A DNA stretch of 64,000 nucleotides, taken from a virus. The position numbers and the translations under genes were made by a program. The notes under the pieces were generated by a model, which saw only the letters and a list, made by a program, of their open reading frames with translations, was not told where the DNA came from and searched no databases. The stretch covers positions 48,304 through 112,303 of IMG/VR virus record IMGVR_UViG_3300035180_001220; one strand, 5' to 3'. Of this stretch, positions 1 through 64,000 are shown in pieces. How positions within the stretch are numbered: position 1 is the first letter of the stretch; each line of letters begins with the position of its first letter.

Positions 1-298
1 TGCTGGCGCAATCGTTGGTAATCAAGTTGGTGGACGTGGCGATGGAAAGACTGCTGCTACTGCATTGGGAGCTGTCACTGGAGCTTTTGTTGGAAATAAC
101 ATGAACCAACAGTCAAATGTTCAGCCACAATACCAGCAAGGAACTGGTTGCCAACTTCAATTCGAACCGCAATTGGTTGGATATTACTACACAGTCCAAT
201 ATCAGCATCTTCAAATGCAGGGATTCATGGCTCGACTACCACAAGTTGGTGAAACTGCTGAAGTTATTATTCGCAGTACCTTCTACGCAGCACAGTAA
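1..298 (+). CDS. Glycine-zipper (17 kDa antigen-like) protein, 5' partial
   Basis: The reading frame is open from base 2 to the stop at 296-298; the start lies outside the window. The visible 98 residues begin with an alanine/glycine-rich stretch with repeated GxxxG spacing (AGAIVGNQVGG, then GAVTGAFVG), the pattern of the glycine-zipper 2TM domain of small outer-membrane lipoproteins. The C-terminal half is polar, rich in Gln and Tyr, and ends in AAQ. In bacteria this family sits in the envelope; in a phage it may be an acquired envelope protein, but no signal peptide can be checked because the N terminus is missing. It runs convergently to the minus-strand cupin gene with 38 bases between them and no clear hairpin. 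Confidence 0.6.
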   Translation, partial: AGAIVGNQVGGRGDGKTAATALGAVTGAFVGNNMNQQSNVQPQYQQGTGCQLQFEPQLVGYYYTVQYQHLQMQGFMARLPQVGETAEVIIRSTFYAAQ

Positions 299-336
299 TA
301 GTTCTCTAAACCAAACACAGGGCACTTTTGTTTCGC

Positions 337-696
337 TTAAAGCGGTTGCGCTAACCCTGCTTCTAAAGGATTTTGAATACCTCTAGGAATCATCGAAGGG
401 TCTAGAATATCTTCTTCACGTTCACCAGTTCGGAGAGCGTGCAAACAAGCTGCAATGGTGTCATCTTCAAGAGCTTCAATAAAGTGTGACTTACCTTTTG
501 CTATAAAGATAAGATGTGGTGCAGCAAATTCTGTAACCTCACCGTCAACATGAACTTTTACGCTGCCTCGAGAAAGCATTGTTATATGATCAAAGTTGTG
601 AACGTGACCTTCATTCATATCACCAGCCTTATGAAAGTGCATTTGGCGAATCCATAGATTGGAAACGCAGACCATAGTTGTTTCTGGATAACTCAT
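337..696 (-). CDS. Cupin-domain protein
   Basis: 119 residues. Cupin motif 1 appears as GHVHNFDH, followed by a glycine near SRGSVKV; motif 2 appears as PHLIFIAKGKSHF. The H-x-H pair plus the later His are the usual metal ligands, so the fold is probably a small metal-binding beta-barrel. The substrate cannot be read from sequence. Its ATG overlaps the stop of the upstream minus-strand gene by 4 bases, so the two are probably translationally coupled. It is the last gene of the leftward block. Confidence 0.7.
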   Translation of the reverse strand: MSYPETTMVCVSNLWIRQMHFHKAGDMNEGHVHNFDHITMLSRGSVKVHVDGEVTEFAAPHLIFIAKGKSHFIEALEDDTIAACLHALRTGEREEDILDPSMIPRGIQNPLEAGLAQPL

Positions 697-1082
697 AATG
701 TTGTAACTGGGATAGCTGTTGGATTATTAATGATGACGCCAAATTTGACAAGGACTGCAGCAATCTTCTTTTCAAATTCAACCTGCGCCCACATTTGCTG
801 ATTAGCTAGTTCTGTCGGATCAATCGCAGGTACATTTACTGGTGCATTCTTATCGAACGTTAATGTACCAGAATGTCCAACATTCACCGTCTGAAATGTT
901 GCTATTGAATTTTCCCACATTGATGATGGCGCATACTGCTGGATCATCTGTGTCAAATCTTGCCCAACAAGCGGAATAGGCATCCCTACATCCACTGGCT
1001 CAAAACCGTCTGCTGTATAGCGTACCTCCATAACCTTACGGTCGGTATCTGTTCGTGTAACTTCAAATGTGTAATTAATCAT
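693..1082 (-). CDS. Hypothetical protein
   Basis: 129 residues, no family recognised. The N-terminal half reads as beta-strand-rich (YTFEVTRTDTDRKVMEVRY); the C-terminal third is an amphipathic helix rich in Gln, Glu and Ala (QMWAQVEFEKKIAAVLVKFG). An AGGAG ribosome-binding site lies 6-8 bases before its ATG on the minus strand, directly at the restored end of the upstream oxygenase gene. Lying between fibre genes and the cupin gene, it may be a small structural or fibre-assembly protein; this is a guess from position. Confidence 0.55.
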   Translation of the reverse strand: MINYTFEVTRTDTDRKVMEVRYTADGFEPVDVGMPIPLVGQDLTQMIQQYAPSSMWENSIATFQTVNVGHSGTLTFDKNAPVNVPAIDPTELANQQMWAQVEFEKKIAAVLVKFGVIINNPTAIPVTTL

Positions 1083-1144
1083 TTATTTCTCCTTACCAAG
1101 TTGTTGGACCATTTACCCAACATGTTGCTGTTAATCTTCTTCCT

Positions 1145-1591
1145 CTAGTAACTGGCGTTACTCTGTGTCTCAAAAATAGATGGGAATACCACAATTGACC
1201 CCTTACTTAACTGCACTGGTTCAGGTGCATTCTCAAGTTCGAGCTGACCACCATCAAAATCTTCAGTACTGTTAAGCAGACAAATGGCTGTTAGTTTTCT
1301 AGTAATAGGATTATCTGACAATAGGTACGTGTCAGTATGCCAATTATAAAACTGTCCTTCAGTATATGAAGCAATCTGCACATACTGGGGTGAGGTAACT
1401 TTTCTATTCCACCCTGCCATCCAATGCCATCCACTAATAATTCCAACATTAGAGTTTCTTACATTTTCAATTTGGCCTGAAAATGTTGCCCCTTGATGTA
1501 ATTCAAGATCTGATATTTCTTTTAGAAAACATTCTAAAAGTTCAGGAGACAATGCTACATCCCATTTCCAAAAAGGTGATAAGTGATTCAT
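1145..1591 (-). CDS. 2OG-Fe(II) oxygenase (prolyl-hydroxylase-like), frameshifted near the C terminus
   Basis: 148 residues as read. The double-stranded beta-helix core of 2-oxoglutarate/Fe(II) dioxygenases is visible: YTEGQFYNWHTDTY carries the H-x-D iron ligands, DFDGGQLELE is the family's Gly-Gly strand, and VVFPSIF should precede the distal His. The open frame then runs into an unrelated tail and stops. In the neighbouring frame the expected HRVTPVTRGRR segment (distal His and 2OG-binding Arg) follows at 1167-1135 and ends in TAA at 1093-1095, just before the next gene's ribosome-binding site. One extra T in the T5 run at 1172-1176 explains the break. The intact gene would be 1093-1591. 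A sequencing error or a recent mutation is possible. Confidence 0.8.
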   Translation of the reverse strand: MNHLSPFWKWDVALSPELLECFLKEISDLELHQGATFSGQIENVRNSNVGIISGWHWMAGWNRKVTSPQYVQIASYTEGQFYNWHTDTYLLSDNPITRKLTAICLLNSTEDFDGGQLELENAPEPVQLSKGSIVVFPSIFETQSNASY

Positions 1592-1609
1592 GATGATATA
1601 CGTTATTAG

Positions 1610-3430
1610 TTAGGCTAGAGCGCCATATCTGGCGCCAACTGCTGCCCACGTTATATTTACATTACCACTAGTGCATGCTCCACCTGCTCCACCTGCTGAA
1701 GCAGAAGTAACATTTCCCCAAGAGGTAATACCTGGCTGAACTGAACCTGCTGCACCACTTTGACCTGCTGCTCCCAAGCTACCACCTGCTCCGCCATTAC
1801 CGCCTGCGACAATATAAGCATTATCGTAATAGGTATATGCAATACCACCAAGTCCATAAATTGGTCCTACCGCTCCACCTGCAGTTAATGAACCTGATGT
1901 ACCTGGATATGGGTTGTCATTACCAGAAGCTCTACTACCAGAGTAACCAACTGAACCGCTGTTACTTCCATTAACACCACCACCAGCTCCAGCATTCGCG
2001 CCTGCGCCGCCTCCGCCGCCTCCGCCGCCTGCATAAACGGTTTTTATGCCGCCCTTGCCAAAATTAGTCTGGCCGTAAATGTACTGACCCATACCTCCCG
2101 CTCCGCCGCCACCACCGATAATGTTGTTATTTGTTACTGTGATTGCCTGCTGTGCTAACATTGCTGGCCCACCAGCACTGCCATTAGCATTACCGCCCGC
2201 TCCAACAATGTAACCGTTGTTAGTTAGGTTAATTATATCTGACCCACTCCATCCAGTGCCAGTATCAAAAGCGAAGTTAGCAATAGATGATGCGCCTACG
2301 ACAACGCCTGGATTAACGTTTACATTTATAGTTGTTCCTGGAGCATATGTTCCATTAATTGTCACTGCTGAACCGTACTGGCTATTAATCCTATTGTCAA
2401 ATAAAACAAAATTCTGAACGTTACCAGTAATCGTAATGTACATTGCTGGTGGCGGAGGAACATATGATGCATCTAGTGTTGTGGTAGTAGATATAGATGG
2501 CACTATAAGTGCCAAACTAGAAGCTTTTAAGATAGTCACATTTACTGTTGTTCCAGGACTAACATTGTCAACAGTGTTAGTATATTCGTCAGTGAATGTA
2601 ACTCTAAAATTAAGTGTAAGCCCATTACCACCATTTACGCCAGCTACATTTGACGTGGATGCTTCAATATAATAGTCATTGGCGCTATAAGCACCACCAC
2701 CAGAATTTACTCCATTATAAATGGTTTGCCAAGTTCCATTTAGCTGATAGTATCCTATGCCAGTAGCATTCCCAGTAGCTCCAGATATTTTATATGAATT
2801 GTTCCCTCTGAAAGCAGCCACTACTCCATTCAATGCATTTGCCCATGCTGCATCTTGAGGTGTAACACCACTAGGATGGCTTAGTGCAAAGCGAACTTCT
2901 CCACCAGTATTGAAGAAAAAACGAACCTGATCTTCATTTATGAAGGTCATGCTATATTCAGCAGATATGGAAATGTTGTTAGATGCATTACCCCAAGCAT
3001 ATGACCTAACAGTTGTCGTGCCTGCTACTACAGACATATTTCCTATTAAGTAATTAAATCTGTTAGCATCCAGAGCACTAAGCATAGTTACTAAGTCGTA
3101 AGAAGGATTGCCAGCAGGATATGCTTTGATGTTATTTCCGGCATTAAAATCAGTACTAGGTGGTACTGTTACAGTACTAGTTCCCTGCCAAGCAGCAAGA
3201 TTAGATATAACTGTTCTTAAATCCTGCCATTCTTGGCCAATTACACTACCTATGGTCTTAACTCCCAAATTAGGAGTAGTTTGCCCATATCCTCTATCTC
3301 CATAGCCAACACCCCACAAATAACCTGCTTTAGCAACAGCAGCTGCTGCATTTGGTGCAGCAGCTGCTGTTAGGCCTGCAAGAGCTGTATAGTCAGTGGT
3401 AGCTATATTACTGTTTTGCGAATATGTCAT
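1610..3430 (-). CDS. Glycine-rich tail fibre adhesin
   Basis: 606 residues. The N terminus (MTYSQNSNIATTDYTALAG) resembles that of the neighbouring fibre (MSYQQAGIIQ...HYNAMAG), suggesting a shared attachment segment. The centre (about 80-380) is Thr/Asn/Ser-rich beta structure. The last 210 residues hold many glycine-rich motifs (GGGGGAGGMG, then a run of eight Gly, GGNGGAGG, GGAGGA), the layout of T-even gp38-type receptor-binding adhesins, where polyglycine-II helices carry host-range loops. It is the last of three collinear fibre genes, the expected place for a distal adhesin. A CTAAATA late box lies 27 bases upstream. Confidence 0.75.
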   Translation of the reverse strand: MTYSQNSNIATTDYTALAGLTAAAAPNAAAAVAKAGYLWGVGYGDRGYGQTTPNLGVKTIGSVIGQEWQDLRTVISNLAAWQGTSTVTVPPSTDFNAGNNIKAYPAGNPSYDLVTMLSALDANRFNYLIGNMSVVAGTTTVRSYAWGNASNNISISAEYSMTFINEDQVRFFFNTGGEVRFALSHPSGVTPQDAAWANALNGVVAAFRGNNSYKISGATGNATGIGYYQLNGTWQTIYNGVNSGGGAYSANDYYIEASTSNVAGVNGGNGLTLNFRVTFTDEYTNTVDNVSPGTTVNVTILKASSLALIVPSISTTTTLDASYVPPPPAMYITITGNVQNFVLFDNRINSQYGSAVTINGTYAPGTTINVNVNPGVVVGASSIANFAFDTGTGWSGSDIINLTNNGYIVGAGGNANGSAGGPAMLAQQAITVTNNNIIGGGGGAGGMGQYIYGQTNFGKGGIKTVYAGGGGGGGGAGANAGAGGGVNGSNSGSVGYSGSRASGNDNPYPGTSGSLTAGGAVGPIYGLGGIAYTYYDNAYIVAGGNGGAGGSLGAAGQSGAAGSVQPGITSWGNVTSASAGGAGGACTSGNVNITWAAVGARYGALA

Positions 3431-3456
3431 TTTGTAAAAGAAGTCCTTAACTGGTA

Positions 3457-3464
3457 TTATTTAG
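3457..3464 (-). promoter_or_regulatory. Late-promoter-like box (ACTAAATA)
   Basis: On the minus strand the octamer ACTAAATA sits 27 bases before the ATG of the glycine-rich adhesin, a spacing like the other TAAATA boxes in the window. It differs from T4 TATAAATA at two positions. Inferred from repetition and placement only. Confidence 0.4.
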
Positions 3465-3501
3465 TAGTGAAGTCTATCAGATCATTTCGCTGCCAGGGCT
3501 G

Positions 3502-4326
3502 CTAGCGAATTTTCGCAAGCAGCCCTGTGATAGCTTCAATCAGCAAAGGAGCAAGACGTTCATATTGGACTGTCTTGTAATTCTCTCCGCTAATAGATTG
3601 ACTAGTAGTTCCTTCATCTCTAGAGATATCGAATGGTGCTGCTTGAACTGCTTCAGGAACAACAGCTTCAACTTCCTGAGCTGATACACCTACTTGAACA
3701 CGTTCATCGGTGAAGCCATATGATTTACCAAGTGCATTTACTGTGTAGTAGAATCCGGATAGCTTATTTACCTTATCCAATGCTCCAACTATTTCGCCAG
3801 TCCTGTCTTTAAGACGCACGTCAGAATAGAATGCTGCAACATCGCCTGCTGCATATAACGTGCCATTGACTTGGAATGAAGAGTTATTATAGGTTTGAAC
3901 TAAGCTTGCACTAGTAGAGAAAATACCAGTTGTGTATGTTTCATTGTACCAGCCAGCATTGCCAGCAGTTCTCCACCATCCATCAGTTCCATTTGTATGA
4001 GCATATGCATTTGACAAGGTATTTGCACTACCAGAAATGCTGATGTTATAAGTAGCAGCATTATCGATTACAACTTTGTTCCAAGCTGAAGCGCCATTAC
4101 CATTTGTGGAACGATAGTATAAGTTGTTTGTGTAGAAATCTGCAGATAACTGCATCGCATAATAGTTAGTGCTGTTGCTGTGGGTGGTGCTAAGTAGGTG
4201 ATAATATCCGCTGGAGGTTACTGACCAACCAGTTGCTGCAGTTGCCGATATTGCTGCAGTTGAAGAAATGCCAGCCATCGCGTTATAGTGTGGTGCTTGG
4301 ATTATCCCAGCTTGTTGATATGACAT
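3502..4326 (-). CDS. Tail fibre protein with S74 intramolecular chaperone
   Basis: 274 residues. A short fibre body of beta-rich sequence is followed from about residue 168 by a peptidase-S74/intramolecular chaperone domain: SDVRLKD at its start (autocleavage occurs before this Ser in the family), a central QVGVSAQEVEAVVPEAV helix and YKTVQYERLAPLLIEAI near the end. The domain folds and trimerises the fibre and is then cleaved off. The stop is one base past the ATG-proximal end of the next gene in the row, so it is probably co-transcribed with the 1352-residue fibre upstream. A second S74 protein directly after a first suggests duplication or exchange of the distal fibre piece. Confidence 0.85.
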   Translation of the reverse strand: MSYQQAGIIQAPHYNAMAGISSTAAISATAATGWSVTSSGYYHLLSTTHSNSTNYYAMQLSADFYTNNLYYRSTNGNGASAWNKVVIDNAATYNISISGSANTLSNAYAHTNGTDGWWRTAGNAGWYNETYTTGIFSTSASLVQTYNNSSFQVNGTLYAAGDVAAFYSDVRLKDRTGEIVGALDKVNKLSGFYYTVNALGKSYGFTDERVQVGVSAQEVEAVVPEAVQAAPFDISRDEGTTSQSISGENYKTVQYERLAPLLIEAITGLLAKIR

Positions 4327-4327
4327 T

Positions 4328-7300
4328 TTACTTCTTGCTCAATTCATTTTCAAGGAGTGCAACTCTAGCATCCAGTGCCTTTATAGCTTCAATAAGAACA
4401 GGGACTATTTTAGAGTAGTCAACTGTCTTGTAAACATCGCCATCAATTTGAACAGAGTCAGTTACTATTTCTGGCATTACAGCTTCGACTTGGTCTGCAA
4501 GAATACCATAGTCATGTTTACCAGCCTTGAATGAAGTGTGGGCAATTCCCGACTTCCAGTCAAATGTACCACCGTCAAGCTGTTTAAGAATACTAATTGG
4601 GTTAGCAATAACTTTGAAGTTTTCCTTAAGGCGTGGGTCAGAGTAAGCAGTTACATTACCGCCAGCCACCATATTACCAGATGGATCTGAGTACCAAGAC
4701 CATGCTGCGCGATTCCACCCGCCTAGACCAAAATAGCCATCAGCTCTAATACCCATCTTAACAGCGTAAGCATCATTCCAGAAAGTCATACCAGCAAGAT
4801 TTGAATCACCTGTACCACTAGCCCTGACAATCACTGAACCTCTAGTAGCACCACCATCTTGAGACATTGCCATGCTAGTTGTTACACCAAACATAGGATT
4901 TGTCTGTTGTGTTGCTGAGAAGTAGGTAGCATTTCCTACCGTCAAGTTATTAGCAGTACCAGTTGCGTTGGTAAGAACAACAGCTGAAGGCGTGCCAAGG
5001 TTTGGGGTTACAAGCGTTGGAGATGTAGATAGAACAACAGCTCCGGTACCAGTTGAAGAACCAAATCCTGCAGACCATGTACCACTCGTAATTGTTCCTA
5101 GCGTTGTAATTTGGGATTGATTTGCAAGAACGCTAATAGTGTTACCAGAGATACCAACACCGGTTCCAGCTGAAAGAACAGCAGCGCTGAACTGTGCCCA
5201 CGTAACAGGAGATGTATCTACCGTAGTTACTGTTGATGTAACTATCCAGCCTGTATTTGACTGAGATGTTCCGCTTGTTACAAGAACAGCAGCACCATTG
5301 AACTCATTAATTGGTGTTGATGCATCCATATCAGCTGCCCGAGACCAAGCTGAAGTGCTTACAACGTAGATACCATTTTCAGAAGATGTAGTTTGGTTCT
5401 TTACGAGAACTCTTGTGCCAACTGTAACCGCGATGCCATCAATAGTTTGCGTTCCACTACGTGTGATGTTAGTGGTAGTAGCAACTAAGACCGTGTTCTT
5501 CCAGGTCAATCCTGCGGCTACAGCGTCAACGTAGTTCTTATTAGCTACTTGTGTTCCCAATGTAGGAGTGTCGGCTACTGTAATGCTTTGACCGGTAGGA
5601 ATGGTAATTGAACCAGTCATTACCCCGCCACTCAGCGACAGCTTAGACGTGTCACTAGGGTGAACGTGATCAGCGCGAGCAACTTCAAAATCATAACCAA
5701 CAGCAGCAGTTCCATCCATTAGTGGGACAGTGCTTGAAAGTCCTGTAATCGAGTTGAATGAAACACCCGTAGCAATGCCAATGCTTGGCGCTACAAGAAG
5801 AGGACCATTGTTGAATACAAGTTGACCAGTTCCAGTCTCATCAGAGATAACACCGGCGAGTTGCGCTGAAGTTGTAGATGCAAACTGCGCTAGAGGACCA
5901 CTTGTTACTGCGGTGGCTGGATCGCTGGGGTGAACGTGATCTTGTCTAGCGACAAGAGTGGATGTTCCAACAGTAGCTGCACCAGGGACCAGCGGTGTTG
6001 CAACTGCAAGGCCAGTAATAGAGTTGAATGAGGTACCAGTAGCAACGCCGATATTAGGAGTTACAAGGATTGCTCCAGCTATTGTTGGTGAAGTGTCCAT
6101 TACAAACTTGGAACCAGTACCAGTTTGAGATGCTACAGACGTAGCGTTTCCAACAGAGGTAATTGGACCGGTTAGGTTTGCATTAGTCGTGACTGTAGAA
6201 GCATTACCAGTTAAGTTACCGGTGAATGTAGTCGCGTAAACATTCTGCCAAACAGCAGAAGGCGTACCAATCGTGTAGCTGTTGGTAGCAGATGGAACCA
6301 TTGATCCACCAATGCTACCACCGCTTGAGCTAGCTGGTGTATATCCAAGCGCTGTGATAATATCGGCTGAAGAAATAGTAGTTCCGATAGTAATACGGCC
6401 CTTTGCATCAACAGTAACTTTCGTATATGTTCCTGCCGTAACACCAGTGTTACCGAGAGTTGCAGTAAGAATAACGTCAGACGTACCATCAATGTTTGGA
6501 GTTGATCCAAGAAGATCACCAGAAAGATTTATCTTTCTAGCATTCTTCCAGCTGGTGGCGGTGCTTGCATTACCGATAAGATCAGCAGTAACAATACCAG
6601 CAGCGAAACTTCCAGCTGCATCTCTAGCAACCAATGTTGATCCCACGTTCGCAGCTGTCGCATTAGAGGTAATGGTTGGATTGCCAGAAACACCATCAGG
6701 GTTAGTAATTGAAATACCAAGACCGCTTACGGCTAGACTTATCGTGTTAAAGCTGTTAGTGCCAATATTAGCAAGTAAACCAGTAGAGCTTACACTTGAA
6801 ATACTTGTTAGATTTCCATTTAACGGTTGAGCATCGGTGATTCCGTAACCATTAAGAGTTGTTGGCTTACCATCTATAGATGTCCACGCAAGAGTTGAAG
6901 TACCTGCAGTGACGCGACCGTATGTATCAACCGTAATGCCTGCATAATTTCCAGCAGCAACTCCAGTAGTTGCAAGGTCAATGTTGTCAGCATTAACTAC
7001 GATGCGGGAGGTTGAAGCTGTGCCAATGTCAAACGTGTGACCAGTAAGAGTAAGACCAGCTCCTGCAGTGAAGTCACCTGGACGGCTAAAGACCGTGAAA
7101 ATAAGTGCGGTAACATCAACGGTGATAGTGCCAGTGGTTGTTAAAACCCATGAGCTGTTACCAGAAGATGTACCAACAGCAACGTAGATAAGCGCGCCAG
7201 TTTTAATCTCAACTACTGGCTGATTGTTAGAATCAAGGTTGTCAAAGTCAGTGGCTCTAGCCCAAGCGTCACTTGCTGCAGTGTAAATACCATTTGCAGC

Positions 7301-8386
7301 TGCATTAGATTGGTCCTTTACAAGAACTCTATCACCTGCAGTCAAGACGATGTCATCTATAGTTTGAAGACCGCTTAGGACGATAGGTCCAGTTGTTGCA
7401 ACTCTAACGGATTTCTGAAGTGAAAGACCAGCAGCAACGTTATCAACGTAAAGCTTAGTAGCAAGGTGAGATGCGATTGTTGGAGGAGAACCAGTGACTG
7501 GATTGTTAAATGTCCAATTGCCTGTGATCGTTTCATTACCCGCGACACGAGCTAAAACAGTGCCGTCAAGAATTTGATTTTCAGATATAGCGAGAGATGC
7601 TTGGTACTGAGTAACAGAATCAACTGAAATTCTAGCACTAGAAACAGAACCGCTTATCATTTGAGAAGCATCTATTCCAATAGGAACATTTACTGCATGA
7701 GTAACTCTACCCTTCACATCTATGTCGAGCTGTGGAACCGAAGAAGCTATTCCATAGGATGCGGCAGTAACACCAGAGTTAGCTAGTGTCAAGGCGATAG
7801 AAGTGGTTCCAAAACCAGTTGCATCGCCAGAAACGGCTATCTGTTGGTTCTGGGTAATATAAGTAGTGGTATCCAGCGCCCACGAATTTACTCCTATCTT
7901 CTTCAAAAAGCCAGCTGTATCGCTAATAGCAGCAATAGCCGTAAGATCAGCATCAAGTGGCTGTGCATCAGTTATGTTGTAGCCACCAAGGGTAGTTGGA
8001 GTAGAACCACCTATAACTCTGCCAAGTGAATCGACCTTTACTTTCGTGTAGAATGTACCTTGCACCGGATCAATTGCTGGCGTAAATGCAGCAAGTCCGG
8101 ACACTGGGTCAATAGGTGATACTGGAGGAAGGATGTTGCGAATTTCTTCAGGCGTAATGCTGTTCTGGTTAAGCTGTAATGTCCAGTTAGTTGGATTATA
8201 GATGTTTCCGGTGTCTGCTCCATTATAGGAGTAGACACCATTAAGTGCAGGGTTTGGGTTGCCGATAAGGTTGAAGAGCTCACCCTTAACTGGAACGTGC
8301 GGGGCAGATGGAAAAGCACTGCCACTCGCTACAATCAGAGTGGAAATCTCTGAACCTTCTACCAAATTGATGCCGGAAAATTGCAT
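4328..8386 (-). CDS. Long tail fibre protein with S74 chaperone
   Basis: 1352 residues, beta-rich and low complexity. It has repeated units containing LGGYNITDAQPL or LNGYGITDAQPL, each preceded by a GRVTAGT-like strand. Two copies of an about 110-residue module (about residues 325-440 and 960-1080) contain GDRVLVKDQ/GTRVLVKNQ and NGIY. Residues from about 1249 form an S74 chaperone (SDPRLKENFK, DYGILADQVEAVMPEIV, YKTVDYSKIVPVLIEAI) with a C-terminal coiled-coil tail. The role is host recognition as a trimeric long fibre. An ATAAATA late box lies 24 bases upstream and AGGAG before the ATG. The same modules occur in the plus-strand fibres at 54.7-61 kb. Confidence 0.9.
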   Translation of the reverse strand: MQFSGINLVEGSEISTLIVASGSAFPSAPHVPVKGELFNLIGNPNPALNGVYSYNGADTGNIYNPTNWTLQLNQNSITPEEIRNILPPVSPIDPVSGLAAFTPAIDPVQGTFYTKVKVDSLGRVIGGSTPTTLGGYNITDAQPLDADLTAIAAISDTAGFLKKIGVNSWALDTTTYITQNQQIAVSGDATGFGTTSIALTLANSGVTAASYGIASSVPQLDIDVKGRVTHAVNVPIGIDASQMISGSVSSARISVDSVTQYQASLAISENQILDGTVLARVAGNETITGNWTFNNPVTGSPPTIASHLATKLYVDNVAAGLSLQKSVRVATTGPIVLSGLQTIDDIVLTAGDRVLVKDQSNAAANGIYTAASDAWARATDFDNLDSNNQPVVEIKTGALIYVAVGTSSGNSSWVLTTTGTITVDVTALIFTVFSRPGDFTAGAGLTLTGHTFDIGTASTSRIVVNADNIDLATTGVAAGNYAGITVDTYGRVTAGTSTLAWTSIDGKPTTLNGYGITDAQPLNGNLTSISSVSSTGLLANIGTNSFNTISLAVSGLGISITNPDGVSGNPTITSNATAANVGSTLVARDAAGSFAAGIVTADLIGNASTATSWKNARKINLSGDLLGSTPNIDGTSDVILTATLGNTGVTAGTYTKVTVDAKGRITIGTTISSADIITALGYTPASSSGGSIGGSMVPSATNSYTIGTPSAVWQNVYATTFTGNLTGNASTVTTNANLTGPITSVGNATSVASQTGTGSKFVMDTSPTIAGAILVTPNIGVATGTSFNSITGLAVATPLVPGAATVGTSTLVARQDHVHPSDPATAVTSGPLAQFASTTSAQLAGVISDETGTGQLVFNNGPLLVAPSIGIATGVSFNSITGLSSTVPLMDGTAAVGYDFEVARADHVHPSDTSKLSLSGGVMTGSITIPTGQSITVADTPTLGTQVANKNYVDAVAAGLTWKNTVLVATTTNITRSGTQTIDGIAVTVGTRVLVKNQTTSSENGIYVVSTSAWSRAADMDASTPINEFNGAAVLVTSGTSQSNTGWIVTSTVTTVDTSPVTWAQFSAAVLSAGTGVGISGNTISVLANQSQITTLGTITSGTWSAGFGSSTGTGAVVLSTSPTLVTPNLGTPSAVVLTNATGTANNLTVGNATYFSATQQTNPMFGVTTSMAMSQDGGATRGSVIVRASGTGDSNLAGMTFWNDAYAVKMGIRADGYFGLGGWNRAAWSWYSDPSGNMVAGGNVTAYSDPRLKENFKVIANPISILKQLDGGTFDWKSGIAHTSFKAGKHDYGILADQVEAVMPEIVTDSVQIDGDVYKTVDYSKIVPVLIEAIKALDARVALLENELSKK

Positions 8387-8409
8387 GTCATTAATCTCCT
8401 AAGTCATTA

Positions 8410-8416
8410 TATTTAT
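8410..8416 (-). promoter_or_regulatory. Late promoter box ATAAATA, leftward
   Basis: Minus-strand ATAAATA 24 bases upstream of the long-fibre ATG, back to back with a rightward box at 8454-8461. T4-like late promoters consist of little more than TATAAATA at -10, so this fits divergent late transcription from the 100-base intergenic gap. Confidence 0.55.
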
Positions 8417-8453
8417 GAAAACGTGCTACGATTGACATATCTTACTCATCCCC

Positions 8454-8461
8454 AATAAATA
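8454..8461 (+). promoter_or_regulatory. Late promoter box AATAAATA, rightward
   Basis: Lies 26 bases before the ATG of the nucleotidyltransferase gene at 8487 and forms a divergent pair with the leftward box. Late expression would suit a protein packaged into heads. Confidence 0.5.
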
Positions 8462-8486
8462 TTGGAATTATTCAAAGGATTTTCTC

Positions 8487-9368
8487 GTGATCTCTTTCAA
8501 ACAGTTTCTAATGGAGGGCGGCAAAGCAACTGCTAAGTTTGATGTGCAGCGAGCAGAGCAAGCTGATGTAAAGGCAGCTTTAGAATTTGTATCTAAAGTG
8601 CTTGGAATTCCATTTGACACGCTCAAAAATGATCTTCTAGGTTCAACAGAGCTTACTCTTCTAGGTAAAAAGAAAGACAGCGGAGATGTAGACATCGCTA
8701 TGTCACTTAAGGATTCTGACGTCAACAAAATAAATGACGAGATGCTTAAGGCAACTGGTGGAGAGGGTGACTACAATGCTGGAACAAAGGTGGGTTCCTA
8801 CGCAGTTCCAGTTAACGGAAAGAAGATTCAGGTCGACCTTATGTACGTGAACAATAAGGACTGGGCTAAGTTTGCGTATCACTCTGCAATTGGAAGAGGT
8901 TCAGTCTATCCAGGTTCCGTTCGCAATATCATCATGCTTACGGCTCTTGCACATACACAAGAGCCTGGTAAAGATTTTGTTATGCGTGATGAAGATGGTA
9001 AAGCAATCATCAGAGCATCTAAGTCTGTCAAGCTAGACTCTGGAATGGAACGTCTATTCAAGATGGCTAAAGTCAATGCTAAGACGGGAAAATACAACAA
9101 GACCATTGAAACTGTAGCTCCTGAAGAAATAGAAGCTCACCTTAAGTCACTTGGTAAGGATGTAAAGTTCTCCAAGGATAAGGATCACACTGATGTTCCA
9201 GATGAAGTGGCAGCATTTATCTTTGGCAAGAGTGTCAAAGCTGCTGATGTTATGACAGCAGAGAATGTTATCAAGCATATCAAGAAGCTTAAGAATTCTA
9301 CTGAAATTATAGAAGCTGCACGTAAAGAGCTTGAACGTCTGAAGCTACCTATCCCGAAAGAACTATGA
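8487..9368 (+). CDS. Nucleotidyltransferase-fold protein, possibly virion-packaged
   Basis: 293 residues. The core is the polymerase-beta-like nucleotidyltransferase signature: Gly52-Ser53, then GDVDIAM with Asp67 and Asp69, and a third acidic residue in KIQVDLMYV (Asp117). Such enzymes move a nucleotide to RNA, small molecules or protein; the substrate is unknown. The N terminus MISFKQFLME matches the capsid-targeting peptide style of T4 internal proteins and is almost identical to that of the paralogue at 27038. The C-terminal third is Lys-rich and helical. A late-type box lies upstream. The stop codon falls inside a 17-base tandem repeat with the next gene's start. Confidence 0.7.
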   Translation: MISFKQFLMEGGKATAKFDVQRAEQADVKAALEFVSKVLGIPFDTLKNDLLGSTELTLLGKKKDSGDVDIAMSLKDSDVNKINDEMLKATGGEGDYNAGTKVGSYAVPVNGKKIQVDLMYVNNKDWAKFAYHSAIGRGSVYPGSVRNIIMLTALAHTQEPGKDFVMRDEDGKAIIRASKSVKLDSGMERLFKMAKVNAKTGKYNKTIETVAPEEIEAHLKSLGKDVKFSKDKDHTDVPDEVAAFIFGKSVKAADVMTAENVIKHIKKLKNSTEIIEAARKELERLKLPIPKEL

Positions 9369-9398
9369 AAGTCAAAGAACTATGAAAGTCAAAGAACT
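9365..9398 (+). repeat. 17-base perfect tandem duplication at a start codon
   Basis: The unit ATGAAAGTCAAAGAACT occurs twice back to back (9365-9381 and 9382-9398). Only the second ATG opens the 336-residue frame; the first gives a six-codon peptide and then stops, and it overlaps the upstream stop codon as ATGA. A recent slippage duplication probably displaced an originally overlapping start. Confidence 0.85.
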
Positions 9399-10392
9399 AT
9401 TTGAAGCAGTGAAGCGAAAGCCAGGTGATACGTATTCTGATGATGAGCTGAAGGCCCAACAGGATGAAAGACTTAAAAGGAAAACCGCGGCCCAAAGCCA
9501 ACTTATAAATTTGCTAAAAACAAAATGTAAAAAGAACTTTACTGCCTTGGTAAATGGTACGTCATCAATTCTGTATAGATCAACTAACATGCCAAATTAT
9601 GTGAAGCTTGGTGATTATGTGTTTGCAGATATTACAGGAAGAACTGAACCACGCCGTTCAAAGACTGGTAGTAATCTATTCATGAACTATGCATCACAAT
9701 CTCACGATTGGGCTGGATATCCTAAAAGAGAAATTTCAAATTCAGCTACTCCAGATTATTCTGCTGCTAAACAGTTTGGCGGGGTGTGTTGGCTGATTAT
9801 TCCTTACGATGACGTAGGACCATTTGCCAGATGTAAGGGCGATTTCAATTACATAGATTTAGGTGATGGAACAGAAGGTATGATAGACCGGCTTAGCATA
9901 ATTGATAATGTGATCCTCACAGCCCAAAATGTGCTAAAATCTAAGTCGAAAGAGCTAAGAGCATTAGGGCCTAAAATTTTTAGTCTTGTAGATTCTCGTA
10001 TTCTTAAATTTGTTCCAGAACGCCACCGATACTCAATTGAAGAAATAGAGCAGTTATCAGATACCATTGAAAAACTGATATATGAATTTGACGAAATAGG
10101 TTCACAGACTTATAAAGATGTTCGTAACATTGTTAGCTTGAAAGAAGCGCTAGATTATTTCGAAGATGAATTTAACACACGTTCATTGGACGAGTGGCTA
10201 TCAGAACATATTGCCCCTAAAGCGTTAGGAATAAAATTATTCGATTCATATCCTGGGATGAAAATTCCTAAAAATTCTGAAGTCTGGTTTGAAGGTAGCT
10301 ATGTTGCAATTGCAGCAGACCCTGGCGGATATGAGGAGACTGATAAACTTGTATCCTCTGAATGGTTTAAGGGGATAGCAAAACAGGTCTAA
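9382..10392 (+). CDS. ADP-ribosyltransferase-like protein, possibly virion-packaged
   Basis: 336 residues. Segments look like the R-S-E class of ADP-ribosyltransferases as seen in marine T4-like phage proteins: ILYRSTN (Arg66), then DWAGYPKREISNS followed by AAKQFGGVCWLIIP (residues 110-141), and a late SEVWFEG (about 299-305) where the E-x-x-E-type catalytic strand is expected. I infer NAD-dependent modification of host proteins, but the match is from memory of motif style and only moderate. The N terminus MKVKELFEAV has the capsid-targeting look. It follows the nucleotidyltransferase gene directly. Confidence 0.45.
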   Translation: MKVKELFEAVKRKPGDTYSDDELKAQQDERLKRKTAAQSQLINLLKTKCKKNFTALVNGTSSILYRSTNMPNYVKLGDYVFADITGRTEPRRSKTGSNLFMNYASQSHDWAGYPKREISNSATPDYSAAKQFGGVCWLIIPYDDVGPFARCKGDFNYIDLGDGTEGMIDRLSIIDNVILTAQNVLKSKSKELRALGPKIFSLVDSRILKFVPERHRYSIEEIEQLSDTIEKLIYEFDEIGSQTYKDVRNIVSLKEALDYFEDEFNTRSLDEWLSEHIAPKALGIKLFDSYPGMKIPKNSEVWFEGSYVAIAADPGGYEETDKLVSSEWFKGIAKQV

Positions 10393-10398
10393 GATTTC

Positions 10399-10427
10399 TT
10401 GTTATTGAAGCCGTGATAAAATATACA
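10399..10427 (+). promoter_or_regulatory. Possible sigma70-type promoter
   Basis: TTGTTA at 10399-10404 and TATACA at 10422-10427 with a 17-base spacer precede the hydroxymethylase gene (ATG at 10450, AAGGAG ribosome-binding site). Both hexamers match only partly. Confidence 0.3.
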
Positions 10428-10449
10428 TTACAGCTTACAAGGAGCCTAC

Positions 10450-11199
10450 ATGACATTAACAACATCAGACATTCGCGACCTGTTTAAGGCTCGCTTAGCA
10501 GCAAAGCAATTCACGTCAATCAACCGTGAAGCTTCAATGACCAACCTGGTTGGCAACACAACCATTGAAATTGTGGGCGCATCTTTTATTGCTGATGAAG
10601 ATGCTATCTTCGGCGAAGTCAATTGGGATTACGTTGAACGCGAAGAAGCTTGGTATAACTCTTTATCCTGTAATGTAAATGATTTTCCTGGCGGTGCCCC
10701 CGCCATCTGGAAAGCGGTTGCAGATAAGGACGGCTTTATTAACAGCAATTATGGTGCTATTCTTTTTTCTGATTGGAACGGTAATCAATATGAAAACTGT
10801 GTAGCAGAACTAAAGTCTAATCCTGGCTCGCGAAGAGCTACGGCGATTTACAATCGACCGTCAATGTGGAAAGATTACAATCTAAATGGGCGTAGTGATT
10901 TTCTATGCACTAATGCCGTCGGCTATCTTATTAGACAAGATGAGCTTCACGCAGTTGTTCAAATGCGCAGTAATGATGCCTGGGCCGGGTATCGAAATGA
11001 TAGAGCATGGCAGCAGCATATTTTAGAAAAGATGGCCGCAGAACTCTCTGTTGAGCCTGGTAATCTTTATTGGAATGTAACCTCACTCCATGTTTATGCA
11101 CGGAATTATTATCTTGTAGATCACTATTCTAAAACTGGTAAATACCATATTTCTAAAGAAAAATACAAAGAACTTTATCCAGAGTCTGAATATATCTAA
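10450..11199 (+). CDS. Thymidylate-synthase-family deoxycytidylate hydroxymethylase
   Basis: 249 residues of the thymidylate synthase fold. Visible are the phosphate-binding Arg pair in SRRATAIY (128-129), the catalytic Cys153 in SDFLCTN, and QMRSNDAWAGYRNDRAW (171-187), which aligns with QRS-D--LG-PFN-A-Y of ThyA. In this alignment the nucleobase-reading Asn of ThyA becomes Asp184, the change that makes T4 gp42 specific for dCMP. The predicted reaction is dCMP plus methylene-tetrahydrofolate to 5-hydroxymethyl-dCMP. A canonical ThyA is encoded separately at 45837, and a beta-glucosyltransferase that would use the product in DNA is at 16578. Hydroxymethylation of dUMP cannot be excluded. Confidence 0.75.
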   Translation: MTLTTSDIRDLFKARLAAKQFTSINREASMTNLVGNTTIEIVGASFIADEDAIFGEVNWDYVEREEAWYNSLSCNVNDFPGGAPAIWKAVADKDGFINSNYGAILFSDWNGNQYENCVAELKSNPGSRRATAIYNRPSMWKDYNLNGRSDFLCTNAVGYLIRQDELHAVVQMRSNDAWAGYRNDRAWQQHILEKMAAELSVEPGNLYWNVTSLHVYARNYYLVDHYSKTGKYHISKEKYKELYPESEYI

Positions 11200-11226
11200 T
11201 CACGTTTTCGCAGGTACTCGAGAAGA

Positions 11227-11260
11227 GTAGATTGAGACGAGTATTACCGTCTCAATCTAC
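11227..11260. other. Perfect 13-bp hairpin
   Basis: Arms 11227-11239 and 11248-11260 (GTAGATTGAGACG and its complement) enclose an 8-base loop. There is no following T run, so it is not a classic terminator. It lies at the 5' edge of a decayed GIY-YIG frame and could block its translation or stabilise the preceding mRNA. Confidence 0.6.
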
Positions 11261-11513
11261 TGATGAAGACTGCGTAGTTTATTGGATACATGATAGCACG
11301 TGTGTTCGTTCAATAACTGATGAGTATGTTGTCGTAACTACGGTAAAGCGTTATTGAGCACATAAGCTAGAACATCTTAGGTCTGGTAGATTTCCAAAAG
11401 AGGCAGTCATGGATATTATTCGTGACGGTAATATTGCAAGATGTTACCTTTATAGGGATCATCGTGATTGTTTAGCATCCGTTGGCATATTTAAACCTAA
11501 AAAAGAGAAAATA
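11232..11513 (+). pseudogene. Decayed GIY-YIG endonuclease remnant
   Basis: One frame (TTG at 11232) encodes CVVYWIHDSTC, then TDEYVVVTTVKRY, an in-frame TGA at 11355-11357, then AHKLEHLRSGRFPKEAVM and CYLYRDHRDCLASVGIFKP. The order resembles a GIY-YIG domain (YWIH... / GYVGVT...RY / H..G.FP.../ C...E..LRP), with the second glycine replaced and a stop inside. The frame runs without a break into the small gene at 11514, whose own ATG is the likely live start. Function is probably lost. Confidence 0.45.
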
Positions 11514-11711
11514 ATGGAACAAGTCTTCCTATCCCGTCGCAACCTTCTTTTGCTTCTTGATAAGCTTGACAAGAAGAAGCCCGGCGATCCTATTATTGCT
11601 GCATCTATTATCAAACATGACGGGCAAGGTGAGGATTTCAATCAAACAATTCCAATCATCTGCGTAACAGCAGTCGAAGATGAAATTTATTATGGAGCAA
11701 ATCATGTCTGA
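11514..11711 (+). CDS. Small phage protein, first of a tandem pair
   Basis: 65 residues from ATG 11514 (MEQVFLSRRNLLLLLDKL...). Its first 20 and last 15 residues match the next gene (VFLSRRNLL-LL-KLD, then an IVVTA-like strand, then acidic residues and YY), so the two arose by tandem duplication. Family unknown; the size and acidic tail suit a host-binding early protein. The frame continues upstream to 11409 into the GIY-YIG remnant, but the internal ATG fits the paralogue's start. Confidence 0.6.
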   Translation: MEQVFLSRRNLLLLLDKLDKKKPGDPIIAASIIKHDGQGEDFNQTIPIICVTAVEDEIYYGANHV

Positions 11712-11940
11712 TGTTGAACATGTCTTCCTATCTCGCCGTAATCTGTTGACCCTGCTTAACAAGCTAGACCGCAAAGCTACAGGTGATAATTCTACGCTTT
11801 GCACTATCATTAAGAATGATGATGCCCACACCAAGTATCCCCAATCTTGCCCAACAATAGTGGTTACTGCTATTGATGATGACGAGTATTACGACACTCG
11901 CGAAGCAGGCAAAGTTCACCCCCTGGATACACCAAAATGA
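11704..11940 (+). CDS. Small phage protein, second of a tandem pair
   Basis: 78 residues (MSDVEHVFLSRRNLLTLLNKL...). Paralogue of the preceding gene with a longer C-terminal tail ending HPLDTPK. It overlaps the upstream gene by 8 bases and the downstream one by 4 (ATGA), so all three are coupled. Confidence 0.65.
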   Translation: MSDVEHVFLSRRNLLTLLNKLDRKATGDNSTLCTIIKNDDAHTKYPQSCPTIVVTAIDDDEYYDTREAGKVHPLDTPK

Positions 11941-12536
11941 GATTAAAAGAACTCCGTGAAATGGCAGTCAGGAATCCTATGGAAATGAATTTGACGGATT
12001 CTCAGCTTGATGAATTTTCTAAACTGTTATCAACTTCAACGGATGTAAAACAAATAAATGAAAATAAGACAGTGAAGATCAAGCACAGTGATGGTAAAAT
12101 TTACTATTCTCTTTGGCTTAGTGAGATACTTGTTTCCTTTAGCGTATGTTCTTTCATAACTATTGCTGCTAAGAAATATCTTAGTATTTTATTTTCTCAT
12201 ACACTAAAGGAATTTCAGCGAAAAGGTTATTCCCAAGAACTTATTTGGGAATTACATCTAATCATTGAAGAACCAATTTACATCGGCGGATCATTTACAA
12301 CTGCAGGTGAAGGTTCTACAGTCAAACTAGCAAATTATCTTGAAAAGATTAGAAGTATAAAACTAAAGATGATCGATAATAAATCGGGCGAAATTTTGGA
12401 TTATGATAATGGCCTATTAATGAAAAAACCAAAAATTGGGCTATTAATAGAAAGTGCTGGAATGTTTGAAGCATTTACTGATGCTGGCCTTGTAAAATTT
12501 TGGTTGAATGACAATATAGATTTTAGTGAGACATAG
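11937..12536 (+). CDS. Hypothetical protein with GNAT-like features and capsid-tag-like N terminus
   Basis: 199 residues starting MRLKELREMA. The middle (LKEFQRKGYSQELIWELHL, about 97-116) resembles the helix and loop that bind acetyl-CoA in GNAT acetyltransferases (R-x-x-G-x-[GS]), and the layout (small N-terminal tag, beta sheet, GxS-helix, C-terminal ESA...F.....K.W) is similar to the 203-residue gene at 15966, with which it may be paralogous. Acetyltransfer is a weak inference. AT-rich compared with its neighbours. Confidence 0.5.
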   Translation: MRLKELREMAVRNPMEMNLTDSQLDEFSKLLSTSTDVKQINENKTVKIKHSDGKIYYSLWLSEILVSFSVCSFITIAAKKYLSILFSHTLKEFQRKGYSQELIWELHLIIEEPIYIGGSFTTAGEGSTVKLANYLEKIRSIKLKMIDNKSGEILDYDNGLLMKKPKIGLLIESAGMFEAFTDAGLVKFWLNDNIDFSET

Positions 12537-12537
12537 A

Positions 12538-12699
12538 ATGCAAGTTAAAGATCCGCGTAAAGCGCACTTACACATCTCTCTCGTAAAGAGTGTCTTTCGT
12601 GTTTTAGCAGGTGCTGTTATAATGAGCCAGATGTTTTATACTGGTGGTTTGCTTATCATCATTGCTGAAGTTCTTGGCGTCTTGGAAGAGATTGTGTGA
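12538..12699 (+). CDS. Small membrane protein
   Basis: 53 residues. A basic N terminus (MQVKDPRKAH) leads into a hydrophobic segment (VFRVLAGAVIMSQMFYTGG) and a second one (LLIIIAEVLGVLEEIV). It starts one base after the preceding stop. The pattern suggests one or two membrane helices; short proteins of this kind recur in T4-like genomes with unknown role. Confidence 0.55.
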   Translation: MQVKDPRKAHLHISLVKSVFRVLAGAVIMSQMFYTGGLLIIIAEVLGVLEEIV

Positions 12700-12702
12700 C
12701 CT

Positions 12703-12858
12703 GTGAATGTCAAGTCTGTAAAGATATTGCCCCGCAGGAAACGTATTATAATTAATGGAAATGAGGAACAACGCCTCCAAGTTTTCAGCGAGCCGTTTGA
12801 CCGCATTGAAGATGCTGAGACAGATGTAACATACTATAAAGCTATTTTGCATGGCTAA
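12703..12858 (+). CDS. Possible small basic protein
   Basis: 51 codons from GTG 12703 (VNVKSVKILPRRKRIIING...) to TAA 12856-12858. The composition is protein-like (basic patch, then acidic helix), and it begins three bases after the previous stop. The GTG start and lack of a clear ribosome-binding site leave doubt. From 12859 to 13003 no convincing gene is seen; one open frame without a start codon could be gene debris. Confidence 0.35.
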   Translation: MNVKSVKILPRRKRIIINGNEEQRLQVFSEPFDRIEDAETDVTYYKAILHG

Positions 12859-13003
12859 ATGGTAAAGCAATCTTAGAACACTGGCTGAAGCTGTTGATCT
12901 GCACAAACACATCCAAAGTAAAAATTGCTCGGGATAGTGACAGAAAATGCAAGTGGTAGCCAAAGTCTGATGACTTTCAAATTTACAAAGTGGTACTTAT
13001 TAA

Positions 13004-14746
13004 ATGAAATACGAAAAACAAGTTGCTAATGCCTTTGAGCGGTTAGGATTCGTTCCCCGTGCAGGGCAGATGGATGCCGTTAACCAGGTCTTGGTTGCAT
13101 TTGTGGATGAGAACATGCAGAATGTTGTCTTGAATGCTTCTACTGGAACCGGTAAGTCTATCATCGGCGCTGCTGTTGCTGAGGCATTGATTGAGATTCG
13201 TGGTGGGTTGGATTCTGCTACTAAGGCTAGTATCTCATTGACGGCCACAAACGTCCTCGCAAAACAGTATTCCACTACCTTTGAAAAGCTGGGTGGTAAT
13301 GGCAAGTACATACAGATTAAGGGAGCAGGCAATTACGGTTGTTCTGCTTTATCTACTGGTGATGAAGAAGAAAATGCAGAAGCTTGCGCATGGTATACGA
13401 TGGTACAATCTGGTTCTGAGTTTGAAGAAGTAATTAACCAGCATTGCAATAAGTGTGAGTACCTGAAAGTTAAGAAGCTAAAGAACACTACTCGACATCT
13501 TACAACCAACTACTCCTATTTCTTTATTGATCGGATGTACACTGGTAAGTTTGAAGACCGCGATCTACTTATCTGGGATGAAGCTCACCTTGTTAATGAT
13601 CTCTTCTCTGAACATAATGCAATTCACTTCTCACAGAAGCGAGTACAACAAATGGCTCAGGAAATTGCTGATACAGTTCGCCTAACTGATTTGGAAATCT
13701 CTAAAATTCTGACTTCAGTGGCTGCAGACTGTAGCAAGAAGGATAAGATTAACCAAAGCAACTATGAAGCTTACCTTCGTGCCATGCATAAAGTTTATTC
13801 TTATGCTAAGGAACAGGGAACCATTGCTGCTGAAAAAGCATTACGCTCAAATCAAAATGGGCAGTACTCCAAGCTGACACGCTTCACGAAGAAGTATGAA
13901 GGACTTGCTTGTAAGATTGATGACCTCTTCAACTATAACTACGAGCATGTGTTCGAGTATAAGGAAGAAGATAACTCAGTTACGGTGAAGCCTGTATTTG
14001 TTGGTTCAATGACAGAAGCTTTGCAGTGCAGTCCGCATAATCTCTTTATGTCAGCTACTGTAACCGATCAGTTCATGATTAAGACTTTGCACTTGGATGT
14101 TGCGAAGACAAAGTTCATTAAGCTTGAGCCTACATTCCCTAAAGAGAATAAGGAAGTTGTGTTCTTTGATCCGCTATCTTTGAGTTACACCTCTCTTCAG
14201 AATCCCGACACAGTGAAAGCACTTCGAAAGAATGTAGCACGGGTAGTTAGAAAGCACATCGACGATAATGAACGTGGTATCATTCTTACGCCATCATTTA
14301 AGCTACAAGCCGAATTGGTTGCAGAAATTACTCCTCTTGCTAGAGCAGGCAGGATGAAATTGTTCGAGCATGTACAGGGCACTAAGCTTGAAGCTACTCT
14401 AACAGCATTCAAAGAATATAAGGGAGAACTCCCTGCTATTCTTGTATCACCTTCTATGTTTGAAGGTATTGACTTACCTGGAGACCTATCACGGTTTCAG
14501 ATTTTAGTTAAGGCTCCATTCCCATCTCTGGGTGATAAGAGAATGAAGTTCATTCTAGACCACCACAAAGACATTTACGAGATAATTACGATCATGAAAT
14601 GCGTGCAAGGCGCTGGCCGAAGTGTAAGATCGATAGATGATCACGCAGTTACATATATCCTAGATTTAAATGGGCAAAGAATTTGGGGATCACCAGCAAA
14701 CATATGGAAAAACGAATTCAATACCCGATATACTAAATTCTTATGA
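13004..14746 (+). CDS. XPD/DinG-like superfamily 2 DNA helicase with iron-sulfur cysteines
   Basis: 580 residues. Walker A ASTGTGKS (45-52), DEAH box WDEAH (191-195), motif III MSATVTD, and C-terminal helicase motifs SPSMFEGIDLPG and QGAGRSVRS. Four cysteines at 113, 128, 148 and 151 are spaced like the 4Fe-4S cluster of Rad3/XPD and DinG. The predicted role is 5'-3' DNA unwinding in replication, repair or recombination. It opens the metabolic run and overlaps the next gene by 4 bases. Confidence 0.88.
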   Translation: MKYEKQVANAFERLGFVPRAGQMDAVNQVLVAFVDENMQNVVLNASTGTGKSIIGAAVAEALIEIRGGLDSATKASISLTATNVLAKQYSTTFEKLGGNGKYIQIKGAGNYGCSALSTGDEEENAEACAWYTMVQSGSEFEEVINQHCNKCEYLKVKKLKNTTRHLTTNYSYFFIDRMYTGKFEDRDLLIWDEAHLVNDLFSEHNAIHFSQKRVQQMAQEIADTVRLTDLEISKILTSVAADCSKKDKINQSNYEAYLRAMHKVYSYAKEQGTIAAEKALRSNQNGQYSKLTRFTKKYEGLACKIDDLFNYNYEHVFEYKEEDNSVTVKPVFVGSMTEALQCSPHNLFMSATVTDQFMIKTLHLDVAKTKFIKLEPTFPKENKEVVFFDPLSLSYTSLQNPDTVKALRKNVARVVRKHIDDNERGIILTPSFKLQAELVAEITPLARAGRMKLFEHVQGTKLEATLTAFKEYKGELPAILVSPSMFEGIDLPGDLSRFQILVKAPFPSLGDKRMKFILDHHKDIYEIITIMKCVQGAGRSVRSIDDHAVTYILDLNGQRIWGSPANIWKNEFNTRYTKFL

Positions 14747-14979
14747 ACATCGAACAACTAAAAGAATATTTTGCAGAACAAATCAGCCGTGGTATCACTA
14801 ATCTATTCTTCATGACACAGGAAGTTCATCCTGCTAATAAAGATGAATGGTGCGTGAGGGTTATCCCAGCGGCTGAGCTCGCAGAACTGGTTCCACATCT
14901 GCAGGATTATACATACTACCGTAATACGAATCACTGCCCACATTTTTACAAGTGTCAAGTCAGGTTGAGCTTTACATAG
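14743..14979 (+). CDS. Hypothetical protein
   Basis: 78 residues (MNIEQLKEYFAEQISRGIT...). Paralogous in outline to the 65-residue gene at 32313: both start with M-x-x-x-x-LK--F--QI--G-T-L-F, then a short strand, then an EL-P-L helix. Function unknown. Start overlaps the helicase stop. Confidence 0.6.
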   Translation: MNIEQLKEYFAEQISRGITNLFFMTQEVHPANKDEWCVRVIPAAELAELVPHLQDYTYYRNTNHCPHFYKCQVRLSFT

Positions 14980-14998
14980 GCAAGTTGCGTGTTATAAT
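14971..14998 (+). promoter_or_regulatory. sigma70-type promoter
   Basis: TTTACA (14971-14976), 16-base spacer, TATAAT (14993-14998), followed 22 bases later by AAAGGAG and the ATG at 15028. A good early promoter by eye, without the long conserved upstream sequence of the 28-39 kb promoter family. Confidence 0.6.
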
Positions 14999-15027
14999 AA
15001 ATTTTATCTTATTTTAAAGGAGACGTA

Positions 15028-15342
15028 ATGTCCAAAAAGTTGAAGTATAAAGAAGACAAGTGTATCTATCGTTTGAACCTCACTCATACTGAAGTTGAAC
15101 TAATTGCGGCCTTAGTGCAGCAGGTTCGTCTTGGCAGTGGTGACATCTATAAAGAAGTTGCATTTAATCTGTGCGAGTTATTTGGTAGCACAGAAGACTT
15201 TAATTGTTCTGTTTTGGATTCACACATCACTGTTGGATCTTCCATTGATAAGGGAGGGTATACGACTATTGAAGTCGAGGAAGCTGCATTCCAAGGTATG
15301 GGATGCCAAGGTTGCTGCTCAGGATGCAGTTGTGGCGATTGA
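15028..15342 (+). CDS. Hypothetical protein with cysteine-rich tail
   Basis: 104 residues. N-terminal helical part (THTEVELIAALVQQVRLGSGDIYKEVAFNLCELF) and a C-terminal tail GCQGCCSGCSCGD with five Cys in 13 residues, suggesting metal binding or disulfide chemistry. The helical part looks like small phage proteins of unknown role. Good AAAGGAG ribosome-binding site. Confidence 0.6.
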   Translation: MSKKLKYKEDKCIYRLNLTHTEVELIAALVQQVRLGSGDIYKEVAFNLCELFGSTEDFNCSVLDSHITVGSSIDKGGYTTIEVEEAAFQGMGCQGCCSGCSCGD

Positions 15343-15396
15343 TAGTTATCATAACCTTCTATAAATTGACCCATCTAAAATAGATAGAGTAAAAGT

Positions 15397-15969
15397 ATGA
15401 CAATAAATGCTATCCTCGTGGAGGGTTTGGACAGATTGGGCAAGAGTACATTAGTAGAAAGTATTCAACAAGAGCTCGGATATTTCCAAGTCATTCATTT
15501 TGGGAAGCCACAACACTTGAAGTTCTATGAGCAAAAAGACAACAATGGATTTGTTTCGACTGGGGAGAGCGCGTATCTTTACCAGCACGCCTCATTCGAC
15601 AACATGTTCAGAATCCTTAATTCAACAGCAAGAGTTATCTTTGATCGAGCACATCTCGGAGAATGCGTCTACTCACCAATTTATCGCAACTATTCTGGTG
15701 ATTACGTGTATGATCTTGAGTGCTATCATGGCATGGATCATAATGACTCTACCAAACTCATACTCTTGGTAGAGAATATGTCTATCTCTGAACACTTTGT
15801 TGACGATGGTTTATCCTTCGACATTACAAAGCGTCAGCAAGAGCAAGACCTTTTCGAAGAAGCGTTTCATAAATCAATCATTAAGAACAAACAGATCATC
15901 TGTGTAACAGACCCTGCAACGGGCAAGTTCCGCTCTAAAGAAGACATTCTAAAAGAAGCTTTACAATGA
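15397..15969 (+). CDS. Deoxynucleotide (thymidylate-kinase-like) kinase
   Basis: 190 residues. Walker A EGLDRLGKST (9-18), a FDRAHLGECVY segment matching the DR(Y/H) substrate loop of dNMP/dN kinases, and a C-terminal helix ending KEDILKEAL. Predicted to phosphorylate a deoxynucleotide, possibly the modified one made by the hydroxymethylase. The exact substrate is not readable. ATGA overlap with the next gene. Confidence 0.7.
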   Translation: MTINAILVEGLDRLGKSTLVESIQQELGYFQVIHFGKPQHLKFYEQKDNNGFVSTGESAYLYQHASFDNMFRILNSTARVIFDRAHLGECVYSPIYRNYSGDYVYDLECYHGMDHNDSTKLILLVENMSISEHFVDDGLSFDITKRQQEQDLFEEAFHKSIIKNKQIICVTDPATGKFRSKEDILKEALQ

Positions 15970-16577
15970 AATTGAATGAAATTTTACGTGTAGCTTCTTT
16001 ATCCGATTTAGAATCAAAAATTAAACTCAGCCAAGAACAGATTAATAATGCTAAAAGTTTAGGCTTTATGGCACATAGTTTTGAAGTGTTTGAAATTAAT
16101 GGTGAAGTCGGGGGACTGAAAGTATTTTATGCGAAAAAGGAAGAGAATATTATTGGTCAGTTAGCTCTTGAAAAAACTGAAATTTGCAAAATTAGTGGGT
16201 ATATCTGTAGACGTTCATATATTATTCCATCAGAAGAAAAAAAAGGATATGGTTCAGATTTTTATGTCTTCATAAGAAAATATCTCAAGTCACCAATGTT
16301 TGCCATGTTCAGTGATGAATCGCAAACACCTGATGGAATAAACCTGTGGAAATCTTTAAGCAAAAGATTTGATGTTAAAGTGTTAAACATTCAGACTGGC
16401 GAAATAAAATCCCGAAAAGATGTTAATGATGATATAATATACACTAATGATGCTGACAAATCAGCAGATTTTATGCTAATGATTGAATCTGCCAAAGCAT
16501 TTGCTATCCCCACACAGTCGTATATTAAGGGAAGCATCTTAACACCATATGCATTATTTGAAGATGGAGATTATTAA
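15966..16577 (+). CDS. GNAT-like acetyltransferase, possible capsid-tagged protein
   Basis: 203 residues starting MKLNEILRVASL. The strand-loop-helix RSYIIPSEEKKGYGSDFYVFI (about 84-104) resembles the GNAT V-x-P-x-x-x-x-x-G-x-G signature for acetyl-CoA, preceded by strands (GGLKVFYAK, IIGQLALE) in the expected order. Paralogue-like to the gene at 11937. The N terminus resembles the set of capsid-targeting-like peptides. AT-rich; it sits between two nucleotide-metabolism genes and looks inserted there. Confidence 0.5.
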   Translation: MKLNEILRVASLSDLESKIKLSQEQINNAKSLGFMAHSFEVFEINGEVGGLKVFYAKKEENIIGQLALEKTEICKISGYICRRSYIIPSEEKKGYGSDFYVFIRKYLKSPMFAMFSDESQTPDGINLWKSLSKRFDVKVLNIQTGEIKSRKDVNDDIIYTNDADKSADFMLMIESAKAFAIPTQSYIKGSILTPYALFEDGDY

Positions 16578-17699
16578 ATGAAAGTTGCAGTCATCAAGTT
16601 GGGATCGCGTATCTCCTTCAATGCTAATGATACGTCCGGTGCCAATGGAGAAGCTAGAAGCATCTGTAAGATGCTTAAAGGTGGAGGAGCCGAGGTTCAT
16701 ATCTACACGAAGATTCTTAAGAAAGATAAACTAGTAGAAGATTACCAGTGGCATGATCTGTCTGAGCATATTCTTGACCACCCCACAGAAGATATTCTTG
16801 TTATTCTGAATGGTAATGTTAACTTCTTTGGTGGTGCTGAAGATCGCGAACAGCTTTTGAACTATGCAATCATCAATGCATTTGAAGGCCCTATCTTTTA
16901 TGTATACTGCGACCCTGAACTTACATTGAAGCAAGTATGGCCATCAGTTGCTAAGAAGCCATGGGCTGGCAATTGGTCTCAAGGCACACTTGATATCGTT
17001 CGTAAGGACATCAATTATCTGTGTCAGCCCTTCGACACTGAGATGATTCGAAATGATCTGAAGAAGCATGAAATCATTCCACAGAATATCATTCATTTCC
17101 CGTTCGAACAGTTTCCCTGTTTGAATGAACGGCTCCCATTCAACCCAGCTCCAGAAGTTGATCTATCTTACGGCGGAACAATGCGGGGCGGTAAGCGTGT
17201 TAAGAAGATGGCTAAGTTTTACTTTGGTCATCCAGATGAAATCTCTGTAGAGATGTTTGGTAAGATTGAAGCTAAAGACTTTGAAGACAAATATGTTATG
17301 GGTCTACGCCATCCTACTTACACTGGTCCAGTTAAATACGATGACATGCTTCCTAAGATGAATAAAGCAATGGCGCATTGTGTTATCGGAGATCCTTATT
17401 ACGAGAAGATTAATGACATTCCGCAGCGCTTGTGGGAGAGCGTTAATTCCAATGTGGTTACGTTTATTGATTATGAAATGGATAAAATGCGTAGAGTGTG
17501 GGCAGCAGATAAAGTGCTAGGCGATTTTCTTTATGTAAAAGATAGACAAGAACTTTCTGAGAAAATACTATTACTAAAGTCTGATAATGAACTTCGCAAG
17601 CAAATACTGTCAGATCAGTTTACAGCACTTAACTTTAATCCTGAAGAATATTGCGCATCATTTGTCAATCTGATTAAAAGCAATATCAGAATCCCGTAA
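16578..17699 (+). CDS. bgt: DNA beta-glucosyltransferase (T4 Bgt-like)
   Basis: 373 residues (T4 enzyme about 351). Clear collinear matches to T4 beta-glucosyltransferase: N-terminal MKVAVIKLGS, NVNFFGG at 80-86 (T4 SINFFGG), FYVYCDPELTLKQVWPSV (107-124) with Asp112 at the catalytic-base position, SYGGTMRGGKR for the UDP-sugar site, and RLWESVNSNVVTFIDYE in the C-terminal domain. Predicted to transfer glucose (or another sugar) to 5-hydroxymethylcytosine in phage DNA, shielding it from restriction. This is the strongest indication that the genome carries glycosylated hydroxymethylcytosine. Confidence 0.88.
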   Translation: MKVAVIKLGSRISFNANDTSGANGEARSICKMLKGGGAEVHIYTKILKKDKLVEDYQWHDLSEHILDHPTEDILVILNGNVNFFGGAEDREQLLNYAIINAFEGPIFYVYCDPELTLKQVWPSVAKKPWAGNWSQGTLDIVRKDINYLCQPFDTEMIRNDLKKHEIIPQNIIHFPFEQFPCLNERLPFNPAPEVDLSYGGTMRGGKRVKKMAKFYFGHPDEISVEMFGKIEAKDFEDKYVMGLRHPTYTGPVKYDDMLPKMNKAMAHCVIGDPYYEKINDIPQRLWESVNSNVVTFIDYEMDKMRRVWAADKVLGDFLYVKDRQELSEKILLLKSDNELRKQILSDQFTALNFNPEEYCASFVNLIKSNIRIP

Positions 17700-17720
17700 A
17701 TAAAGCGAGCCCGGAAAATT

Positions 17721-17924
17721 ATGGTAGTGCATTTAAAGGTTGGCGTTTATTGTGGATTTATGGAAATCTATACTGATGATAGAATATTTGCTACAAATAT
17801 TATGGGTGTAGATTGCACTGTAGATAGAGATAAGATGTGTGTAGAATTTCCCTCTCTAGGTTATTCAAAGCGTATTATTGAAGATACAGGGTTCTCGATA
17901 TTATTTGAAGCAATAAAATTGTGA
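17721..17924 (+). CDS. Hypothetical protein
   Basis: 67 residues, beta-rich (HLKVGVYCGFMEIYTDDRIFA...), no family recognised. Lies in the gap between the glucosyltransferase and the CofD-HAD fusion; 17697-17702 (GTAAATA at the end of bgt) is a weak late-box look-alike upstream. Confidence 0.45.
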   Translation: MVVHLKVGVYCGFMEIYTDDRIFATNIMGVDCTVDRDKMCVEFPSLGYSKRIIEDTGFSILFEAIKL

Positions 17925-17943
17925 TACTCTTAAAGGTAGTATA

Positions 17944-18129
17944 ATGGAACTTATCAGCAAAACCACTGTAATAGATGATGTGACATATGAACCTATTCAC
18001 ACACTAACATTTAAAGTTAGTCAAACTCTCCTTGATGATTTAGCTCTCATCAAGGAGATGTATGGAGCGAATGAGGCAGCTACTATTATTGGGACCGAGC
18101 TTTTAGAACAAATTCTTAAGAGGAAATAA
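17944..18129 (+). CDS. Hypothetical protein
   Basis: 61 residues with a strand (HTLTFKVSQ) followed by two helices (LLDDLALIKEMYGA, NEAATIIGTELLEQILKRK), similar in layout to ribbon-helix-helix or small regulatory proteins. Ends one base before the CofD-HAD fusion start, so is probably coupled to it. No firm function. Confidence 0.5.
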   Translation: MELISKTTVIDDVTYEPIHTLTFKVSQTLLDDLALIKEMYGANEAATIIGTELLEQILKRK

Positions 18130-18130
18130 A

Positions 18131-20041
18131 ATGAACATTGTTATCTTAGCTGGTGGCACCGGCAGTATTGCTATCCAGACAGCGCTCTATAACTCTCTAG
18201 AACAAATCGGGGATAAAGGAGATGTTGATATAAAAATCCTAGTGAATGCATATGATGCAGGTTTGAGTACTGGTGCCGTTAGACGAGTAATGAATGGTGA
18301 CATCCTTGGTCCATCTGATGTTCGTAAGAACCAGACCACACGGCTTAAGCTTGAGCATCCTGTATCTCCGTGGCATAAATTTCTTGACATTCGATTCTCA
18401 AAACCTGCGACCGAAGTAGAAGCATTCTGTATTCAGCAGATTAATACACTTCAAAAGGAACTAGAAGATTATGAACTTCCATCTAATCTTAGTGTTATTG
18501 ACAAGGCGGTCGGGTCTTACTTCAATGCGCCACTTGCTACTAAGATTGACTACTATGATTTCTCTTTAGCGAATATTATCTATGCAGGCCTTGCTCGCAT
18601 GCATAAGAACTCTCTTCGTGCTGCAGCTCGTGAGATGGCAAAATTGCTTGGTATCAAAGACAATGTTCTATTGAATGATGACACCTCTTTGTTCCTTGGG
18701 GCTATTACTAAGTCTGGTATCCGCGTGACAGATGAGGGAGATATTGTTTCATGGGGAAGAATGGACGATCCATTCGTAGACATCTTTTTTACTGATTCAA
18801 GAGGTAATGAATCGAAACCAGTGTTGTGCAATGAAGCTCACCATGCAATTATGGATGCTGATCTGATTATCCTTTCATCTGGAACACAATGGTCATCATT
18901 GATTCCTACTTATGCATCTTCTGGATTTAAATCAGCCATTGACCAGTGCAATGCGAAGTTGCTAATGGTTATGAATCGAATTCCTGATAAGGATTCTCCT
19001 GGCCAGTCTGCATCTGACATCATCAACATTCTTGTGCCAAACTATTTCCCAGCAGGTCGCTTGCATGTTCTATGTGATAATACTGCTCATGAACTTATGC
19101 AGGGTTCTAACATTGACTTCAATATCCAATCTACTGTAGCAGGCATTTATAGCTATGACTTGTCTGATTCCGAATCCAACAAGCATAGTCCTAGAGCTCT
19201 AGCAAAGTCTATTGCATCCATTTACTGGAACATCGAATCAAGTAGCCAAGTGCAGAACACCACATACGTTTTTGATTATGATGACACCCTTGTTGGTCGT
19301 GGTAATGCATACAAGAGAGCATCACAATACAATGTCAATGGGTTAAGCGCACTAAACGAAAAGATTAATGTTGCTGTCTGCACTGGTAACGGTATCAAAG
19401 CTGTCAAACTAACCCGCAAAGCTGAAATCATGGGCAATGGTTTGACGCCAATGAGATTTGATAAACCTATGCTGCGAGTATTTGCAGATGGTGGTATTAA
19501 TGAATATGCTTACAGCACTAACTGCGAAGACAGCAATGATGGAGTTTGTGCTCTTGCAATGAAACATCTTGATCCTTCTAAAGTGCTAAGCAAAACAGAA
19601 CTGTCATTAGTCATGATGCGATTGAAGGAAGCAGGAATTCCTGTTGCTAAAATTGAAAATCGTGGAGACACTGTCATTGCCATCAAACCGATTGATGCTG
19701 AGTACCGTGACTCGATTACACGATTACTTGAACTTACCTTCCTTTCTCAGAATGGAAATGAAAAGAACTCATGGGCTATTACACCTTCAGGTAGAACGAC
19801 TATTGAAATTTCTAAATCTGGAATCTCGAAAGCTCGTGCTATTGAGGAATTGCTAGCATCAACATTTGAACCAATTGTATTCATCGGTGACGAGCTTGAT
19901 TACGGAAATGACTTCTGTATTAAAGAACTCGCACAGAAGAATATTCAGCTGTCCTGTTTGAAAGTGCGATCACCTATTCACACCGCATGGCTGATCAACA
20001 CGCTACTTGATAACTTACAAGTTATAATGTTTAATAAATGA
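18131..20041 (+). CDS. CofD/YvcK-like domain fused to a HAD phosphatase/phosphomutase domain
   Basis: 636 residues. Residues 1-370 follow the CofD/YvcK pattern: ILAGGTGS near the N terminus, LVNAYDAGLSTG (like VTVADDGGSSG), GDILGPSDVRK and later a long Rossmann-like part. Known members transfer phospholactate (CofD) or bind UDP-GlcNAc (YvcK). From about 378 a complete HAD domain follows: motif I DYDDTL (382-387), motif II CTGN, lysine in GISKARAIEEL, motif IV FIGDELDYGND; the spacing and cap resemble Cof/phosphomannomutase-type HADs. The fusion partners and the next gene (sugar nucleotidyltransferase, 4-base overlap) suggest sugar-phosphate chemistry. I know no such phage fusion. Confidence 0.65.
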   Translation: MNIVILAGGTGSIAIQTALYNSLEQIGDKGDVDIKILVNAYDAGLSTGAVRRVMNGDILGPSDVRKNQTTRLKLEHPVSPWHKFLDIRFSKPATEVEAFCIQQINTLQKELEDYELPSNLSVIDKAVGSYFNAPLATKIDYYDFSLANIIYAGLARMHKNSLRAAAREMAKLLGIKDNVLLNDDTSLFLGAITKSGIRVTDEGDIVSWGRMDDPFVDIFFTDSRGNESKPVLCNEAHHAIMDADLIILSSGTQWSSLIPTYASSGFKSAIDQCNAKLLMVMNRIPDKDSPGQSASDIINILVPNYFPAGRLHVLCDNTAHELMQGSNIDFNIQSTVAGIYSYDLSDSESNKHSPRALAKSIASIYWNIESSSQVQNTTYVFDYDDTLVGRGNAYKRASQYNVNGLSALNEKINVAVCTGNGIKAVKLTRKAEIMGNGLTPMRFDKPMLRVFADGGINEYAYSTNCEDSNDGVCALAMKHLDPSKVLSKTELSLVMMRLKEAGIPVAKIENRGDTVIAIKPIDAEYRDSITRLLELTFLSQNGNEKNSWAITPSGRTTIEISKSGISKARAIEELLASTFEPIVFIGDELDYGNDFCIKELAQKNIQLSCLKVRSPIHTAWLINTLLDNLQVIMFNK

Positions 20042-20856
20042 AACAAGACCTCTATATTATTGCTGCAGGTAAAGGCTCTCGAATGGGAGGGAGCCTTCCT
20101 AAAGCATTAGTTCCAATTAATGGTACAGAACCATGTTTAACAACAACTCTAAAGCAGATTGGAAATAAATTTCTAAATGTATTCTTAGTTGTTAATACTG
20201 ACATCATTGAGATTTGGGAAAAGTATCTCCGCACGCAAGTTGATTATACCGAGTATCCACTTGACTATGCAAGGAATGTTACCCTAGTCCCCATTAAATC
20301 AGGATTGGGCGATGGCCATGCTGTTATGTCTGCATTAGAATCAGTTGTTGCAGAATTAGGCAAGACGAAATCAACACCTAAGTTCTCAGATGACATCGTT
20401 GTTTGCTGGGGTGATGTATTCTTTCCCCATGCAGAACTTATCGATGAGTTGCTATCTAGACCACTAAAGAATGGATTGTTCCCTGTTGTTAGAGAAGATA
20501 ATCCTTACGTGACCTTGCTTACGAATTCTGATATGCAATGCATATCAGCAGATTTTTCTAAGTATGGTGAGAACCATCCTACTGGATTCCATGATCAATC
20601 CATTTTTAGATTCAATAGAAATCTATTGAGCCAAACCCTTTATACTCTTCATGACGCCTACTGGAAGAATGGTCGCTATATGACACCTGGTGGTGAGCTC
20701 TCACTGCTTCACACCTTCCATTATTTGTATAACACAGAATCACCCGCATCTGTTTATGAAACAGATTACCCAACGCTAAGCTTCAATACACCTGAAGAAG
20801 TAGCAGATATTCAAAAGGAAATTAACAAAAAATGGCAGAACAATCAGTCCTCGTGA
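20038..20856 (+). CDS. Sugar-1-phosphate nucleotidyltransferase (GlmU/RmlA-like)
   Basis: 272 residues. N-terminal AAGKGSRMGGSLPKALVP is the NTP-binding signature of the sugar nucleotidyltransferase family; CWGDVFFPH holds the metal-binding Asp region, and later GGELSLLHTFHYL fits the sugar site. No left-handed beta-helix acetyltransferase domain follows, so it is a pyrophosphorylase-only form. Expected reaction: NTP plus hexose-1-phosphate to NDP-sugar plus PPi, which could feed the glucosyltransferase at 16578. Overlaps both neighbours (4 and 25 bases). Confidence 0.75.
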   Translation: MKQDLYIIAAGKGSRMGGSLPKALVPINGTEPCLTTTLKQIGNKFLNVFLVVNTDIIEIWEKYLRTQVDYTEYPLDYARNVTLVPIKSGLGDGHAVMSALESVVAELGKTKSTPKFSDDIVVCWGDVFFPHAELIDELLSRPLKNGLFPVVREDNPYVTLLTNSDMQCISADFSKYGENHPTGFHDQSIFRFNRNLLSQTLYTLHDAYWKNGRYMTPGGELSLLHTFHYLYNTESPASVYETDYPTLSFNTPEEVADIQKEINKKWQNNQSS

Positions 20857-21494
20857 CCCTTACTGCACCATCATGCAGTGGAAAGAGTCACCTTTTAAAC
20901 TACATTCGCAATGAGCAAAAGCTTCCATGCATAGTGTCAACTACAACTAGACCTCCTCGCCCAGGTGAAGTTGACGGCGTTGACTACTTCTTTATCTCTG
21001 AAGAACAATCAAAAGACATTGAGGCAGCAGATGGGTTCGCAGAGCTTGCTATCTATAATGGTGTACGCTATGGTGTTACTAAATCGGAATTCAAGACGAA
21101 GCTTGATACGGGTTTAACATTCCTAATCGTTGAACCTTCTGGTATTGACCATTATGTAAAGCCAGCTCTCGATGCTGGGGCAATACATCTAAAATACTTC
21201 ATCACTGTTCCACAAACAGTTCGTCTTGAACGATTCAAAAAACGGCTAGATGCCGATCTGGCTGAGGTTATGGATCGTCACACCCCCACCATTGAGGATG
21301 AACTTAATAAGAAGAAACAAATTCAATCATGTGTTGAAATGGGGTTGAAACGATATAAAGCCATGCTGACTGTTGAACCGGGATGGATTGACTTAGTGGC
21401 ATGGGACGGAGTATTGTCAGGATTAGATTCGCCAAATCATAACATGTCAGTAATCCTTGGTAAGATTCAGCAAATGAATCTGAATAGCAACTGA
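20832..21494 (+). CDS. Guanylate-kinase-like nucleotide kinase
   Basis: 220 residues. Walker A APSCSGKS (12-19) and the GMP-binding signature STTTRPPRPGEVDGVDYFFI (36-55) are those of guanylate kinase; the lid and the Arg-rich helix RLERFKKRLDADL follow. T4 has a general dNMP kinase (gp1) that handles hydroxymethyl-dCMP; this enzyme may fill part of that role or supply GTP/dGTP. Its place at the end of the CofD-HAD/nucleotidyltransferase run, with a 25-base overlap, suggests a shared purpose. Confidence 0.8.
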   Translation: MAEQSVLVTLTAPSCSGKSHLLNYIRNEQKLPCIVSTTTRPPRPGEVDGVDYFFISEEQSKDIEAADGFAELAIYNGVRYGVTKSEFKTKLDTGLTFLIVEPSGIDHYVKPALDAGAIHLKYFITVPQTVRLERFKKRLDADLAEVMDRHTPTIEDELNKKKQIQSCVEMGLKRYKAMLTVEPGWIDLVAWDGVLSGLDSPNHNMSVILGKIQQMNLNSN

Positions 21495-21528
21495 ACGGAT
21501 CGAGATTAACTACAAAGTAAATACCTTT

Positions 21529-21975
21529 ATGAAAATTACAGACAACACTCCTATGAGCGAAACTACTCCTACTTTCTGGCCCGCCGATATTGAAGATATG
21601 CACACCAAGTTTGGTGTTAACAAGGTCGTCGATACTCTTACTAATGAACAACTCAAAACTTATCTTAAGTTCCGCTTGGATATGGTTCAAGAAGAAGTTA
21701 CAGAAGCCCATGCTGCTTTTGAAGCAGCAGATGCTGATGGAATTGTTGATGCATTAATCGACGACATCGTCTTTGTAATCGGAACTCTTAATGTATTGGG
21801 TGTCGATGCTTATAAAGCATGGAACATTGTCCATGCAAAGAACATGGAAAAGTCTCCAGGTGTTAAAGAAGGTCGTCCTAACCCTTACGGATTCCCTGAC
21901 TTGATTAAGCCGGCTGGATGGACCGCTCCTTCTCACCTTGACAACCTCGGCTTGCTTAGCAAGATTTTCAAATGA
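21529..21975 (+). CDS. MazG-like nucleotide pyrophosphohydrolase
   Basis: 148 residues. The all-alpha NTP-PPase pattern is visible: EEVTEAH (55-61) and DALIDDIVFVIGTL (74-87), i.e. E-E-x-x-E followed by a D-x-x-x-D-D helix. Family members hydrolyse (d)NTPs to monophosphates. In a phage that replaces cytosine, removing dCTP is one plausible job. An ATG at 21553 is an alternative start. Overlaps the next gene by 4 bases. Confidence 0.65.
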   Translation: MKITDNTPMSETTPTFWPADIEDMHTKFGVNKVVDTLTNEQLKTYLKFRLDMVQEEVTEAHAAFEAADADGIVDALIDDIVFVIGTLNVLGVDAYKAWNIVHAKNMEKSPGVKEGRPNPYGFPDLIKPAGWTAPSHLDNLGLLSKIFK

Positions 21976-22160
21976 AACAGATTAAATCTGTAGAATACGT
22001 TTACAATGGCAAAGAAGCTATTGTGACATACACTGATGGAACTAGACGAGTAGTTGCATCTGCAGCTGAACTCAATGAAGTTCAAGAAAACATTAATGTG
22101 CAGCAACAACGGCAAATCTTGATTGAGAAACCTCACCTTGCTGCAGGTAAACCAGTTTGA
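21972..22160 (+). CDS. Hypothetical protein
   Basis: 62 residues: a beta hairpin (SVEYVYNGKEAIVTYTDGTRRVV) then a Gln-rich helix. Coupled by ATGA to the MazG-like gene. No family recognised. Confidence 0.5.
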   Translation: MKQIKSVEYVYNGKEAIVTYTDGTRRVVASAAELNEVQENINVQQQRQILIEKPHLAAGKPV

Positions 22161-22233
22161 GATGAAGTATCTCAAATAGAAGAGCCGAAGCTCTTCTACA
22201 ACTTTGATGTATAAGAAATAAAGGAAACAAATT

Positions 22234-22533
22234 ATGTCTACAGCAAAAACAATCGCAGCAGTACAACGCTCTAAGCCATTCCAGAACTTGCTTGCCGCGG
22301 GTCTTCAATTGGTATCTACAGATCGTCAACTTCAAAATGGCACCCTTGCTTTCTCTGGAAAGATTAAGGCTGGTCGTAAGACAATCAAGCCTACCTACGC
22401 GGTCACTGCCAGTGGCGCGGTATTGAGCAATGAATTCGTTGCCCGTCGCGTAACAGCTGAAAAGGCGACTGATCAATACCGTCGGGGGCTCTCTGCAGTT
22501 TCTGAACTTCTTGACAAGAGATTGGCGGCTTAA
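22234..22533 (+). CDS. Hypothetical basic protein
   Basis: 99 residues, about 15% Lys+Arg, with helices at both ends and a KAGRKTIKPTYAV central strand. AAAGGA ribosome-binding site. Possibly nucleic-acid binding from composition alone. It is the last gene before a strong terminator. Confidence 0.5.
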   Translation: MSTAKTIAAVQRSKPFQNLLAAGLQLVSTDRQLQNGTLAFSGKIKAGRKTIKPTYAVTASGAVLSNEFVARRVTAEKATDQYRRGLSAVSELLDKRLAA

Positions 22534-22553
22534 GCCAGGCAGCTCTCAGGATA

Positions 22554-22577
22554 TGAAGGGAGCCTTGGCTCCCTTCA
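22554..22577 (+). terminator. Rho-independent terminator
   Basis: 11-bp perfect stem (TGAAGGGAGCC / GGCTCCCTTCA) with a 2-base apex (probably a 4-base loop in RNA), followed by TTGTCTT, 21 bases after the stop of the gene at 22234. Closes the 13-22.5 kb transcription run. Confidence 0.7.
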
Positions 22578-22611
22578 TTGTCTTAGATTACTTATCCCGC
22601 GATGAAGTGTG

Positions 22612-22719
22612 ATGGGTGAAAGAGGAATGGGCAATGATGGTCAGAATGCAGCCAACTTGGAGTTGATCTCTCTGTTAAAACTGGGCCTACTGCCGATAAG
22701 TATTAATTCGATTACTTAG
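22612..22719 (+). CDS. Possible 35-residue peptide
   Basis: ATG 22612 opens 35 codons (MGERGMGNDGQNAANLELIS...) between two terminators. No good ribosome-binding site; recorded because it fills the only gap here. The rest of 22534-22807 holds the terminators and a late box. Confidence 0.15.
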   Translation: MGERGMGNDGQNAANLELISLLKLGLLPISINSIT

Positions 22720-22727
22720 ATAGTCTA

Positions 22728-22757
22728 AATAGGAGTCTTTGGGCTCCTATTTTGTTT
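22728..22757 (+). terminator. Rho-independent terminator
   Basis: 8-bp stem AATAGGAG / CTCCTATT with an 8-base loop, followed by TTGTTTG. Second terminator-like hairpin within 180 bases, insulating the split-intein ATPase operon from upstream transcription. Confidence 0.6.
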
Positions 22758-22764
22758 GAGCAGT

Positions 22765-22772
22765 GATAAATA
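22765..22772 (+). promoter_or_regulatory. Late promoter box GATAAATA
   Basis: Lies 36 bases before the ATG of the ATPase N-half and directly after a terminator hairpin, so the split gene would depend on it or another local promoter. Confidence 0.4.
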
Positions 22773-22807
22773 AAAGGTAATAATTACCATATAACCTGCT
22801 CGAGAAT

Positions 22808-23782
22808 ATGAAACTACTTGTACTTGCAAACGCGCACCATGAACTTATCAAGGAAGCTACGGTTGGAACTGCCAGCGTAGCCCTAGCCATGGAGAAGATG
22901 ATCAAGTTTATCCAACGAAAGATGGATGAAAAGCTCATCAGGATTCCTGGAATTGAGCATTTTCACAATTCCACTGACAGCGGGTATGGTATTCGCTATG
23001 TATTTTCAGGTACAACGCGCTGTCTTCGCTTCAACTGGGGTTCTGAAGCTTCAGCTGGTAAGACTAGTGAGATTCACTCCATCGACATCTTCAATGGTAA
23101 GTCTGCTGATCCAACGTTCAGCATTCACTGCAAGGGTATTTCCTTCGCGCAATCACTGCCAGCTCTTGTAGCAATTCTTCATTCTCCAACAATTGGTCAT
23201 GTTCGTGCCTTCCCAGTTAGCCCTGTTGAAGCTTTGTCTGAGTCAGTTATCATGGAAGTTGCGCGGGATGCATTCTCGCCTGAAGCTGCTCTCAATGACT
23301 TCCTCGGAAAACTCGCAGCAGGCAAGACATTCACCCGTTCTGAATTCATTGGTTCCTACCACATTATCAATGCCGGTATCTTTGACACAGTCTTCAGGGA
23401 CTTCAATGACAGGTTTCAAATTGATGCCAGGAGAGTTTCGCTAAAGCCAGGTTCGAAGATCGACTCTCTTAAGGACTCTATTCTTTCAAAGGCAGGAGTC
23501 ATCACTGTAACCCAAGGTGGTACAGATGAATCCTTCATGAAGACCAAGCAGGAAGAGCAAGTTGAAAAGGATACCGCTGAACGCATTCCATTTGGTGACA
23601 CCCTTGAACACTTGGAAGGTCTCGTAACAGGTACCATAAAGGGGGCATTCAACGCTCTCTTTGTTGCTGGTAAGGGTGGATCGTTTTCAGGTTCAACTCT
23701 TGTAAATGTTATGGTTAATAATTCATCAATAAATTTAAATGATAATCATCAAACCGAAAACAAGATTGCCAATCATAATTAA
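22808..23782 (+). CDS. AAA+ ATPase, N-terminal half, fused to split-intein N fragment
   Basis: 324 codons: 291 residues of host protein followed by 33 residues of intein. The host part ends ...NALFVAGKGG, the first half of a Walker A motif; Ser at codon 292 starts an intein block A (SFSGSTLVNVMVN). The rest of the Walker A (TGKT) opens the C-terminal half at 25207. After trans-splicing the protein would be about 504 residues with an intact GKGGTGKT P-loop. An intact ATPase with the same P-loop region lies at 30098. The N-terminal 290 residues are of unknown fold. Confidence 0.85.
   Translation: MKLLVLANAHHELIKEATVGTASVALAMEKMIKFIQRKMDEKLIRIPGIEHFHNSTDSGYGIRYVFSGTTRCLRFNWGSEASAGKTSEIHSIDIFNGKSADPTFSIHCKGISFAQSLPALVAILHSPTIGHVRAFPVSPVEALSESVIMEVARDAFSPEAALNDFLGKLAAGKTFTRSEFIGSYHIINAGIFDTVFRDFNDRFQIDARRVSLKPGSKIDSLKDSILSKAGVITVTQGGTDESFMKTKQEEQVEKDTAERIPFGDTLEHLEGLVTGTIKGAFNALFVAGKGGSFSGSTLVNVMVNNSSINLNDNHQTENKIANHN
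23681..23779 (+). other. Split intein N fragment (33 residues)
   Basis: Begins with Ser1 and the block A pattern S-x-S-G-x-T-L-V; ends at the stop 23780-23782 after an Asn/His-rich, AT-rich tail. With the 137-residue C fragment it makes a complete mini-intein of about 170 residues. Most natural split inteins are cut near residue 100; a cut this close to the N terminus matches the rarer atypical class (for example AceL-TerL). Confidence 0.85.
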
Positions 23783-24794
23783 AACGATAGAAGAAATTAT
23801 TCCTCATCTTAAACGAGTATCAAAAAGCTGGCGATCTTTAACACCACAAGTTAAAGATAGCCTTTTATCACTTCTTTCAAGAAATCCAATTTATTCAGGA
23901 ATGAATCTATTTCATCTAGACTTACGTAAAGATGTTTTACACATGCGATCCGGGACATTTTCTAGTGATCAGTATAAAAATATATTTGGATGGAGTGAAG
24001 AAGAAATAAGTTCATTAATAAAAAGTAAGGATAATATAATAAAAAATTCTTCTGGAGGTTTAACTCCGTGTATGAAAGAATTTTGGATTAAACATCACGG
24101 ATTATCTGAAAAAGATGCTATTAAAAAAGTATCAGAAATCCAAACTAAACTAAGTAAAAGAAAAAAGAAAACTGTTTTTAACAATCCAATTTCTTTACAA
24201 TATTATTTGCAAAGGGGTATTAATAAAGATGAAGCAATTAGGGCACAAAGTGAAGTTCAAAAGAAAAGAAGAAATAACTGTATCGAGTATTGGTTAAACA
24301 AGGGATATTCAAAGGAATATGCGAAAAAGGAAATATCTAATTTACAAAAACTTAGAAGTAAATTAAGTATAGAATATTGGTTACACAGAGGATACACATT
24401 AGAACAAGCACAAAAAGAAGCCTATCTTGCACAAAAAGCTCAGATGCCATCAAAAGTTTCAAAAATATCCAAAAAATTTTTTACCGAATTATTATTAGAG
24501 CTTAAAAAATATGGTTATTTAGAAAATGAATTCAAGTATGGTGATAACGAAGAATGCATTTATATTAGTTCAAAAAGACGCATATATTTAGATTTTTATC
24601 ATCAATTAACTAAGAAGGTAATAGAATTTGATGGAAAATATTGGCATTCTGAAAAAACCATAGAAGATGAAAAAAGAGATAAAATGCTAAAAGAATTAGG
24701 TTATTCGGTTTTAAGAATTCCAGAAACATATGATAATGAACTTTGGAATAAATATCTTATTCAGGCTGTTGAATTCATCGTAAAGGAAAATTAA
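23739..24794 (+). CDS. Vsr-like (EDxHD) free-standing homing endonuclease
   Basis: 351 residues, strongly AT-rich. Residues about 110-230 hold four degenerate repeats of about 33 residues, each with a (E/Q)(F/Y)(W/Y)L--G------A motif (IEYWLNKGYSKEYAKKE, IEYWLHRGYTLEQAQKE), probably DNA-binding. The C-terminal 100 residues carry a Vsr-like nuclease core: YLDFYH, VIEFDGKYWH, then a KRDKMLKELGYSVLRIPE tail, matching the EDxHD homing endonucleases found between split-intein halves. It overlaps the intein N fragment by 44 bases in another frame and stops one base before the C fragment, so it occupies the break exactly. Confidence 0.8.
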   Translation: MIIIKPKTRLPIIIKTIEEIIPHLKRVSKSWRSLTPQVKDSLLSLLSRNPIYSGMNLFHLDLRKDVLHMRSGTFSSDQYKNIFGWSEEEISSLIKSKDNIIKNSSGGLTPCMKEFWIKHHGLSEKDAIKKVSEIQTKLSKRKKKTVFNNPISLQYYLQRGINKDEAIRAQSEVQKKRRNNCIEYWLNKGYSKEYAKKEISNLQKLRSKLSIEYWLHRGYTLEQAQKEAYLAQKAQMPSKVSKISKKFFTELLLELKKYGYLENEFKYGDNEECIYISSKRRIYLDFYHQLTKKVIEFDGKYWHSEKTIEDEKRDKMLKELGYSVLRIPETYDNELWNKYLIQAVEFIVKEN

Positions 24795-24795
24795 T

Positions 24796-25206
24796 ATGCA
24801 GTATATACAAGTCAATATGTATTGGCTAGAGCAGTATGTTAAAGACACATATAAGATTGAAGAACTAGAAATTGGGCACTTGTACAAAATTTCTGATATA
24901 ATGATTGAAACCCCAAATGGGTTTAAACCTACTATTGGATTTATAAAGAAAAAGGGAAATCAAGCTTTTGTTGAATTTGAGTCAGGTATCAAGCATGAGT
25001 GTCTTTCCAATCATATGTATATTGCCGAAAATGGAAAAGCACATTTTGTTTATAATATGGTGCCAGGAGATAAAATTCGTACAAGAAATGGTATTGATAT
25101 TGTTAAAGCTGTAACAATTACCGAAAATGAGATGTTTGCTTATGACTTATCTGTTGATTCTAATGATCAAATTTTTGTAACAGCAGATGGTATTCAAAGC
25201 CATAAT
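24796..25206 (+). other. Split intein C fragment (137 residues)
   Basis: Contains a block-B-like His (LSNHMYIAENG, residue 73), GDKIRTRNG, block F (FAYDLSVDSNDQIFVTADG) and block G ending QSHN, followed by Thr+1 of the ATPase. The terminal His-Asn and a Thr nucleophile are the residues needed for C-terminal cleavage and ester formation. Confidence 0.88.
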
Positions 25207-25848
25207 ACAGGTAAGACACAGACTGTTGAAAAGGTTCTTCATAATCATGGTTTGTCAGATGGTAACGGTTACTTCAAGAATACTGGTACGGCTTCCGCAC
25301 TCGGTATCTACTCGCTTCTCTACAAGCACCGCGACGGCATTCTTTTGTTTGATGACTCCGATGGAGCTTTGGCCGATCAAGATGGTCGTAACCTTATCAA
25401 AGCAGCTACTGATACCAAGAAGCACCGCAAGATTGCTTGGAACAAAAAGTCTGCAGGTATGTATGATCCAGAACATGAAGATGCAGAAGAGTATGCAGAA
25501 GATGCGGACAAGTTGCCACGGCATTTTGAATTCACTGGGCGCATCATCTTTATTTCTAACTTGCCATTAAGCAAGCTTGATCCAGATGGTGCGCTTCGAA
25601 CTCGAGCCTTCGTCATCAACATCGATCCAACGGATGAAGAGCTTTACGAGCACATGGAAAAGATTCTTCACGAAATTAAACTCGAAGATGGCCTTTCACT
25701 CTCAAATGAAGAACGTGAGAATGTTCTAACAGTTGTCAAGAAGTCAAAGCGCAAGGGAGATGTATCTCTTCGTAAGCTTGTTCGAGCTCTTAACCTTGCA
25801 GCATCTGGTGCGCCCAACTGGGAGCGCCTGGTTTCCCTATATGCATGA
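24796..25848 (+). CDS. Split-intein C fragment fused to AAA+ ATPase C-terminal half
   Basis: 350 residues: intein 1-137, host protein 138-350. The host part starts TGKTQTVEKVL (end of Walker A), then FDDSDGAL (Walker B, like IFDDCDSI in the paralogue), FEFTGRIIFISNLPL (sensor-1-like) and NWERLVSLYA at the end, collinear with the intact ATPase at 30098. AAAGGA lies before the ATG inside the endonuclease gene's 3' end, so this half can be translated separately. Spliced product: a P-loop ATPase of unknown role, perhaps replication or packaging related. Confidence 0.85.
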   Translation: MQYIQVNMYWLEQYVKDTYKIEELEIGHLYKISDIMIETPNGFKPTIGFIKKKGNQAFVEFESGIKHECLSNHMYIAENGKAHFVYNMVPGDKIRTRNGIDIVKAVTITENEMFAYDLSVDSNDQIFVTADGIQSHNTGKTQTVEKVLHNHGLSDGNGYFKNTGTASALGIYSLLYKHRDGILLFDDSDGALADQDGRNLIKAATDTKKHRKIAWNKKSAGMYDPEHEDAEEYAEDADKLPRHFEFTGRIIFISNLPLSKLDPDGALRTRAFVINIDPTDEELYEHMEKILHEIKLEDGLSLSNEERENVLTVVKKSKRKGDVSLRKLVRALNLAASGAPNWERLVSLYA

Positions 25849-25866
25849 CCTGTTTTTGCCGATTTC

Positions 25867-25898
25867 TATAATACTCTTATCTAAACAATGAGAGTATT
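25867..25898 (+). promoter_or_regulatory. Hairpin masking the ribosome-binding site, overlapping a -10 box
   Basis: Arms 25870-25880 and 25888-25898 pair over 11 bp (one G-U) with a 7-base loop. The right arm contains GAGAG, the only Shine-Dalgarno candidate for the ATG at 25904. A TATAAT at 25867-25872 overlaps the left arm, so a transcript begun there (about 25879) would lack most of that arm and leave the site free. T4 controls I-TevI and seg genes in a similar way. No good -35 is seen. Confidence 0.5.
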
Positions 25899-25903
25899 TT
25901 ATT

Positions 25904-26734
25904 ATGGAAAAGAAATATGTAAGAGCATCAAACAGAAAACATCACATAGTTTATAAAACGACATGTATAGAAACAAATGCATTCTATATAGGCATGCACA
26001 GCACTGATAATCTAAATGATGGTTATCTGGGAAGTGGGGTTAGGCTTAGAAAATCGATTAGAAAATATGGTGAAGCTGCACATAAGACTGAAATCTTATT
26101 CGAATTAGAAAATAGACAGGCTGCATCAGATAAAGAAAGAGAACTTATTACTGCTGAACTAAGAAAGGATCCAAAGTGTATGAACTGCGGACCTGGTGGT
26201 GAAGGCTATTATGATAGACCAGCTACTAAAGAAGAAACGTCAGCTAAACTTTCTAAAGCTTCTAAGCAATATGTTCGCACTAAAGAGTGGTATGAAAAAG
26301 TAGTAGCTACTCGAAAAGCAAACAACAGTTATACTCATACCCCAGAAGCAAGAGAAAAGATTAGAGCTTCTCTAACCGGTAAAACTTTAACTGAAGAGCA
26401 CAAGAAGAAAATATCAGAAGGTGGTACTGGGCAGAAGAGAACAGAAGAAACATGTTTGAATATCTCTAAGTCTCTAAAGGGAAAGAAGTTTAAATCTGGG
26501 GTAGATAGAAAACCTGTATCAGAAGAAGCTAAAGAGAATATTAGACAAGATCGCATTGGTAAAAAGCACTCTGAAGAAGCCAAATCTAATATGCGAAAAC
26601 CTCATAAAAAGCCAAAAACCCGCCAATGTACTGTAGATGGTATAAATATCTATCAATCAGTAAGTCAAATGGTTAAAGCTTTAGGTTCTGGTCAAAATAG
26701 TCGGAGATCACCAAATTTTAGGTGCATAATATGA
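25904..26734 (+). CDS. GIY-YIG homing endonuclease with NUMOD3 repeats
   Basis: 276 residues. GIY-YIG core at the N terminus: HHIVYKTTC, AFYIGMHS, GYLGSG, RKYGEAAHKTEIL with the usual Arg and Glu. From about residue 105 there are NUMOD3-type DNA-binding repeats (SAKLSKASK; TPEAREKIRASLTGKTLTEE; SEEAKENIRQDRIGKKHSEE) and a C-terminal helix-turn-helix-like module (CTVDGINIYQSVSQMVKALG). SegA-like, probably intron-less and mobile. It sits directly behind the split ATPase gene, a typical neighbour target. Confidence 0.88.
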   Translation: MEKKYVRASNRKHHIVYKTTCIETNAFYIGMHSTDNLNDGYLGSGVRLRKSIRKYGEAAHKTEILFELENRQAASDKERELITAELRKDPKCMNCGPGGEGYYDRPATKEETSAKLSKASKQYVRTKEWYEKVVATRKANNSYTHTPEAREKIRASLTGKTLTEEHKKKISEGGTGQKRTEETCLNISKSLKGKKFKSGVDRKPVSEEAKENIRQDRIGKKHSEEAKSNMRKPHKKPKTRQCTVDGINIYQSVSQMVKALGSGQNSRRSPNFRCII

Positions 26735-27036
26735 AAACTTCATTCAAACAGTTCGTTCAAGAAGGTCCTATACTTGATAAGGTGAAGAAATTTTTCAAGA
26801 AGAAAGAAGTTATTCCTACTGACCCACGAATGAAGCCTGCTTTCATTCAAGCAGGTGGTGAAAAGAAGTATGACATCATGGGATGGCAAATCGGATGGTT
26901 TTGTTGTCAAGCAGATCCATCAGGAGATCCAAAAGAAATTTTCAACAAGATGTATTATGGTGGCGGAAGCCCTATCTCATTTGATGAGAAGTCTTTTTAC
27001 GCTGGATTTAAAACTTGCAGAGAGATGGCATCCTAA
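26731..27036 (+). CDS. Small capsid-tag-like protein
   Basis: 101 residues from ATG 26731 (MKTSFKQFVQEGPILDKVKKFFKKKE). The first ten residues are close to the T4 capsid-targeting peptide MKTYQEFIAE. Rest: basic helix, then GWQIGWFCCQADP and a C-terminal FYAGFKTCREMAS. No catalytic family recognised. The stop is one base before the next gene, which has the same tag. Confidence 0.55.
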   Translation: MKTSFKQFVQEGPILDKVKKFFKKKEVIPTDPRMKPAFIQAGGEKKYDIMGWQIGWFCCQADPSGDPKEIFNKMYYGGGSPISFDEKSFYAGFKTCREMAS

Positions 27037-27037
27037 A

Positions 27038-28069
27038 ATGATTTCCTTCAAGCAATTTATTACCGAAATGGGCGGTTGGTCTAAGACTATTACGCAAGAC
27101 GTAAAGCTTACCCCAGCTACAGCAAAGAAAGCATTAGCTAATATGCCTAAATTCGAAAAAGAGTTTAATGCTTATTTGAAGACGCACGATTATGCTCCTA
27201 TTAAAATTGGTAAGCCAATCGGTTCAACTGCATATCTTGAAAGAGATTTGAAGGAGCATCCAGATAAAGAATATGGAGACATTGATATTATCTTTTCAAT
27301 GCCACGTATTCAAGGGACAACTGAGAGCAAGAATCAATCCCTATATCGTCAAATGGTTATCTCATTCATTAAGGATGAAAAACCTTCTTACATTTACGAT
27401 GGTGGTTCTGAAAATGGAACTAATATTACCGTCTCAGTAGGAGATGATAAGTGGGCGCAAGTAGATTTAGTAGCAGCATTTACTGAGACTGAGGATTGGA
27501 CTACCCATCGTATGACCCCCGAGTATGGATTAAAGGGAGCTCTAATGGGATTCCTTTATGCTTCATTAAGTGAGTTATTAAATGTAAGTATTGGCACTTC
27601 TGGTGTTCAAGTAAAACATATTGATGGTGAAATGGTTCCATTTAAGAAAATAAAGGTTGATAGCGTTAATACTATTACAACTGATATTGGACATTTTGCT
27701 TTAGATACTTTCAATTACCTATACAATCGCACTCATGCTACTGGAAGCAAACCGAAAATTGCTCCACTACTTAATTCAAACCCCGGTATGAAGAGAGGAG
27801 ATATTAAATTCGACGATTTAGCAAATGCTGTTCGCGGAATGGGCAAGTCTTTTGAGCTTAATAATATGTGGGGCCAGGGCGATTTGAAACATATTAAAGA
27901 CTACTCTGATTTTATATCGAAAGTCAAGGCATCCTATATTGCTAAGGCAGAAGATGCAGCAAATGCATCGAAATTTGAGAAAGCAGCTACTGTTGATGCG
28001 AAGAATAGAGCTGAAGCTACAAAAGAGATGCTTAGATCTAAGTCAAAAGAACTCATAGCAAAACTGTAA
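27038..28069 (+). CDS. Nucleotidyltransferase-fold protein, possibly virion-packaged
   Basis: 343 residues. Gly62-Ser63, YGDIDIIF with Asp81 and Asp83, and KWAQVDLVAAF with Asp143 give the three-carboxylate nucleotidyltransferase site, as in the protein at 8487. Its N terminus MISFKQFITE is nearly identical to that paralogue's. The C-terminal third is Lys/Ala-rich and helical. Likely role: nucleotidylation of a host target after injection; the target is unknown. The earlier in-frame ATG at 26855 would overlap the previous gene and is not needed. Confidence 0.68.
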   Translation: MISFKQFITEMGGWSKTITQDVKLTPATAKKALANMPKFEKEFNAYLKTHDYAPIKIGKPIGSTAYLERDLKEHPDKEYGDIDIIFSMPRIQGTTESKNQSLYRQMVISFIKDEKPSYIYDGGSENGTNITVSVGDDKWAQVDLVAAFTETEDWTTHRMTPEYGLKGALMGFLYASLSELLNVSIGTSGVQVKHIDGEMVPFKKIKVDSVNTITTDIGHFALDTFNYLYNRTHATGSKPKIAPLLNSNPGMKRGDIKFDDLANAVRGMGKSFELNNMWGQGDLKHIKDYSDFISKVKASYIAKAEDAANASKFEKAATVDAKNRAEATKEMLRSKSKELIAKL

Positions 28070-28071
28070 CA

Positions 28072-28155
28072 GAGTTACAAGAATTGTTACACATTTTGGT
28101 TACAAAATAACCTGAAAACTGTGTACTTTCCTCAGGTTGTAGGGTATAATTACTT
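28072..28155 (+). promoter_or_regulatory. Early promoter of the repeated family (P1)
   Basis: Three GTTACA elements, then ACTGTGTACTTT, CAGGTTGTAGGGTATAAT (TATAAT 28145-28150). With a 17-base spacer the -35 is TGTACT. The first 41 bases are the same as in the copy at 33300. The ATG at 28156 lies only 5 bases after the -10. Confidence 0.75.
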
Positions 28156-28488
28156 ATGACCAAAAAGCTAAAGTCCTCCAGAAAGCGTAGAACCGATAGA
28201 TCTCACATCATCTATCTTCTTACTAACTGCGTTACCTCGGAAACCTACATTGGTCTGGCTGTTTGTGTAGATCGTTCGGGCAAGGAAACTTTAGCTGCTC
28301 GTTGGTCACGTCACGTAGGTCGTGCCTTCAATCAAGACAAAGGCTGGAAGCTTTGCGAATCCATTCGTAAGTATGGTCCAGAAGTTTTCCACAAGGAAAT
28401 CATTTGCTTTGTTCGTGGTAAGGCTGCAGCCCACACTCTCGAAACCCAACTGAAGAAAGAAGGCCGCCCGGCCTTGAATACTGTATGA
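28156..28488 (+). CDS. Small GIY-YIG nuclease-like protein
   Basis: 110 residues. HIIYLLTNCVTSETYIGLAV is a GIY-YIG first motif; RWSRHVGRA and KYGPEVFHKEII follow in family order, then a short LETQLKKEGRPALNT end. No extra DNA-binding region, unlike the enzyme at 25904. The start is set by the only available ATG and lies at the expected transcription start of its promoter, suggesting a leaderless mRNA or a lost 5' end. Confidence 0.7.
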   Translation: MTKKLKSSRKRRTDRSHIIYLLTNCVTSETYIGLAVCVDRSGKETLAARWSRHVGRAFNQDKGWKLCESIRKYGPEVFHKEIICFVRGKAAAHTLETQLKKEGRPALNTV

Positions 28489-28781
28489 TGCCCATTACTA
28501 TGTCTCAACGTGATGCTCTCTTTGAAGCTGGTTATGCTGCTCGAAAAGCTGAACGTCCTCGTGCTACTGCTACTTGCGTAAAGTTTGCTGAGATCATGAA
28601 GGAATTTCCCGGCTTTGATCTCAAAACCTTTGAAGTTCTGTGCCATGAATGGTATGAAGGTTTCGATGCTTACACTGATGACATTATTGCTGCGACATTC
28701 GATGATGATGAATTCTTCTTAGCCAAGACAGTTGCTAAGAAGCAAAAACGTGCAGCTCGCCTGGCTCATGCAGGAGAATAA
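28485..28781 (+). CDS. Hypothetical protein
   Basis: 98 residues, helical, with an acidic centre (DDDEFF) and a basic end (KKQKRAARLAHAGE). ATGA overlap with the nuclease gene; a second ATG at 28500 is possible. No family recognised. Confidence 0.55.
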   Translation: MMPITMSQRDALFEAGYAARKAERPRATATCVKFAEIMKEFPGFDLKTFEVLCHEWYEGFDAYTDDIIAATFDDDEFFLAKTVAKKQKRAARLAHAGE

Positions 28782-29414
28782 ATGTTTCAAAATCAAGAAA
28801 CCTTTCTGCCTGGTATGCGGCGACATACCTTCAAGCCCAAGACAGTTTTCCACCGGGTTGCTACCTTCACCTTCGAAGAAGGTATGTATGTTATCAACCA
28901 CATCAAACAGAAGAATCTCCATGGTGTTGAAGTTGAGGGTATCACTGATCCGCAATCTACTCGCATCCGTATGATCGCAAATGGTCAAACTGCTTGCGTT
29001 AAATGCGGCCTGAAAGGTAATCACTTCTACATTGAACGCCACAAGAAAGATTTGGCTAGCAAGTACAGTCTCAATCTGTATGCTCTCACAGAAGATGGTT
29101 TTGAAGTCATGATGACGTGGGATCACATCATCCCTAAGTCTCTAGGTGGTTCAAACCGGCTGTGGAATGCTCAGTGCATGTGTCAAAAGTGCAATGCTGC
29201 TAAAGGCAATTATCTGAGTTTGGCTGAGCTGGTTGAGATTGGCAGTCATAAGAATGCTCACCTCATGTATAGCTTGCCGCAAATACAACTTAACAAGGAC
29301 AACGGAATTACACGTACTTTGAAAGATGTTCGTGAGATGAACCAGAAATGGGAAAATACTCAAGCTGTGCCAGTGTTTAAGAAAGCTGACCTAACGGAAA
29401 CTGCAAATGTCTAA
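28782..29414 (+). CDS. HNH endonuclease
   Basis: 210 residues. Zinc/HNH core: CVKCGLKG, then WDHIIPKSLGG, NAQCMCQKCNAAKGN, i.e. two CxxC knuckles around the H-N-H ββα-metal fold. N- and C-terminal flanks may be DNA-binding. Free-standing homing or host-DNA-degrading nuclease. Confidence 0.85.
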   Translation: MFQNQETFLPGMRRHTFKPKTVFHRVATFTFEEGMYVINHIKQKNLHGVEVEGITDPQSTRIRMIANGQTACVKCGLKGNHFYIERHKKDLASKYSLNLYALTEDGFEVMMTWDHIIPKSLGGSNRLWNAQCMCQKCNAAKGNYLSLAELVEIGSHKNAHLMYSLPQIQLNKDNGITRTLKDVREMNQKWENTQAVPVFKKADLTETANV

Positions 29415-29817
29415 AGAACTATTCACCGTAAATTATGACAAGGTGCTGAGTGATCCCAGTATCTCGGCTTTGACCAAGCTGACTGCCATGGAGCTGAAAA
29501 CTCAACAGTACCTGACGCTTGCTGAGTTCATTCAAGGCTTGAGCGAATCTGACTTGGAAGGTTTGGTGCAATCATTCGACAAGTTGTCTGATGATCGTGT
29601 CATCAACGACGTCATTATACTTGCAGAGATTGTCGCAAGTGGTGAAGGTGATAGCATTTTCAACAATGATGAGAATGAGCGGATGTCAAACCTCTGCTAT
29701 TTTGTGAATGTGGTTACGTGTGAATCACTGAAGCGCAAGGGATTGATTACGATTGATTACAAAAACGTAACATTTGATCCTGCATACAAAGACAAAATTT
29801 TTGCAAAGGTGGTCTAA
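29407..29817 (+). CDS. Hypothetical protein
   Basis: 136 residues, acidic, mostly helical (LAEFIQGLSESDLEGLVQSF). 8-base overlap with the HNH gene, one base before the AbrB-like gene start. No family recognised. Confidence 0.6.
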   Translation: MSKELFTVNYDKVLSDPSISALTKLTAMELKTQQYLTLAEFIQGLSESDLEGLVQSFDKLSDDRVINDVIILAEIVASGEGDSIFNNDENERMSNLCYFVNVVTCESLKRKGLITIDYKNVTFDPAYKDKIFAKVV

Positions 29818-29979
29818 ATGAAATCATTCACTGTAGAACTAATCGAGGATGGTGATGATGTCATTCTGCCATTGCCTCAGGAAGTACTGAGCTCTCTTGA
29901 CCTAAAAGAGGGAGATGCTGTAAACTGGTCTGTACAGGAAGACGGATCTGTAAAATTGACTAAAGTCATTGTTCCTTAA
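29818..29979 (+). CDS. AbrB/SpoVT-like small protein
   Basis: 53 residues. VILPLPQEVLSSLDLKEGDAV and the GSVKLTKV end match the swapped-hairpin AbrB/MazE DNA-binding domain (LP--V---L-L--GD-V-W). Possible transcription regulator or antitoxin-like protein; no toxin gene is seen next to it. Confidence 0.65.
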   Translation: MKSFTVELIEDGDDVILPLPQEVLSSLDLKEGDAVNWSVQEDGSVKLTKVIVP

Positions 29980-30004
29980 ACAATACTTTTGGACAGAATG
30001 TAAC

Positions 30005-30075
30005 AATTGTTACACTTCTTTTGTAAATAACTGTGTTCAAAGCTCAGGTTATGGGGTATAATAACCTATCAGTTA
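30005..30075 (+). promoter_or_regulatory. Early promoter of the repeated family (P2)
   Basis: GTTACACTTCTTTTGTAAAT, ACTGTGTTC, CAGGTTATGGGGTATAAT (TATAAT 30057-30062). Nearly the same upstream 30 bases as the copy at 38881. It shares the leader TTAACTTAGAAAGTTTA with the copy at 34194. Confidence 0.75.
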
Positions 30076-30097
30076 ATTAACTTAGAAAGTTTATCAG

Positions 30098-31063
30098 ATG
30101 TCCCATGTTGCTACTCTCTCCTTTCAGACCTCCACAAACAAGTGGGTGGCCTCCTTCAACGGAAAGATTCTGGCTTCCTCTCCTAACAAGGACTATGTGA
30201 TAGGTAATATCCGCTCCGGTCGTTGCACTAAAGCCGTAGCTGCGGGTGTAACTGAAGTTCGTGAGGTTGGCGAAGCTACTGTGAATGTTACAACTGGAAA
30301 GACCGAGAAGGTTGATCGTTTTTCGATCAATGAACGTTTCGACTTTATGACCGACTTTGTTAACATGGTTGCTGACCACACCTGTGCTTCAGTTATCGTA
30401 ACTGGTGAAGGTGGTCTTGGAAAAACTTTCACAGTCAACAAAGCCCTTCAAAATGCCGGTCTCCAAAATACTGCTGATCTGGTCGGGTTCGGATCTGACT
30501 CCCTTTTGAATCCTTCTGTGTCTGCGAAGATTTACTCAGTAGTCAAAGGCTACTCGACTGCTAAGGGTCTCTACCGCACTCTCTACGAAAACCGTAATCG
30601 TATTGTGATCTTCGATGACTGTGATTCTATTCTCCGTGACCCTGTTGCCCTGAACCTTTTGAAAGGTGCTCTCGATTCCTATGATCGTCGCATCATTTCT
30701 TGGAATGCCGAGTCTTTCGGTGACGATGATCTTCCTCGCTCGTTTGAATTCACTGGTGGTGTGATCTTCATCTCGAATTTCCCACTCTACAAAATCGATC
30801 AAGCTATCCGGTCTCGTGCAATATGTGTTGATTTGTCCATGACGACTGCTCAGAAGATTGAACGCATGGGAGCTATCATCAAGGGGGATGACTTCTTGCC
30901 TGAATACGAATTGAACACCAAGAAAATGGCTCTTGCTTTCCTCGACAAGATGAAAGATGAAGCCACGGATTTGAATCTGCGGACTTTGATTGCTGTTACG
31001 AAGGTTGCAGGTCGTGGAGATAACTGGGAACGGCGGGCAGAATACCTGTTGAATGCTGCATAA
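30098..31063 (+). CDS. AAA+ ATPase (intact paralogue of the split-intein ATPase)
   Basis: 321 residues. Walker A VTGEGGLGKTFTVNKAL (about 108-124), Walker B RIVIFDDCDSI, FEFTGGVIFISNFPLYKID (sensor-1-like) and a C-terminal NWERRAEYLL. Collinear with the C half of the split ATPase, but the N-terminal region is much shorter and the P-loop is uninterrupted. Role unknown; two such ATPases in one phage suggests separate functions. It is the first gene after P2. Confidence 0.8.
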   Translation: MSHVATLSFQTSTNKWVASFNGKILASSPNKDYVIGNIRSGRCTKAVAAGVTEVREVGEATVNVTTGKTEKVDRFSINERFDFMTDFVNMVADHTCASVIVTGEGGLGKTFTVNKALQNAGLQNTADLVGFGSDSLLNPSVSAKIYSVVKGYSTAKGLYRTLYENRNRIVIFDDCDSILRDPVALNLLKGALDSYDRRIISWNAESFGDDDLPRSFEFTGGVIFISNFPLYKIDQAIRSRAICVDLSMTTAQKIERMGAIIKGDDFLPEYELNTKKMALAFLDKMKDEATDLNLRTLIAVTKVAGRGDNWERRAEYLLNAA

Positions 31064-31260
31064 TGAGACACTTTACAATCATGGCCGAGCATCTCGATGG
31101 CCGAGTTCGTCTCATGCATACCGACAAAGACTATCTTCTTGCAGAGGAAGATAGTGTCTATCTGCTCAATGAATTAGGAGATAGAATGCTCGAAGAGGGC
31201 TTGATTATCAGTTATCAGATTTTGGAACTTGTGGGTTCTCCAGTATCAAAGGTCGAATAA
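31063..31260 (+). CDS. Hypothetical protein
   Basis: 65 residues, TAATG overlap with the ATPase. Strand-helix-strand layout, acidic. No family recognised. Confidence 0.55.
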   Translation: MRHFTIMAEHLDGRVRLMHTDKDYLLAEEDSVYLLNELGDRMLEEGLIISYQILELVGSPVSKVE

Positions 31261-31341
31261 ATGTCATACAGTATTCCCAAGATCACAAATGCCTGAGCAT
31301 GATGAAGCTTTGCAACAACTGGAAGAAGAGGATAACTGGTA

Positions 31342-31584
31342 ATGATTAAATCTGCAAACAAAGTTAGCGGGCATCTGTTGAGAACTTTTGGCCATGAAGG
31401 AGGGGGATATGTTTTTCGTGTTTATGGTCCTGATCATACCTTTATTGACTATGATATTCATCATGTTGATCTTTGTGTTACCATCGAAGATGAAGATGCT
31501 TTCTTCTATAGTGGAGATGGTATTGACCGAATCGACCACTCCCCGCAAACTCTTGGATTGAAAAAAGACTCAGCTTCTGATTAA
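31342..31584 (+). CDS. Hypothetical protein
   Basis: 80 residues with an acidic central region (YDIHHVDLCVTIEDEDAFF) and a DHSPQTLGLKK end; the composition resembles small T4-like phage proteins of unknown function. Confidence 0.55.
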   Translation: MIKSANKVSGHLLRTFGHEGGGYVFRVYGPDHTFIDYDIHHVDLCVTIEDEDAFFYSGDGIDRIDHSPQTLGLKKDSASD

Positions 31585-31588
31585 AGAA

Positions 31589-31813
31589 TTGTTAGCTAAG
31601 GACAGAGCCCAAGACTACTGGTCAGTTGATGAAGCCCGATTTATGGTTGAACACATTGGCCAGAATAAATTCTGTAAGCTGATCATTGAACGTCTTTGTG
31701 AAGAGTTTGATGCTGTAACTTGTGGTGATCATAATACTGATGAGTTCGACGATGGCTATGATGCAGGTCTGGCCCAGGCTGCAAGTTCTGCTAGAGCATT
31801 GTTTGGTCTATAA
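31589..31813 (+). CDS. Hypothetical acidic protein
   Basis: 74 residues. The frame is open from 31562, and the only likely start is TTG 31589 (AAAG upstream). Helical, with a DEFDDGYDAGLAQA tail. Start uncertain. Confidence 0.45.
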   Translation: MLAKDRAQDYWSVDEARFMVEHIGQNKFCKLIIERLCEEFDAVTCGDHNTDEFDDGYDAGLAQAASSARALFGL

Positions 31814-31908
31814 TAGAACGAGCTAACAAAAATAGTTTGATAAGATAAAGAATATGGAAGACATCAAGGTCTCCAGTGCAATCATAAATGTTAAGATAAA
31901 GATGAGGA

Positions 31909-32316
31909 ATGAAAATGAGCAAAGAACCGTATGCACCCTTCCTAACAGCAATGAAAAAGCTGGCTGAGGTGCAAGAACTTCTATCACATGGGCAAGCAAC
32001 CATCTATGTGGAACAGATGGTGGGCGCCTATGAATACTTGATGAATCGTTTTGCGCCTTTTTGGCCTGGCGATACTGTGATGCTATTGAAGGCCCCAGAT
32101 CCTATGCCGTCTGGATGGGTCAGCTGTTCGCACTATCTCAAGCCCGGGTCACTAGCTATAGTGAAGCACGTGTCGTGCGATGGAAAAGGCTTTCGGGTTG
32201 AAGTAGAATTTCTAGACGAGAGCTGGATCAATAGTGCTGGTGAAGTTATCCTCTTGGAGCAAGATCGTCGGCATACATTTAGCTTTAGTGATGTAAGTTT
32301 TGTGAAGGTACCATGA
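31909..32316 (+). CDS. Hypothetical protein
   Basis: 135 residues. N-terminal helices, then a beta-rich half with FWPGDTVMLLKAPDPMPSGW and a KPGSLAIVKHV strand that reads like a small SH3-like barrel. Start 31909 or 31915. ATGATG overlap with the next gene. Confidence 0.55.
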   Translation: MKMSKEPYAPFLTAMKKLAEVQELLSHGQATIYVEQMVGAYEYLMNRFAPFWPGDTVMLLKAPDPMPSGWVSCSHYLKPGSLAIVKHVSCDGKGFRVEVEFLDESWINSAGEVILLEQDRRHTFSFSDVSFVKVP

Positions 32317-32510
32317 TGACCTTGGATGATTTGAAATTTATCTTCAGTAAGCAGATCAAAGAAGGCACCACAAGCCTTTATTTTCTGCTAGTTGATGGTG
32401 CGCATAAAGTTGTAGAGCACCACCCTCTAGATAAGATTGAAGAGCTCATCCCAATGCTTGAGCACTTTGAACTCACACCGTTTGATCCTATGCCAAGGTT
32501 TGTAAAATGA
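32313..32510 (+). CDS. Hypothetical protein (paralogue of the gene at 14743)
   Basis: 65 residues (MMTLDDLKFIFSKQIKEGTT...). Shares helix, strand and EELIPMLEHF helix with the 78-residue protein at 14743. ATGA overlaps on both sides. Confidence 0.55.
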   Translation: MMTLDDLKFIFSKQIKEGTTSLYFLLVDGAHKVVEHHPLDKIEELIPMLEHFELTPFDPMPRFVK

Positions 32511-32737
32511 CAGACGACTTTAGGGCTGGGGCCAAAGCCATGTTCGACTATTTTCATTTTAGAGCCGCTAATAATTGGCACCCCAGAATGCAGGAACATT
32601 GCAATAAAGAAAATGCTCTAGTATTATCTTGGGCTAAAGATGCATTAAGTGAAGTGTCACCTGAAGATGCTGATGAATGGGTGTCAATTGATCAAGCATA
32701 CAAGGATGGTTTTGAAGCTGGAAAGAATTCAAAATGA
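32507..32737 (+). CDS. Hypothetical protein
   Basis: 76 residues; aromatic N-terminal helix (AKAMFDYFHFRAANNWHP) and a YKDGFEAGKNSK end. The tail resembles the GF-AG- ends of several small genes here (26731, 28485, 31589), a recurrent phage motif of unknown meaning. Confidence 0.5.
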   Translation: MTDDFRAGAKAMFDYFHFRAANNWHPRMQEHCNKENALVLSWAKDALSEVSPEDADEWVSIDQAYKDGFEAGKNSK

Positions 32738-32975
32738 GAAACAAATATTAACCCGTCTGCTCTGTTTGTCACAGGGCTGTTGCTGTTGGCGCAGACAAAA
32801 CAAATATGTTTGATGGTAAATGGCTTACACGACACGGGGAGACCCGCGTTGTATTAAGCGTGACAAACCAACTCCTCCACCATATGTTCATACGCATGGG
32901 GACTACCACCAAATACAAGAAGAATTTACTAACACAGAATTTGAAGATGCCATGGGTATCGGACGGGAACCATAA
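32738..32975 (+). pseudogene. Possible decayed zinc-finger gene
   Basis: ATG 32735 opens MRNKY then TAA; the same frame continues VCSVCHRAVAVGADKTN with a CxxC knuckle. Coding character seems to pass to another frame near 32820 (the 51-codon frame listed next). One stop and one frameshift would explain this. Weak. Confidence 0.25.
32820..32975 (+). CDS. Small hypothetical protein
   Basis: 51 codons from ATG 32820 (MAYTTRGDPRCIKRDKPTPP...) to TAA 32973-32975, which overlaps the next ATG as TAATG, the junction used by many genes here. Acidic C terminus. Could be the 3' part of a longer zinc-finger gene broken upstream. Confidence 0.4.
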   Translation: MAYTTRGDPRCIKRDKPTPPPYVHTHGDYHQIQEEFTNTEFEDAMGIGREP

Positions 32976-33289
32976 TGTCAATTTACAATCCAGATGTTTG
33001 GGTAGTGCTAGAATTCACAACTGAAAATGAAACTGTTCGCAAGGTATTTGCTGGATGGTATGGTGGTTTTGCTGGCTCTGATAGTTGGAAGCTCAGCTCA
33101 ATGATCAACACCATATCTGAATTCCAAAATCACTACGAGTTCTTGTGCGAGAGCGGAAGCACCTACAAGTGTCATAAAAGTACTCAGAAGATGAGCATGT
33201 ACATGATGACTGTATGCAGCTTTTGGCTCGAGGAAGCTAAAAAAGAGGGAGCCTTGAAAATCGAAGTCGTAGAAGGTAAATTGACCTAA
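32975..33289 (+). CDS. Hypothetical protein
   Basis: 104 residues, N-terminal beta strands (VWVVLEFTTENETVRKVFAGW) then helices. No family recognised. Last gene of the P2 run; P3 follows at once. Confidence 0.55.
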   Translation: MSIYNPDVWVVLEFTTENETVRKVFAGWYGGFAGSDSWKLSSMINTISEFQNHYEFLCESGSTYKCHKSTQKMSMYMMTVCSFWLEEAKKEGALKIEVVEGKLT

Positions 33290-33299
33290 ATCTTGTTAC

Positions 33300-33390
33300 A
33301 AAGTTACAAGAATTGTTACACATTTTGGTTACAAAATAACCTAAATAAGTGTGTACATTTAGCAGGTTGTAGTGTATAATTACTTATCTT
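33300..33390 (+). promoter_or_regulatory. Early promoter of the repeated family (P3)
   Basis: Three GTTACA elements, GTGTACATTTAG, CAGGTTGTAGTGTATAAT (TATAAT 33375-33380), TTACTTATC leader. -35 TGTACA with a 17-base spacer. Confidence 0.75.
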
Positions 33391-33412
33391 TAACAAATGC
33401 AGAAAGTATTTT

Positions 33413-33574
33413 ATGTCCTCAATCTTTGTTTCTCGTAGTCCAGCTCCTCAAACCAAAGAACAAAAGAAGATTTCTTCCTTGGTCTTGAAGCCCAGTACTG
33501 CTGCTAAAAAGCGCATGTTGCCTGGTCCGGTTACTGTGCTTTACAAGAAGCCCGAAACCGAAGTCAAGGAGTAA
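33413..33574 (+). CDS. Small basic protein
   Basis: 53 residues, basic and proline-rich (SRSPAPQTKEQKK, STAAKKRMLPGP). First gene after P3, with AGAAAG ribosome-binding site in the shared leader. No family recognised. Confidence 0.55.
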   Translation: MSSIFVSRSPAPQTKEQKKISSLVLKPSTAAKKRMLPGPVTVLYKKPETEVKE

Positions 33575-33580
33575 ATCCAA

Positions 33581-33874
33581 ATGTCTTATGTCATCTTCAA
33601 CACCGAAACTACCGAATTCTTTCGTGTGTGGCGCCAAGGTTATTGGCAAGATGCAAAGTATGCTGATGAAGGTGCCGCAAAGACTGCAATGACCAAGCTT
33701 ACCAAGGCTGGCAAGATCGATCCTTCGAAGTTTTCCATCATGGAAATGTCCGAGTTCAAGAAGATCGAGAAGACAGAAACGGTTTGCAGTTTGATGTCTG
33801 GTAAGCCAGTAGTTCAGTCTGTAAACACCCCTCTCTGCTGTGACCCTAGTTCAGAGACCTATTGGAGTATGTAA
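33581..33874 (+). CDS. Hypothetical protein
   Basis: 97 residues. The N-terminal 60 residues (VIFNTETTEFFRVWRQGYWQ then ADEGAAKTAMTKLTK) resemble small phage proteins that pair a beta hairpin with an 'A-x-x-A' helix; Cys pair near the end. TAATG overlap with the next gene. Confidence 0.55.
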   Translation: MSYVIFNTETTEFFRVWRQGYWQDAKYADEGAAKTAMTKLTKAGKIDPSKFSIMEMSEFKKIEKTETVCSLMSGKPVVQSVNTPLCCDPSSETYWSM

Positions 33875-33984
33875 TGTCCACTTTCAATAACGAATATCTC
33901 CATTTTGTGGAAACTGTTTCTATTGTCCCTTGGGAAACCTTCGATGCTGACTATGCCGAATTTTTAATTGGTGGAGAACTATAA
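33874..33984 (+). CDS. Small hypothetical protein
   Basis: 36 residues (MSTFNNEYLHFVETVSIVPW...). TAATG junction with the gene before it. Short but the junction supports it. Confidence 0.4.
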   Translation: MSTFNNEYLHFVETVSIVPWETFDADYAEFLIGGEL

Positions 33985-33989
33985 TAAAC

Positions 33990-34212
33990 TTCAAACGAAA
34001 ACTTACCATTGTGAAAACAGCAGTTTCTCAATCAAGCGATTGCTGAGGTGGAAAATGGCATGAATATTACGTCAATACTAAGATTGAAGCTGCAATTCTC
34101 ACCTTGAATCTGAATGCTAGTTCTATGCGTGTCCGCTTCCCTTGGATGGGGAAGGTAGAAACCCGAGACATCTTGATGACAGCAGACATGAATGTTACAC
34201 TTTGTTACACTT
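33990..34212 (+). pseudogene. Decayed small gene
   Basis: Coding-like text moves through three frames: NFKRKLTIVKTAV, then QFLNQAIAEVENG, then WHEYYVNTKIEAAILTLNLN and VRFPWMGKVETRDILMTADM up to TAA 34212. At least two frameshifts; family not recognised. The 33985-34288 gap otherwise holds only promoter P4. Confidence 0.4.
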
Positions 34213-34262
34213 AAACTGCAAAACTGTGTACATTTTGTCAGGTTTAGTGTATAATTACTTAT
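34188..34262 (+). promoter_or_regulatory. Early promoter of the repeated family (P4)
   Basis: GTTACACTTTGTTACAC, ACTGTGTACATTTTGT, CAGGTTTAGTGTATAAT (TATAAT 34250-34255), then the leader GATTAACTTAGAAAGTTTA also seen at 30072. Confidence 0.75.
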
Positions 34263-34288
34263 CGATTGATTAACTTAGAAAGTTTAAA

Positions 34289-34750
34289 ATGCTGAAACAA
34301 ATCGCTGAAATCACTGGTCTCCGTTACAATGAACAAGACACTATCGCAATGGGGCTCCTGAACCGCATTGCTAACTACATCCCAGCAAACGTGAAGGCTG
34401 ATGACAAGTACTTCGCTCGCATGGTTGCTATGGCCGAAGATCGAGTTAATGCTGAAGGCAATCTCTGCATTGTGAGCCTTGTCAAGGCAATTACTGCTGA
34501 ACCTATTGAGAAGGTTCTGAAAATCAAGTCTAGCCCTAAGGGTGCTCGCATCAAGGTTGCTGCAGTCAATGGAGTTCGCTTCAGCTTCGGTCCAATCTGG
34601 AATGCTTCGGTTATCAAGGGTAAGGGTATCGCATTGGTTGAAGCCAACCGTGTGAAGCTCAACCACCAAGCTGAAATGCTGGGTATCGCAGCTCCCGAAA
34701 AGATGGAAGCTGTTGCTCTCACCGCTGCTATTGCTACCCTGATTGCTTAA
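34289..34750 (+). CDS. Hypothetical protein
   Basis: 153 residues, Ala/Lys-rich. Helical N terminus, central strands (GARIKVAAVNGVRFSFGPIWN), helical end. First gene after P4, so probably strongly expressed early. No family recognised. Confidence 0.6.
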   Translation: MLKQIAEITGLRYNEQDTIAMGLLNRIANYIPANVKADDKYFARMVAMAEDRVNAEGNLCIVSLVKAITAEPIEKVLKIKSSPKGARIKVAAVNGVRFSFGPIWNASVIKGKGIALVEANRVKLNHQAEMLGIAAPEKMEAVALTAAIATLIA

Positions 34751-34866
34751 GGAAAGAAAATCACGCAGGCATTTACTATTGATGGTTTTGAAGTTCTCAG
34801 TTCTGATGGTGACTGCATGACGATTAGCTGGTAAGTAAATAGTTTAACGCATCAAAGGAAAATATC

Positions 34867-35040
34867 ATGGGCGGAAAAGCAACATCGATTTATCTGACCG
34901 TTTGCCCTAAGGGCAGCCACATCAGTGTTTTCAAGAAGGTCTTCTTTGAAGCCAAGGCATACAACGAGTTTGTGAGGGATCCAGCCTTCATTGAGAAGTA
35001 TCCTAAGGACCGGTTTGACGTCATCAAAGAGACCTACTGA
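34867..35040 (+). CDS. Small hypothetical protein
   Basis: 57 residues (MGGKATSIYLTVCPKGSHIS...), AAAGGAA ribosome-binding site. An upstream in-frame stretch (34757-34833, KITQAFTIDGFEVLSSDGDC) has no proper start and may be debris. Confidence 0.5.
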   Translation: MGGKATSIYLTVCPKGSHISVFKKVFFEAKAYNEFVRDPAFIEKYPKDRFDVIKETY

Positions 35041-35041
35041 C

Positions 35042-35200
35042 ATGTCCGCCTTTGAACTACTTGATGCAGTAGAGACCCAGATTATCCGTCTGGGTGAGCT
35101 GCGTAATCTTTACAATGTGATAGTAAATGGCATGCCTACCTCTAATGCTACTGAATTGCTAGTTCAATTCGGTATATCCAGGGGTCTCTTGAAGATATAA
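35042..35200 (+). CDS. Small hypothetical protein
   Basis: 52 residues, one amphipathic helix (FELLDAVETQIIRLGELRNLYN) and a short tail. Starts one base after the previous stop. Confidence 0.5.
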   Translation: MSAFELLDAVETQIIRLGELRNLYNVIVNGMPTSNATELLVQFGISRGLLKI

Positions 35201-35251
35201 GTTTGCGGCTTTCTGCAGACTTCCAAATACTGCGTGAAGCTATAATGACAA

Positions 35252-35485
35252 ATGATAACACTGACTGAAATACTTGAAAGCATCAACGTACATAGACAGA
35301 AACGCATTGAGCGAAGAGCTAAAGAGCTGATTAGCGACGATTTGGTTTTTCGGCTTCGCAAGCGAGCAGAAATTCGCAGACAGATTTCTACACGTAAGAG
35401 CGTGCAAGAAGGTAAGCCTGATCGTATTGCTGATCTTCTTGAAGAAGCTGCAAATGAAATAGAACGATTGAGAAATGGCAAATAA
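35252..35485 (+). CDS. Hypothetical coiled-coil protein
   Basis: 77 residues, about 25% Arg+Lys, helical throughout, coiled-coil end (IADLLEEAANEIERLRNGK). TATAAT at 35242-35247 lies just upstream. The MITLTEILESI start is like the capsid-tag set but lacks aromatic residues. Overlaps the next gene by 11 bases. Confidence 0.5.
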   Translation: MITLTEILESINVHRQKRIERRAKELISDDLVFRLRKRAEIRRQISTRKSVQEGKPDRIADLLEEAANEIERLRNGK

Positions 35486-36059
35486 GTTTTTTACATCTGA
35501 CCTCCACTGGGGTCATGAACGTATTATCGGATATTGCAACCGACCGTACCAGTCTGCTCGCCAAATGGACGAAGCGTTGATTTACAACTGGAACCTTGCA
35601 GTCAAGCCTGATGACATCATCTACATTTTGGGGGATGTCTTCTTCTGCAATCAAGAAGAAGCAAAGACTATCCTCAATCGTCTAAATGGTAAAAAGAGAT
35701 TAGTCTATGGAAACCATGACAAGGTTATTCGTAATCAAAAACCTATTCAGGATCTATTCGAGGAAATTCTTCCTGAACTTTACACTGAGCACATTGACGG
35801 TATTATGGTTCATATGTGCCATTACCCAATGCATTCCTGGAACAAAGCTTTTCACGGTTCCTATATGCTTCATGGTCATGTGCATAGTCCTCAACCTATA
35901 GATGGCAAAGTCCGTCGATATGATGTAGGTGTTGATGCTAACCATTATGCACCAGTTAGGTGGGAAACAATTAAGAAGACGCTCGATAGTATCCCTGCTG
36001 GAGAACCTGATAATATTCGTTCAAACCGCAAAACAGAAAACGAGAAGAAAGAACTATGA
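35475..36059 (+). CDS. Calcineurin-like metallophosphoesterase
   Basis: 194 residues. All metal motifs are present: SDLHWGH (Asp9, His11), LGDVF (Asp54), YGNHD (Asn80-His81), CHYP (His116) and HGHVH (134-137). Compact form similar to phage phosphoesterases that act on cyclic or modified nucleotides. Basic C-terminal tail. Co-transcribed with the Nudix gene (ATGA overlap). Confidence 0.85.
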   Translation: MANKFFTSDLHWGHERIIGYCNRPYQSARQMDEALIYNWNLAVKPDDIIYILGDVFFCNQEEAKTILNRLNGKKRLVYGNHDKVIRNQKPIQDLFEEILPELYTEHIDGIMVHMCHYPMHSWNKAFHGSYMLHGHVHSPQPIDGKVRRYDVGVDANHYAPVRWETIKKTLDSIPAGEPDNIRSNRKTENEKKEL

Positions 36060-36484
36060 CAAACTTCACGTGCGAGCTTGCCTGCACACTTGAATTGAAG
36101 CCAGATTTTAAAGCTGCAGGCGTTATCCTGCACTCAGTTAAATCTAATCGTTATCTATTCGTGCAGCGTGGTAATCGTGTTATGCAGCCCCGAACCTGGG
36201 CAGGCTTCGGTGGTGAGATTGATCCGGGTGAAACAGCTGAAGAAGCAGTTATTCGCGAGCTCAAAGAAGAAGCTGGATATTCAAATGCTGTTAAGCTAAA
36301 GAAAGTTTTCACTTTCAACAATGGTAAGTTTACCTACACTAACTATATTGGCGATGTGTGGGATGAATTTGAACCTACACTCAACTGGGAAAATATTGAT
36401 TACATTTGGTGCAATGCTAACGATCTTCCATCACCTCTTCACCCGGGTATTATTGACATGTTAAAAGTGGTCAAATTGAGTTGA
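36056..36484 (+). CDS. Nudix hydrolase
   Basis: 142 residues. Complete Nudix box from Gly52 to Gly74: GGEIDPGETAEE then REL-EEAG. Hydrolyses a nucleoside diphosphate linked to X; with substrates such as dNTPs, NADH, ADP-ribose or mRNA caps unresolved. Runs into a region with only a decayed minus-strand gene. Confidence 0.88.
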   Translation: MTNFTCELACTLELKPDFKAAGVILHSVKSNRYLFVQRGNRVMQPRTWAGFGGEIDPGETAEEAVIRELKEEAGYSNAVKLKKVFTFNNGKFTYTNYIGDVWDEFEPTLNWENIDYIWCNANDLPSPLHPGIIDMLKVVKLS

Positions 36485-37165
36485 TAATGGTTGGTATGCA
36501 GTAGCTTGTTGTTTAACGTCAAGCGCTGCTCTATCTTCCCGTGATAACTTCTTCCATTCCTTATTTGGAATGTTCTAGCCTTTCTAGGGGAAGGCCATCC
36601 AATAACTGCCCTTCTTCATCTTCCCATCAGGGTTAGTGATAGCCCTTGTCCCAAATCGCTGCATGCCCATAGCAGTCTCTTCACCCTCCGGCGTTTGTCA
36701 TACTATACGGTTAGTGTGGCCTTCCTTGTCAGTATAAGTAGCTAATATCTTTCTTGGAGGTATTGATCCTTTGCTTGCACCAGGAGACTTCCATAATTCA
36801 CCCGGCTTATTATGAGTGCCATCGAACTCAGGGTTAATTTTGAATTTAATCACTGGTGTGGCAAGTGGGCATCAGCTTCTACATACTTCCTGATTTGCTG
36901 TAAATCTTCAGACCTGTCAGCTTGAGTAGCTAATTTCAAGAATACAAGTGGAGCTGTATAGGCCACAAAACCTTCATATACTACATTCAGCCCCATAGGA
37001 GTAGATGCAGTGACCTGCTTCTTTGTAAGCATTAATAATGTCAGAACACTATGCTTTCAAAATGGTAGCCAGGCCTTCAACCTTACTAACCTTAGTGACT
37101 TCTTTATCTTTAGGGTCAGCCAGGTTATGGATTGCACGAGGGCAGAATAGTTCAAAAACTTTCAC
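36461..37165 (-). pseudogene. Decayed minus-strand gene
   Basis: About 230 codons of coding-like minus-strand text: KVFELFCPRAIHNLADPKD from GTG 37165, then (other frame) GLNVVYEGFVAYTAPLVF and SEDLQQIRKYVEADAHLPH, then (third frame) KFKINPEFDGTHNKPGELW, PRKILATYTDKEGHTNRIV, GEETAMGMQRFGTRAITN and NIPNKEWKKLSREDRAALD. At least two frameshifts and four in-frame stops. Family not recognised. It is the only minus-strand gene text in the early cluster and overlaps the Nudix 3' end. Confidence 0.55.
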
Positions 37166-37166
37166 G

Positions 37167-37262
37167 TGTAACACTTTTCTCGAGTATTTGACAAACTTAT
37201 TTGTAAAATCTTTTTGCAACCTGGCAAAAAGTACGCAGGTTGCAGTGTATAATTACTTATCA
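37167..37262 (+). promoter_or_regulatory. Early promoter of the repeated family (P5, diverged)
   Basis: GTAACAC, TTGTAAAATC, then GTACGCAGGTTGCAGTGTATAAT-type core (TATAAT 37248-37253) and TTACTTATCAGTTGATT leader. The TGTGTAC element is displaced compared with the other copies. Confidence 0.65.
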
Positions 37263-37285
37263 GTTGATTATAATAGAAATTAAAA

Positions 37286-37414
37286 ATGGATGTTGAAATA
37301 GTTATGGAAGAAGTTAAAATGCCAATTAAGGAAAATCTTTCCTCGCATACATACATTGACATTGATGGCGAATTTATCCGCCAAACCAGTGTAATCGAAT
37401 TTCAAGTAGAGTAA
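37286..37414 (+). CDS. Small hypothetical protein
   Basis: 42 residues, acidic (MDVEIVMEEVKMPIKENLSS...). First gene after P5; two bases before the next start. Confidence 0.45.
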   Translation: MDVEIVMEEVKMPIKENLSSHTYIDIDGEFIRQTSVIEFQVE

Positions 37415-37416
37415 AA

Positions 37417-37623
37417 ATGGCCGTTCAACTCGATAATCTTACCGATGAGCAGTGCAAGATTGCCAGCATTCTTTGGGCGTGCGAGACACAAGAAGAAGCA
37501 GATGAAGTAGTTGAAAAGGGAGGCATTGAGTTTGCTAAAATTCGTTCCCTCTTAATTGCGGCTGCCTTTGATGACATAGAACATATTAGGGATGCACAAG
37601 CATTAGTTGAGAGAATAAAATGA
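37417..37623 (+). CDS. Hypothetical protein
   Basis: 68 residues, acidic and all-helical (ILWACETQEEADEVVEKGG, HIRDAQALVERIK). ATGA overlap with the next gene. Confidence 0.55.
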   Translation: MAVQLDNLTDEQCKIASILWACETQEEADEVVEKGGIEFAKIRSLLIAAAFDDIEHIRDAQALVERIK

Positions 37624-37859
37624 CGAATGACGAGCTTCGAAAAATCTTTGACTTGAAGCCTTGCCCAAACCCCGGTCATGAATTCAAGTTCGGAAGATTG
37701 ATGGGTGAATGGCGGCGGGCTGCAGATTGCTGGTCTCAGCTAGTTGGCGATAAACTTCAGACTTTGTGGTTCTCAATTCACACTACCAAATCAACCGATA
37801 ATCTGACCATTTACTGCTTAACAGTTTGGAAGCTGAAAGTTATAGTAGGGGTAGTATGA
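37620..37859 (+). CDS. Hypothetical protein
   Basis: 79 residues. N-terminal ELRKIFDLKPCPNPGHEFKF, then WRRAADCWSQL. The hydrophobic last 15 residues (TVWKLKVIVGVV) may be read past a frameshift. TATGA junction with the next gene. Confidence 0.45.
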   Translation: MTNDELRKIFDLKPCPNPGHEFKFGRLMGEWRRAADCWSQLVGDKLQTLWFSIHTTKSTDNLTIYCLTVWKLKVIVGVV

Positions 37860-38074
37860 TGAAGCGCGGTTTCTTCTGGTCCAAGACTAAAGGCCTCAAT
37901 GCCGACATCGCTCGTCATCGCATAAAAGAAAAAGAACTCCGTGAAAAGATTGCAGAACTTGAAAAAGAAGTTCTAACTGACCCTGGAATGGACACTTATT
38001 TACAGGCCTATCGTTCTCTTCTCATCAAGCTCCAAGATAGCAAGGCAGAAGTTGTTTCGAGGATTGGACAATGA
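37856..38074 (+). CDS. Small coiled-coil protein
   Basis: 72 residues from ATG 37856 (or 37859), basic N terminus, coiled coil RIKEKELREKIAELEKEV. An upstream ATG at 37826 would overlap the previous gene by 34 bases and is less likely. ATGA overlap with the phosphoesterase gene. Confidence 0.5.
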   Translation: MMKRGFFWSKTKGLNADIARHRIKEKELREKIAELEKEVLTDPGMDTYLQAYRSLLIKLQDSKAEVVSRIGQ

Positions 38075-38877
38075 AAATTCGTATCGCATCTGATCTGCAT
38101 CTTGAAGCCTTTCGCGGGTGCAACATGGAGTCTTTAATTGTTGATGTTCTTCCATCTGACCCACAAGATGCAGAATCAGTACTCATTTTGGCAGGTGACA
38201 TCTCTGCCGATCCTAACCAGCTGCTGGATTTTCTGCGATTGGTTGAGGTTCGATTCCGCCAAGTCATCTATATTCCGGGTAACCATGAATATTACCGACA
38301 TGAGTATCATGCTTGGAACAAAACCCTGGATGATCGCTTTACTGAGGTTCTGACTCGAACTCAATGGGCGAATGATAGGGTCGGCTTCTACATCCTTGAA
38401 GGGCAACCTTTCATCTTCGCAACCATGTGGACCGAGGGTGGGCGTACTCTACAAGAACGTGCGATGGTTGGTTCTGCAATGAATGACTTCCGTTTGATTC
38501 GCCACGGACAAAGTCCCTTCACCGTTAGTCTGATGGAGATGTACCACAAGCGACAGAAGAAAGAGATTGTTCGGCTGCTGACGGAATGGAAGGGTGGAGT
38601 TCGGCCCGTTGTGATTACCCATCACATGCCCAGCTATTCGCTGTGTCATCCACGATTTGGAAACCATATTAATGGTGGCTTTGCAGCAGAATGCGATGAC
38701 ATTTTGCACGAGGATTATGCACCCCCAATCTGGATCTATGGTCATACGCATGACTGCGGAGATACTGTGATTGAGAAGACACGTGCTATTGCTAACCCGA
38801 TGGGATATCCTCGCGAATTTGGTCCTAACTCTCAATACAATAAGTACAAAAAAGGTCCATTCTTTGTAGAAGTGTAA
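38071..38877 (+). CDS. Calcineurin-like metallophosphoesterase
   Basis: 268 residues. SDLHLE (Asp8, His10), AGDIS (Asp43), PGNHEYY (70-76), ITHHMPS and YGHTHDC complete the binuclear metal site. Longer and not closely alike to the 194-residue enzyme at 35475. Possible substrates: cyclic nucleotides, nucleotide second messengers or nucleic-acid ends. Last gene of its run, P6 follows. Confidence 0.85.
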   Translation: MKIRIASDLHLEAFRGCNMESLIVDVLPSDPQDAESVLILAGDISADPNQLLDFLRLVEVRFRQVIYIPGNHEYYRHEYHAWNKTLDDRFTEVLTRTQWANDRVGFYILEGQPFIFATMWTEGGRTLQERAMVGSAMNDFRLIRHGQSPFTVSLMEMYHKRQKKEIVRLLTEWKGGVRPVVITHHMPSYSLCHPRFGNHINGGFAAECDDILHEDYAPPIWIYGHTHDCGDTVIEKTRAIANPMGYPREFGPNSQYNKYKKGPFFVEV

Positions 38878-38878
38878 C

Positions 38879-38945
38879 AAGTTACACTTCTTTTGCAAAT
38901 AACTGTGTACTTTTGCCAGGTTGCAGTGTATAATAAATCATAAAT
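38879..38945 (+). promoter_or_regulatory. Early promoter of the repeated family (P6)
   Basis: GTTACACTTCTTTTGCAAAT, ACTGTGTAC, CAGGTTGCAGTGTATAAT (TATAAT 38929-38934). Starts right at the phosphoesterase stop. Confidence 0.75.
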
Positions 38946-38964
38946 TGATGATACTGAGGAATAA

Positions 38965-39177
38965 ATGATCTACGATTCAAGTAAGAACTACCTAGATGGA
39001 TGGGTCACTCTTATCTTCGATGGTAATGATCCTACCCTCTTTGAAGTTGTCGAATATGTTCAAAAGAACTACGGCTTCATCCCAAAGAGTGATGGCATTG
39101 AAAGTCCTTGTGAAGGTTTCGGTGGTTTCCCCAATCCTGGTATCGTAAAAGCCCATCCACTTGAAGGAAGATTCTGA
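38965..39177 (+). CDS. Hypothetical protein
   Basis: 70 residues (IYDSSKNYLDGWVTLIFDGN...), first gene after P6. No family recognised. Confidence 0.5.
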   Translation: MIYDSSKNYLDGWVTLIFDGNDPTLFEVVEYVQKNYGFIPKSDGIESPCEGFGGFPNPGIVKAHPLEGRF

Positions 39178-39190
39178 TGAAAAAGGTGAA

Positions 39191-39634
39191 ATGCTTTCCA
39201 AGATGATTGTCATCGCAACGAATGCCCATGCAGGACAGTTCGACAAAGGTGGCAACCCCTATATCTTGCATCCATTGCAAGTGATGTCCTCTCTCAAAGA
39301 GGATGATGAAGAACTCCAATGTATTGCAGTTGGGCACGATGTCATTGAAGATACTTCTACGACTTACAAGTTCCTCCGAGATGAGGGAATGTCTGAACAT
39401 GTCATCGAAGGTATCCGCTGCTTGACAAAAGTTCCTGGTCAAACCTATGAAGAATACCAAGCAGATGTATTCGGCAGTGTGGATGCTATGAAGGTCAAGA
39501 AATGCGACCTCCGCCATAACACAGATACCCGGCGCTTGAGGGGTATTACCAACAAGGACACTGCTCGAATGGCAAAGTACATGAAGTTCTATGCCGACAT
39601 TGAAACGCGTCTGAACCTCAAGGTGGTAGTATGA
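39191..39634 (+). CDS. HD-domain (SpoT/MESH1-like) phosphohydrolase
   Basis: 147 residues from ATG 39191 (AAGGTG ribosome-binding site; a TTG at 39161 is possible). ATNAHAGQFDKGGNPYILHP, VGHDVIEDT and KKCDLRHNTD are the HD-motif blocks of the (p)ppGpp hydrolase branch of HD proteins. No synthetase domain. A phage alarmone hydrolase is plausible; nucleotidase activity on another substrate cannot be excluded. Confidence 0.8.
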   Translation: MLSKMIVIATNAHAGQFDKGGNPYILHPLQVMSSLKEDDEELQCIAVGHDVIEDTSTTYKFLRDEGMSEHVIEGIRCLTKVPGQTYEEYQADVFGSVDAMKVKKCDLRHNTDTRRLRGITNKDTARMAKYMKFYADIETRLNLKVVV

Positions 39635-39813
39635 ACGATATCGAATTCATTGAAGAATGTCTTGCTAGTTATATCCAAGATCAACGCCGAGCTGTAGAGA
39701 ACAGCAATAGCTGCACCCCATCGTTCTACACTAATGAAGAGCGACGGATTGTTGAAGAGCAATCTGCTATCTACATGGCTATGGCTCGTATCAAGGAAAG
39801 GCTTGGAGAATAA
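39631..39813 (+). CDS. Hypothetical protein
   Basis: 60 residues, acidic helices (FIEECLASYIQDQRRAVEN, SAIYMAMARIKERLGE). ATGA and TAATG junctions on the two sides. Confidence 0.5.
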   Translation: MNDIEFIEECLASYIQDQRRAVENSNSCTPSFYTNEERRIVEEQSAIYMAMARIKERLGE

Positions 39814-39950
39814 TGAGTTTGAAAGAAAGATTTGCTCTATGGTGGAAGCAGTTCTCATGCTTACATACAATGGAAGTAGAACATGAAGATGATGCATGTC
39901 AGGTAGAGCGATGCACTCATTGTGGATTAACACGAACACATGGTGGTTGA
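39813..39950 (+). CDS. Small zinc-finger-like protein
   Basis: 45 residues. SCLHTMEVEHEDD then CQVERCTHCGLTRTHGG: a CxxH and C-x3-C/CxxC-x4-H pattern that probably binds zinc. Short proteins of this pattern are common in T4-like phages, with no known role. Confidence 0.55.
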   Translation: MSLKERFALWWKQFSCLHTMEVEHEDDACQVERCTHCGLTRTHGG

Positions 39951-39951
39951 A

Positions 39952-40227
39952 ATGAACGAGAAGATAAAAAAGCTTATTGAGCAATCTTACGATCAAGTTC
40001 CTCATGAGCGAGATTGGGATGCAATGTCATCTGTCTTTAACAAAGAAAAGTTTGCTAATTTGCTTCTCAAAGAAGTTCTCAAAGAGACACAGAAGGTTTG
40101 GTACCAGCTTAATGATACACCTCCTGCCGAAGGTGAAACTCTGCGAGATGTGGGTATTCACATAGGACAAAAGGCTGGCATTATGAAAGTAGCACAACAT
40201 CTTCGTAAACATTTTGACGTAACCTAA
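39952..40227 (+). CDS. Hypothetical protein
   Basis: 91 residues from ATG 39952, helical, with VFNKEKFANLLLKEVLKE, then a GIHIGQKAGIMKVAQHLRKHF end. Last gene of the early cluster. Confidence 0.55.
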   Translation: MNEKIKKLIEQSYDQVPHERDWDAMSSVFNKEKFANLLLKEVLKETQKVWYQLNDTPPAEGETLRDVGIHIGQKAGIMKVAQHLRKHFDVT

Positions 40228-40798
40228 TCTCAAGTTTACGCCAGATATTTCTTTTGTATGGTACTGCATATCTCGTTGGGTGTCACCCTTGTTTTACTTA
40301 TGTGACCTCGCTTTTCAATATTTGGAAGTTGTTCTAAGTTTTGTTTTCTAGTTATTTTCCAAACTTCTCTTTTATAGTTTTCGAAATCTGAACGCAGCAC
40401 AGGAGAAACAATATCACTATTAACTATTAACTGTTTTAGTTAGTACGTCATTATTAGCTCCGCTTTGAGCTCGAGATAAACCGGTCTGGTCATCCCGACT
40501 CTTATTTTCTGAGAAAAAAATTTTCATCAAATTTTATAGTGTTTAGTCTCTTTTGTGCTGCTTCTAAATATCCATCATTCTGTTTTCTTGTAATAGCAGT
40601 TTTCCGTGCGGATACTACTGAAAATTTCAGGCCATCTACTAATTTTGATTTTCCTATAGATATAAGTTTACCTCTACAGTAACTTGAGCACGTTCTCGGA
40701 AAACAATACCTCCCATTATAGCACTAGTGAAGTGTTGATTCTACGCACATCTCACATACAGGTTGAATAATTTTTCTAGGACGACTCAACGACTCACA
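40228..40798 (-). pseudogene. Decayed HNH homing endonuclease
   Basis: Minus strand: RPRKIIQPVCEMC then a TAG, GRYCFPRTCSSYCRGK (zinc knuckle pairs), ITRKQNDGYLEAAQKRLN, KFDENFF, a frameshift in a T7 run, ENKSRDDQTGLSRAQSG, SDFENYKREVWKITRKQNLE, LPNIEKRGH, then a TAA at 40228-40230 region before the catalytic HNH block can be seen. The text order is that of zinc-finger/HNH phage homing endonucleases. It fills the whole gap upstream of the topoisomerase gene; a TATAAT-like box at about 40822 also lies here. Confidence 0.6.
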
Positions 40799-40859
40799 GT
40801 TTACTTCCTTATTAGGCTAGTTTATAATCTATTATAACAACGTTGACACAAAGCCAATC

Positions 40860-42806
40860 ATGACAAAATACGCAAAACAGACGTACCAGGTTCTAGACGA
40901 AATTGAGCACATCCGTAAACGGACTGGTATGTATGCTGGTTCTACAGCAGAACAGCAAGCAATGGAATGGGTTTATGATCTCGAAACCAAGAAGATGGTG
41001 AAGCGAGACATCAACTACATCCCAGCATTGGTAAAAATCTTCTCAGAAATTCTCGATAATGCTATTGACGAATCTCGTCGAGCACCAGAGACACTCGATT
41101 CTATTCGTGTATCCTTTGAGGATGATGGAAGCATTTCAGTTCAAGACAACGGTCGCGGAATTCCCGTTCAGATTCATGAGCAAACTGGTAAGTATATTGC
41201 TGAGACAGTGTTCTCTAATCTTCGTGCTGGTTCAAACTTCAACGATGATGAAGATCAACAGCTTATTGGAACCAACGGTGTAGGTTCAACCCTCACAAAT
41301 GTTCTCTCTTCACATTTCAGAATCGAAAGTTGTGATGGTAAGAAGTTGTTCAAGCAAGACTTCCGGAAGGGTATGCGCGAGCGTGACGAACCTACCATAA
41401 AGGCTGATAACAAGAATCGCACAAAGATTACCTTTACCCCTGATTACGAGTTCTTCAACCTGAAAGGGTTGAATGAAGGCAATCGTCTTCGTATGATGAA
41501 GAAGGTTGTTGATGCTGCTGCATGTAACATTGGTGTAAAGTTCTATATCAATGGTGAACGTATTATGATTCGAGACTTCGAGGATTATGTTGCACTCTAT
41601 GCTACTGACTATGTTGTTGATTCAACTCCAGATTGGAAGGTTGGTATCTCTTCGAGCGACGGATTTGAGCATGTAAGCTTTGTGAACTCAGTTGAAACAT
41701 ACCAAGGCGGTACCCATATTCTGTACGTGACGATGCAGATTGCAAATGCTGTCCGCGAGTTCATTAAGAAAAAGCACAAAATCGATGTTACCCCAGCTCA
41801 AATTCGTGATCACTTCCGTGTCTACATTGCTGCCAACATTAATCGCCCTAAGTTCTCTTCACAGACAAAAGAGAATATGATTTCAGCTGTTAGCGATTAC
41901 AAGACAAGCTGGGAAGTTCCAGACAAGATGATCAACAAGATTGTCAAGTCGACGATCATCCAATCAATTCTGGATTGGGCAGAAGCTAAGGCCCACCAGG
42001 AACAGATGAAGGACCTGCGCAAGCTTAACAAGGATACTGATAAGGCTGACCCTCGTCGTGTTGATAAGTTCTGCGATGCTCTCGAAAAGAAGGACCGCAC
42101 TAAGTGCGTTCTGTTCTTGGCTGAAGGAGATTCTGCGGCTAAGTCTTTGTTCGCTGCTCGTGGTAAGACTAACTTCATTGGTACATTCCCTCTGAAGGGT
42201 AAGCCATTGAATGTCCGTGAAAAGGATATTGCTCGAGTACTTGGACTTGATAAGAAGAAGGACGGTAAGTCTGAGCCAAATGAAATCCAGAAGATTCTGA
42301 CTATCATCGGTCTTCGTATCGGTGAGAAGGTTAACTCTCTGTCTGAACTCCGCTTCGGTAAGGTTGCGTTTGCCACCGATGCTGACGTTGACGGCTCCCA
42401 CATTGCCGGTCTGCTCATGAATGTATTCGATACATTCTGGCCTGAATTGTTCGAGCTTGGGTTCATTCACATCCTCCGTACTCCTGTTGTGAAGGTTGTT
42501 TTGAAGAACAAGGAAGTTATTGAGTTCTTTACTGAACGTGAATTCAAGGATTGGGTAAAGAAAGACGGTCAGAAGGCAAAGGGTTGGTCACATCGCTACT
42601 ATAAAGGATTGGGTACGACAAAGACCAATGACTTTATCCCATACATGGAAAACTTGAATCAATATCTGTTCCAGATTACAATGGATGGGCAGGATGACAA
42701 GCAAGCTCTTGACCTTGCTTTCAATGGAGAACGCGCTGATGACCGTAAGGCCTGGCTCGAGACTCCTGCCGATAACTTTGAAGACTTCATAGTTGAAGCA
42801 GCCTAA
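40860..42806 (+). CDS. 39: DNA topoisomerase II large subunit (ATPase and TOPRIM)
   Basis: 648 residues, homologue of T4 gp39 plus gp60 as one chain. GHKL ATPase motifs: EILDNAIDES, VQDNGRGIPV, GTNGVGSTLTN; transducer GGTH region; TOPRIM motifs FLAEGDSAAKS and ATDADVDGSHIAG. With the medium subunit it relaxes or passes DNA strands during phage replication. In T4 this locus is split by a homing-endonuclease insertion (gene 60); here it is whole, but a dead homing endonuclease lies just upstream. Confidence 0.92.
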   Translation: MTKYAKQTYQVLDEIEHIRKRTGMYAGSTAEQQAMEWVYDLETKKMVKRDINYIPALVKIFSEILDNAIDESRRAPETLDSIRVSFEDDGSISVQDNGRGIPVQIHEQTGKYIAETVFSNLRAGSNFNDDEDQQLIGTNGVGSTLTNVLSSHFRIESCDGKKLFKQDFRKGMRERDEPTIKADNKNRTKITFTPDYEFFNLKGLNEGNRLRMMKKVVDAAACNIGVKFYINGERIMIRDFEDYVALYATDYVVDSTPDWKVGISSSDGFEHVSFVNSVETYQGGTHILYVTMQIANAVREFIKKKHKIDVTPAQIRDHFRVYIAANINRPKFSSQTKENMISAVSDYKTSWEVPDKMINKIVKSTIIQSILDWAEAKAHQEQMKDLRKLNKDTDKADPRRVDKFCDALEKKDRTKCVLFLAEGDSAAKSLFAARGKTNFIGTFPLKGKPLNVREKDIARVLGLDKKKDGKSEPNEIQKILTIIGLRIGEKVNSLSELRFGKVAFATDADVDGSHIAGLLMNVFDTFWPELFELGFIHILRTPVVKVVLKNKEVIEFFTEREFKDWVKKDGQKAKGWSHRYYKGLGTTKTNDFIPYMENLNQYLFQITMDGQDDKQALDLAFNGERADDRKAWLETPADNFEDFIVEAA

Positions 42807-42835
42807 TACAAGATTACTTCCGTTAAAGAACAGGT

Positions 42836-42841
42836 TATAAT
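42836..42841 (+). promoter_or_regulatory. Possible -10 box (CAGGTTATAAT)
   Basis: CAGGT directly before TATAAT is shared with the early promoter family, but the TGTGTAC element is absent and the ATG follows 5 bases later. Confidence 0.3.
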
Positions 42842-42846
42842 ACTAT

Positions 42847-44226
42847 ATGGTTACAAAACATACACCTACTGATACTGGCAATCTTAAGGTTCGCTGTATC
42901 CCAGCCCGACACTTTTTTAATACGGCATTTAAAGAATTTTCACTATATGATAACGTTAGAAGTATTCCACTTTTGACGGACGGATTAAAACCTGCTCAGC
43001 GAAAAGCAGTATATGGCACATTTCTTAGAGGAGAAAATGCTGGACTATTAAACGTAGAGCGGTTATCTGCTGCAGTTGCCGCGTCCACTGACTATCACCA
43101 CGGCATTGGCAGCCTTACATCAACTATCATTGGTCTTGCAAACGATTATCCTGGTTCGAACAACATGAACCTCTTTGTCCCTGAAGGACAGTTTGGTTCT
43201 CGTTTGACTTCTGAAGCAGCTGCTCCTCGTTATATTGAGACGAAGCTCTCTACATTCTTTCGCGCACTCTTTCCTAAGGCAGATGATGCCATCCTGGTTC
43301 ACAATGAAACCGATGGTGAGAAGATTGAACCAAAAACCTATCTTCCAATCCTTCCTTTGTCATTGATTAATGGTGCGCAAGGTACCGGAACTGGACACGC
43401 TTGTGTTATCATGGCATACAATCCTAAAGAGATTGCTGCTGCGTGCTTAAATGTTCTGGCTGGTAAGAAGCTGAAGCCTGGTACCTTGACCCCCTGGTAC
43501 AATGGATTTAGTGGCAACATCACTCGCAATCCAGAAACTGGGCAAGTTGTTATTACTGGCAAGCTTCAAGTGGTTAACTCAACCACCATCAAGGTCACAG
43601 AGCTTCCAGTTGGAGTGTATCTCGACCAATACAAATCCCACTTGAACAAGATGGAAGATGCTGAGTTGATCAAGGATTGGGAAGACCGTTCCACTGAAGA
43701 TGGATTCGACTTCACTATCACTGTTCCTCGCTCACTGACTGCTTTGCCTGAAGAAGAACTTTACAAGAAGTTCAAGCTCATCTCTCGTGATACAGAAAAT
43801 CTGACTCTTTGGGATGTTGATGGAGTTCTAAAGCGCTTTGATTCTGTTGAAGCAATAGTTGAAGCATTTGTCCCGTGGCGCCTGAGCCAGTATGAAGTTC
43901 GGCGTCAGAAGCTTATTGCTGATGCTAAGGAATCCATTCATTGGTCCTCTATGAAAATCAGGTTCATTAATTTTTATCTGAAGAATACTGTACTCTTTAA
44001 AAATACTGGTAAGAAAGAGTTGATTGAACTCCTTATCAAAAATGAATTTAATGAGTATGACCGTCTGTTGTCGATGGCTCTTTGGAATTTAACTAAGGAT
44101 AAAATAAAAGAGCTTGAAGACGAACTAGATGAGTTCAGAAAACAACTTGCTAGTCTTGAAGAAGATACTGCTAAGGCAATGTATTCTCGAGAGCTAAAAG
44201 TTTTTTCCTCATCCAATATTCCTTGA
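42847..44226 (+). CDS. 52: DNA topoisomerase II medium subunit (breakage-reunion)
   Basis: 459 residues. GyrA/ParC-like core: LKPAQRKAVYG, HHGIGSL, GQFGSRL and the catalytic Tyr129 in AAPRYIETKL; later YLPILPLSLINGAQGTGTG. Lacks the GyrA beta-propeller, as T4 gp52 does. Ends in a coiled coil (ELEDELDEFRKQLASLEED). A 40-base gap separates it from the large subunit. Confidence 0.92.
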   Translation: MVTKHTPTDTGNLKVRCIPARHFFNTAFKEFSLYDNVRSIPLLTDGLKPAQRKAVYGTFLRGENAGLLNVERLSAAVAASTDYHHGIGSLTSTIIGLANDYPGSNNMNLFVPEGQFGSRLTSEAAAPRYIETKLSTFFRALFPKADDAILVHNETDGEKIEPKTYLPILPLSLINGAQGTGTGHACVIMAYNPKEIAAACLNVLAGKKLKPGTLTPWYNGFSGNITRNPETGQVVITGKLQVVNSTTIKVTELPVGVYLDQYKSHLNKMEDAELIKDWEDRSTEDGFDFTITVPRSLTALPEEELYKKFKLISRDTENLTLWDVDGVLKRFDSVEAIVEAFVPWRLSQYEVRRQKLIADAKESIHWSSMKIRFINFYLKNTVLFKNTGKKELIELLIKNEFNEYDRLLSMALWNLTKDKIKELEDELDEFRKQLASLEEDTAKAMYSRELKVFSSSNIP

Positions 44227-44248
44227 GTGTATTAGCTATTTTCTGAGA

Positions 44249-44284
44249 ATGCTCATCAGATTTGCTTTTCTATCTGATGAGCAT
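44249..44284 (+). terminator. Terminator-like hairpin
   Basis: Perfect 13-bp stem (ATGCTCATCAGAT and complement), 10-base T-rich loop; only TTGG follows, so termination may be inefficient. 22 bases after the topoisomerase stop. Confidence 0.5.
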
Positions 44285-44461
44285 TTGGTGAAGTGCCCAG
44301 GACGTCTTGGAACGTAATGAACTGCCAACCATCCTTACTAAGAGTAAATGACAGACATAATGTTGTCTAGCAGATAGAAATACTAAATTATTCTTGGTGT
44401 TTTCAATATACCCGGGTTGTTGATTATGTAATGATATAATACCTTTGTTGTTCAGTAACAA
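44285..44461 (-). pseudogene. Homing endonuclease remnant
   Basis: Minus strand: LHNQQPGYIENTKNNLVFLS then ARQHYVCHLLLVRMVG and SKTSWALHQML. This is the 'NLV-LT-REH-VCH-LL-KM-----KM--AL--M' block that follows the HH catalytic block in a common phage HNH homing endonuclease family; the upstream HHI-P block is worn to LHNQQP, and no full gene remains. Confidence 0.6.
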
Positions 44462-44504
44462 TAGACCTCTGATTTATGCTAATCTCTCTATAAGGAATGC
44501 AAAT

Positions 44505-44672
44505 ATGTATAAGATTTTGGTTGTTATCCGTGCAGTAGGAAGCTTTGATGGTGGGCGGGCTGTATCTCAACAGCTCATTGAGTTCGATAGTAAGGGTGAT
44601 GCACAATATGCACTTGAGCAGCTATTCGTTTCTAAAACAGCTGAATGGACAATCGTGAAACTGTGGGCATGA
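44505..44672 (+). CDS. Small hypothetical protein
   Basis: 55 residues (MYKILVVIRAVGSFDGGRAV...). Strand-loop-strand-helix layout, conserved-looking. AAGGA ribosome-binding site; TATAAT at 44435-44440 upstream. ATGA overlap with the DnaJ-like gene. Confidence 0.6.
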   Translation: MYKILVVIRAVGSFDGGRAVSQQLIEFDSKGDAQYALEQLFVSKTAEWTIVKLWA

Positions 44673-45307
44673 AGACTGAACTGGCTTATAAGCTACTAGG
44701 GATAGACACCTCAGCCAATTTTGAGCAAGCACAAAAGGCTTATAGAAAGCTTGCACAGCAATATCACCCTGATAAGCAAGGTGGAAATGAAGAGAAGTTC
44801 AAGCTCATCAAAGAAGCTTTTGAAACCCTCTCACCTTTAACCAAGACTAAGACTGAGGTAATAACAATTACTTTAGAGGAAGCATTCAGTGGCTGCATCA
44901 AGGAATTGGATGGACGCGTGTTTGTAATACGCCCCGGTGTTTATCCAGGCGATGTTCTTGAAAATGATGTTGTGATTGAAATCACTTCTGAATCATGGTC
45001 TCCACGTTGGGGTGATGATTATCCCAAAGGTGATGTCATGAAAGACTTCAAACTTAGTCCATTCAAGATGATCCTTGGTGGTTGGGTTGATGTTCCTATT
45101 CTTGGTGGCACTAAGAAGGCTTACATCCACCCAGGTTTCAGAGCAAATAGCATTCTGAAATTGGCGCAGGGTGGTTATTGGAAGAATACAGAAGACCCGG
45201 AGCGTGGTGATTGCTACCTTAGGTTAGTCCCAGATATAAAACAATTACATGAATACGATAAGGAAGAATTAAATGTCGTTGCAAAATACACAGATTCTTG
45301 CATTTGA
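44669..45307 (+). CDS. DnaJ-like protein
   Basis: 212 residues from ATG 44669. J domain at 4-50 with YHPDKQGG (HPD 33-35), then, without a zinc-finger domain, a beta-rich part (ITITLEEAFSGCIKELDG) matching the DnaJ C-terminal substrate-binding domain. It could recruit host DnaK to a phage step such as replication or assembly. Overlaps the next gene by 35 bases. Confidence 0.85.
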   Translation: MKTELAYKLLGIDTSANFEQAQKAYRKLAQQYHPDKQGGNEEKFKLIKEAFETLSPLTKTKTEVITITLEEAFSGCIKELDGRVFVIRPGVYPGDVLENDVVIEITSESWSPRWGDDYPKGDVMKDFKLSPFKMILGGWVDVPILGGTKKAYIHPGFRANSILKLAQGGYWKNTEDPERGDCYLRLVPDIKQLHEYDKEELNVVAKYTDSCI

Positions 45308-45809
45308 TTATAGAGGACTTCATAAGGTAATAAGTGGCGGCCAGTGTGGGGCAGATAGAGCAGGTATTACAGCTGCACGAGATCATGGCATAAAGACTGG
45401 TGGGTATGCTCCTCATGGATGGCGCACCCATCACGGCCCAAGGCCCGACCTGGCAGAGTTTGGTCTAAAGGAGCATTCAAGTGTTACGTATCATGCACGC
45501 ACTGAATGGAATGTTGTTGCAGCTGAAGGCACTTTAGTTGTCGCATCTAATTTCAATTCTCCTGGCGTAACGCTTACACACAATCTCAACAGAAAATATC
45601 AGAAGCCGTACCTTCAAATACCACCATCTATCGAACATACACTAGAGATAGTTGAGTGGCTCATAGCAAATGATATAGGCATTCTAAATGTCGCTGGTAA
45701 TCGAGACAAAGAAACCGAAATAGGACCTATTCACAACATGACATACTGCATTATGGTCATGGCCTTCGCAGAGTTAGACCGCAGAGGATTTCTGGTCAGA
45801 GCAGCATAA
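45273..45809 (+). CDS. SLOG-fold (putative molybdenum-carrier-like) protein
   Basis: 178 residues. VISGGQCGADRAGI is the nucleotide-binding loop of the SLOG/putative molybdenum-carrier family; GGYAPHGWRTHHGP, RTEWNVVAAEGTLV and GNRDKETEIG follow in order. SLOG proteins bind nucleotide-derived ligands, and some act in phage-defence signalling. Here it may bind or clear such a ligand; function not established. Confidence 0.75.
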   Translation: MSLQNTQILAFDYRGLHKVISGGQCGADRAGITAARDHGIKTGGYAPHGWRTHHGPRPDLAEFGLKEHSSVTYHARTEWNVVAAEGTLVVASNFNSPGVTLTHNLNRKYQKPYLQIPPSIEHTLEIVEWLIANDIGILNVAGNRDKETEIGPIHNMTYCIMVMAFAELDRRGFLVRAA

Positions 45810-45812
45810 ATA
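45805..45812 (+). promoter_or_regulatory. Late promoter box CATAAATA
   Basis: 25 bases before the thyA ATG; overlaps the SLOG gene's stop. Same sequence as the boxes at 48237 and 51108. Confidence 0.4.
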
Positions 45813-45836
45813 CAAAACCTATAACGAATAGAAAAT

Positions 45837-46760
45837 ATGGAACAACAATACTTAGACCTATGCAATGACGTTATGAAAAATGGTGATGATCGTATTGATC
45901 GCACTAAAGTAGGAACACGCTCACTCTTCGGACGTCAGATTCGTGGAGACCTTGAAAAGGGATTCCCACTGATTACCACCAAACAGACTTACTTTAAACC
46001 TATCCTTGGTGAAATTCTTTGGTTTGTAGAAGGAAGTTCTGATGAACGCCGTCTTGCTGAAATTACCTATGGTACTCGTGACCCAAGCCGCACCACCATC
46101 TGGACTGCTAACGCAAATGCCGATTACTGGAAGCCTAAGGCTAAGTTTCCTGGTGATCTTGGGCGTGTTTATGGCACTCAGTGGCGTAATTGGACTCACT
46201 CAGAGCTCCGTGGTTCCAATGATGTTCTATCCCACCCCGAAGGTGGCCACACTTACTATGGCGCAAAGGTTCTAGTAAAGCAGTTCGACCAGCTTAAGAC
46301 TATTGTAGAGACTATCAAAAAGGAACCAGCATCACGTCGAATGGTTCTAACAGCATTCAATGTTGGGGCAATGGATAACATGGCTCTTCCACCGTGCCAT
46401 ATGTTTGCCCAGTTCCATGTCAATGCTCGTACAGACAAGCTGTCTTGCCAAGTCTACATGCGCTCTGTAGATGTTGCACTTGGTTTGCCGTTTAATATTG
46501 CGTCTTATGCAATATTAACGCATATGGTTGCCCAAGTTGTGAATTTGCAAGTAGGTGAATTAATTATGACATTGGGAGACACTCATCTGTATCTCAATCA
46601 TTTAGATGGTATAGAAGAACAGATATCACGCGCCCCATATGATTTTCCTGAACTAAAAATTAACCCAGCTATAAAAAATATAGATGACTTTAAAATGTCC
46701 GATTTTGAAGTTGTTGGATATAAACACCACCCTGAGATCAAATATCAAATGGCAGTTTGA
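45837..46760 (+). CDS. thyA: Thymidylate synthase
   Basis: 307 residues. Arg pair SRRMVLTAFN (167-168), catalytic Cys187 in LPPCHMFAQ, and MRSVDVALGLPFNIASYA (208-225) with the dUMP-reading Asn220 kept. Converts dUMP to dTMP. Compare the hydroxymethylase at 10450, where this Asn is Asp. A homing endonuclease scrap follows directly, at a gene that in T4 hosts the td intron. Confidence 0.95.
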   Translation: MEQQYLDLCNDVMKNGDDRIDRTKVGTRSLFGRQIRGDLEKGFPLITTKQTYFKPILGEILWFVEGSSDERRLAEITYGTRDPSRTTIWTANANADYWKPKAKFPGDLGRVYGTQWRNWTHSELRGSNDVLSHPEGGHTYYGAKVLVKQFDQLKTIVETIKKEPASRRMVLTAFNVGAMDNMALPPCHMFAQFHVNARTDKLSCQVYMRSVDVALGLPFNIASYAILTHMVAQVVNLQVGELIMTLGDTHLYLNHLDGIEEQISRAPYDFPELKINPAIKNIDDFKMSDFEVVGYKHHPEIKYQMAV

Positions 46761-46815
46761 CTGCTACTCCTATAAATCATTACTTAAGAAAGAAAATTTA
46801 CGATATCAGGAATTA

Positions 46816-46959
46816 ATGTCTGCAAATGCAAGACGAATGTTAGTAGATGGAACAGAATATTCTCATAGAAGAGATGCAGCAGAAGCAACCGGACTTAAAC
46901 AAGAGACCTTATGGTATCGAGCAAATAGTAAAAATTTCCCAAACATTAAACGGCTTTAA
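46816..46959 (+). pseudogene. NUMOD-type remnant of a homing endonuclease
   Basis: 47 residues: ANARRMLVDGTEYSHRRDAA, EATGLKQETLWYRANSKNF, PNIKRL. This is the C-terminal DNA-binding module (NUMOD1-like, VDG-EY----DAA--TG----T-----S--FPN) found in GIY-YIG and HNH homing endonucleases; a similar tail ends the enzyme at 25904. The frame is open back to 46684 inside thyA. The catalytic part is gone. Confidence 0.5.
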
Positions 46960-46971
46960 CATAATAAAAGT

Positions 46972-47343
46972 ATGAATTCAAAATCCTCAATCGATTCCTT
47001 CTTTCCTGAAGACACTGTATCAGAAGAACTCTTGAAGTCAGTCCCTAAGAAGGTCTACTTCTGGATTCAGGGACTTGTTGCTGATGTCGAGGAACCTGGT
47101 TGCTACAACAAGCTCTCATGGCACTTTGTTCCAGATGGAACGAGCACTATTTCATATGGTGAGCAAGACGTGGATGATGACTTCTGCGCCATTTGGTGGG
47201 AAGGTATGCCAGACAATCCTAAAGGTCTTTGTGGTAGCGATAAGAGAATCCAGTCCATCGTGAGCAACATGGATTTCTTTACGCTGTTCGAAGAAAATGT
47301 TTTCACCACACTTGAAACATTTGAAGAAGAACATGACCGATAA
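46972..47343 (+). CDS. Hypothetical protein
   Basis: 123 residues, acidic. Central strand region (KVYFWIQGLVADVEEPGCYN) with many Trp/Phe. No family recognised. 11-base overlap with the next gene. Confidence 0.55.
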   Translation: MNSKSSIDSFFPEDTVSEELLKSVPKKVYFWIQGLVADVEEPGCYNKLSWHFVPDGTSTISYGEQDVDDDFCAIWWEGMPDNPKGLCGSDKRIQSIVSNMDFFTLFEENVFTTLETFEEEHDR

Positions 47344-47755
47344 TCTTGAAATCTTTAGACATCTCCGCCGACAGTTCTTTGATAGAACTACAGCCCAGTT
47401 AGTTCCAGGTATTAATGGAGGAATATCCTTCATGCTTAAGCCTACAGCTGAAAAGCAGTATGATTACTGGATCTATATTTGTCCTAAGGATATTCAATTC
47501 TCTACAAAGCAAGCTGTAAAATCCCTGCGTGATACAGCTGCTAGAGACGCAATGCCTTGGGGTACTATCAATTTAGATGGTACTCCAATCATTGATCAAT
47601 TAATCGGATCTGTCTTAGCTTCTAGACACGGACTTCCATCTGAAGTATCAGCTTATGTTAGAGAAATAATTGGCTTCTCTAATTATTCAGAAGCTCGCAT
47701 GTCTGAATTTAAAGATAACGCGGCGGCGAATAAAGCTATCTATGAAACAAATTAA
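47333..47755 (+). CDS. Hypothetical protein
   Basis: 140 residues from ATG 47333 (MTDNLEIFRHLRRQFFDRTT...). Mixed alpha/beta. Overlaps the macrodomain remnant's ATG by 14 bases. No family recognised. Confidence 0.55.
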   Translation: MTDNLEIFRHLRRQFFDRTTAQLVPGINGGISFMLKPTAEKQYDYWIYICPKDIQFSTKQAVKSLRDTAARDAMPWGTINLDGTPIIDQLIGSVLASRHGLPSEVSAYVREIIGFSNYSEARMSEFKDNAAANKAIYETN

Positions 47756-48245
47756 ATTTGGTGACATTCTTGATGCCCAATATGGCATCATCGTTCATGG
47801 GTGCAATGCACAGGGTGTTATGGGTTCGGGCACAGCTCTTCACATCAAGTAGAGATATCCGCAAGCCTATGGTGATTATGTTGAAGCCTGTCAGAAAAAC
47901 AAGCCTGCTGATCTAATGGGACAGGTTATTCTATCGCCCCGTCACTCCAAGCCTGTTCATAGCAAACTGCATAACACAGCTCAACTACGGCAGAATGGGA
48001 ACGAAGTACGTTAGCTACCAAGCTGTTCAGAAGTGCTTTGAACAGGTAGCGTCAGCGTCAGAAAGTATTCAATACCTCGATCCAGATGGCTGCAGGATGA
48101 CTATTCACTACCCTTTAATAGGTGCTGGTTTAGGAGGTGGTGATTTGGCTATCATCTCAGACATCATTGAAGCAGTATTTGCTAAGCCAGAACACAAGGA
48201 TAAGCCTCGAACCCTTTGGATTTACGAGCAGGATTTCATAAATAG
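47742..48245 (+). pseudogene. Broken macrodomain (ADP-ribose-binding) gene
   Basis: IKFGDILDAQYGIIVHGCNA and QGVMGSGTALHIK are the macrodomain ADP-ribose site; an in-frame TAG follows at 47850-47852; RYPQAYGDYVEACQKN continues; near 47955 the coding text moves one frame to IANCITQLNYGRMGTKYVSY and HYPLIGAGLGGGD (phosphate loop), ending about 48245. Two lesions make an intact macrodomain impossible. The second part is in frame with the ADP-ribosyltransferase downstream, so a truncated fusion from ATG 47995 is possible. Confidence 0.7.
48237..48244 (+). promoter_or_regulatory. Late promoter box CATAAATA
   Basis: 33 bases before ATG 48277, inside the macrodomain's last codons. Supports a separate late start for the ADP-ribosyltransferase. 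Confidence 0.45.
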
Positions 48246-48276
48246 TTTTATCGATTCTGCTCAGATAAACTCAAAA

Positions 48277-49977
48277 ATGTATCTCTTAAAACTTCTTCAG
48301 GAAGCAAGTTCCCTTAAAATTTCTGATCTCAAGAAGGCTATCAAGAAGGATAAGCGTGCAGCTATTATCTTCGACAAGGACTTGTCACTTGAGAACATCA
48401 GAGACAAGGACGGTTTTCTTGCAACCCTTAAGTACTACTTCTTCAACAACCAAGAAGTAAGAGATTTCATTGCAGCACGTCACAGCATCAAGGAAATTAA
48501 CAAGTTAGAGTTTGACGATCTTAAGAAGAAGCAGGGCAAGGATCTTACCCAAGCAGACCTTTATCAAATTCAGGACATGGTTAACATTGTTTTCAAGGAG
48601 TACTCCGCAGTAGATCGCGGATCAATGTCAGCTGAACTCAAGCGTGAGCTTAGTAAGTGGATCAATACATCAGGTCGCTACTTTAACTTACCAAAGTGGG
48701 CTTTAGCTGAGCTGAAAAGCCTTCCAGGGGTTAGGCCGAACAAGAGAGTCCTTCTTTACCGTGGTCTGCTGTTTAACAACAGCGATCTTGGGTCGCGCGA
48801 AAAGTACGATGGCACCCTTGAGATTGGTGATGGTCTAAAATTCCTAAAGACAATACGTGAAGGTGGACGTGAAGTTGACCTTAAGTGGGACCGTCCTTCC
48901 AGCTGGACAACTGACAAGAGCATTGCGATCCAATTTGCAAAGTACGGACCTGCATCAAGTCACGTTAGTGCTATGATGGGATGGTTTGACAGTCAAATCG
49001 AAAAGCACGAGATAGATGGAGCCCTTGGCTACGTTATTTCGACATTCGCGAATCCAGAAGACATACTTTTGGACACCCAGTTAGTAACGCTTAATGGCAA
49101 GCATGGTAATGAAGGTGAGATGCTTCTTCAGCCAGGCGAATACCTTACCAGAGTCGTTCACAAGTTCACTGTCAATGGTGAAGTTGACCCATCGATGAGC
49201 ACGGCTGCTGATGAAGACCTGCCAGTCAGCAAAGCTATCAAGGCGACCGAAGAGCTTTCACAAACCTTTAAGGTTAGCGATCTCATAGACGTATCAGCTA
49301 AGGAATTAAAGCAGAACATTTGGGGTTCGAGTTCAGTAAAAATTCTTAACAATACCTCCCTCTTTAAGAAGCTTATTCTCAACAGTGCAACGACCGCAAC
49401 GCTTCACGCCTATGATAAGCTGCTTGACTTCTACAAGCACAACCTTGATTATCTGCAAGATGATGATCTACTCAATGACAAGTATGCTCACAGTGATGAG
49501 CTTCGTGAAAAGGTTCAGTCGCTTAAGAAGGTAGTTACGCGTTTCAGAAACACCATCAATCATTCAAAGTTCAAGTCAGATAAAAATCCAAATGCTAAGG
49601 GTAAGATGCACGAACTTTCCAGTGAAGAGTACCGTGCAACCATTAAGTGCTACGATCTTGCTGACCTTGAAAAGCAGCTACTACTTCAGGGAAGAATAGT
49701 TGATCGTGAGGGACAAGTTGCATTTGGTAATCTTGCTAGCGCGCTGGGCATTGATCTTCCTGTACCAGCAGGGTTCGCAATGTTTGGCTCGGCAAAGCAG
49801 AAACCGGTCATCGATGAAGTAGTAAATGCCTTCTACAATAAGATTGGTGTAGCAAAACCAGGTGATCTAAATGAAGCAATAAAGATGATGTTGAACCTAA
49901 TTCGTAAGGCGTACCGCAATTACGAAATGATTCAGATGCTTGAACAATTACAATCTGACATTCAGGATATTAAATGA
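48277..49977 (+). CDS. ADP-ribosyltransferase (Alt/ModA-like), probably virion-packaged
   Basis: 566 residues from ATG 48277, where a capsid-tag-like MYLLKLLQEA begins; the open frame extends to ATG 47995 through macrodomain debris. R-S-E class motifs: LLYRGLL (Arg162), SSWTTDKSIAIQF (208-220) and NEGEMLLQPGEY with Glu279 and Glu281 (E-x-E). The catalytic domain is about residues 155-300; the following 260 residues are helical and Lys-rich. T4 Alt is packaged and modifies host RNA polymerase on infection; the same job is inferred. ATGA overlap with the next gene. Confidence 0.75.
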   Translation: MYLLKLLQEASSLKISDLKKAIKKDKRAAIIFDKDLSLENIRDKDGFLATLKYYFFNNQEVRDFIAARHSIKEINKLEFDDLKKKQGKDLTQADLYQIQDMVNIVFKEYSAVDRGSMSAELKRELSKWINTSGRYFNLPKWALAELKSLPGVRPNKRVLLYRGLLFNNSDLGSREKYDGTLEIGDGLKFLKTIREGGREVDLKWDRPSSWTTDKSIAIQFAKYGPASSHVSAMMGWFDSQIEKHEIDGALGYVISTFANPEDILLDTQLVTLNGKHGNEGEMLLQPGEYLTRVVHKFTVNGEVDPSMSTAADEDLPVSKAIKATEELSQTFKVSDLIDVSAKELKQNIWGSSSVKILNNTSLFKKLILNSATTATLHAYDKLLDFYKHNLDYLQDDDLLNDKYAHSDELREKVQSLKKVVTRFRNTINHSKFKSDKNPNAKGKMHELSSEEYRATIKCYDLADLEKQLLLQGRIVDREGQVAFGNLASALGIDLPVPAGFAMFGSAKQKPVIDEVVNAFYNKIGVAKPGDLNEAIKMMLNLIRKAYRNYEMIQMLEQLQSDIQDIK

Positions 49978-51098
49978 AACTACTCCAATTTCTTATAGAG
50001 CGAGCGCCTACCGAGGCAGCAAAGGCTGCAGAATTTCTTGTCCCATTCATCTGCAATAAGGCAGGTGTTGAGGAGATGAGAGGCAAGCGCGGTTCAGACT
50101 ATAACATTTCTAACCAATACCAGATTCGTGTTAAGCCAACTGACAAGGATGATGAGCTTGACCTAATCCTAGCTCGCATTGAGAAGGTTCTTAAGACACC
50201 AGATGCAAAGAAGCTTGGTATCTCTAATGCCAAGACAAATGATCTATCAGCCAATTCAAGCAAGTTTTCAAGCGTTTCATTTGAGTGTGAAGGAATTATC
50301 TACGATGTAGTCGTAGCTCGGGGTGGTAACAAAGGTGAGAACTTTGAGAAGGATATACTAGTAAAGATGGACAACTTGGTTGGTGGAATTGAAAGCTCTG
50401 AAGAAGCAGAAGCTGCTTTCAAGGCCCTTGAAAAGGTAGACCCCGTCTTTAAGATCACGAACATCGCGAATGTTACAGCTCGTTCTGGTTCCACTAAGCG
50501 CTCGGGAGACTTATCACCAGATGATATTGGTAAGATCATCGCTGATGTTATCGTCGAGCTAAAGAATGGAGATAAGAAGTACATCTCAATAAAGAATCAA
50601 GATGGTAAAACTGTTGGGCAGTTCGGCCTATCAGCTGCATTCAATGACGACTTAACTGTCAACACTAACTCTTCAGAATGGAAGACGTGGCTAGCTCCAT
50701 TTGGTCTTGACCCAAAGAAAATTACCGCTGGTTTGGAAGCATCACAAAGTGGTGATGACCTTGACTTTGATGATGTTGAGGAAATGTCAAAGAAGGTAAC
50801 GTCAGAATCAGCTGTTCACAAGATTATGCAGAAAATGTGGGGTTCGAACTACTACTATCTCCGCCACACGGGTAAGGACTTTAAGGCGCTAAAGATCGAT
50901 GCTGACTACGTCAATAAATCACTTCTCAAGGACCTTGTTGTGACGAAGATTTGTTATCCGTCAAAGGATAGAAAGCAGATCAACATCTACCTGCATAGCG
51001 TCACTATGAACTTTAAGCTTGAGGTTAGAAACCCAAGAGGAAAGGGATCAGCTAAACCTACCCAGATTCAGCTGACAGTGATGAAGGGTGCTAAGTAA
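49974..51098 (+). CDS. Hypothetical protein, possible PD-(D/E)XK nuclease, capsid-tag-like N terminus
   Basis: 374 residues starting MKLLQFLIERA. Segment ADVIVELKNGDKKYISIKNQ (about 188-207) resembles the D-x(n)-[ES]-x-K core of PD-(D/E)XK nucleases; GIIYDVVVARGGNKGENFEKD precedes it. Nuclease activity is a weak inference. Coupled by ATGA to the ADP-ribosyltransferase and likely packaged with it. Confidence 0.45.
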   Translation: MKLLQFLIERAPTEAAKAAEFLVPFICNKAGVEEMRGKRGSDYNISNQYQIRVKPTDKDDELDLILARIEKVLKTPDAKKLGISNAKTNDLSANSSKFSSVSFECEGIIYDVVVARGGNKGENFEKDILVKMDNLVGGIESSEEAEAAFKALEKVDPVFKITNIANVTARSGSTKRSGDLSPDDIGKIIADVIVELKNGDKKYISIKNQDGKTVGQFGLSAAFNDDLTVNTNSSEWKTWLAPFGLDPKKITAGLEASQSGDDLDFDDVEEMSKKVTSESAVHKIMQKMWGSNYYYLRHTGKDFKALKIDADYVNKSLLKDLVVTKICYPSKDRKQINIYLHSVTMNFKLEVRNPRGKGSAKPTQIQLTVMKGAK

Positions 51099-51107
51099 CC
51101 TGACACC

Positions 51108-51115
51108 CATAAATA
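51108..51115 (+). promoter_or_regulatory. Late promoter box CATAAATA
   Basis: 28 bases before ATG 51143, at the head of the virion-gene block. Confidence 0.5.
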
Positions 51116-51142
51116 AAATGTTAATCAAGAGGATTAGGAGAT

Positions 51143-51475
51143 ATGGCTAAAAGCTCAGAATACGAACATCACCAGCCACGGGCAGGCATTAAGAAGAAAC
51201 AAAAGGTCTACAATGAGGAAGCGGTTCTTGAATCAAGAGGCTCACGCGTTAGCTTCAAGAATTACATTCGACAGCTTCGTGAGGAAGAAATTGCTCAAGA
51301 GGGTAATGGTGAAGAGTACGCTGTTCACGGTGGTATCATCGATGATGGTGGCGACTTTATTGGTAAAGAGCTTGCTGTCTTCGTAACAGAAGATGAAGCC
51401 CAAGATGAGGTAGATCGTCTTTATGACTTAGAGCCAGAAGGTTCTTCTAAAGTTTATAGAGTCATTCCAGTTTAA
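51143..51475 (+). CDS. Hypothetical protein
   Basis: 110 residues, charged. Contains an internal RVSFKNYIRQLREEE that resembles the N-terminal tags of nearby proteins, then an acidic domain (VHGGIIDDGGDF, FVTEDEAQDEVDRLYDL). Good AGGAG ribosome-binding site. No family recognised. Confidence 0.55.
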   Translation: MAKSSEYEHHQPRAGIKKKQKVYNEEAVLESRGSRVSFKNYIRQLREEEIAQEGNGEEYAVHGGIIDDGGDFIGKELAVFVTEDEAQDEVDRLYDLEPEGSSKVYRVIPV

Positions 51476-51487
51476 CCTAGGACAAAC

Positions 51488-51988
51488 ATGTTAGTAGTTC
51501 CGCTCTATAAAGATACCATTGAAACAAGGGATGGTGCTAAGTACAAGGTAGTTGAGTACACCAACTATAAGGATGGTGGTCCAGCTGTCTACGCTAAACC
51601 AGTTGATGGTGGAGGTGTTGCACTTGTTTACTTCTTTGACATCGCGTCAATCAATGGGACCAAGGTAGACTATTTGAAGGGTGCTAAGATTTTCCAAGCA
51701 CTTGGAAAGATAAAGCGTCTTCAGCAGCTCCCACAACCAGACGACAAGATAGTCGTTCTTACCGACAACATCTCTGACGATGATGATGTAGGCAAGGAGA
51801 AGGCGGAGGTTGATAGCTTGAAGCTCAAATCAAAATCCCTCGGAATTAACAAAGGACTCTTTGTGAAGGACTCTAATGGTGTTTACCATCGTTTAAAGCA
51901 GATACTTGACATCACGCCAGCTCTTGGTGGCAGTGCCTTTAATCGTGAAGAATTTTTAAAATACTACAAGCACTATACTGGAGTTTGA
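51488..51988 (+). CDS. Hypothetical structural-type protein
   Basis: 166 residues. N-terminal beta domain (YKVVEYTNYKDGGPAVYAKP), then a helical Lys-rich part. Head, neck or tail accessory protein by position only. One base before the next gene. Confidence 0.5.
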   Translation: MLVVPLYKDTIETRDGAKYKVVEYTNYKDGGPAVYAKPVDGGGVALVYFFDIASINGTKVDYLKGAKIFQALGKIKRLQQLPQPDDKIVVLTDNISDDDDVGKEKAEVDSLKLKSKSLGINKGLFVKDSNGVYHRLKQILDITPALGGSAFNREEFLKYYKHYTGV

Positions 51989-51989
51989 A

Positions 51990-52217
51990 ATGGCTAAATT
52001 ACTCGGACAGGAAATTGTAACACACGATGAATTTAAAAACTTTCTTGAAGATGATGTTAAGAAGCTAAAACACACATGTGCTGATTACCAATGCGCTGTT
52101 ATTGATGCTCAGGCTCAAATGTCAGACTTGAAGTCAAGGTTTCTAGCTGTTATGGTAGTTTCAGCCACGGCCATAGTGGTCTCAATCGGGACGCTGCTTT
52201 TTGCCTTTCTGCACTAA
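51990..52217 (+). CDS. Small tail-anchored membrane protein
   Basis: 75 residues: soluble N-terminal helix (HDEFKNFLEDDVKKLKH) and a C-terminal membrane helix VMVVSATAIVVSIGTLLFAF. Could be a holin-like or spanin-type protein, but there is one membrane segment and no lysis gene beside it. Confidence 0.55.
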   Translation: MAKLLGQEIVTHDEFKNFLEDDVKKLKHTCADYQCAVIDAQAQMSDLKSRFLAVMVVSATAIVVSIGTLLFAFLH

Positions 52218-52219
52218 AT
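52212..52219 (+). promoter_or_regulatory. Late-promoter-like box ACTAAATA
   Basis: 24 bases before ATG 52243; identical to the box at 3457-3464 on the other strand. Confidence 0.4.
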
Positions 52220-52242
52220 AATAGAATCAATGTGGAAGTGCC

Positions 52243-52461
52243 ATGTCAAAATTTGGGTTAATATCGGGATTAGCGGAAGACGCTAAGACGCCAAAGGTAA
52301 AGTATCAGCTTTTTGAAGTTGAGATGGGCTTTGAAAAGGCCACAGTTCTGATTCCCTATATTGATGCTGAACAATTTGAAACAAGGGTATCCCAAGTAAA
52401 ACCAAAGAGCATTTCGGCTCTAAGTAAGCTTGCTGAAGAATTTGGAGGCTCTGTACAATGA
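52243..52461 (+). CDS. Hypothetical protein
   Basis: 72 residues; KYQLFEVEMGFEKATVLIPY and a C-terminal SISALSKLAEEFGG helix. ATGA overlap with the collagen-like gene. Possibly virion-related by position. Confidence 0.5.
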   Translation: MSKFGLISGLAEDAKTPKVKYQLFEVEMGFEKATVLIPYIDAEQFETRVSQVKPKSISALSKLAEEFGGSVQ

Positions 52462-53222
52462 GTCTATTGCAGCTATTCGCGAATAACGCGGTTTCACTTT
52501 TAAACGCGCCTCTTGGAATTTCAGCTACATCTATTCAGGTTCAGCCGGGTCTTGGCGCTGAATTTCCGCTCCCATTAAATCCTGGCGAGTTCTTTCTTGT
52601 TACGCTTGAAGACGTAGCCAACCCATCTAAGCGTGAAATTGTAAAAATCATCGCACGTGCTGGCGATACGCTCATCATCGACGCGGCTGGCCGCGGCCAA
52701 GAAGGAACGATAGCACAAGACTGGGCTGCAGGCGATACTCTTGTTGATCATAGAGTTACAGCTGAAACTATGCGGCAAGCGTTCCTTCAGCCGGATGCTA
52801 TCCCTGGTCCTAAGGGAGATAAAGGCGACAAGGGAGATAAAGGCGATCCCGGCTCTCCTGGAACTGGTGGAAGCATCTCTGGTTCTAACCAAGACCCTGT
52901 AGTAGTTGATCCAGCTTGGACAACATCAGTCTCTACCCCAATTCCCTACTCTGATCTTAAAAGAGGTCATAAGTTCTGGGTAACTCTCTTCTGTCCTGCC
53001 AATGGCTTAGCTCAAACATTTGAAGTATTAGCTATTATTCAAGGGTTAGTTGACACCACTAATGAAACAGTTGACTGGACAAGAACTAACAGGATTGGAT
53101 ATGACTTCCTTGGATCGATTAACATTGTCCTGGACCAAGCAAACAACACGCTTGCGCTAGCTTGGACAAATTCTGAGCCGCTTATGTCCGTTACTGTATC
53201 AGTGGCACATCTTTCACTATAA
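52458..53222 (+). CDS. Tail protein with collagen-like repeat
   Basis: 254 residues. N-terminal 110 residues form a beta domain with IIARAGDTLIIDAAGRGQEG, of the kind found at the base of phage fibres. Then a short collagen-like run GPKGDKGDKGDKGDPGSPG (about 117-135) as a trimeric stalk, and a C-terminal beta domain (FWVTLFCPANGLAQTFEVL) that may bind receptor or the next fibre. Unusual because a prolyl-hydroxylase-like gene exists in the same window. Confidence 0.75.
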   Translation: MSLLQLFANNAVSLLNAPLGISATSIQVQPGLGAEFPLPLNPGEFFLVTLEDVANPSKREIVKIIARAGDTLIIDAAGRGQEGTIAQDWAAGDTLVDHRVTAETMRQAFLQPDAIPGPKGDKGDKGDKGDPGSPGTGGSISGSNQDPVVVDPAWTTSVSTPIPYSDLKRGHKFWVTLFCPANGLAQTFEVLAIIQGLVDTTNETVDWTRTNRIGYDFLGSINIVLDQANNTLALAWTNSEPLMSVTVSVAHLSL

Positions 53223-53234
53223 CAGACCATATCT

Positions 53235-53242
53235 AATAAATA
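53235..53242 (+). promoter_or_regulatory. Late promoter box AATAAATA
   Basis: 54 bases upstream of ATG 53296, with AGGAG next to the start; longer leader than the other late boxes. Confidence 0.4.
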
Positions 53243-53295
53243 AGATTTATAAACTCAACTGCTCGTTTGTCGGGCTAATTTTTAGGAGACACTAA

Positions 53296-54696
53296 ATGTC
53301 ACAAGATTTTTTCCGCATTGAGCGTGGCCTGGAGCTCGATGAAACAGTACAAATACTTCAGGGTTCTGGAGCACCAGGCGCAGCAGGTGATACATCAATT
53401 GCACCAGTAGGTTCAACATATCAAGACAACACCGACGGTTCCCTTTACACGAAGATTGCTTCTGGTGTTGGTGTTGTCAAATGGCAAAAGATGGCATCTG
53501 AAAAGTATGTCAACGACGCCGTTGGTGCTACTATTTCTTGGAGAGAACCAGCTATCGTTCGTGATAACGTAGCTACAGTTCTTCCAACGTCCACAGCAAC
53601 ATCGCCAATCGTTGTTGATGGTGTAACAGTTACAGATGGTGGTAGAGTTCTTTTCTCTGCTATCGTTGGTGGTCTTGGTAAGAACATCTATATTTACAAC
53701 CAAGCAACAGGAACATTCACAGAAGACAGCAACCAAGAATCTTCTGGTGATGCAACCTACATTCAATCTGGTACATCCGCTGGTAAGACATTCGTTTACA
53801 ATGGTACTCAGTGGGTTCTTACTGACCAATCTTCTCTTGACGAAGAAGGTTACATTCGCGCTTTCGTTGGTAAGTCTGGTTCTGGTAACGTTCTTCCAAC
53901 TTACAGCACAACAAACTTCATTGCTGATGGGTCAAATCTTGAAGTTGCTATCGGCGCATTAGATGGTGAAATTGGTGCTAATGTAAATCTTGGCGCATAT
54001 GTTACTCCAGCTAATACTGTAAATGCTAACATTCAAGCTCTTGATACAGAAATTGGTGCTAATGTTTCTGCTGGTAACCACATCTCCCCAGCAAATACTG
54101 TTAACAAAAATATCCAAGCTCTTGATACCTTCACTGGTGTAACACTTGCAGCTGGTAACTTCATTACTGCTGGTGAAAAGCTTTCTGCTGCTATCACAAC
54201 TCTTGACAGCGAACTTGGTCCTAATGTTGCAGTTGGCAACTTTGTAGATCCAACAGCAAAAATTAACCAAAATATTCAAGCTCTTGATACACAGATTGGT
54301 GCTAATGTTCTTGCTGGACAGTATGTATCACCAGCTGTTAGCACCAATGCTAACGTTCAAGCTCTTGATACAGCAATTGCTACAACAAGCAAGCAAGTTG
54401 CAGTTACTAATATCACTGCGGTTCAAACAGTTGATACTGCAGTCGGTGCAGCTAGCGCTAAATGGTTGGTAAGAGTTGAGAATGCTGCTGACCCAACAAA
54501 TGTTTACTCTACAGAAGTTTATGCTGTTTCAAATGGTGTATCTGCAGACTATACACGCTATGCTACCCTTAAGATTGGTGCTTCTATTATGGGCTTGACA
54601 GTTACTGTTGACCTTAGTGGAACTGATCTTCGTCTTCGGGTTGCATCAACAGGCGCAGTCAATGTTATCGCACGTAGAGTTGGTGTTATTGTTTAA
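53296..54696 (+). CDS. Tail fibre/structural protein with tandem repeats
   Basis: 466 residues. N-terminal region includes an APGAAGDTSIAPVGSTYQDN segment of the type seen in fibre connectors. From about 215 to 360 there are five degenerate 29-31-residue repeats, each with IQALDTEIGANV---G--ISPANTV, a likely coiled or beta-helical stalk. The end (TVTVDLSGTDLRLRVASTGA) is a beta domain. Structural role inferred from composition and neighbours. Confidence 0.7.
   Translation: MSQDFFRIERGLELDETVQILQGSGAPGAAGDTSIAPVGSTYQDNTDGSLYTKIASGVGVVKWQKMASEKYVNDAVGATISWREPAIVRDNVATVLPTSTATSPIVVDGVTVTDGGRVLFSAIVGGLGKNIYIYNQATGTFTEDSNQESSGDATYIQSGTSAGKTFVYNGTQWVLTDQSSLDEEGYIRAFVGKSGSGNVLPTYSTTNFIADGSNLEVAIGALDGEIGANVNLGAYVTPANTVNANIQALDTEIGANVSAGNHISPANTVNKNIQALDTFTGVTLAAGNFITAGEKLSAAITTLDSELGPNVAVGNFVDPTAKINQNIQALDTQIGANVLAGQYVSPAVSTNANVQALDTAIATTSKQVAVTNITAVQTVDTAVGAASAKWLVRVENAADPTNVYSTEVYAVSNGVSADYTRYATLKIGASIMGLTVTVDLSGTDLRLRVASTGAVNVIARRVGVIV
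53936..54380 (+). repeat. Coding tandem repeat (about 90 bases, five copies)
   Basis: Each unit encodes ...(N)IQALDT(E/Q/F)IGANV..G..(I/V)(S/T)PA.TV..; copies are diverged, so this is an old protein repeat rather than a recent satellite. Confidence 0.65.
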
Positions 54697-54715
54697 TTTT
54701 TAAAGGTTACGTCTT

Positions 54716-57700
54716 GTGGCGGATATCAGTCTCTCATTCTCAGCTGAAGGTGGTATCAGCCTTGATGATCTTGTAGGTATTTTCACAGGAACAACGGACC
54801 CTAGTATTGCTGGTGAAACAGCTCCATTAGGTTCGCTGTTCATTCGTCAAAATGGACAGTTATTTCAGAAGATCGGTCCTCTCGATACAGATTGGATCGG
54901 TTTTTCTCAAGGACTTTCCGAAGCCGTAAAGATTTCATCAACTGATACGACGCCCAACTATCTTAACTCTAAGTTAGTAGTTGCTGCTGCACTCATTAAA
55001 GATGTCATCAATAGTGGTGGCAATGAGACTCTTCTATTAGACCTTTCAGATGTAGGTACTCCTGGTACCTACACAAAGATTACTACTGATTCAAAAGGTC
55101 GTGTAATTTCTGCTTCTAATCCAACTACTCTTAGCGGATATGGAATTACAGATGCACAGCCGTTAGATCAAACTTTATCAGCTTTAGCTGTCTTTAATAC
55201 CAATGGTATTTTAGTTCAGACTGCTCCTGATACATTTGCTGGTAGAACTATTACTGGCACAGCAAATCAAATTAGCATTCTTAACGGTAGTGGAGTTACT
55301 GGCAATCCAGTCATATCTCTTCCAACGTCAATGCTCACATTGCCAGGCACAGAGGGTTTCATTCCTCCTTCCGGCACTACTGCCCAGCGTGTTGATATAA
55401 CGGGTTATACTCGCTTCAATGCAACTACGTCTCGTTTAGAATATTTTGATGGCACTGTGTGGGTTCAAGTTGATCCATCTACTGGTGGTACTGTAACTTC
55501 TATTGCGGTAAATGCTCCATCATCTGGCATTCAAGTATCTGGTTCTCCTATCACTACTTCAGGGACAATTGTTCTTTCATTAGCCAATGATTTGGCCAGT
55601 GTTGAAGGTCTTAATGGTTTAGGTTTTGCTACTCGTATAGCAACTGATACATGGACTACACGAACTATAAATGGAACTACCGGTAGAGTTGCTGTTACGA
55701 ATGGTGATGGCATCAGTGGCAGTCCAACTATTGATATTGACTCTGCTTATGTAGGTCAATCTTCTATTTCAACTGTTGGCGTTATTAATTCTGGTATCTG
55801 GGAAGGTACCGTCATCAATACTCAATTTGGTGGTACAGGTCGTAGCACAATAGGCAATGCTAATACACTTCTTGGCGTTGCTACTACTGGAACAGAGTTA
55901 GAATATAAAGAGCTAGTTGGTGGTAATGGCATCAACCTTGCGCCAACACCACAGCAGATTCTTATCTCCAATACAGGTGTCTTAAAGATAACTGGAACAG
56001 CCAATCAAGTTGCAGTAACTCCTACACTTGGTACGGGCTACGTAACTCTTTCTCTTCCACAGAATATTGATGCAACAGCATCTCCAGTCTTTGCAGAAGT
56101 AACAGTTGCAGCAGATCCAACTCAGCCTTTCCATCTCGCTACTAAGCATTATGTTGATAACGCTATTCAAGGCTTGCAGGTAAAAGCATCTGTTAAAGCT
56201 GCTACAACTGCTAATGTCACGCTTAGTGGTGAGCAAACAATAGATGGCATTGTTCTTGTAACTGGTGATAGAGTTCTCGTAAAGAACCAATCAGCTCCAG
56301 CTGAAAATGGTATCTATGTTGTTGATGCAGCTTCTTGGGCACGCGCAGCAGATGTTGATGATTGGGCAGAAGTTCCTGCAGCATTTACATTCGTTGAAGA
56401 GGGTAATACTCTTCAAGATACTGGCTGGATTTCTACAGCTATATCCGGTGGTTCACTTGGCACAACAGCAATTGAATGGGTGCAGTTCAGTTCTGCTGGC
56501 ATCATTCAAGCTGGTACTGGTCTTACTAAGAATGGTAATGTAGTTTCAATTGCTAACACAGCTGTTTCACCTGGTGCCGGCTATAATAATTTTAGTGTAA
56601 ATGCACAGGGCCAAGTAATCCTTGCATCAACTATCCCCTACCTGACGAACAACCAGACAATTGTTCTTGGTGGTGATGTTAGCGGTAGTGGTACTAATGC
56701 GATTACTACAACACTTTCTGCAACAGGTGTTGAAGCAGGCACTTATACTTCTGTAACAGTAGATACAAAAGGGCGTGTAACTGCTGGCACAAATCCAAAT
56801 ACCTTAGCTGGATATGGAATTACAGATGCGCAGCCACTAAATTCGTATATTACTGCAGTCACTGGTTTAGGTAATGGTATTGTCATCAAGGATGGTGATC
56901 TTGCTTTCTCTCGCGCTATAATTGCTGGCTCCTCAAAGGTTTCAGTTATTGATGGTGATGGTATTATTGGCAACCCAACAGTTGATGTTGTTGAAGCTAA
57001 CCTCGATCTAAATAATATCAGTGGCACTTTAGCCATTACTAAGGGTGGTACTAATCTAACTACACTTGGTACTTCTAACCAAGTACTTGCTGTAAATGTT
57101 GCAGCGAATGGTTTAGAGTACAAGACATTCACCGGAACAAATATCATTGTTACTTCAACAGACAATGAAATTAATTTCGAGACAGTTAACAATGGTACAG
57201 TAACTTCAGTTGATGTTCTTGGTTCAACAGGAATTACTTCTACAGGCGGTCCAGTAACTTCAAGTGGTTCTATCCAACTTACTTTGAGTGCTGAGCTTCA
57301 AGGATTATCAGCTCTAAGTGCTCTAGGATTTGTAACTCGCACTGCTTCTAATACATATACAGCTAGATCAATAGTTTCTGGTGCTAGCACCATTTCTATT
57401 ACTAACCCAATGGGAACTGCTGGAAATATTGGGTTGGATCTATCAACAGTAGGAACACCTGGTAATTATTACAAAGTTACTACTGATATTTTCGGCCGTG
57501 TAACATCTGGTGCAACAACAATTCCTTGGTCCGTAATCAACCTTACTCCAACTACATTAGCTGGATATGGAATTACAGATGCGCAGCCGTTAAATACCAT
57601 TCTAACTGGAGTTGTAAACTCTCCATTTAATGGGTTAATGGTAAAGAATGGAACAAGTGGAGTTATTCGTACTATAGTAGCAACAACTCCAAAGATTGTT

Positions 57701-58423
57701 GTAACTAATGGCGATGGTAGTGCTGGCAATCCTTCTATTGATCTTGGCACTGTTAATCTTGGTGACCTAGCTAATGCCGTTGTTCCCACTCCATTAGCTG
57801 GTGATTCACTAGTATTTGATGGTACTAATTGGGTAAATGGTTCTGTTACTCCTAAGCTTTATGCTGAGCATCATGTATCAGAAGTTCCACCTGTTGCAGT
57901 GGGAATCAATTCTATTGCTCTTGGCTCTGCTGCAACCGCTGATGCTCATGATTCGATTGCACTTGGTGTGCAATCTCTTTCTAGATTGCCAGGTATCACT
58001 CAAGCTAATGGTCGTTTTGCAACTCAGGGCGATGCACAAGCAGGCAAATATCTTCTTAGAACTGGAACTATTAATGCACTCACTGCAGAGATGTTCTTAG
58101 ATGGAACTAATGGTTCAGAAAGACTGCAGCTTGCTTCTGATATGACCTGGGTGTGGGAAGCAACTATTATTGCGCACCGCACTGATAGTTCAGATCATGC
58201 AGGTTTCAAAATTAAGGGTGTGACTTACTGTGGCGCATCTCTAAATAGTATCACTATGCTAGGAAATCCTACCAAGGAAATCTTGGCTCGCAGCGACTCT
58301 TCATGGGATGTATCAGCTTCAGTTGATCCAACTCAGGGGTCTTTAAAATTGACAGTAAAAGGTGCTACCGGGCAATCAATCAGATGGTTCGCTGTAGTAG
58401 AAACAACAGAAGTTACAAACTAG
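54716..58423 (+). CDS. Large tail fibre protein
   Basis: 1235 residues from a GTG start (AAAGGTT upstream). Three GYGITDAQPL units (near 138, 705 and 955), a GTTAQRVDITGYTRFNATTS module near 220-260, and one copy of the GDRVLVKNQ/ENGIYVV module (about 480-600). The C-terminal 200 residues have YadA-like head repeats (NSIALGSAATADAHDSIALG) and a terminal domain shared with the next gene (FATQGDAQAGKYLLR...FLDGT). Trimeric fibre, receptor side at the C terminus. No S74 domain. Confidence 0.85.
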   Translation: MADISLSFSAEGGISLDDLVGIFTGTTDPSIAGETAPLGSLFIRQNGQLFQKIGPLDTDWIGFSQGLSEAVKISSTDTTPNYLNSKLVVAAALIKDVINSGGNETLLLDLSDVGTPGTYTKITTDSKGRVISASNPTTLSGYGITDAQPLDQTLSALAVFNTNGILVQTAPDTFAGRTITGTANQISILNGSGVTGNPVISLPTSMLTLPGTEGFIPPSGTTAQRVDITGYTRFNATTSRLEYFDGTVWVQVDPSTGGTVTSIAVNAPSSGIQVSGSPITTSGTIVLSLANDLASVEGLNGLGFATRIATDTWTTRTINGTTGRVAVTNGDGISGSPTIDIDSAYVGQSSISTVGVINSGIWEGTVINTQFGGTGRSTIGNANTLLGVATTGTELEYKELVGGNGINLAPTPQQILISNTGVLKITGTANQVAVTPTLGTGYVTLSLPQNIDATASPVFAEVTVAADPTQPFHLATKHYVDNAIQGLQVKASVKAATTANVTLSGEQTIDGIVLVTGDRVLVKNQSAPAENGIYVVDAASWARAADVDDWAEVPAAFTFVEEGNTLQDTGWISTAISGGSLGTTAIEWVQFSSAGIIQAGTGLTKNGNVVSIANTAVSPGAGYNNFSVNAQGQVILASTIPYLTNNQTIVLGGDVSGSGTNAITTTLSATGVEAGTYTSVTVDTKGRVTAGTNPNTLAGYGITDAQPLNSYITAVTGLGNGIVIKDGDLAFSRAIIAGSSKVSVIDGDGIIGNPTVDVVEANLDLNNISGTLAITKGGTNLTTLGTSNQVLAVNVAANGLEYKTFTGTNIIVTSTDNEINFETVNNGTVTSVDVLGSTGITSTGGPVTSSGSIQLTLSAELQGLSALSALGFVTRTASNTYTARSIVSGASTISITNPMGTAGNIGLDLSTVGTPGNYYKVTTDIFGRVTSGATTIPWSVINLTPTTLAGYGITDAQPLNTILTGVVNSPFNGLMVKNGTSGVIRTIVATTPKIVVTNGDGSAGNPSIDLGTVNLGDLANAVVPTPLAGDSLVFDGTNWVNGSVTPKLYAEHHVSEVPPVAVGINSIALGSAATADAHDSIALGVQSLSRLPGITQANGRFATQGDAQAGKYLLRTGTINALTAEMFLDGTNGSERLQLASDMTWVWEATIIAHRTDSSDHAGFKIKGVTYCGASLNSITMLGNPTKEILARSDSSWDVSASVDPTQGSLKLTVKGATGQSIRWFAVVETTEVTN

Positions 58424-58435
58424 GGGAGTTCCTAA

Positions 58436-61030
58436 ATGGATTTCAATCACGATACCGGTACTATTCTCACCGGCCTTCAAACACTTGACGTAACAACTAC
58501 TCCTCCTCTTGGCGGAGTAGCTGGCGTTCTTTCAATCGTAGGTACAGGTGCAGTTGTTTTAACAGCTGGTACTACAGCACAACGTCCAGCCGGTGTAGCC
58601 GGTGCATTGCGTTACAACTCAGATATTTCTGACCTTGAGTACTACAATGGCACAGCGTGGGTTCAGCAAACCGGTGGTACTGTAACTTCTATTACTGCTA
58701 CCGGTTCAACGGGTCTTACAGTTGGTGGTTCTCCAATCACTTCATCTGGTACTCTTACATTCACTTTAGCACCAATCCTTTCAAGCTTGTCTTCATTGGC
58801 AACTTCTGGTTTGACTGTTAACAATGCAGGTGTTATCTCTGCTGTTACCATCGCTGGTACTGCTGGTAATATCGTTGTTACCAATGGCTCCGGCACTACT
58901 GGTGCTCCAACAATCAACCTCGCAACAGCTGGTACTCCAGTTGCTGGCTTCTTTGGTCAGATCACTACTGATACATTCGGTCGTGTAACATCTACTGGTG
59001 CTGCTACTTCAGCTAACATCACAACGGCTCTTGGTTATACTCCAGTAAATAAAGCTGGCGATACCATGGGTGGCAACCTTAACATGGGTGGCTTCGTTAT
59101 CTCTAACGTAGGCACTCCAGTTGCTGGCACTGATGCTGCTAACAAGAACTATATTGACCAAGCTATTGCAGGTCTTTCTTGGAAGCAAGAAGTTGCAGCT
59201 GCTACAACTGGTAACATCACTCTTTCAGGTCTTCAAGCAATTGATGGATATACTACTGTTGCTGGTGATCGCGTTCTTGTCAAGAACCAAACTGCCGGTT
59301 CAGCAAATGGTATTTATATTGCTTCAACTGGTGCTTGGACCCGCTCTTTGGATGCTGACGCTGCTTCTGAACTTGTTGGCGCTGCTGTTTATGTTACTCA
59401 GGGTACCTCACAAGCTAATACAGGCTGGACACAAACTGTAGACATTATTACTCTTGATACTACATCACTTGTGTGGTCTCAGTTCTCTGGTTCTAATACA
59501 TACGTTGCGGGTGCGGGTCTTACACTTACTGGCAATTCCTTTGCAATTACTGCTCCAGTATCTATTGCTCTTGGTGGTACCGGTCTTACGACTACCCCAG
59601 CCAATGGTCAAATTGATATTGGTAATGGCACAAGCTTCACGCGTACTACTCTTACAGCTGGTACTGGTGTTTCTGTTACTAATGCTGCCGGTTCTATTAC
59701 ACTTGCAAATACCGGCGTAACAGCTTTCACATCTAATACTGGTCTTTCAGCTAATGTATCTGCTACAGGCGCTGTGACTGTTACCAACACTGGTGTTCTT
59801 TCTGTTGCTGGTACTGCTAACCAGGTTATGGTAAATGGTACTACGGGTGCTGCTACAACTGGTGCAATCACTCTTACATTGCCACAGTCAATCGCTACCA
59901 CATCTTCACCAACTTTTGCCAACATCACTGACACAGCTCTTACAGCTAATGGTCACGTTTATGCGGGCGCTGGAGGTATCCTTTCTTCTACTGCTGCTGG
60001 CACAAATGGACAGATCCTTATCAGCTCAACCGGCGGTGCACCAGTTCTTGCAACAATCACTGGTACTGCTGGCCAAATTGGCGTAATTAATGCAGCTGGT
60101 TCTATCACACTTACCAACCTTGGCGTTACATCAAATGTTGCAGGGGCCGGTATTTCTGTATCAGGTGCTACAGGTGCAGTCACTATCGCTAACACTGGTG
60201 TTACATCCATTGTTGCTGGTACTGGTATTTCTGTATCAGGTGCTACAGGTGCAGTCACGGTTAACAACACTGGCGTAACTTCTGTTGCTCTTGCTCTTCC
60301 TGCTATCTTCGCAATATCTGGTTCTCCAGTTACAACGACAGGTACTTTGACAGCAGCTCTTGCTTCACAAACAGCTAACACAGTATTCGCAGCTCCTAAT
60401 GGTTCTGCTGGTGCTCCTACATTCCGTGCTCTTGCATATGCTGATCTTCCAATCAAGCTTTATGTCGAAAATCCATCTACTCCTACAGCTCCTATAGCTG
60501 CTGGTGCTAATGCAGTTGCTATTGGTTCTGGTTCTTCAGCTGCAGCTGCAAACTCTGTAGCAGTTGGTTCTGGTTCTTCTGCAACTCTTCCAGGAAGCTT
60601 CGTCTCTGCTAGTGGTTCATTCGCTACAGCTGGTGATGCACAAGAAGTTGAAGCATTGCTTCGCAACATTACAACAACTGCAACAGCAACTGAATTGTTC
60701 CTTGACGGTGTAACTGGCACCCAGCGTTTTGTTCTTCCTAATAACTCTGCAGCATCATTCACGATTATGGTAACAGCACGTCGCACTGATGCTACTGGTG
60801 GTGCTGCTGGCTATAAGTTCGAAGGTAACATCCGTAAGGATACAACCTCAGCTTCTACAGCTCTTACGGGTACTCCATCTAAGACTGTTCTTGGTGAAAC
60901 AAACGTAGGCTGGGATTGCAGCGTATCAGCTGATACAACAAATGGTTCTATCAAGGTAACAGTTACTGGCGAAGCAGCTAAGACAATCCGCTGGGTTGCT
61001 TCTGTTAAGGCAGTTGTTGTAACTAACTAA
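58436..61030 (+). CDS. Tail fibre protein
   Basis: 864 residues. GTTAQRPAGVAGALRYNSD module near 45-80, one copy of the GDRVLVKNQTAGSANGIY module (about 245-355), Thr/Ala/Gly-rich repeats in the middle, then YadA-like AVAIGSGSSAAAANSVAVGS and the same C-terminal domain as the gene before it. Probably a duplicated or alternative fibre. Ala/Gly codons give it a higher GC content than its neighbours. Confidence 0.82.
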   Translation: MDFNHDTGTILTGLQTLDVTTTPPLGGVAGVLSIVGTGAVVLTAGTTAQRPAGVAGALRYNSDISDLEYYNGTAWVQQTGGTVTSITATGSTGLTVGGSPITSSGTLTFTLAPILSSLSSLATSGLTVNNAGVISAVTIAGTAGNIVVTNGSGTTGAPTINLATAGTPVAGFFGQITTDTFGRVTSTGAATSANITTALGYTPVNKAGDTMGGNLNMGGFVISNVGTPVAGTDAANKNYIDQAIAGLSWKQEVAAATTGNITLSGLQAIDGYTTVAGDRVLVKNQTAGSANGIYIASTGAWTRSLDADAASELVGAAVYVTQGTSQANTGWTQTVDIITLDTTSLVWSQFSGSNTYVAGAGLTLTGNSFAITAPVSIALGGTGLTTTPANGQIDIGNGTSFTRTTLTAGTGVSVTNAAGSITLANTGVTAFTSNTGLSANVSATGAVTVTNTGVLSVAGTANQVMVNGTTGAATTGAITLTLPQSIATTSSPTFANITDTALTANGHVYAGAGGILSSTAAGTNGQILISSTGGAPVLATITGTAGQIGVINAAGSITLTNLGVTSNVAGAGISVSGATGAVTIANTGVTSIVAGTGISVSGATGAVTVNNTGVTSVALALPAIFAISGSPVTTTGTLTAALASQTANTVFAAPNGSAGAPTFRALAYADLPIKLYVENPSTPTAPIAAGANAVAIGSGSSAAAANSVAVGSGSSATLPGSFVSASGSFATAGDAQEVEALLRNITTTATATELFLDGVTGTQRFVLPNNSAASFTIMVTARRTDATGGAAGYKFEGNIRKDTTSASTALTGTPSKTVLGETNVGWDCSVSADTTNGSIKVTVTGEAAKTIRWVASVKAVVVTN

Positions 61031-61042
61031 TAGGAAGTAAAA

Positions 61043-62482
61043 GTGGAATTTGACCACAGCTTTGAAGTAATCTACCCTTGGACATCAGGGGTAGATTCAA
61101 TTACCTTAGGCGGAACAGCTGGAGTTAATATCCCAGCTGGTGCTACTGCGAGCAGAACATCTACTCCTGTTGCTGGTTCCATCCGTATTAATACTGATAC
61201 TTCTCAATTAGAATACTATACAGGAACTACTTGGATGTCGCAGGGAGCAATCGCTGCAGGTACAGGCATTTCTATTGCTACGTCAAATGGTGTCTCAACC
61301 ATTTCAGCTGCAGGTACTGGTACAGTAACTTCAGTTGCTCTGTCATTACCATCAATTTTTTCTGTCAGTGGTTCGCCAGTTACTTCATCTGGAACACTAA
61401 CAGCAGCTCTTGCATCTCAAGCAGCCAATACGTTTTTTGCCGCTCCATCTGGAAACGCAGGAACACCTACATTCAGAACAATTGGTCTAGCGCAGAATGA
61501 TTTAAATGATGTAACGATAACTTCAGCTACTGCTGGGCAGTATCTTACTTATAATGGTTCTCGCTGGGTAAATTCTAACTCTGATGGCGCTGGAAGTGCA
61601 GCGGGATTAATCGGATTCGGGCAGACTGGTGGGCAGGCATGGACACTTATTTCTGGAACAACTTACTATGCAGATTTCCCTCATAATTTGGGAACATATA
61701 GTGTGGTCGTAACAGTCTTTGACAGTTCAACAAATATTGTTGTTCAACCAGATCTAGTTACACTTACTTCTGCTAATAATGTCCGGGTTCAAGTTACTGG
61801 AAACTCTAGAACACTTAGAGTAGTTGTAGTAGCATTTGGGTCATCAATCACAGGTGTAGCTACTCCTTCAGCAGTTATCACTGCTCTTGGTGGTGTAACA
61901 GTTAATACAGCAGCAACAAAATTAAATTTTGTTGGTCAGGCCGTTAATGTGACAGATGGTGGTGCAGGTGTTTCGAATATTACCATTGGTGCACGTTATA
62001 CTTATTTTGCTAACTCATTAGACTCTGTTAATAGCACAGACTTTGCTGTTAATGGTTTATCCCCTGTAACAACTGACCCAGCAAATCCTGCATTTAACGT
62101 TCGTTCATTTTCAAATACTACCGAAACTGGTGTTGGCTTCATGTGCTCCATCCCACAGGGCGCTACACAGGTAACTATTAGACTTAAAGGTCGTCCAGCC
62201 ACAGCACCCACAGCATCATCTGTTGTAATGTTCAAGTTATACAACAGATTGATCCCAAGTGGTGCTGCTATGGGAATGTGGTCTGGCTCCAATCTAGCAA
62301 ATAATGTGATTCCAACGAATGCATTCTTTCAGTATTTTAATCAAACACTTACATTATCCTCCCTAGGATTAACTGCTGGTAACTTGTATCAGTTTGAAAT
62401 GACTAGACCTACTAGCGGTTTTACTGGCACCAACCTTGCATTTGCATTCTTACTAGCAGAGCTTACACTGGAGTTCTCGTAA
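61043..62482 (+). CDS. Tail fibre-associated protein
   Basis: 479 residues from GTG 61043 (AGGAAG upstream). GATASRTSTPVAGSIRINTD module at 33-60 as in the other fibres, TGTVTSVALSLPSIFSVSGS repeat text shared with the 864-residue fibre, then a distinct C-terminal beta-sandwich (about 300-479). Two bases before the next gene. Confidence 0.7.
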   Translation: MEFDHSFEVIYPWTSGVDSITLGGTAGVNIPAGATASRTSTPVAGSIRINTDTSQLEYYTGTTWMSQGAIAAGTGISIATSNGVSTISAAGTGTVTSVALSLPSIFSVSGSPVTSSGTLTAALASQAANTFFAAPSGNAGTPTFRTIGLAQNDLNDVTITSATAGQYLTYNGSRWVNSNSDGAGSAAGLIGFGQTGGQAWTLISGTTYYADFPHNLGTYSVVVTVFDSSTNIVVQPDLVTLTSANNVRVQVTGNSRTLRVVVVAFGSSITGVATPSAVITALGGVTVNTAATKLNFVGQAVNVTDGGAGVSNITIGARYTYFANSLDSVNSTDFAVNGLSPVTTDPANPAFNVRSFSNTTETGVGFMCSIPQGATQVTIRLKGRPATAPTASSVVMFKLYNRLIPSGAAMGMWSGSNLANNVIPTNAFFQYFNQTLTLSSLGLTAGNLYQFEMTRPTSGFTGTNLAFAFLLAELTLEFS

Positions 62483-62483
62483 T

Positions 62484-63200
62484 ATGGCTATTAAGCTTAA
62501 TTCGTCAAACTCGCACATGTATGTGGCTGGCGCCAATTTTCTAAGATCGATTGATCCCTACACTATAAATATCTGGATCAATGCAAATTGGAATGCTGGG
62601 ACAGTATCTAGCTTTGTTGGTATGTACGACGGCACCCCCTTAACTGGTACACCTACAACAGGATTACAGATTGGCACGCGCAATGGCGCCGGAGATTTAG
62701 CTGTCTGGACATATGGGGGGACAATGTTAGTAACCAGCACAAATGGTGTCATGACACCATTTAGCAACAAATATGCGATGGTTACATATACATTCGATGG
62801 TACTTCGCATAGATTATATCTTAATGGGGTTCTACTAAATACAACTACGGGCAATACAGTTACTGGGACATTCACCCAAATTTATATCAATGGGTACCCA
62901 CCAACAGGTAATGCTTATGAGACAGCAACGTATACATTAGATGCATATAGTTATTATGGCAGAACTTTATCTGCTGACGAACTATTAACAATTTATAATT
63001 CTGCTGGTACGCGTAATGGTATTTTTTATGGAGAAATTGTTAGATATGAGTTTGATGAATTAGCAGAGGGAGCTACTGTGACAGGTGCAGTTGATCTGTC
63101 AGGACACAATAATCCTATGCTTTATTCCGGCAATGGAACAGCTATAACTTATACTTACATAGCTTCATATGCAGATTCAAATATAAGGCCAGTATTATGA
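62484..63200 (+). CDS. LamG/concanavalin-like lectin-domain protein
   Basis: 238 residues. PYTINIWINANWN at the start, YAMVTYTFDGTSHRLYLNG in the middle and YTLDAYSYYGRTLSADELLTIYN near the end are the LamG-type jelly-roll strands. Such domains bind carbohydrate; here probably a receptor-binding piece attached to a fibre. Overlaps the next gene by 4 bases. Confidence 0.72.
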   Translation: MAIKLNSSNSHMYVAGANFLRSIDPYTINIWINANWNAGTVSSFVGMYDGTPLTGTPTTGLQIGTRNGAGDLAVWTYGGTMLVTSTNGVMTPFSNKYAMVTYTFDGTSHRLYLNGVLLNTTTGNTVTGTFTQIYINGYPPTGNAYETATYTLDAYSYYGRTLSADELLTIYNSAGTRNGIFYGEIVRYEFDELAEGATVTGAVDLSGHNNPMLYSGNGTAITYTYIASYADSNIRPVL

Positions 63201-64000
63201 CAACGGAAGTTTTAGGTACGTATTCATTTGCATCAGCACCAACCGTCAATGGTAGCCCTGTTGTCTTGAACGACGGTACAGTGCCATCATTATCTTCTGG
63301 CATAGCAAGTGTTAGACCAACCGCTGGTGTTGCTGGAAGAATGTTTATCGACACGTCAGTATTAGGTATCTTTAGAGACAACGGTGCTACGTGGGATGAG
63401 GTAGGTAGTAATCTTACTCTCTCTCCTAAAGCAAATGAAACAACTGTTTTGTCATCGGCTGGTGCAGCGACAATTGGTCTAGCTGATAATGCAATTATGC
63501 CAGGTTTTGGCGGTCTTACATTCCCCACGGGCACAACAGCCCAGCGGCCGGTTGCTCCTAACAATGGTCAAACACGTTGGAATTCCACGCTCAACTATGC
63601 AGAACAATTTAATGGGGCAGTGTGGCAGCCTTTGGGTAAAGTGCTTCAGTATATTACTGGAGCAATCCCGCAATCATCTGGTGCAATGACTAGCGGTATT
63701 CGCTGGACATTAGGTTCAACTGCTCCAACAACTGCTCAAGGATTCCAGGTATGGTCACAATCGGTCACACCTATCTCTGCAGCTTCTAAATTCGTTATTC
63801 GTTGCGCATTCACTGTCGCATATTCTACTGTATCAGTTCCTATCTATCTTGCCATTTATTCTGGGACAACCTGCATAGGCATGTCTCTTGTTGTTTCATC
63901 AGCATTAGCTAATCAGCCAGTTTGTATTGCTATCAACTTAGCACAGCCATCAGTATCAACAGCAGCTCTGACATTTAGTGCACGCATAGGAGTTACATCT
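63197..64000 (+). CDS. Tail fibre protein, 3' partial
   Basis: 268 codons visible from ATG 63197 (ATGA overlap); the frame is open to the window end. LTFPTGTTAQRPVAPNNGQT followed by FNGAVWQPLG is the same short module as in the three preceding fibre genes, then a beta-rich part (FVIRCAFTVAYSTVSVPIYL). Continues past base 64000. Confidence 0.75.
   Translation, partial: MTTEVLGTYSFASAPTVNGSPVVLNDGTVPSLSSGIASVRPTAGVAGRMFIDTSVLGIFRDNGATWDEVGSNLTLSPKANETTVLSSAGAATIGLADNAIMPGFGGLTFPTGTTAQRPVAPNNGQTRWNSTLNYAEQFNGAVWQPLGKVLQYITGAIPQSSGAMTSGIRWTLGSTAPTTAQGFQVWSQSVTPISAASKFVIRCAFTVAYSTVSVPIYLAIYSGTTCIGMSLVVSSALANQPVCIAINLAQPSVSTAALTFSARIGVTS

What the first reader, a model, noticed from the sequence alone, without database searches (positions are those of the whole stretch)
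22808..25848. AAA+ ATPase split inside its P-loop by a trans-splicing intein, with a homing endonuclease gene in the break
The N-half ends VAGKGG plus an intein N fragment (Ser1, block A SFSGSTLVNV); the C-half starts with an intein C fragment ending SHN and continues TGKTQT. Joined, the host sequence gives a perfect GKGGTGKT Walker A. The break holds one endonuclease gene and nothing else. This is the 'fractured gene' layout known from environmental phage sequences (split inteins with Vsr-like endonucleases), in a gene family I do not recall being reported for it.
Basis: partly seen in the sequence, partly recalled or inferred. Interest (0 to 1): 0.93.

Follow-up and report, generated by a model that had tools for sequence, protein, structure and literature searches.

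The report
Phage ATPase split by trans-splicing intein
A large T4-like virus carries an ATPase gene cut in two exactly inside its ATP-binding loop, with intein halves that should stitch the protein back together and a DNA-cutting homing gene in the gap; the same trick recurs in the ATP-binding loops of at least eight different families of phage enzyme.

Summary
A NrdC.10-like AAA+ ATPase gene is broken between GKGG and TGKT. The N-half ends with a 33-residue intein N fragment (Ser1); the C-half begins with a 137-residue C fragment ending SHN, +1 Thr. One endonuclease gene (DUF559 match, repeat array) fills the break. Of 80 IMG/VR relatives returned, 76 are uninterrupted here; the closest is 504 residues long, the length predicted after splicing. 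The C-fragment family's best PDB sequence match is VidaL, a working atypical split intein whose C-extein is also SGK. Other phages fracture the same gene: L008/L088 at this site (13-residue N fragments), L043 and L114 three residues on. A scan with a module of related endonucleases found 70 loci; 64 hold at least one half of a gene broken in its P-loop, in eight NTPase families. So this is a fractured gene with a VidaL-type intein: a new member in a new host gene, with an unusual Ser1/Thr+1 pair, within a broad P-loop-directed class that I did not find described, though the founding paper was not readable. Splicing and homing are inferred, not shown.

The parts
22808..23680 (+). N-extein: N-terminal 291 residues of a NrdC.10-like AAA+ ATPase, ending VAGKGG (first half of Walker A)
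   Evidence: 78% aa identity to intact L005; no tblastn match in named phages
23681..23779 (+). Int-N: 33-residue intein N fragment, Ser1, block A SFSGSTLVNV; stop codon 23780-23782
   Evidence: rank 2 of 35,749 10-mers by Int-N matrix
23739..24794 (+). Homing endonuclease gene (351 aa): repeats of the type EYWL..GYS.EEAK..VS..Q plus a DUF559/MTES_1575 nuclease domain; overlaps the end of the N-half ORF by 44 bp
   Evidence: Pfam DUF559 6.5e-7; similar to L008 and L043 endonucleases
24796..25206 (+). Int-C: 137-residue intein C fragment; His73 (block B), Asp117 (block F), His136-Asn137 (block G)
   Evidence: TIGR01443; these four positions are the invariant ones in 41 Int-C (the final HN was partly a search criterion); AF2 pLDDT 95, top PDB match by E-value VidaL 6vgv
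25207..25845 (+). C-extein: 213 residues beginning TGKT, rest of the AAA+ ATPase; +1 residue Thr; stop 25846-25848
   Evidence: phrog_1250 2e-27; 1219 phage records match, some annotated nrdC.10; 82.6% aa identity to L005
24783..24787 (+). AAGGA, 8 nt before the C-half ATG: likely ribosome binding site
   Evidence: none found before the N-half or endonuclease starts

Best explanation
The ATPase gene is a 'fractured gene'. A naturally split intein of the VidaL type, split near its N-terminus, breaks the host gene inside the P-loop, and a homing endonuclease gene lies in the break. The two polypeptides associate through Int-N and Int-C. Ser1 starts the acyl shift, Thr+1 (the Thr of TGKT) takes the N-extein, Asn137 cyclises, and a 504-residue ATPase with an intact GKGGTGKT loop is released (inferred). 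The enzyme presumably cannot bind ATP before splicing. The endonuclease presumably cuts the uninterrupted P-loop DNA of a co-infecting phage, so that repair copies the whole 1,526-bp cassette into it; the insertion destroys the target (inferred). The endonuclease can be absent while the split intein stays, as seen in relatives, because the host gene still needs to splice.
For: Empty alleles: 76 of 80 relatives returned are contiguous, exact empty site in L005-L007. His and Asp of blocks B and F invariant in 41 Int-C. Profile best hit VidaL, 8.2e-23; AF2 model of the window Int-C has VidaL as top PDB match by E-value. VidaL's crystallised chain ends in SGK after the splice site, a P-loop-like extein; a 2026 paper read in passages describes it as a fast natural split intein with a 16-aa Int-N (PMC13014065). 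Same gene, same site, other lineage: L008 with an endonuclease, L088 without (144-bp gap). Between these two the Int-C has dN 0.121, dS 0.864 (ratio 0.14), about as constrained as the C-extein (0.147/1.172). G+C break at both borders. Endonuclease module scan: 64 of 70 loci have at least one half of a P-loop-fractured gene (corrected by 113 and 126-129). Int-C scan, junction placed by alignment: S or T at +1 in 80 of 80 returned.
Against: No spliced product, transcript or cleavage has been shown. The window allele has only identical copies, so selection on its own intein cannot be measured. Its Int-C is a long branch with at most 32% identity to the others, and by TM-score other inteins fit its model better than VidaL (RadA intein 0.78 against 0.67). 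The one natural cysteine-less atypical split intein known to the 2026 paper, PolB16, splices slowly and incompletely. The window endonuclease lacks the module used in the scan, so the scan would not have found it; its tie to that family is the repeat region. It has no visible ribosome binding site. The junction search in the 70 loci required C or S at Int-N position 1 and N followed by S, T or C, so those residues are not independent evidence there.
Confidence: 0.87

Rival explanations
1. Genes-in-pieces: the two halves associate non-covalently and work as a two-subunit enzyme, and the intein fragments are dead remnants (as recalled for the Aeh1 phage NrdA split by mobE).
For: Such a case exists (Friedrich 2007, seen only as cited in passages of PMC10448857). 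Splicing was not tested here.
Against: The break is inside the Walker A loop, and each half carries a matched intein fragment. Block B His and block F Asp are invariant in 41 Int-C. Int-C is under purifying selection where testable, in a pair of which one allele has no endonuclease. In 80 of 80 Int-C loci whose junction was placed by alignment, +1 is S or T.
Confidence: 0.06
2. A formerly functional intein that has been wrecked by endonuclease insertion; the phage uses the intact paralogue at 30098-31063 instead.
For: A paralogue with an unbroken GEGGLGKT loop lies 4 kb downstream.
Against: Both ORFs are open and in frame to their ends. The C-extein is well conserved (82.6% aa). The paralogue also stands beside intact copies in L006 and L007, so it is not simply a replacement. 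The same arrangement recurs in other lineages.
Confidence: 0.04
3. RNA-level rescue (group I or II intron) or assembly error explains the break.
For: Phage endonucleases often sit in introns (general knowledge).
Against: Rfam scan of 22500-26900 shows no intron family; the only match up to E 1 was one sub-threshold miRNA model. Identical sequence in two other records over 13,050 bp. Both borders fall exactly at intein-type junctions.
Confidence: 0.02

Closest known systems
VidaL split intein (PDB 6vgv, 6vgw)
   Same: Best sequence-profile match (8.2e-23) and top fold match by E-value of the Int-C; very short Int-N; C-extein SGK in the solved chain, consistent with a P-loop site.
   Different: VidaL is cysteine-dependent with a 16-aa Int-N (PMC13014065 passages). 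The window has Ser1, a 33-aa Int-N and +1 Thr. Host gene and endonuclease context of VidaL were not checked here.
Fractured genes (Dassa et al. 2009, not held; recalled and seen only as cited)
   Same: Conserved phage enzyme gene, split intein, free-standing endonuclease gene between the halves.
   Different: Host gene is a NrdC.10-like AAA+. The split site is atypical (short Int-N). The endonuclease has a repeat array. Whether P-loop cases were in that paper could not be read.
AceL-TerL and GOS-TerL (natural), Cat-TerL (engineered consensus) atypical split inteins
   Same: Short Int-N (25, 37, 30 aa; PMC11766414 passages), phage terminase genes. GOS-TerL has Ser1.
   Different: GOS-TerL is Ser1/Cys+1. 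Their site is, as I recall, the one with C-extein starting CEF; a fracture of that kind, away from the P-loop, appears in Vibrio phage Va1 (CNF) and in this virus (CEF).
PolB16 OarG split intein
   Same: Cysteine-less with a short Int-N.
   Different: 15-aa Int-N in DNA polymerase B, called the only known natural cysteine-less atypically split intein (PMC13014065 passage). The window Int-C keeps one Cys, at position 69, not expected to be catalytic.
Contiguous P-loop inteins such as mycobacteriophage TerL1-a
   Same: Insertion in the Walker A loop; TerL1-a lies between the invariant Lys and Thr, a 'classic' P-loop site (PMC5050341 passage).
   Different: The window intein is split and separated by a free-standing gene; 'split intein' does not occur in that paper's text.

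Membership tests
Fractured gene (split intein plus endonuclease gene in the break) | Conserved enzyme gene in two ORFs whose join restores the intact family | tested here: met
   76 of 80 relatives returned are contiguous (86 were found); L005 504 aa
Fractured gene (split intein plus endonuclease gene in the break) | Complementary intein halves at the break | tested here: met
Fractured gene (split intein plus endonuclease gene in the break) | Free-standing endonuclease gene between the halves | tested here: met
   DUF559
Fractured gene (split intein plus endonuclease gene in the break) | Trans-splicing activity | not testable with these tools
   no experiment
VidaL-type atypical split intein | Short Int-N, long Int-C (split near the N-terminus) | tested here: met
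   33 aa and 137 aa
VidaL-type atypical split intein | Homology of Int-C to VidaL | tested here: met
   profile 8.2e-23 with 41 members; Foldseek rank 1 by E-value; window Int-C itself is divergent
VidaL-type atypical split intein | Cys1 nucleophile | tested here: not met
   Ser1 in the window; C in 53 of 54 Int-N read from the endonuclease-scan loci, S in one, L134 (script sought C or S)
Class 1 intein | Nucleophile at position 1, penultimate His and terminal Asn, C/S/T at +1 | tested here: met
   Ser1, His136-Asn137, Thr+1
NrdC.10-like AAA+ ATPase | Sequence family match of the host | tested here: met
   phrog_1250 2e-27, C-extein only; annotated nrdC.10 in Edwardsiella phages PEi20 and PEi26; N-extein matched nothing there
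NrdC.10-like AAA+ ATPase | AAA+ fold | tested here: met
   Foldseek of the intact L005 model: NorQ, Vps4, RFC and others; model pLDDT 76, pTM 0.47
Group I/II intron | Intron RNA at the break | tested here: not met

The most novel reading that the evidence does not exclude
One phage-borne lineage of split-intein/endonuclease cassettes uses the codons of the ATP-binding loop, the DNA stretch shared by otherwise dissimilar NTPases, as a common landing pad. It has hopped between terminases, SbcC/gp46, DnaB/gp41, UvsW, UvsX/RecA, PhoH, Clp and NrdC.10-like genes, so that many large phages make key motors only after joining two proteins.
Probability: 0.45. Interest if true: 0.8.

Novelty: new variant of a known kind. 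Interest (0 to 1): 0.64.

Why it matters
It adds a host gene and a rare catalytic pair (Ser1/Thr+1) to the few natural atypical split inteins, and exposes candidates with 13- and 14-residue N fragments, shorter than the 15-residue record quoted in 2026 (PMC13014065); short split inteins are wanted for protein labelling. More broadly, a family of homing elements appears to favour P-loops across at least eight NTPase families. That makes an old question testable: do inteins gather in P-loops because their endonucleases recognise the shared loop DNA, or because such sites tolerate or hide them? Empty, full, endonuclease-less and differently placed alleles of one gene are at hand, and at least one cultivated phage (Pseudomonas phage Ettore) carries a UvsX example.

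Tried and rejected
Tried without result: nearest-DNA search of phages (no match); N-extein tblastn in phages (no match); direct scan with the window endonuclease alone (5 loci, of which two are this same virus and three match the nuclease domain only); Pfam on the two halves (nothing); endonuclease module in the genome-contig collection (84,980 species, one peptide pattern: 47 pattern matches, none confirmed).

Considered and rejected: group I/II intron; assembly error (identical records); stop-codon reassignment (all three window ORFs are open in the standard code).

Results against the broad claim: in 6 of 70 endonuclease loci I found no fractured half (L107, L113, L116, L125, L168, L169). 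In L107 and L125 the endonuclease sits before an unbroken terminase; in L168/L169 before an unbroken gp46-like gene. Among the named phages looked at, Va1 (terminase, matched by the nuclease domain only) is fractured away from the P-loop, Lak-B7 shows a RecA-like N-half with a long Int-N away from the P-loop (C-half not found), and Cr30 is the free-standing case L107. P-loop insertion of contiguous inteins is already classic. P-loop NTPases are distantly related to one another, so 'different families' means no BLAST link at 1e-4 between C-exteins, not separate origins. Host families cluster on the Int-C tree more than chance (13 changes, shuffled mean 22.9, minimum 7), so jumps between genes look real but not frequent. 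Many tree branches are long, and the second tree's bootstrap had not settled.

Search bias and dropped rows: the half-finding scripts sought fixed motifs. C-halves not beginning with [STC]GK or TNVGKS were put by default in the class 'after GK'; for four loci with no N-half in the locus (L117, L124, L128, L132) that rests on likeness to related C-halves. Five false N-half calls of the script (L113, L116, L146, L168, L169) were removed and five N-halves (L123, L131, L135, L162, L170) were read by eye before the count. L109 (TGA read as Trp), L129 and L176 were reassigned, and L152 after one search showed its N-half. In one search, three N-half hits (L224, L225, L227) are judged spurious. The opposite-strand check covered six loci only (L109, L113, L116, L120, L129, L176).
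Full report
What is in the window. The N-half ORF (22808-23782) and the C-half ORF (24796-25848) are open in the standard code and run the same way. The N-half reads ...NALFVAGKGG and then SFSGSTLVNVMVNNSSINLNDNHQTENKIANHN, stop. The C-half begins with 137 residues ending TADGIQSHN and goes on TGKTQTVEK.... Between them is one gene, 23739-24794, whose start overlaps the N-half ORF by 44 bp. The insert is 28.4% G+C; the exteins are 46.3% and 45.4%.

The host gene. The C-extein matches phrog_1250 (2e-27) and 1219 phage records by tblastn, annotated nrdC.10 in Edwardsiella phages PEi20 and PEi26; the N-extein matches none there. A scan of viral contigs found 86 relatives and returned the best 80. 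Of these 80, 76 read through the site as V[AS]G[KR]GG[VIT]GKT or a close variant. Two (L003, L004) are this virus, identical over 13,050 bp. L008 and L043 are fractured. The intact L005 allele is 504 residues. Its AF2 model (pLDDT 76) matches AAA+ proteins such as NorQ, Vps4 and clamp loaders. A paralogue with an unbroken loop lies at 30098-31063.

The intein. TIGR01443 marks the C-terminus of the Int-C (8.9e-5). In an alignment of 41 Int-C the invariant columns are His73, Asp117, His136 and Asn137, the block B, F and G residues by recalled intein nomenclature; the final HN was partly a search criterion, His73 and Asp117 were not. The profile of these 41 finds VidaL first in the PDB (8.2e-23), then gp41-1, CatC and others. 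The AF2 model of the window Int-C (pLDDT 95) has VidaL first by E-value, with the RadA intein higher by TM-score (0.78 against 0.67). The VidaL chain ends ...SH-A-SGK, that is, its extein begins like a P-loop. The window intein has Ser1 and Thr+1 and one Cys, at position 69 of Int-C. A 2026 paper (PMC13014065, passages) calls PolB16 the only known natural cysteine-less atypically split intein and gives 15 aa as its record-short Int-N.

Other fractures of the same gene. L008: VAGRGG|CLSADTAIVATQD (Int-N 13 aa), endonuclease, Int-C, TGKTHTTE. L088, L089, L091 and L097 hold the same Int-C family and site; in L088 and L091, where the whole break was read, there is a 13-aa Int-N, no endonuclease and a 144-bp gap. 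L043: AGGLGK|CASSAV..., endonuclease, Int-C, THTVEE, three residues further on. L114, found later, is also of this ATPase family by C-extein clustering, with a 14-aa Int-N in the register of L043. Between L008 and L088 the Int-C has dN 0.121 and dS 0.864 over 137 codons; C-extein 0.147 and 1.172; N-extein 0.364 and 1.196. So the intein is kept under selection in a pair of which one allele has no endonuclease. The endonucleases of the window and of L008 share their N-terminal and repeat region (E 1e-16) but seemingly not their nuclease domain: DUF559 in the window, a weak GIY-YIG-like match in L008 (T5orf172, E 0.083, below the curated cut-off).

A wider class. A 75-residue module built from five related endonucleases, not present in the window one, found 70 loci in viral contigs. 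Halves were sought by script and by eye; one search gave 50 with both halves, 8 with the C-half only, 4 with the N-half only, 8 with none. Later reading moved L109 (TGA read as Trp), L129 (endonuclease on the opposite strand) and L152 (N-half seen) to 'both', and L176 to 'C-half only'. Final: 53 both, 8 C-half only, 3 N-half only, 6 none, of 70; so 64 of 70 hold at least one half. The loci are not all distinct: with the window, L088 and L100, 46 Int-C remain after collapsing those over 95% identical. Host families by C-extein clustering and Pfam of ten representatives: terminase, SbcC/gp46-like, DnaB/gp41, Clp, PhoH, UvsW-like, RecA/UvsX, and the NrdC.10-like cluster that holds the window. Of 30 endonucleases scanned, 16 match MTES_1575, 12 DUF559, 8 ROS_MUCR (a transcription-regulator family), 2 T5orf172, 2 MUG113 and 1 Vsr at E 0.01.

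An Int-C scan that used no endonuclease sequence found 515 related stretches and returned the best 80, which include near-copies and contigs already seen; 80 of 80 have S or T at +1, 68 have a credible GK|C N-half upstream (71 flagged, 3 spurious), and six with an N-half lack any same-strand endonuclease ORF of 130 aa (L205, L215, L223, L234, L248, L253; gaps of 4 to 129 bp). On a tree of 46 Int-C the host-gene label needs 13 changes (minimum 7, shuffled mean 22.9), with starred clades that mix Clp with NrdC.10-like, RecA with PhoH, DnaB and SbcC, and terminase with SbcC. The splice register (before or after GK) also clusters (7 changes, shuffled 11.6). Named phages with P-loop fractures: Vibrio phage vB_VmeM-32 gp41 helicase, Pseudomonas phage Ettore UvsX (ten further Pseudomonas records share the endonuclease hit, but their UvsX was not read), uncultured phage LR756500 PhoH.

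How it most likely works. Shown: the anatomy, the empty sites, homology to a working split intein, purifying selection in relatives, recurrence. Inferred: trans-splicing, loss of ATP binding before splicing, homing by cutting the empty P-loop DNA, and spread between NTPase families through the shared loop codons.

Known or new. The fractured-gene layout is known (Dassa 2009; not held, seen only as cited). P-loop insertion of contiguous inteins is known (PMC5050341, passages). The MIJ3 genome paper reports a split PolB intein, and 'UvsX' does not occur in its text (PMC6892783, passages). My searches (of an open-licence library, read as listings, some of them cut short) listed no paper whose title or abstract start speaks of P-loop-fractured genes with atypical split inteins; this does not prove absence. 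Passages were also read in PMC11766414, PMC12707363 and PMC10448857. I rate the locus a new member, and the class around it a new variant, of a known kind.

Noticed in passing
G001 (239,441-bp record IMGVR_UViG_3300037010_001702, same virus): L179, L180, L181, L182/L183: The same virus carries four more genes that look split by inteins: terminase (C-extein CEFISSDAL), NrdA with a GIY-YIG-like gene in the break, UvsW-like helicase at its DE box with a gene in the break, and an RNA-ligase-like gene at KRDG (gene names by eye). None lies in the 64-kb window.
   Followed up: partly
L102:4076-7082 (Pseudomonas phage Ettore): UvsX-like recombinase fractured at AGESG|SGKS with a 17-aa Int-N, an endonuclease and a VidaL-like Int-C (by eye), in a cultivated phage.
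   Followed up: partly
L109:3627-7741: Terminase in a phage that seems to read TGA as Trp, broken by a P-loop split intein, an apparent contiguous intein in the middle and a further split intein at CKFLGSS, with a short endonuclease remnant.
   Followed up: partly
L129:2517-5602 and L176:2425-4791: UvsW-like genes fractured at SGKS with the endonuclease gene on the opposite strand inside (L129) or beside (L176) the break.
   Followed up: partly
L101:2942-6359 (Vibrio phage Va1): Terminase N-half with short Int-N, then one ORF that fuses an endonuclease to the Int-C and C-extein.
   Followed up: no
L008:8483-9412: A KFDG|CIHKDTLVVTQ junction suggests a second intein, in a nucleotidyltransferase-like gene of that phage.
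   Followed up: no
L120:2684-5639: Terminase N-half with Int-N and endonuclease, but no C-half seen in the 8.6-kb locus; the next gene is clamp-loader-like by eye.
   Followed up: partly
window 25904-26734, 28156-28488, 28782-29414: Three further endonuclease-like ORFs (two GIY-YIG-like, one HNH-like, by eye) downstream of the fractured gene.
   Followed up: no
window 30098-31063: Paralogue of the ATPase with an intact GEGGLGKT loop; also present in L006 and L007 beside intact copies.
   Followed up: partly
L168:2710-3621, L169:1409-2320, L107, L125: The same endonuclease family free-standing next to unbroken gp46-like or terminase genes, perhaps the state before or after fracture.
   Followed up: no
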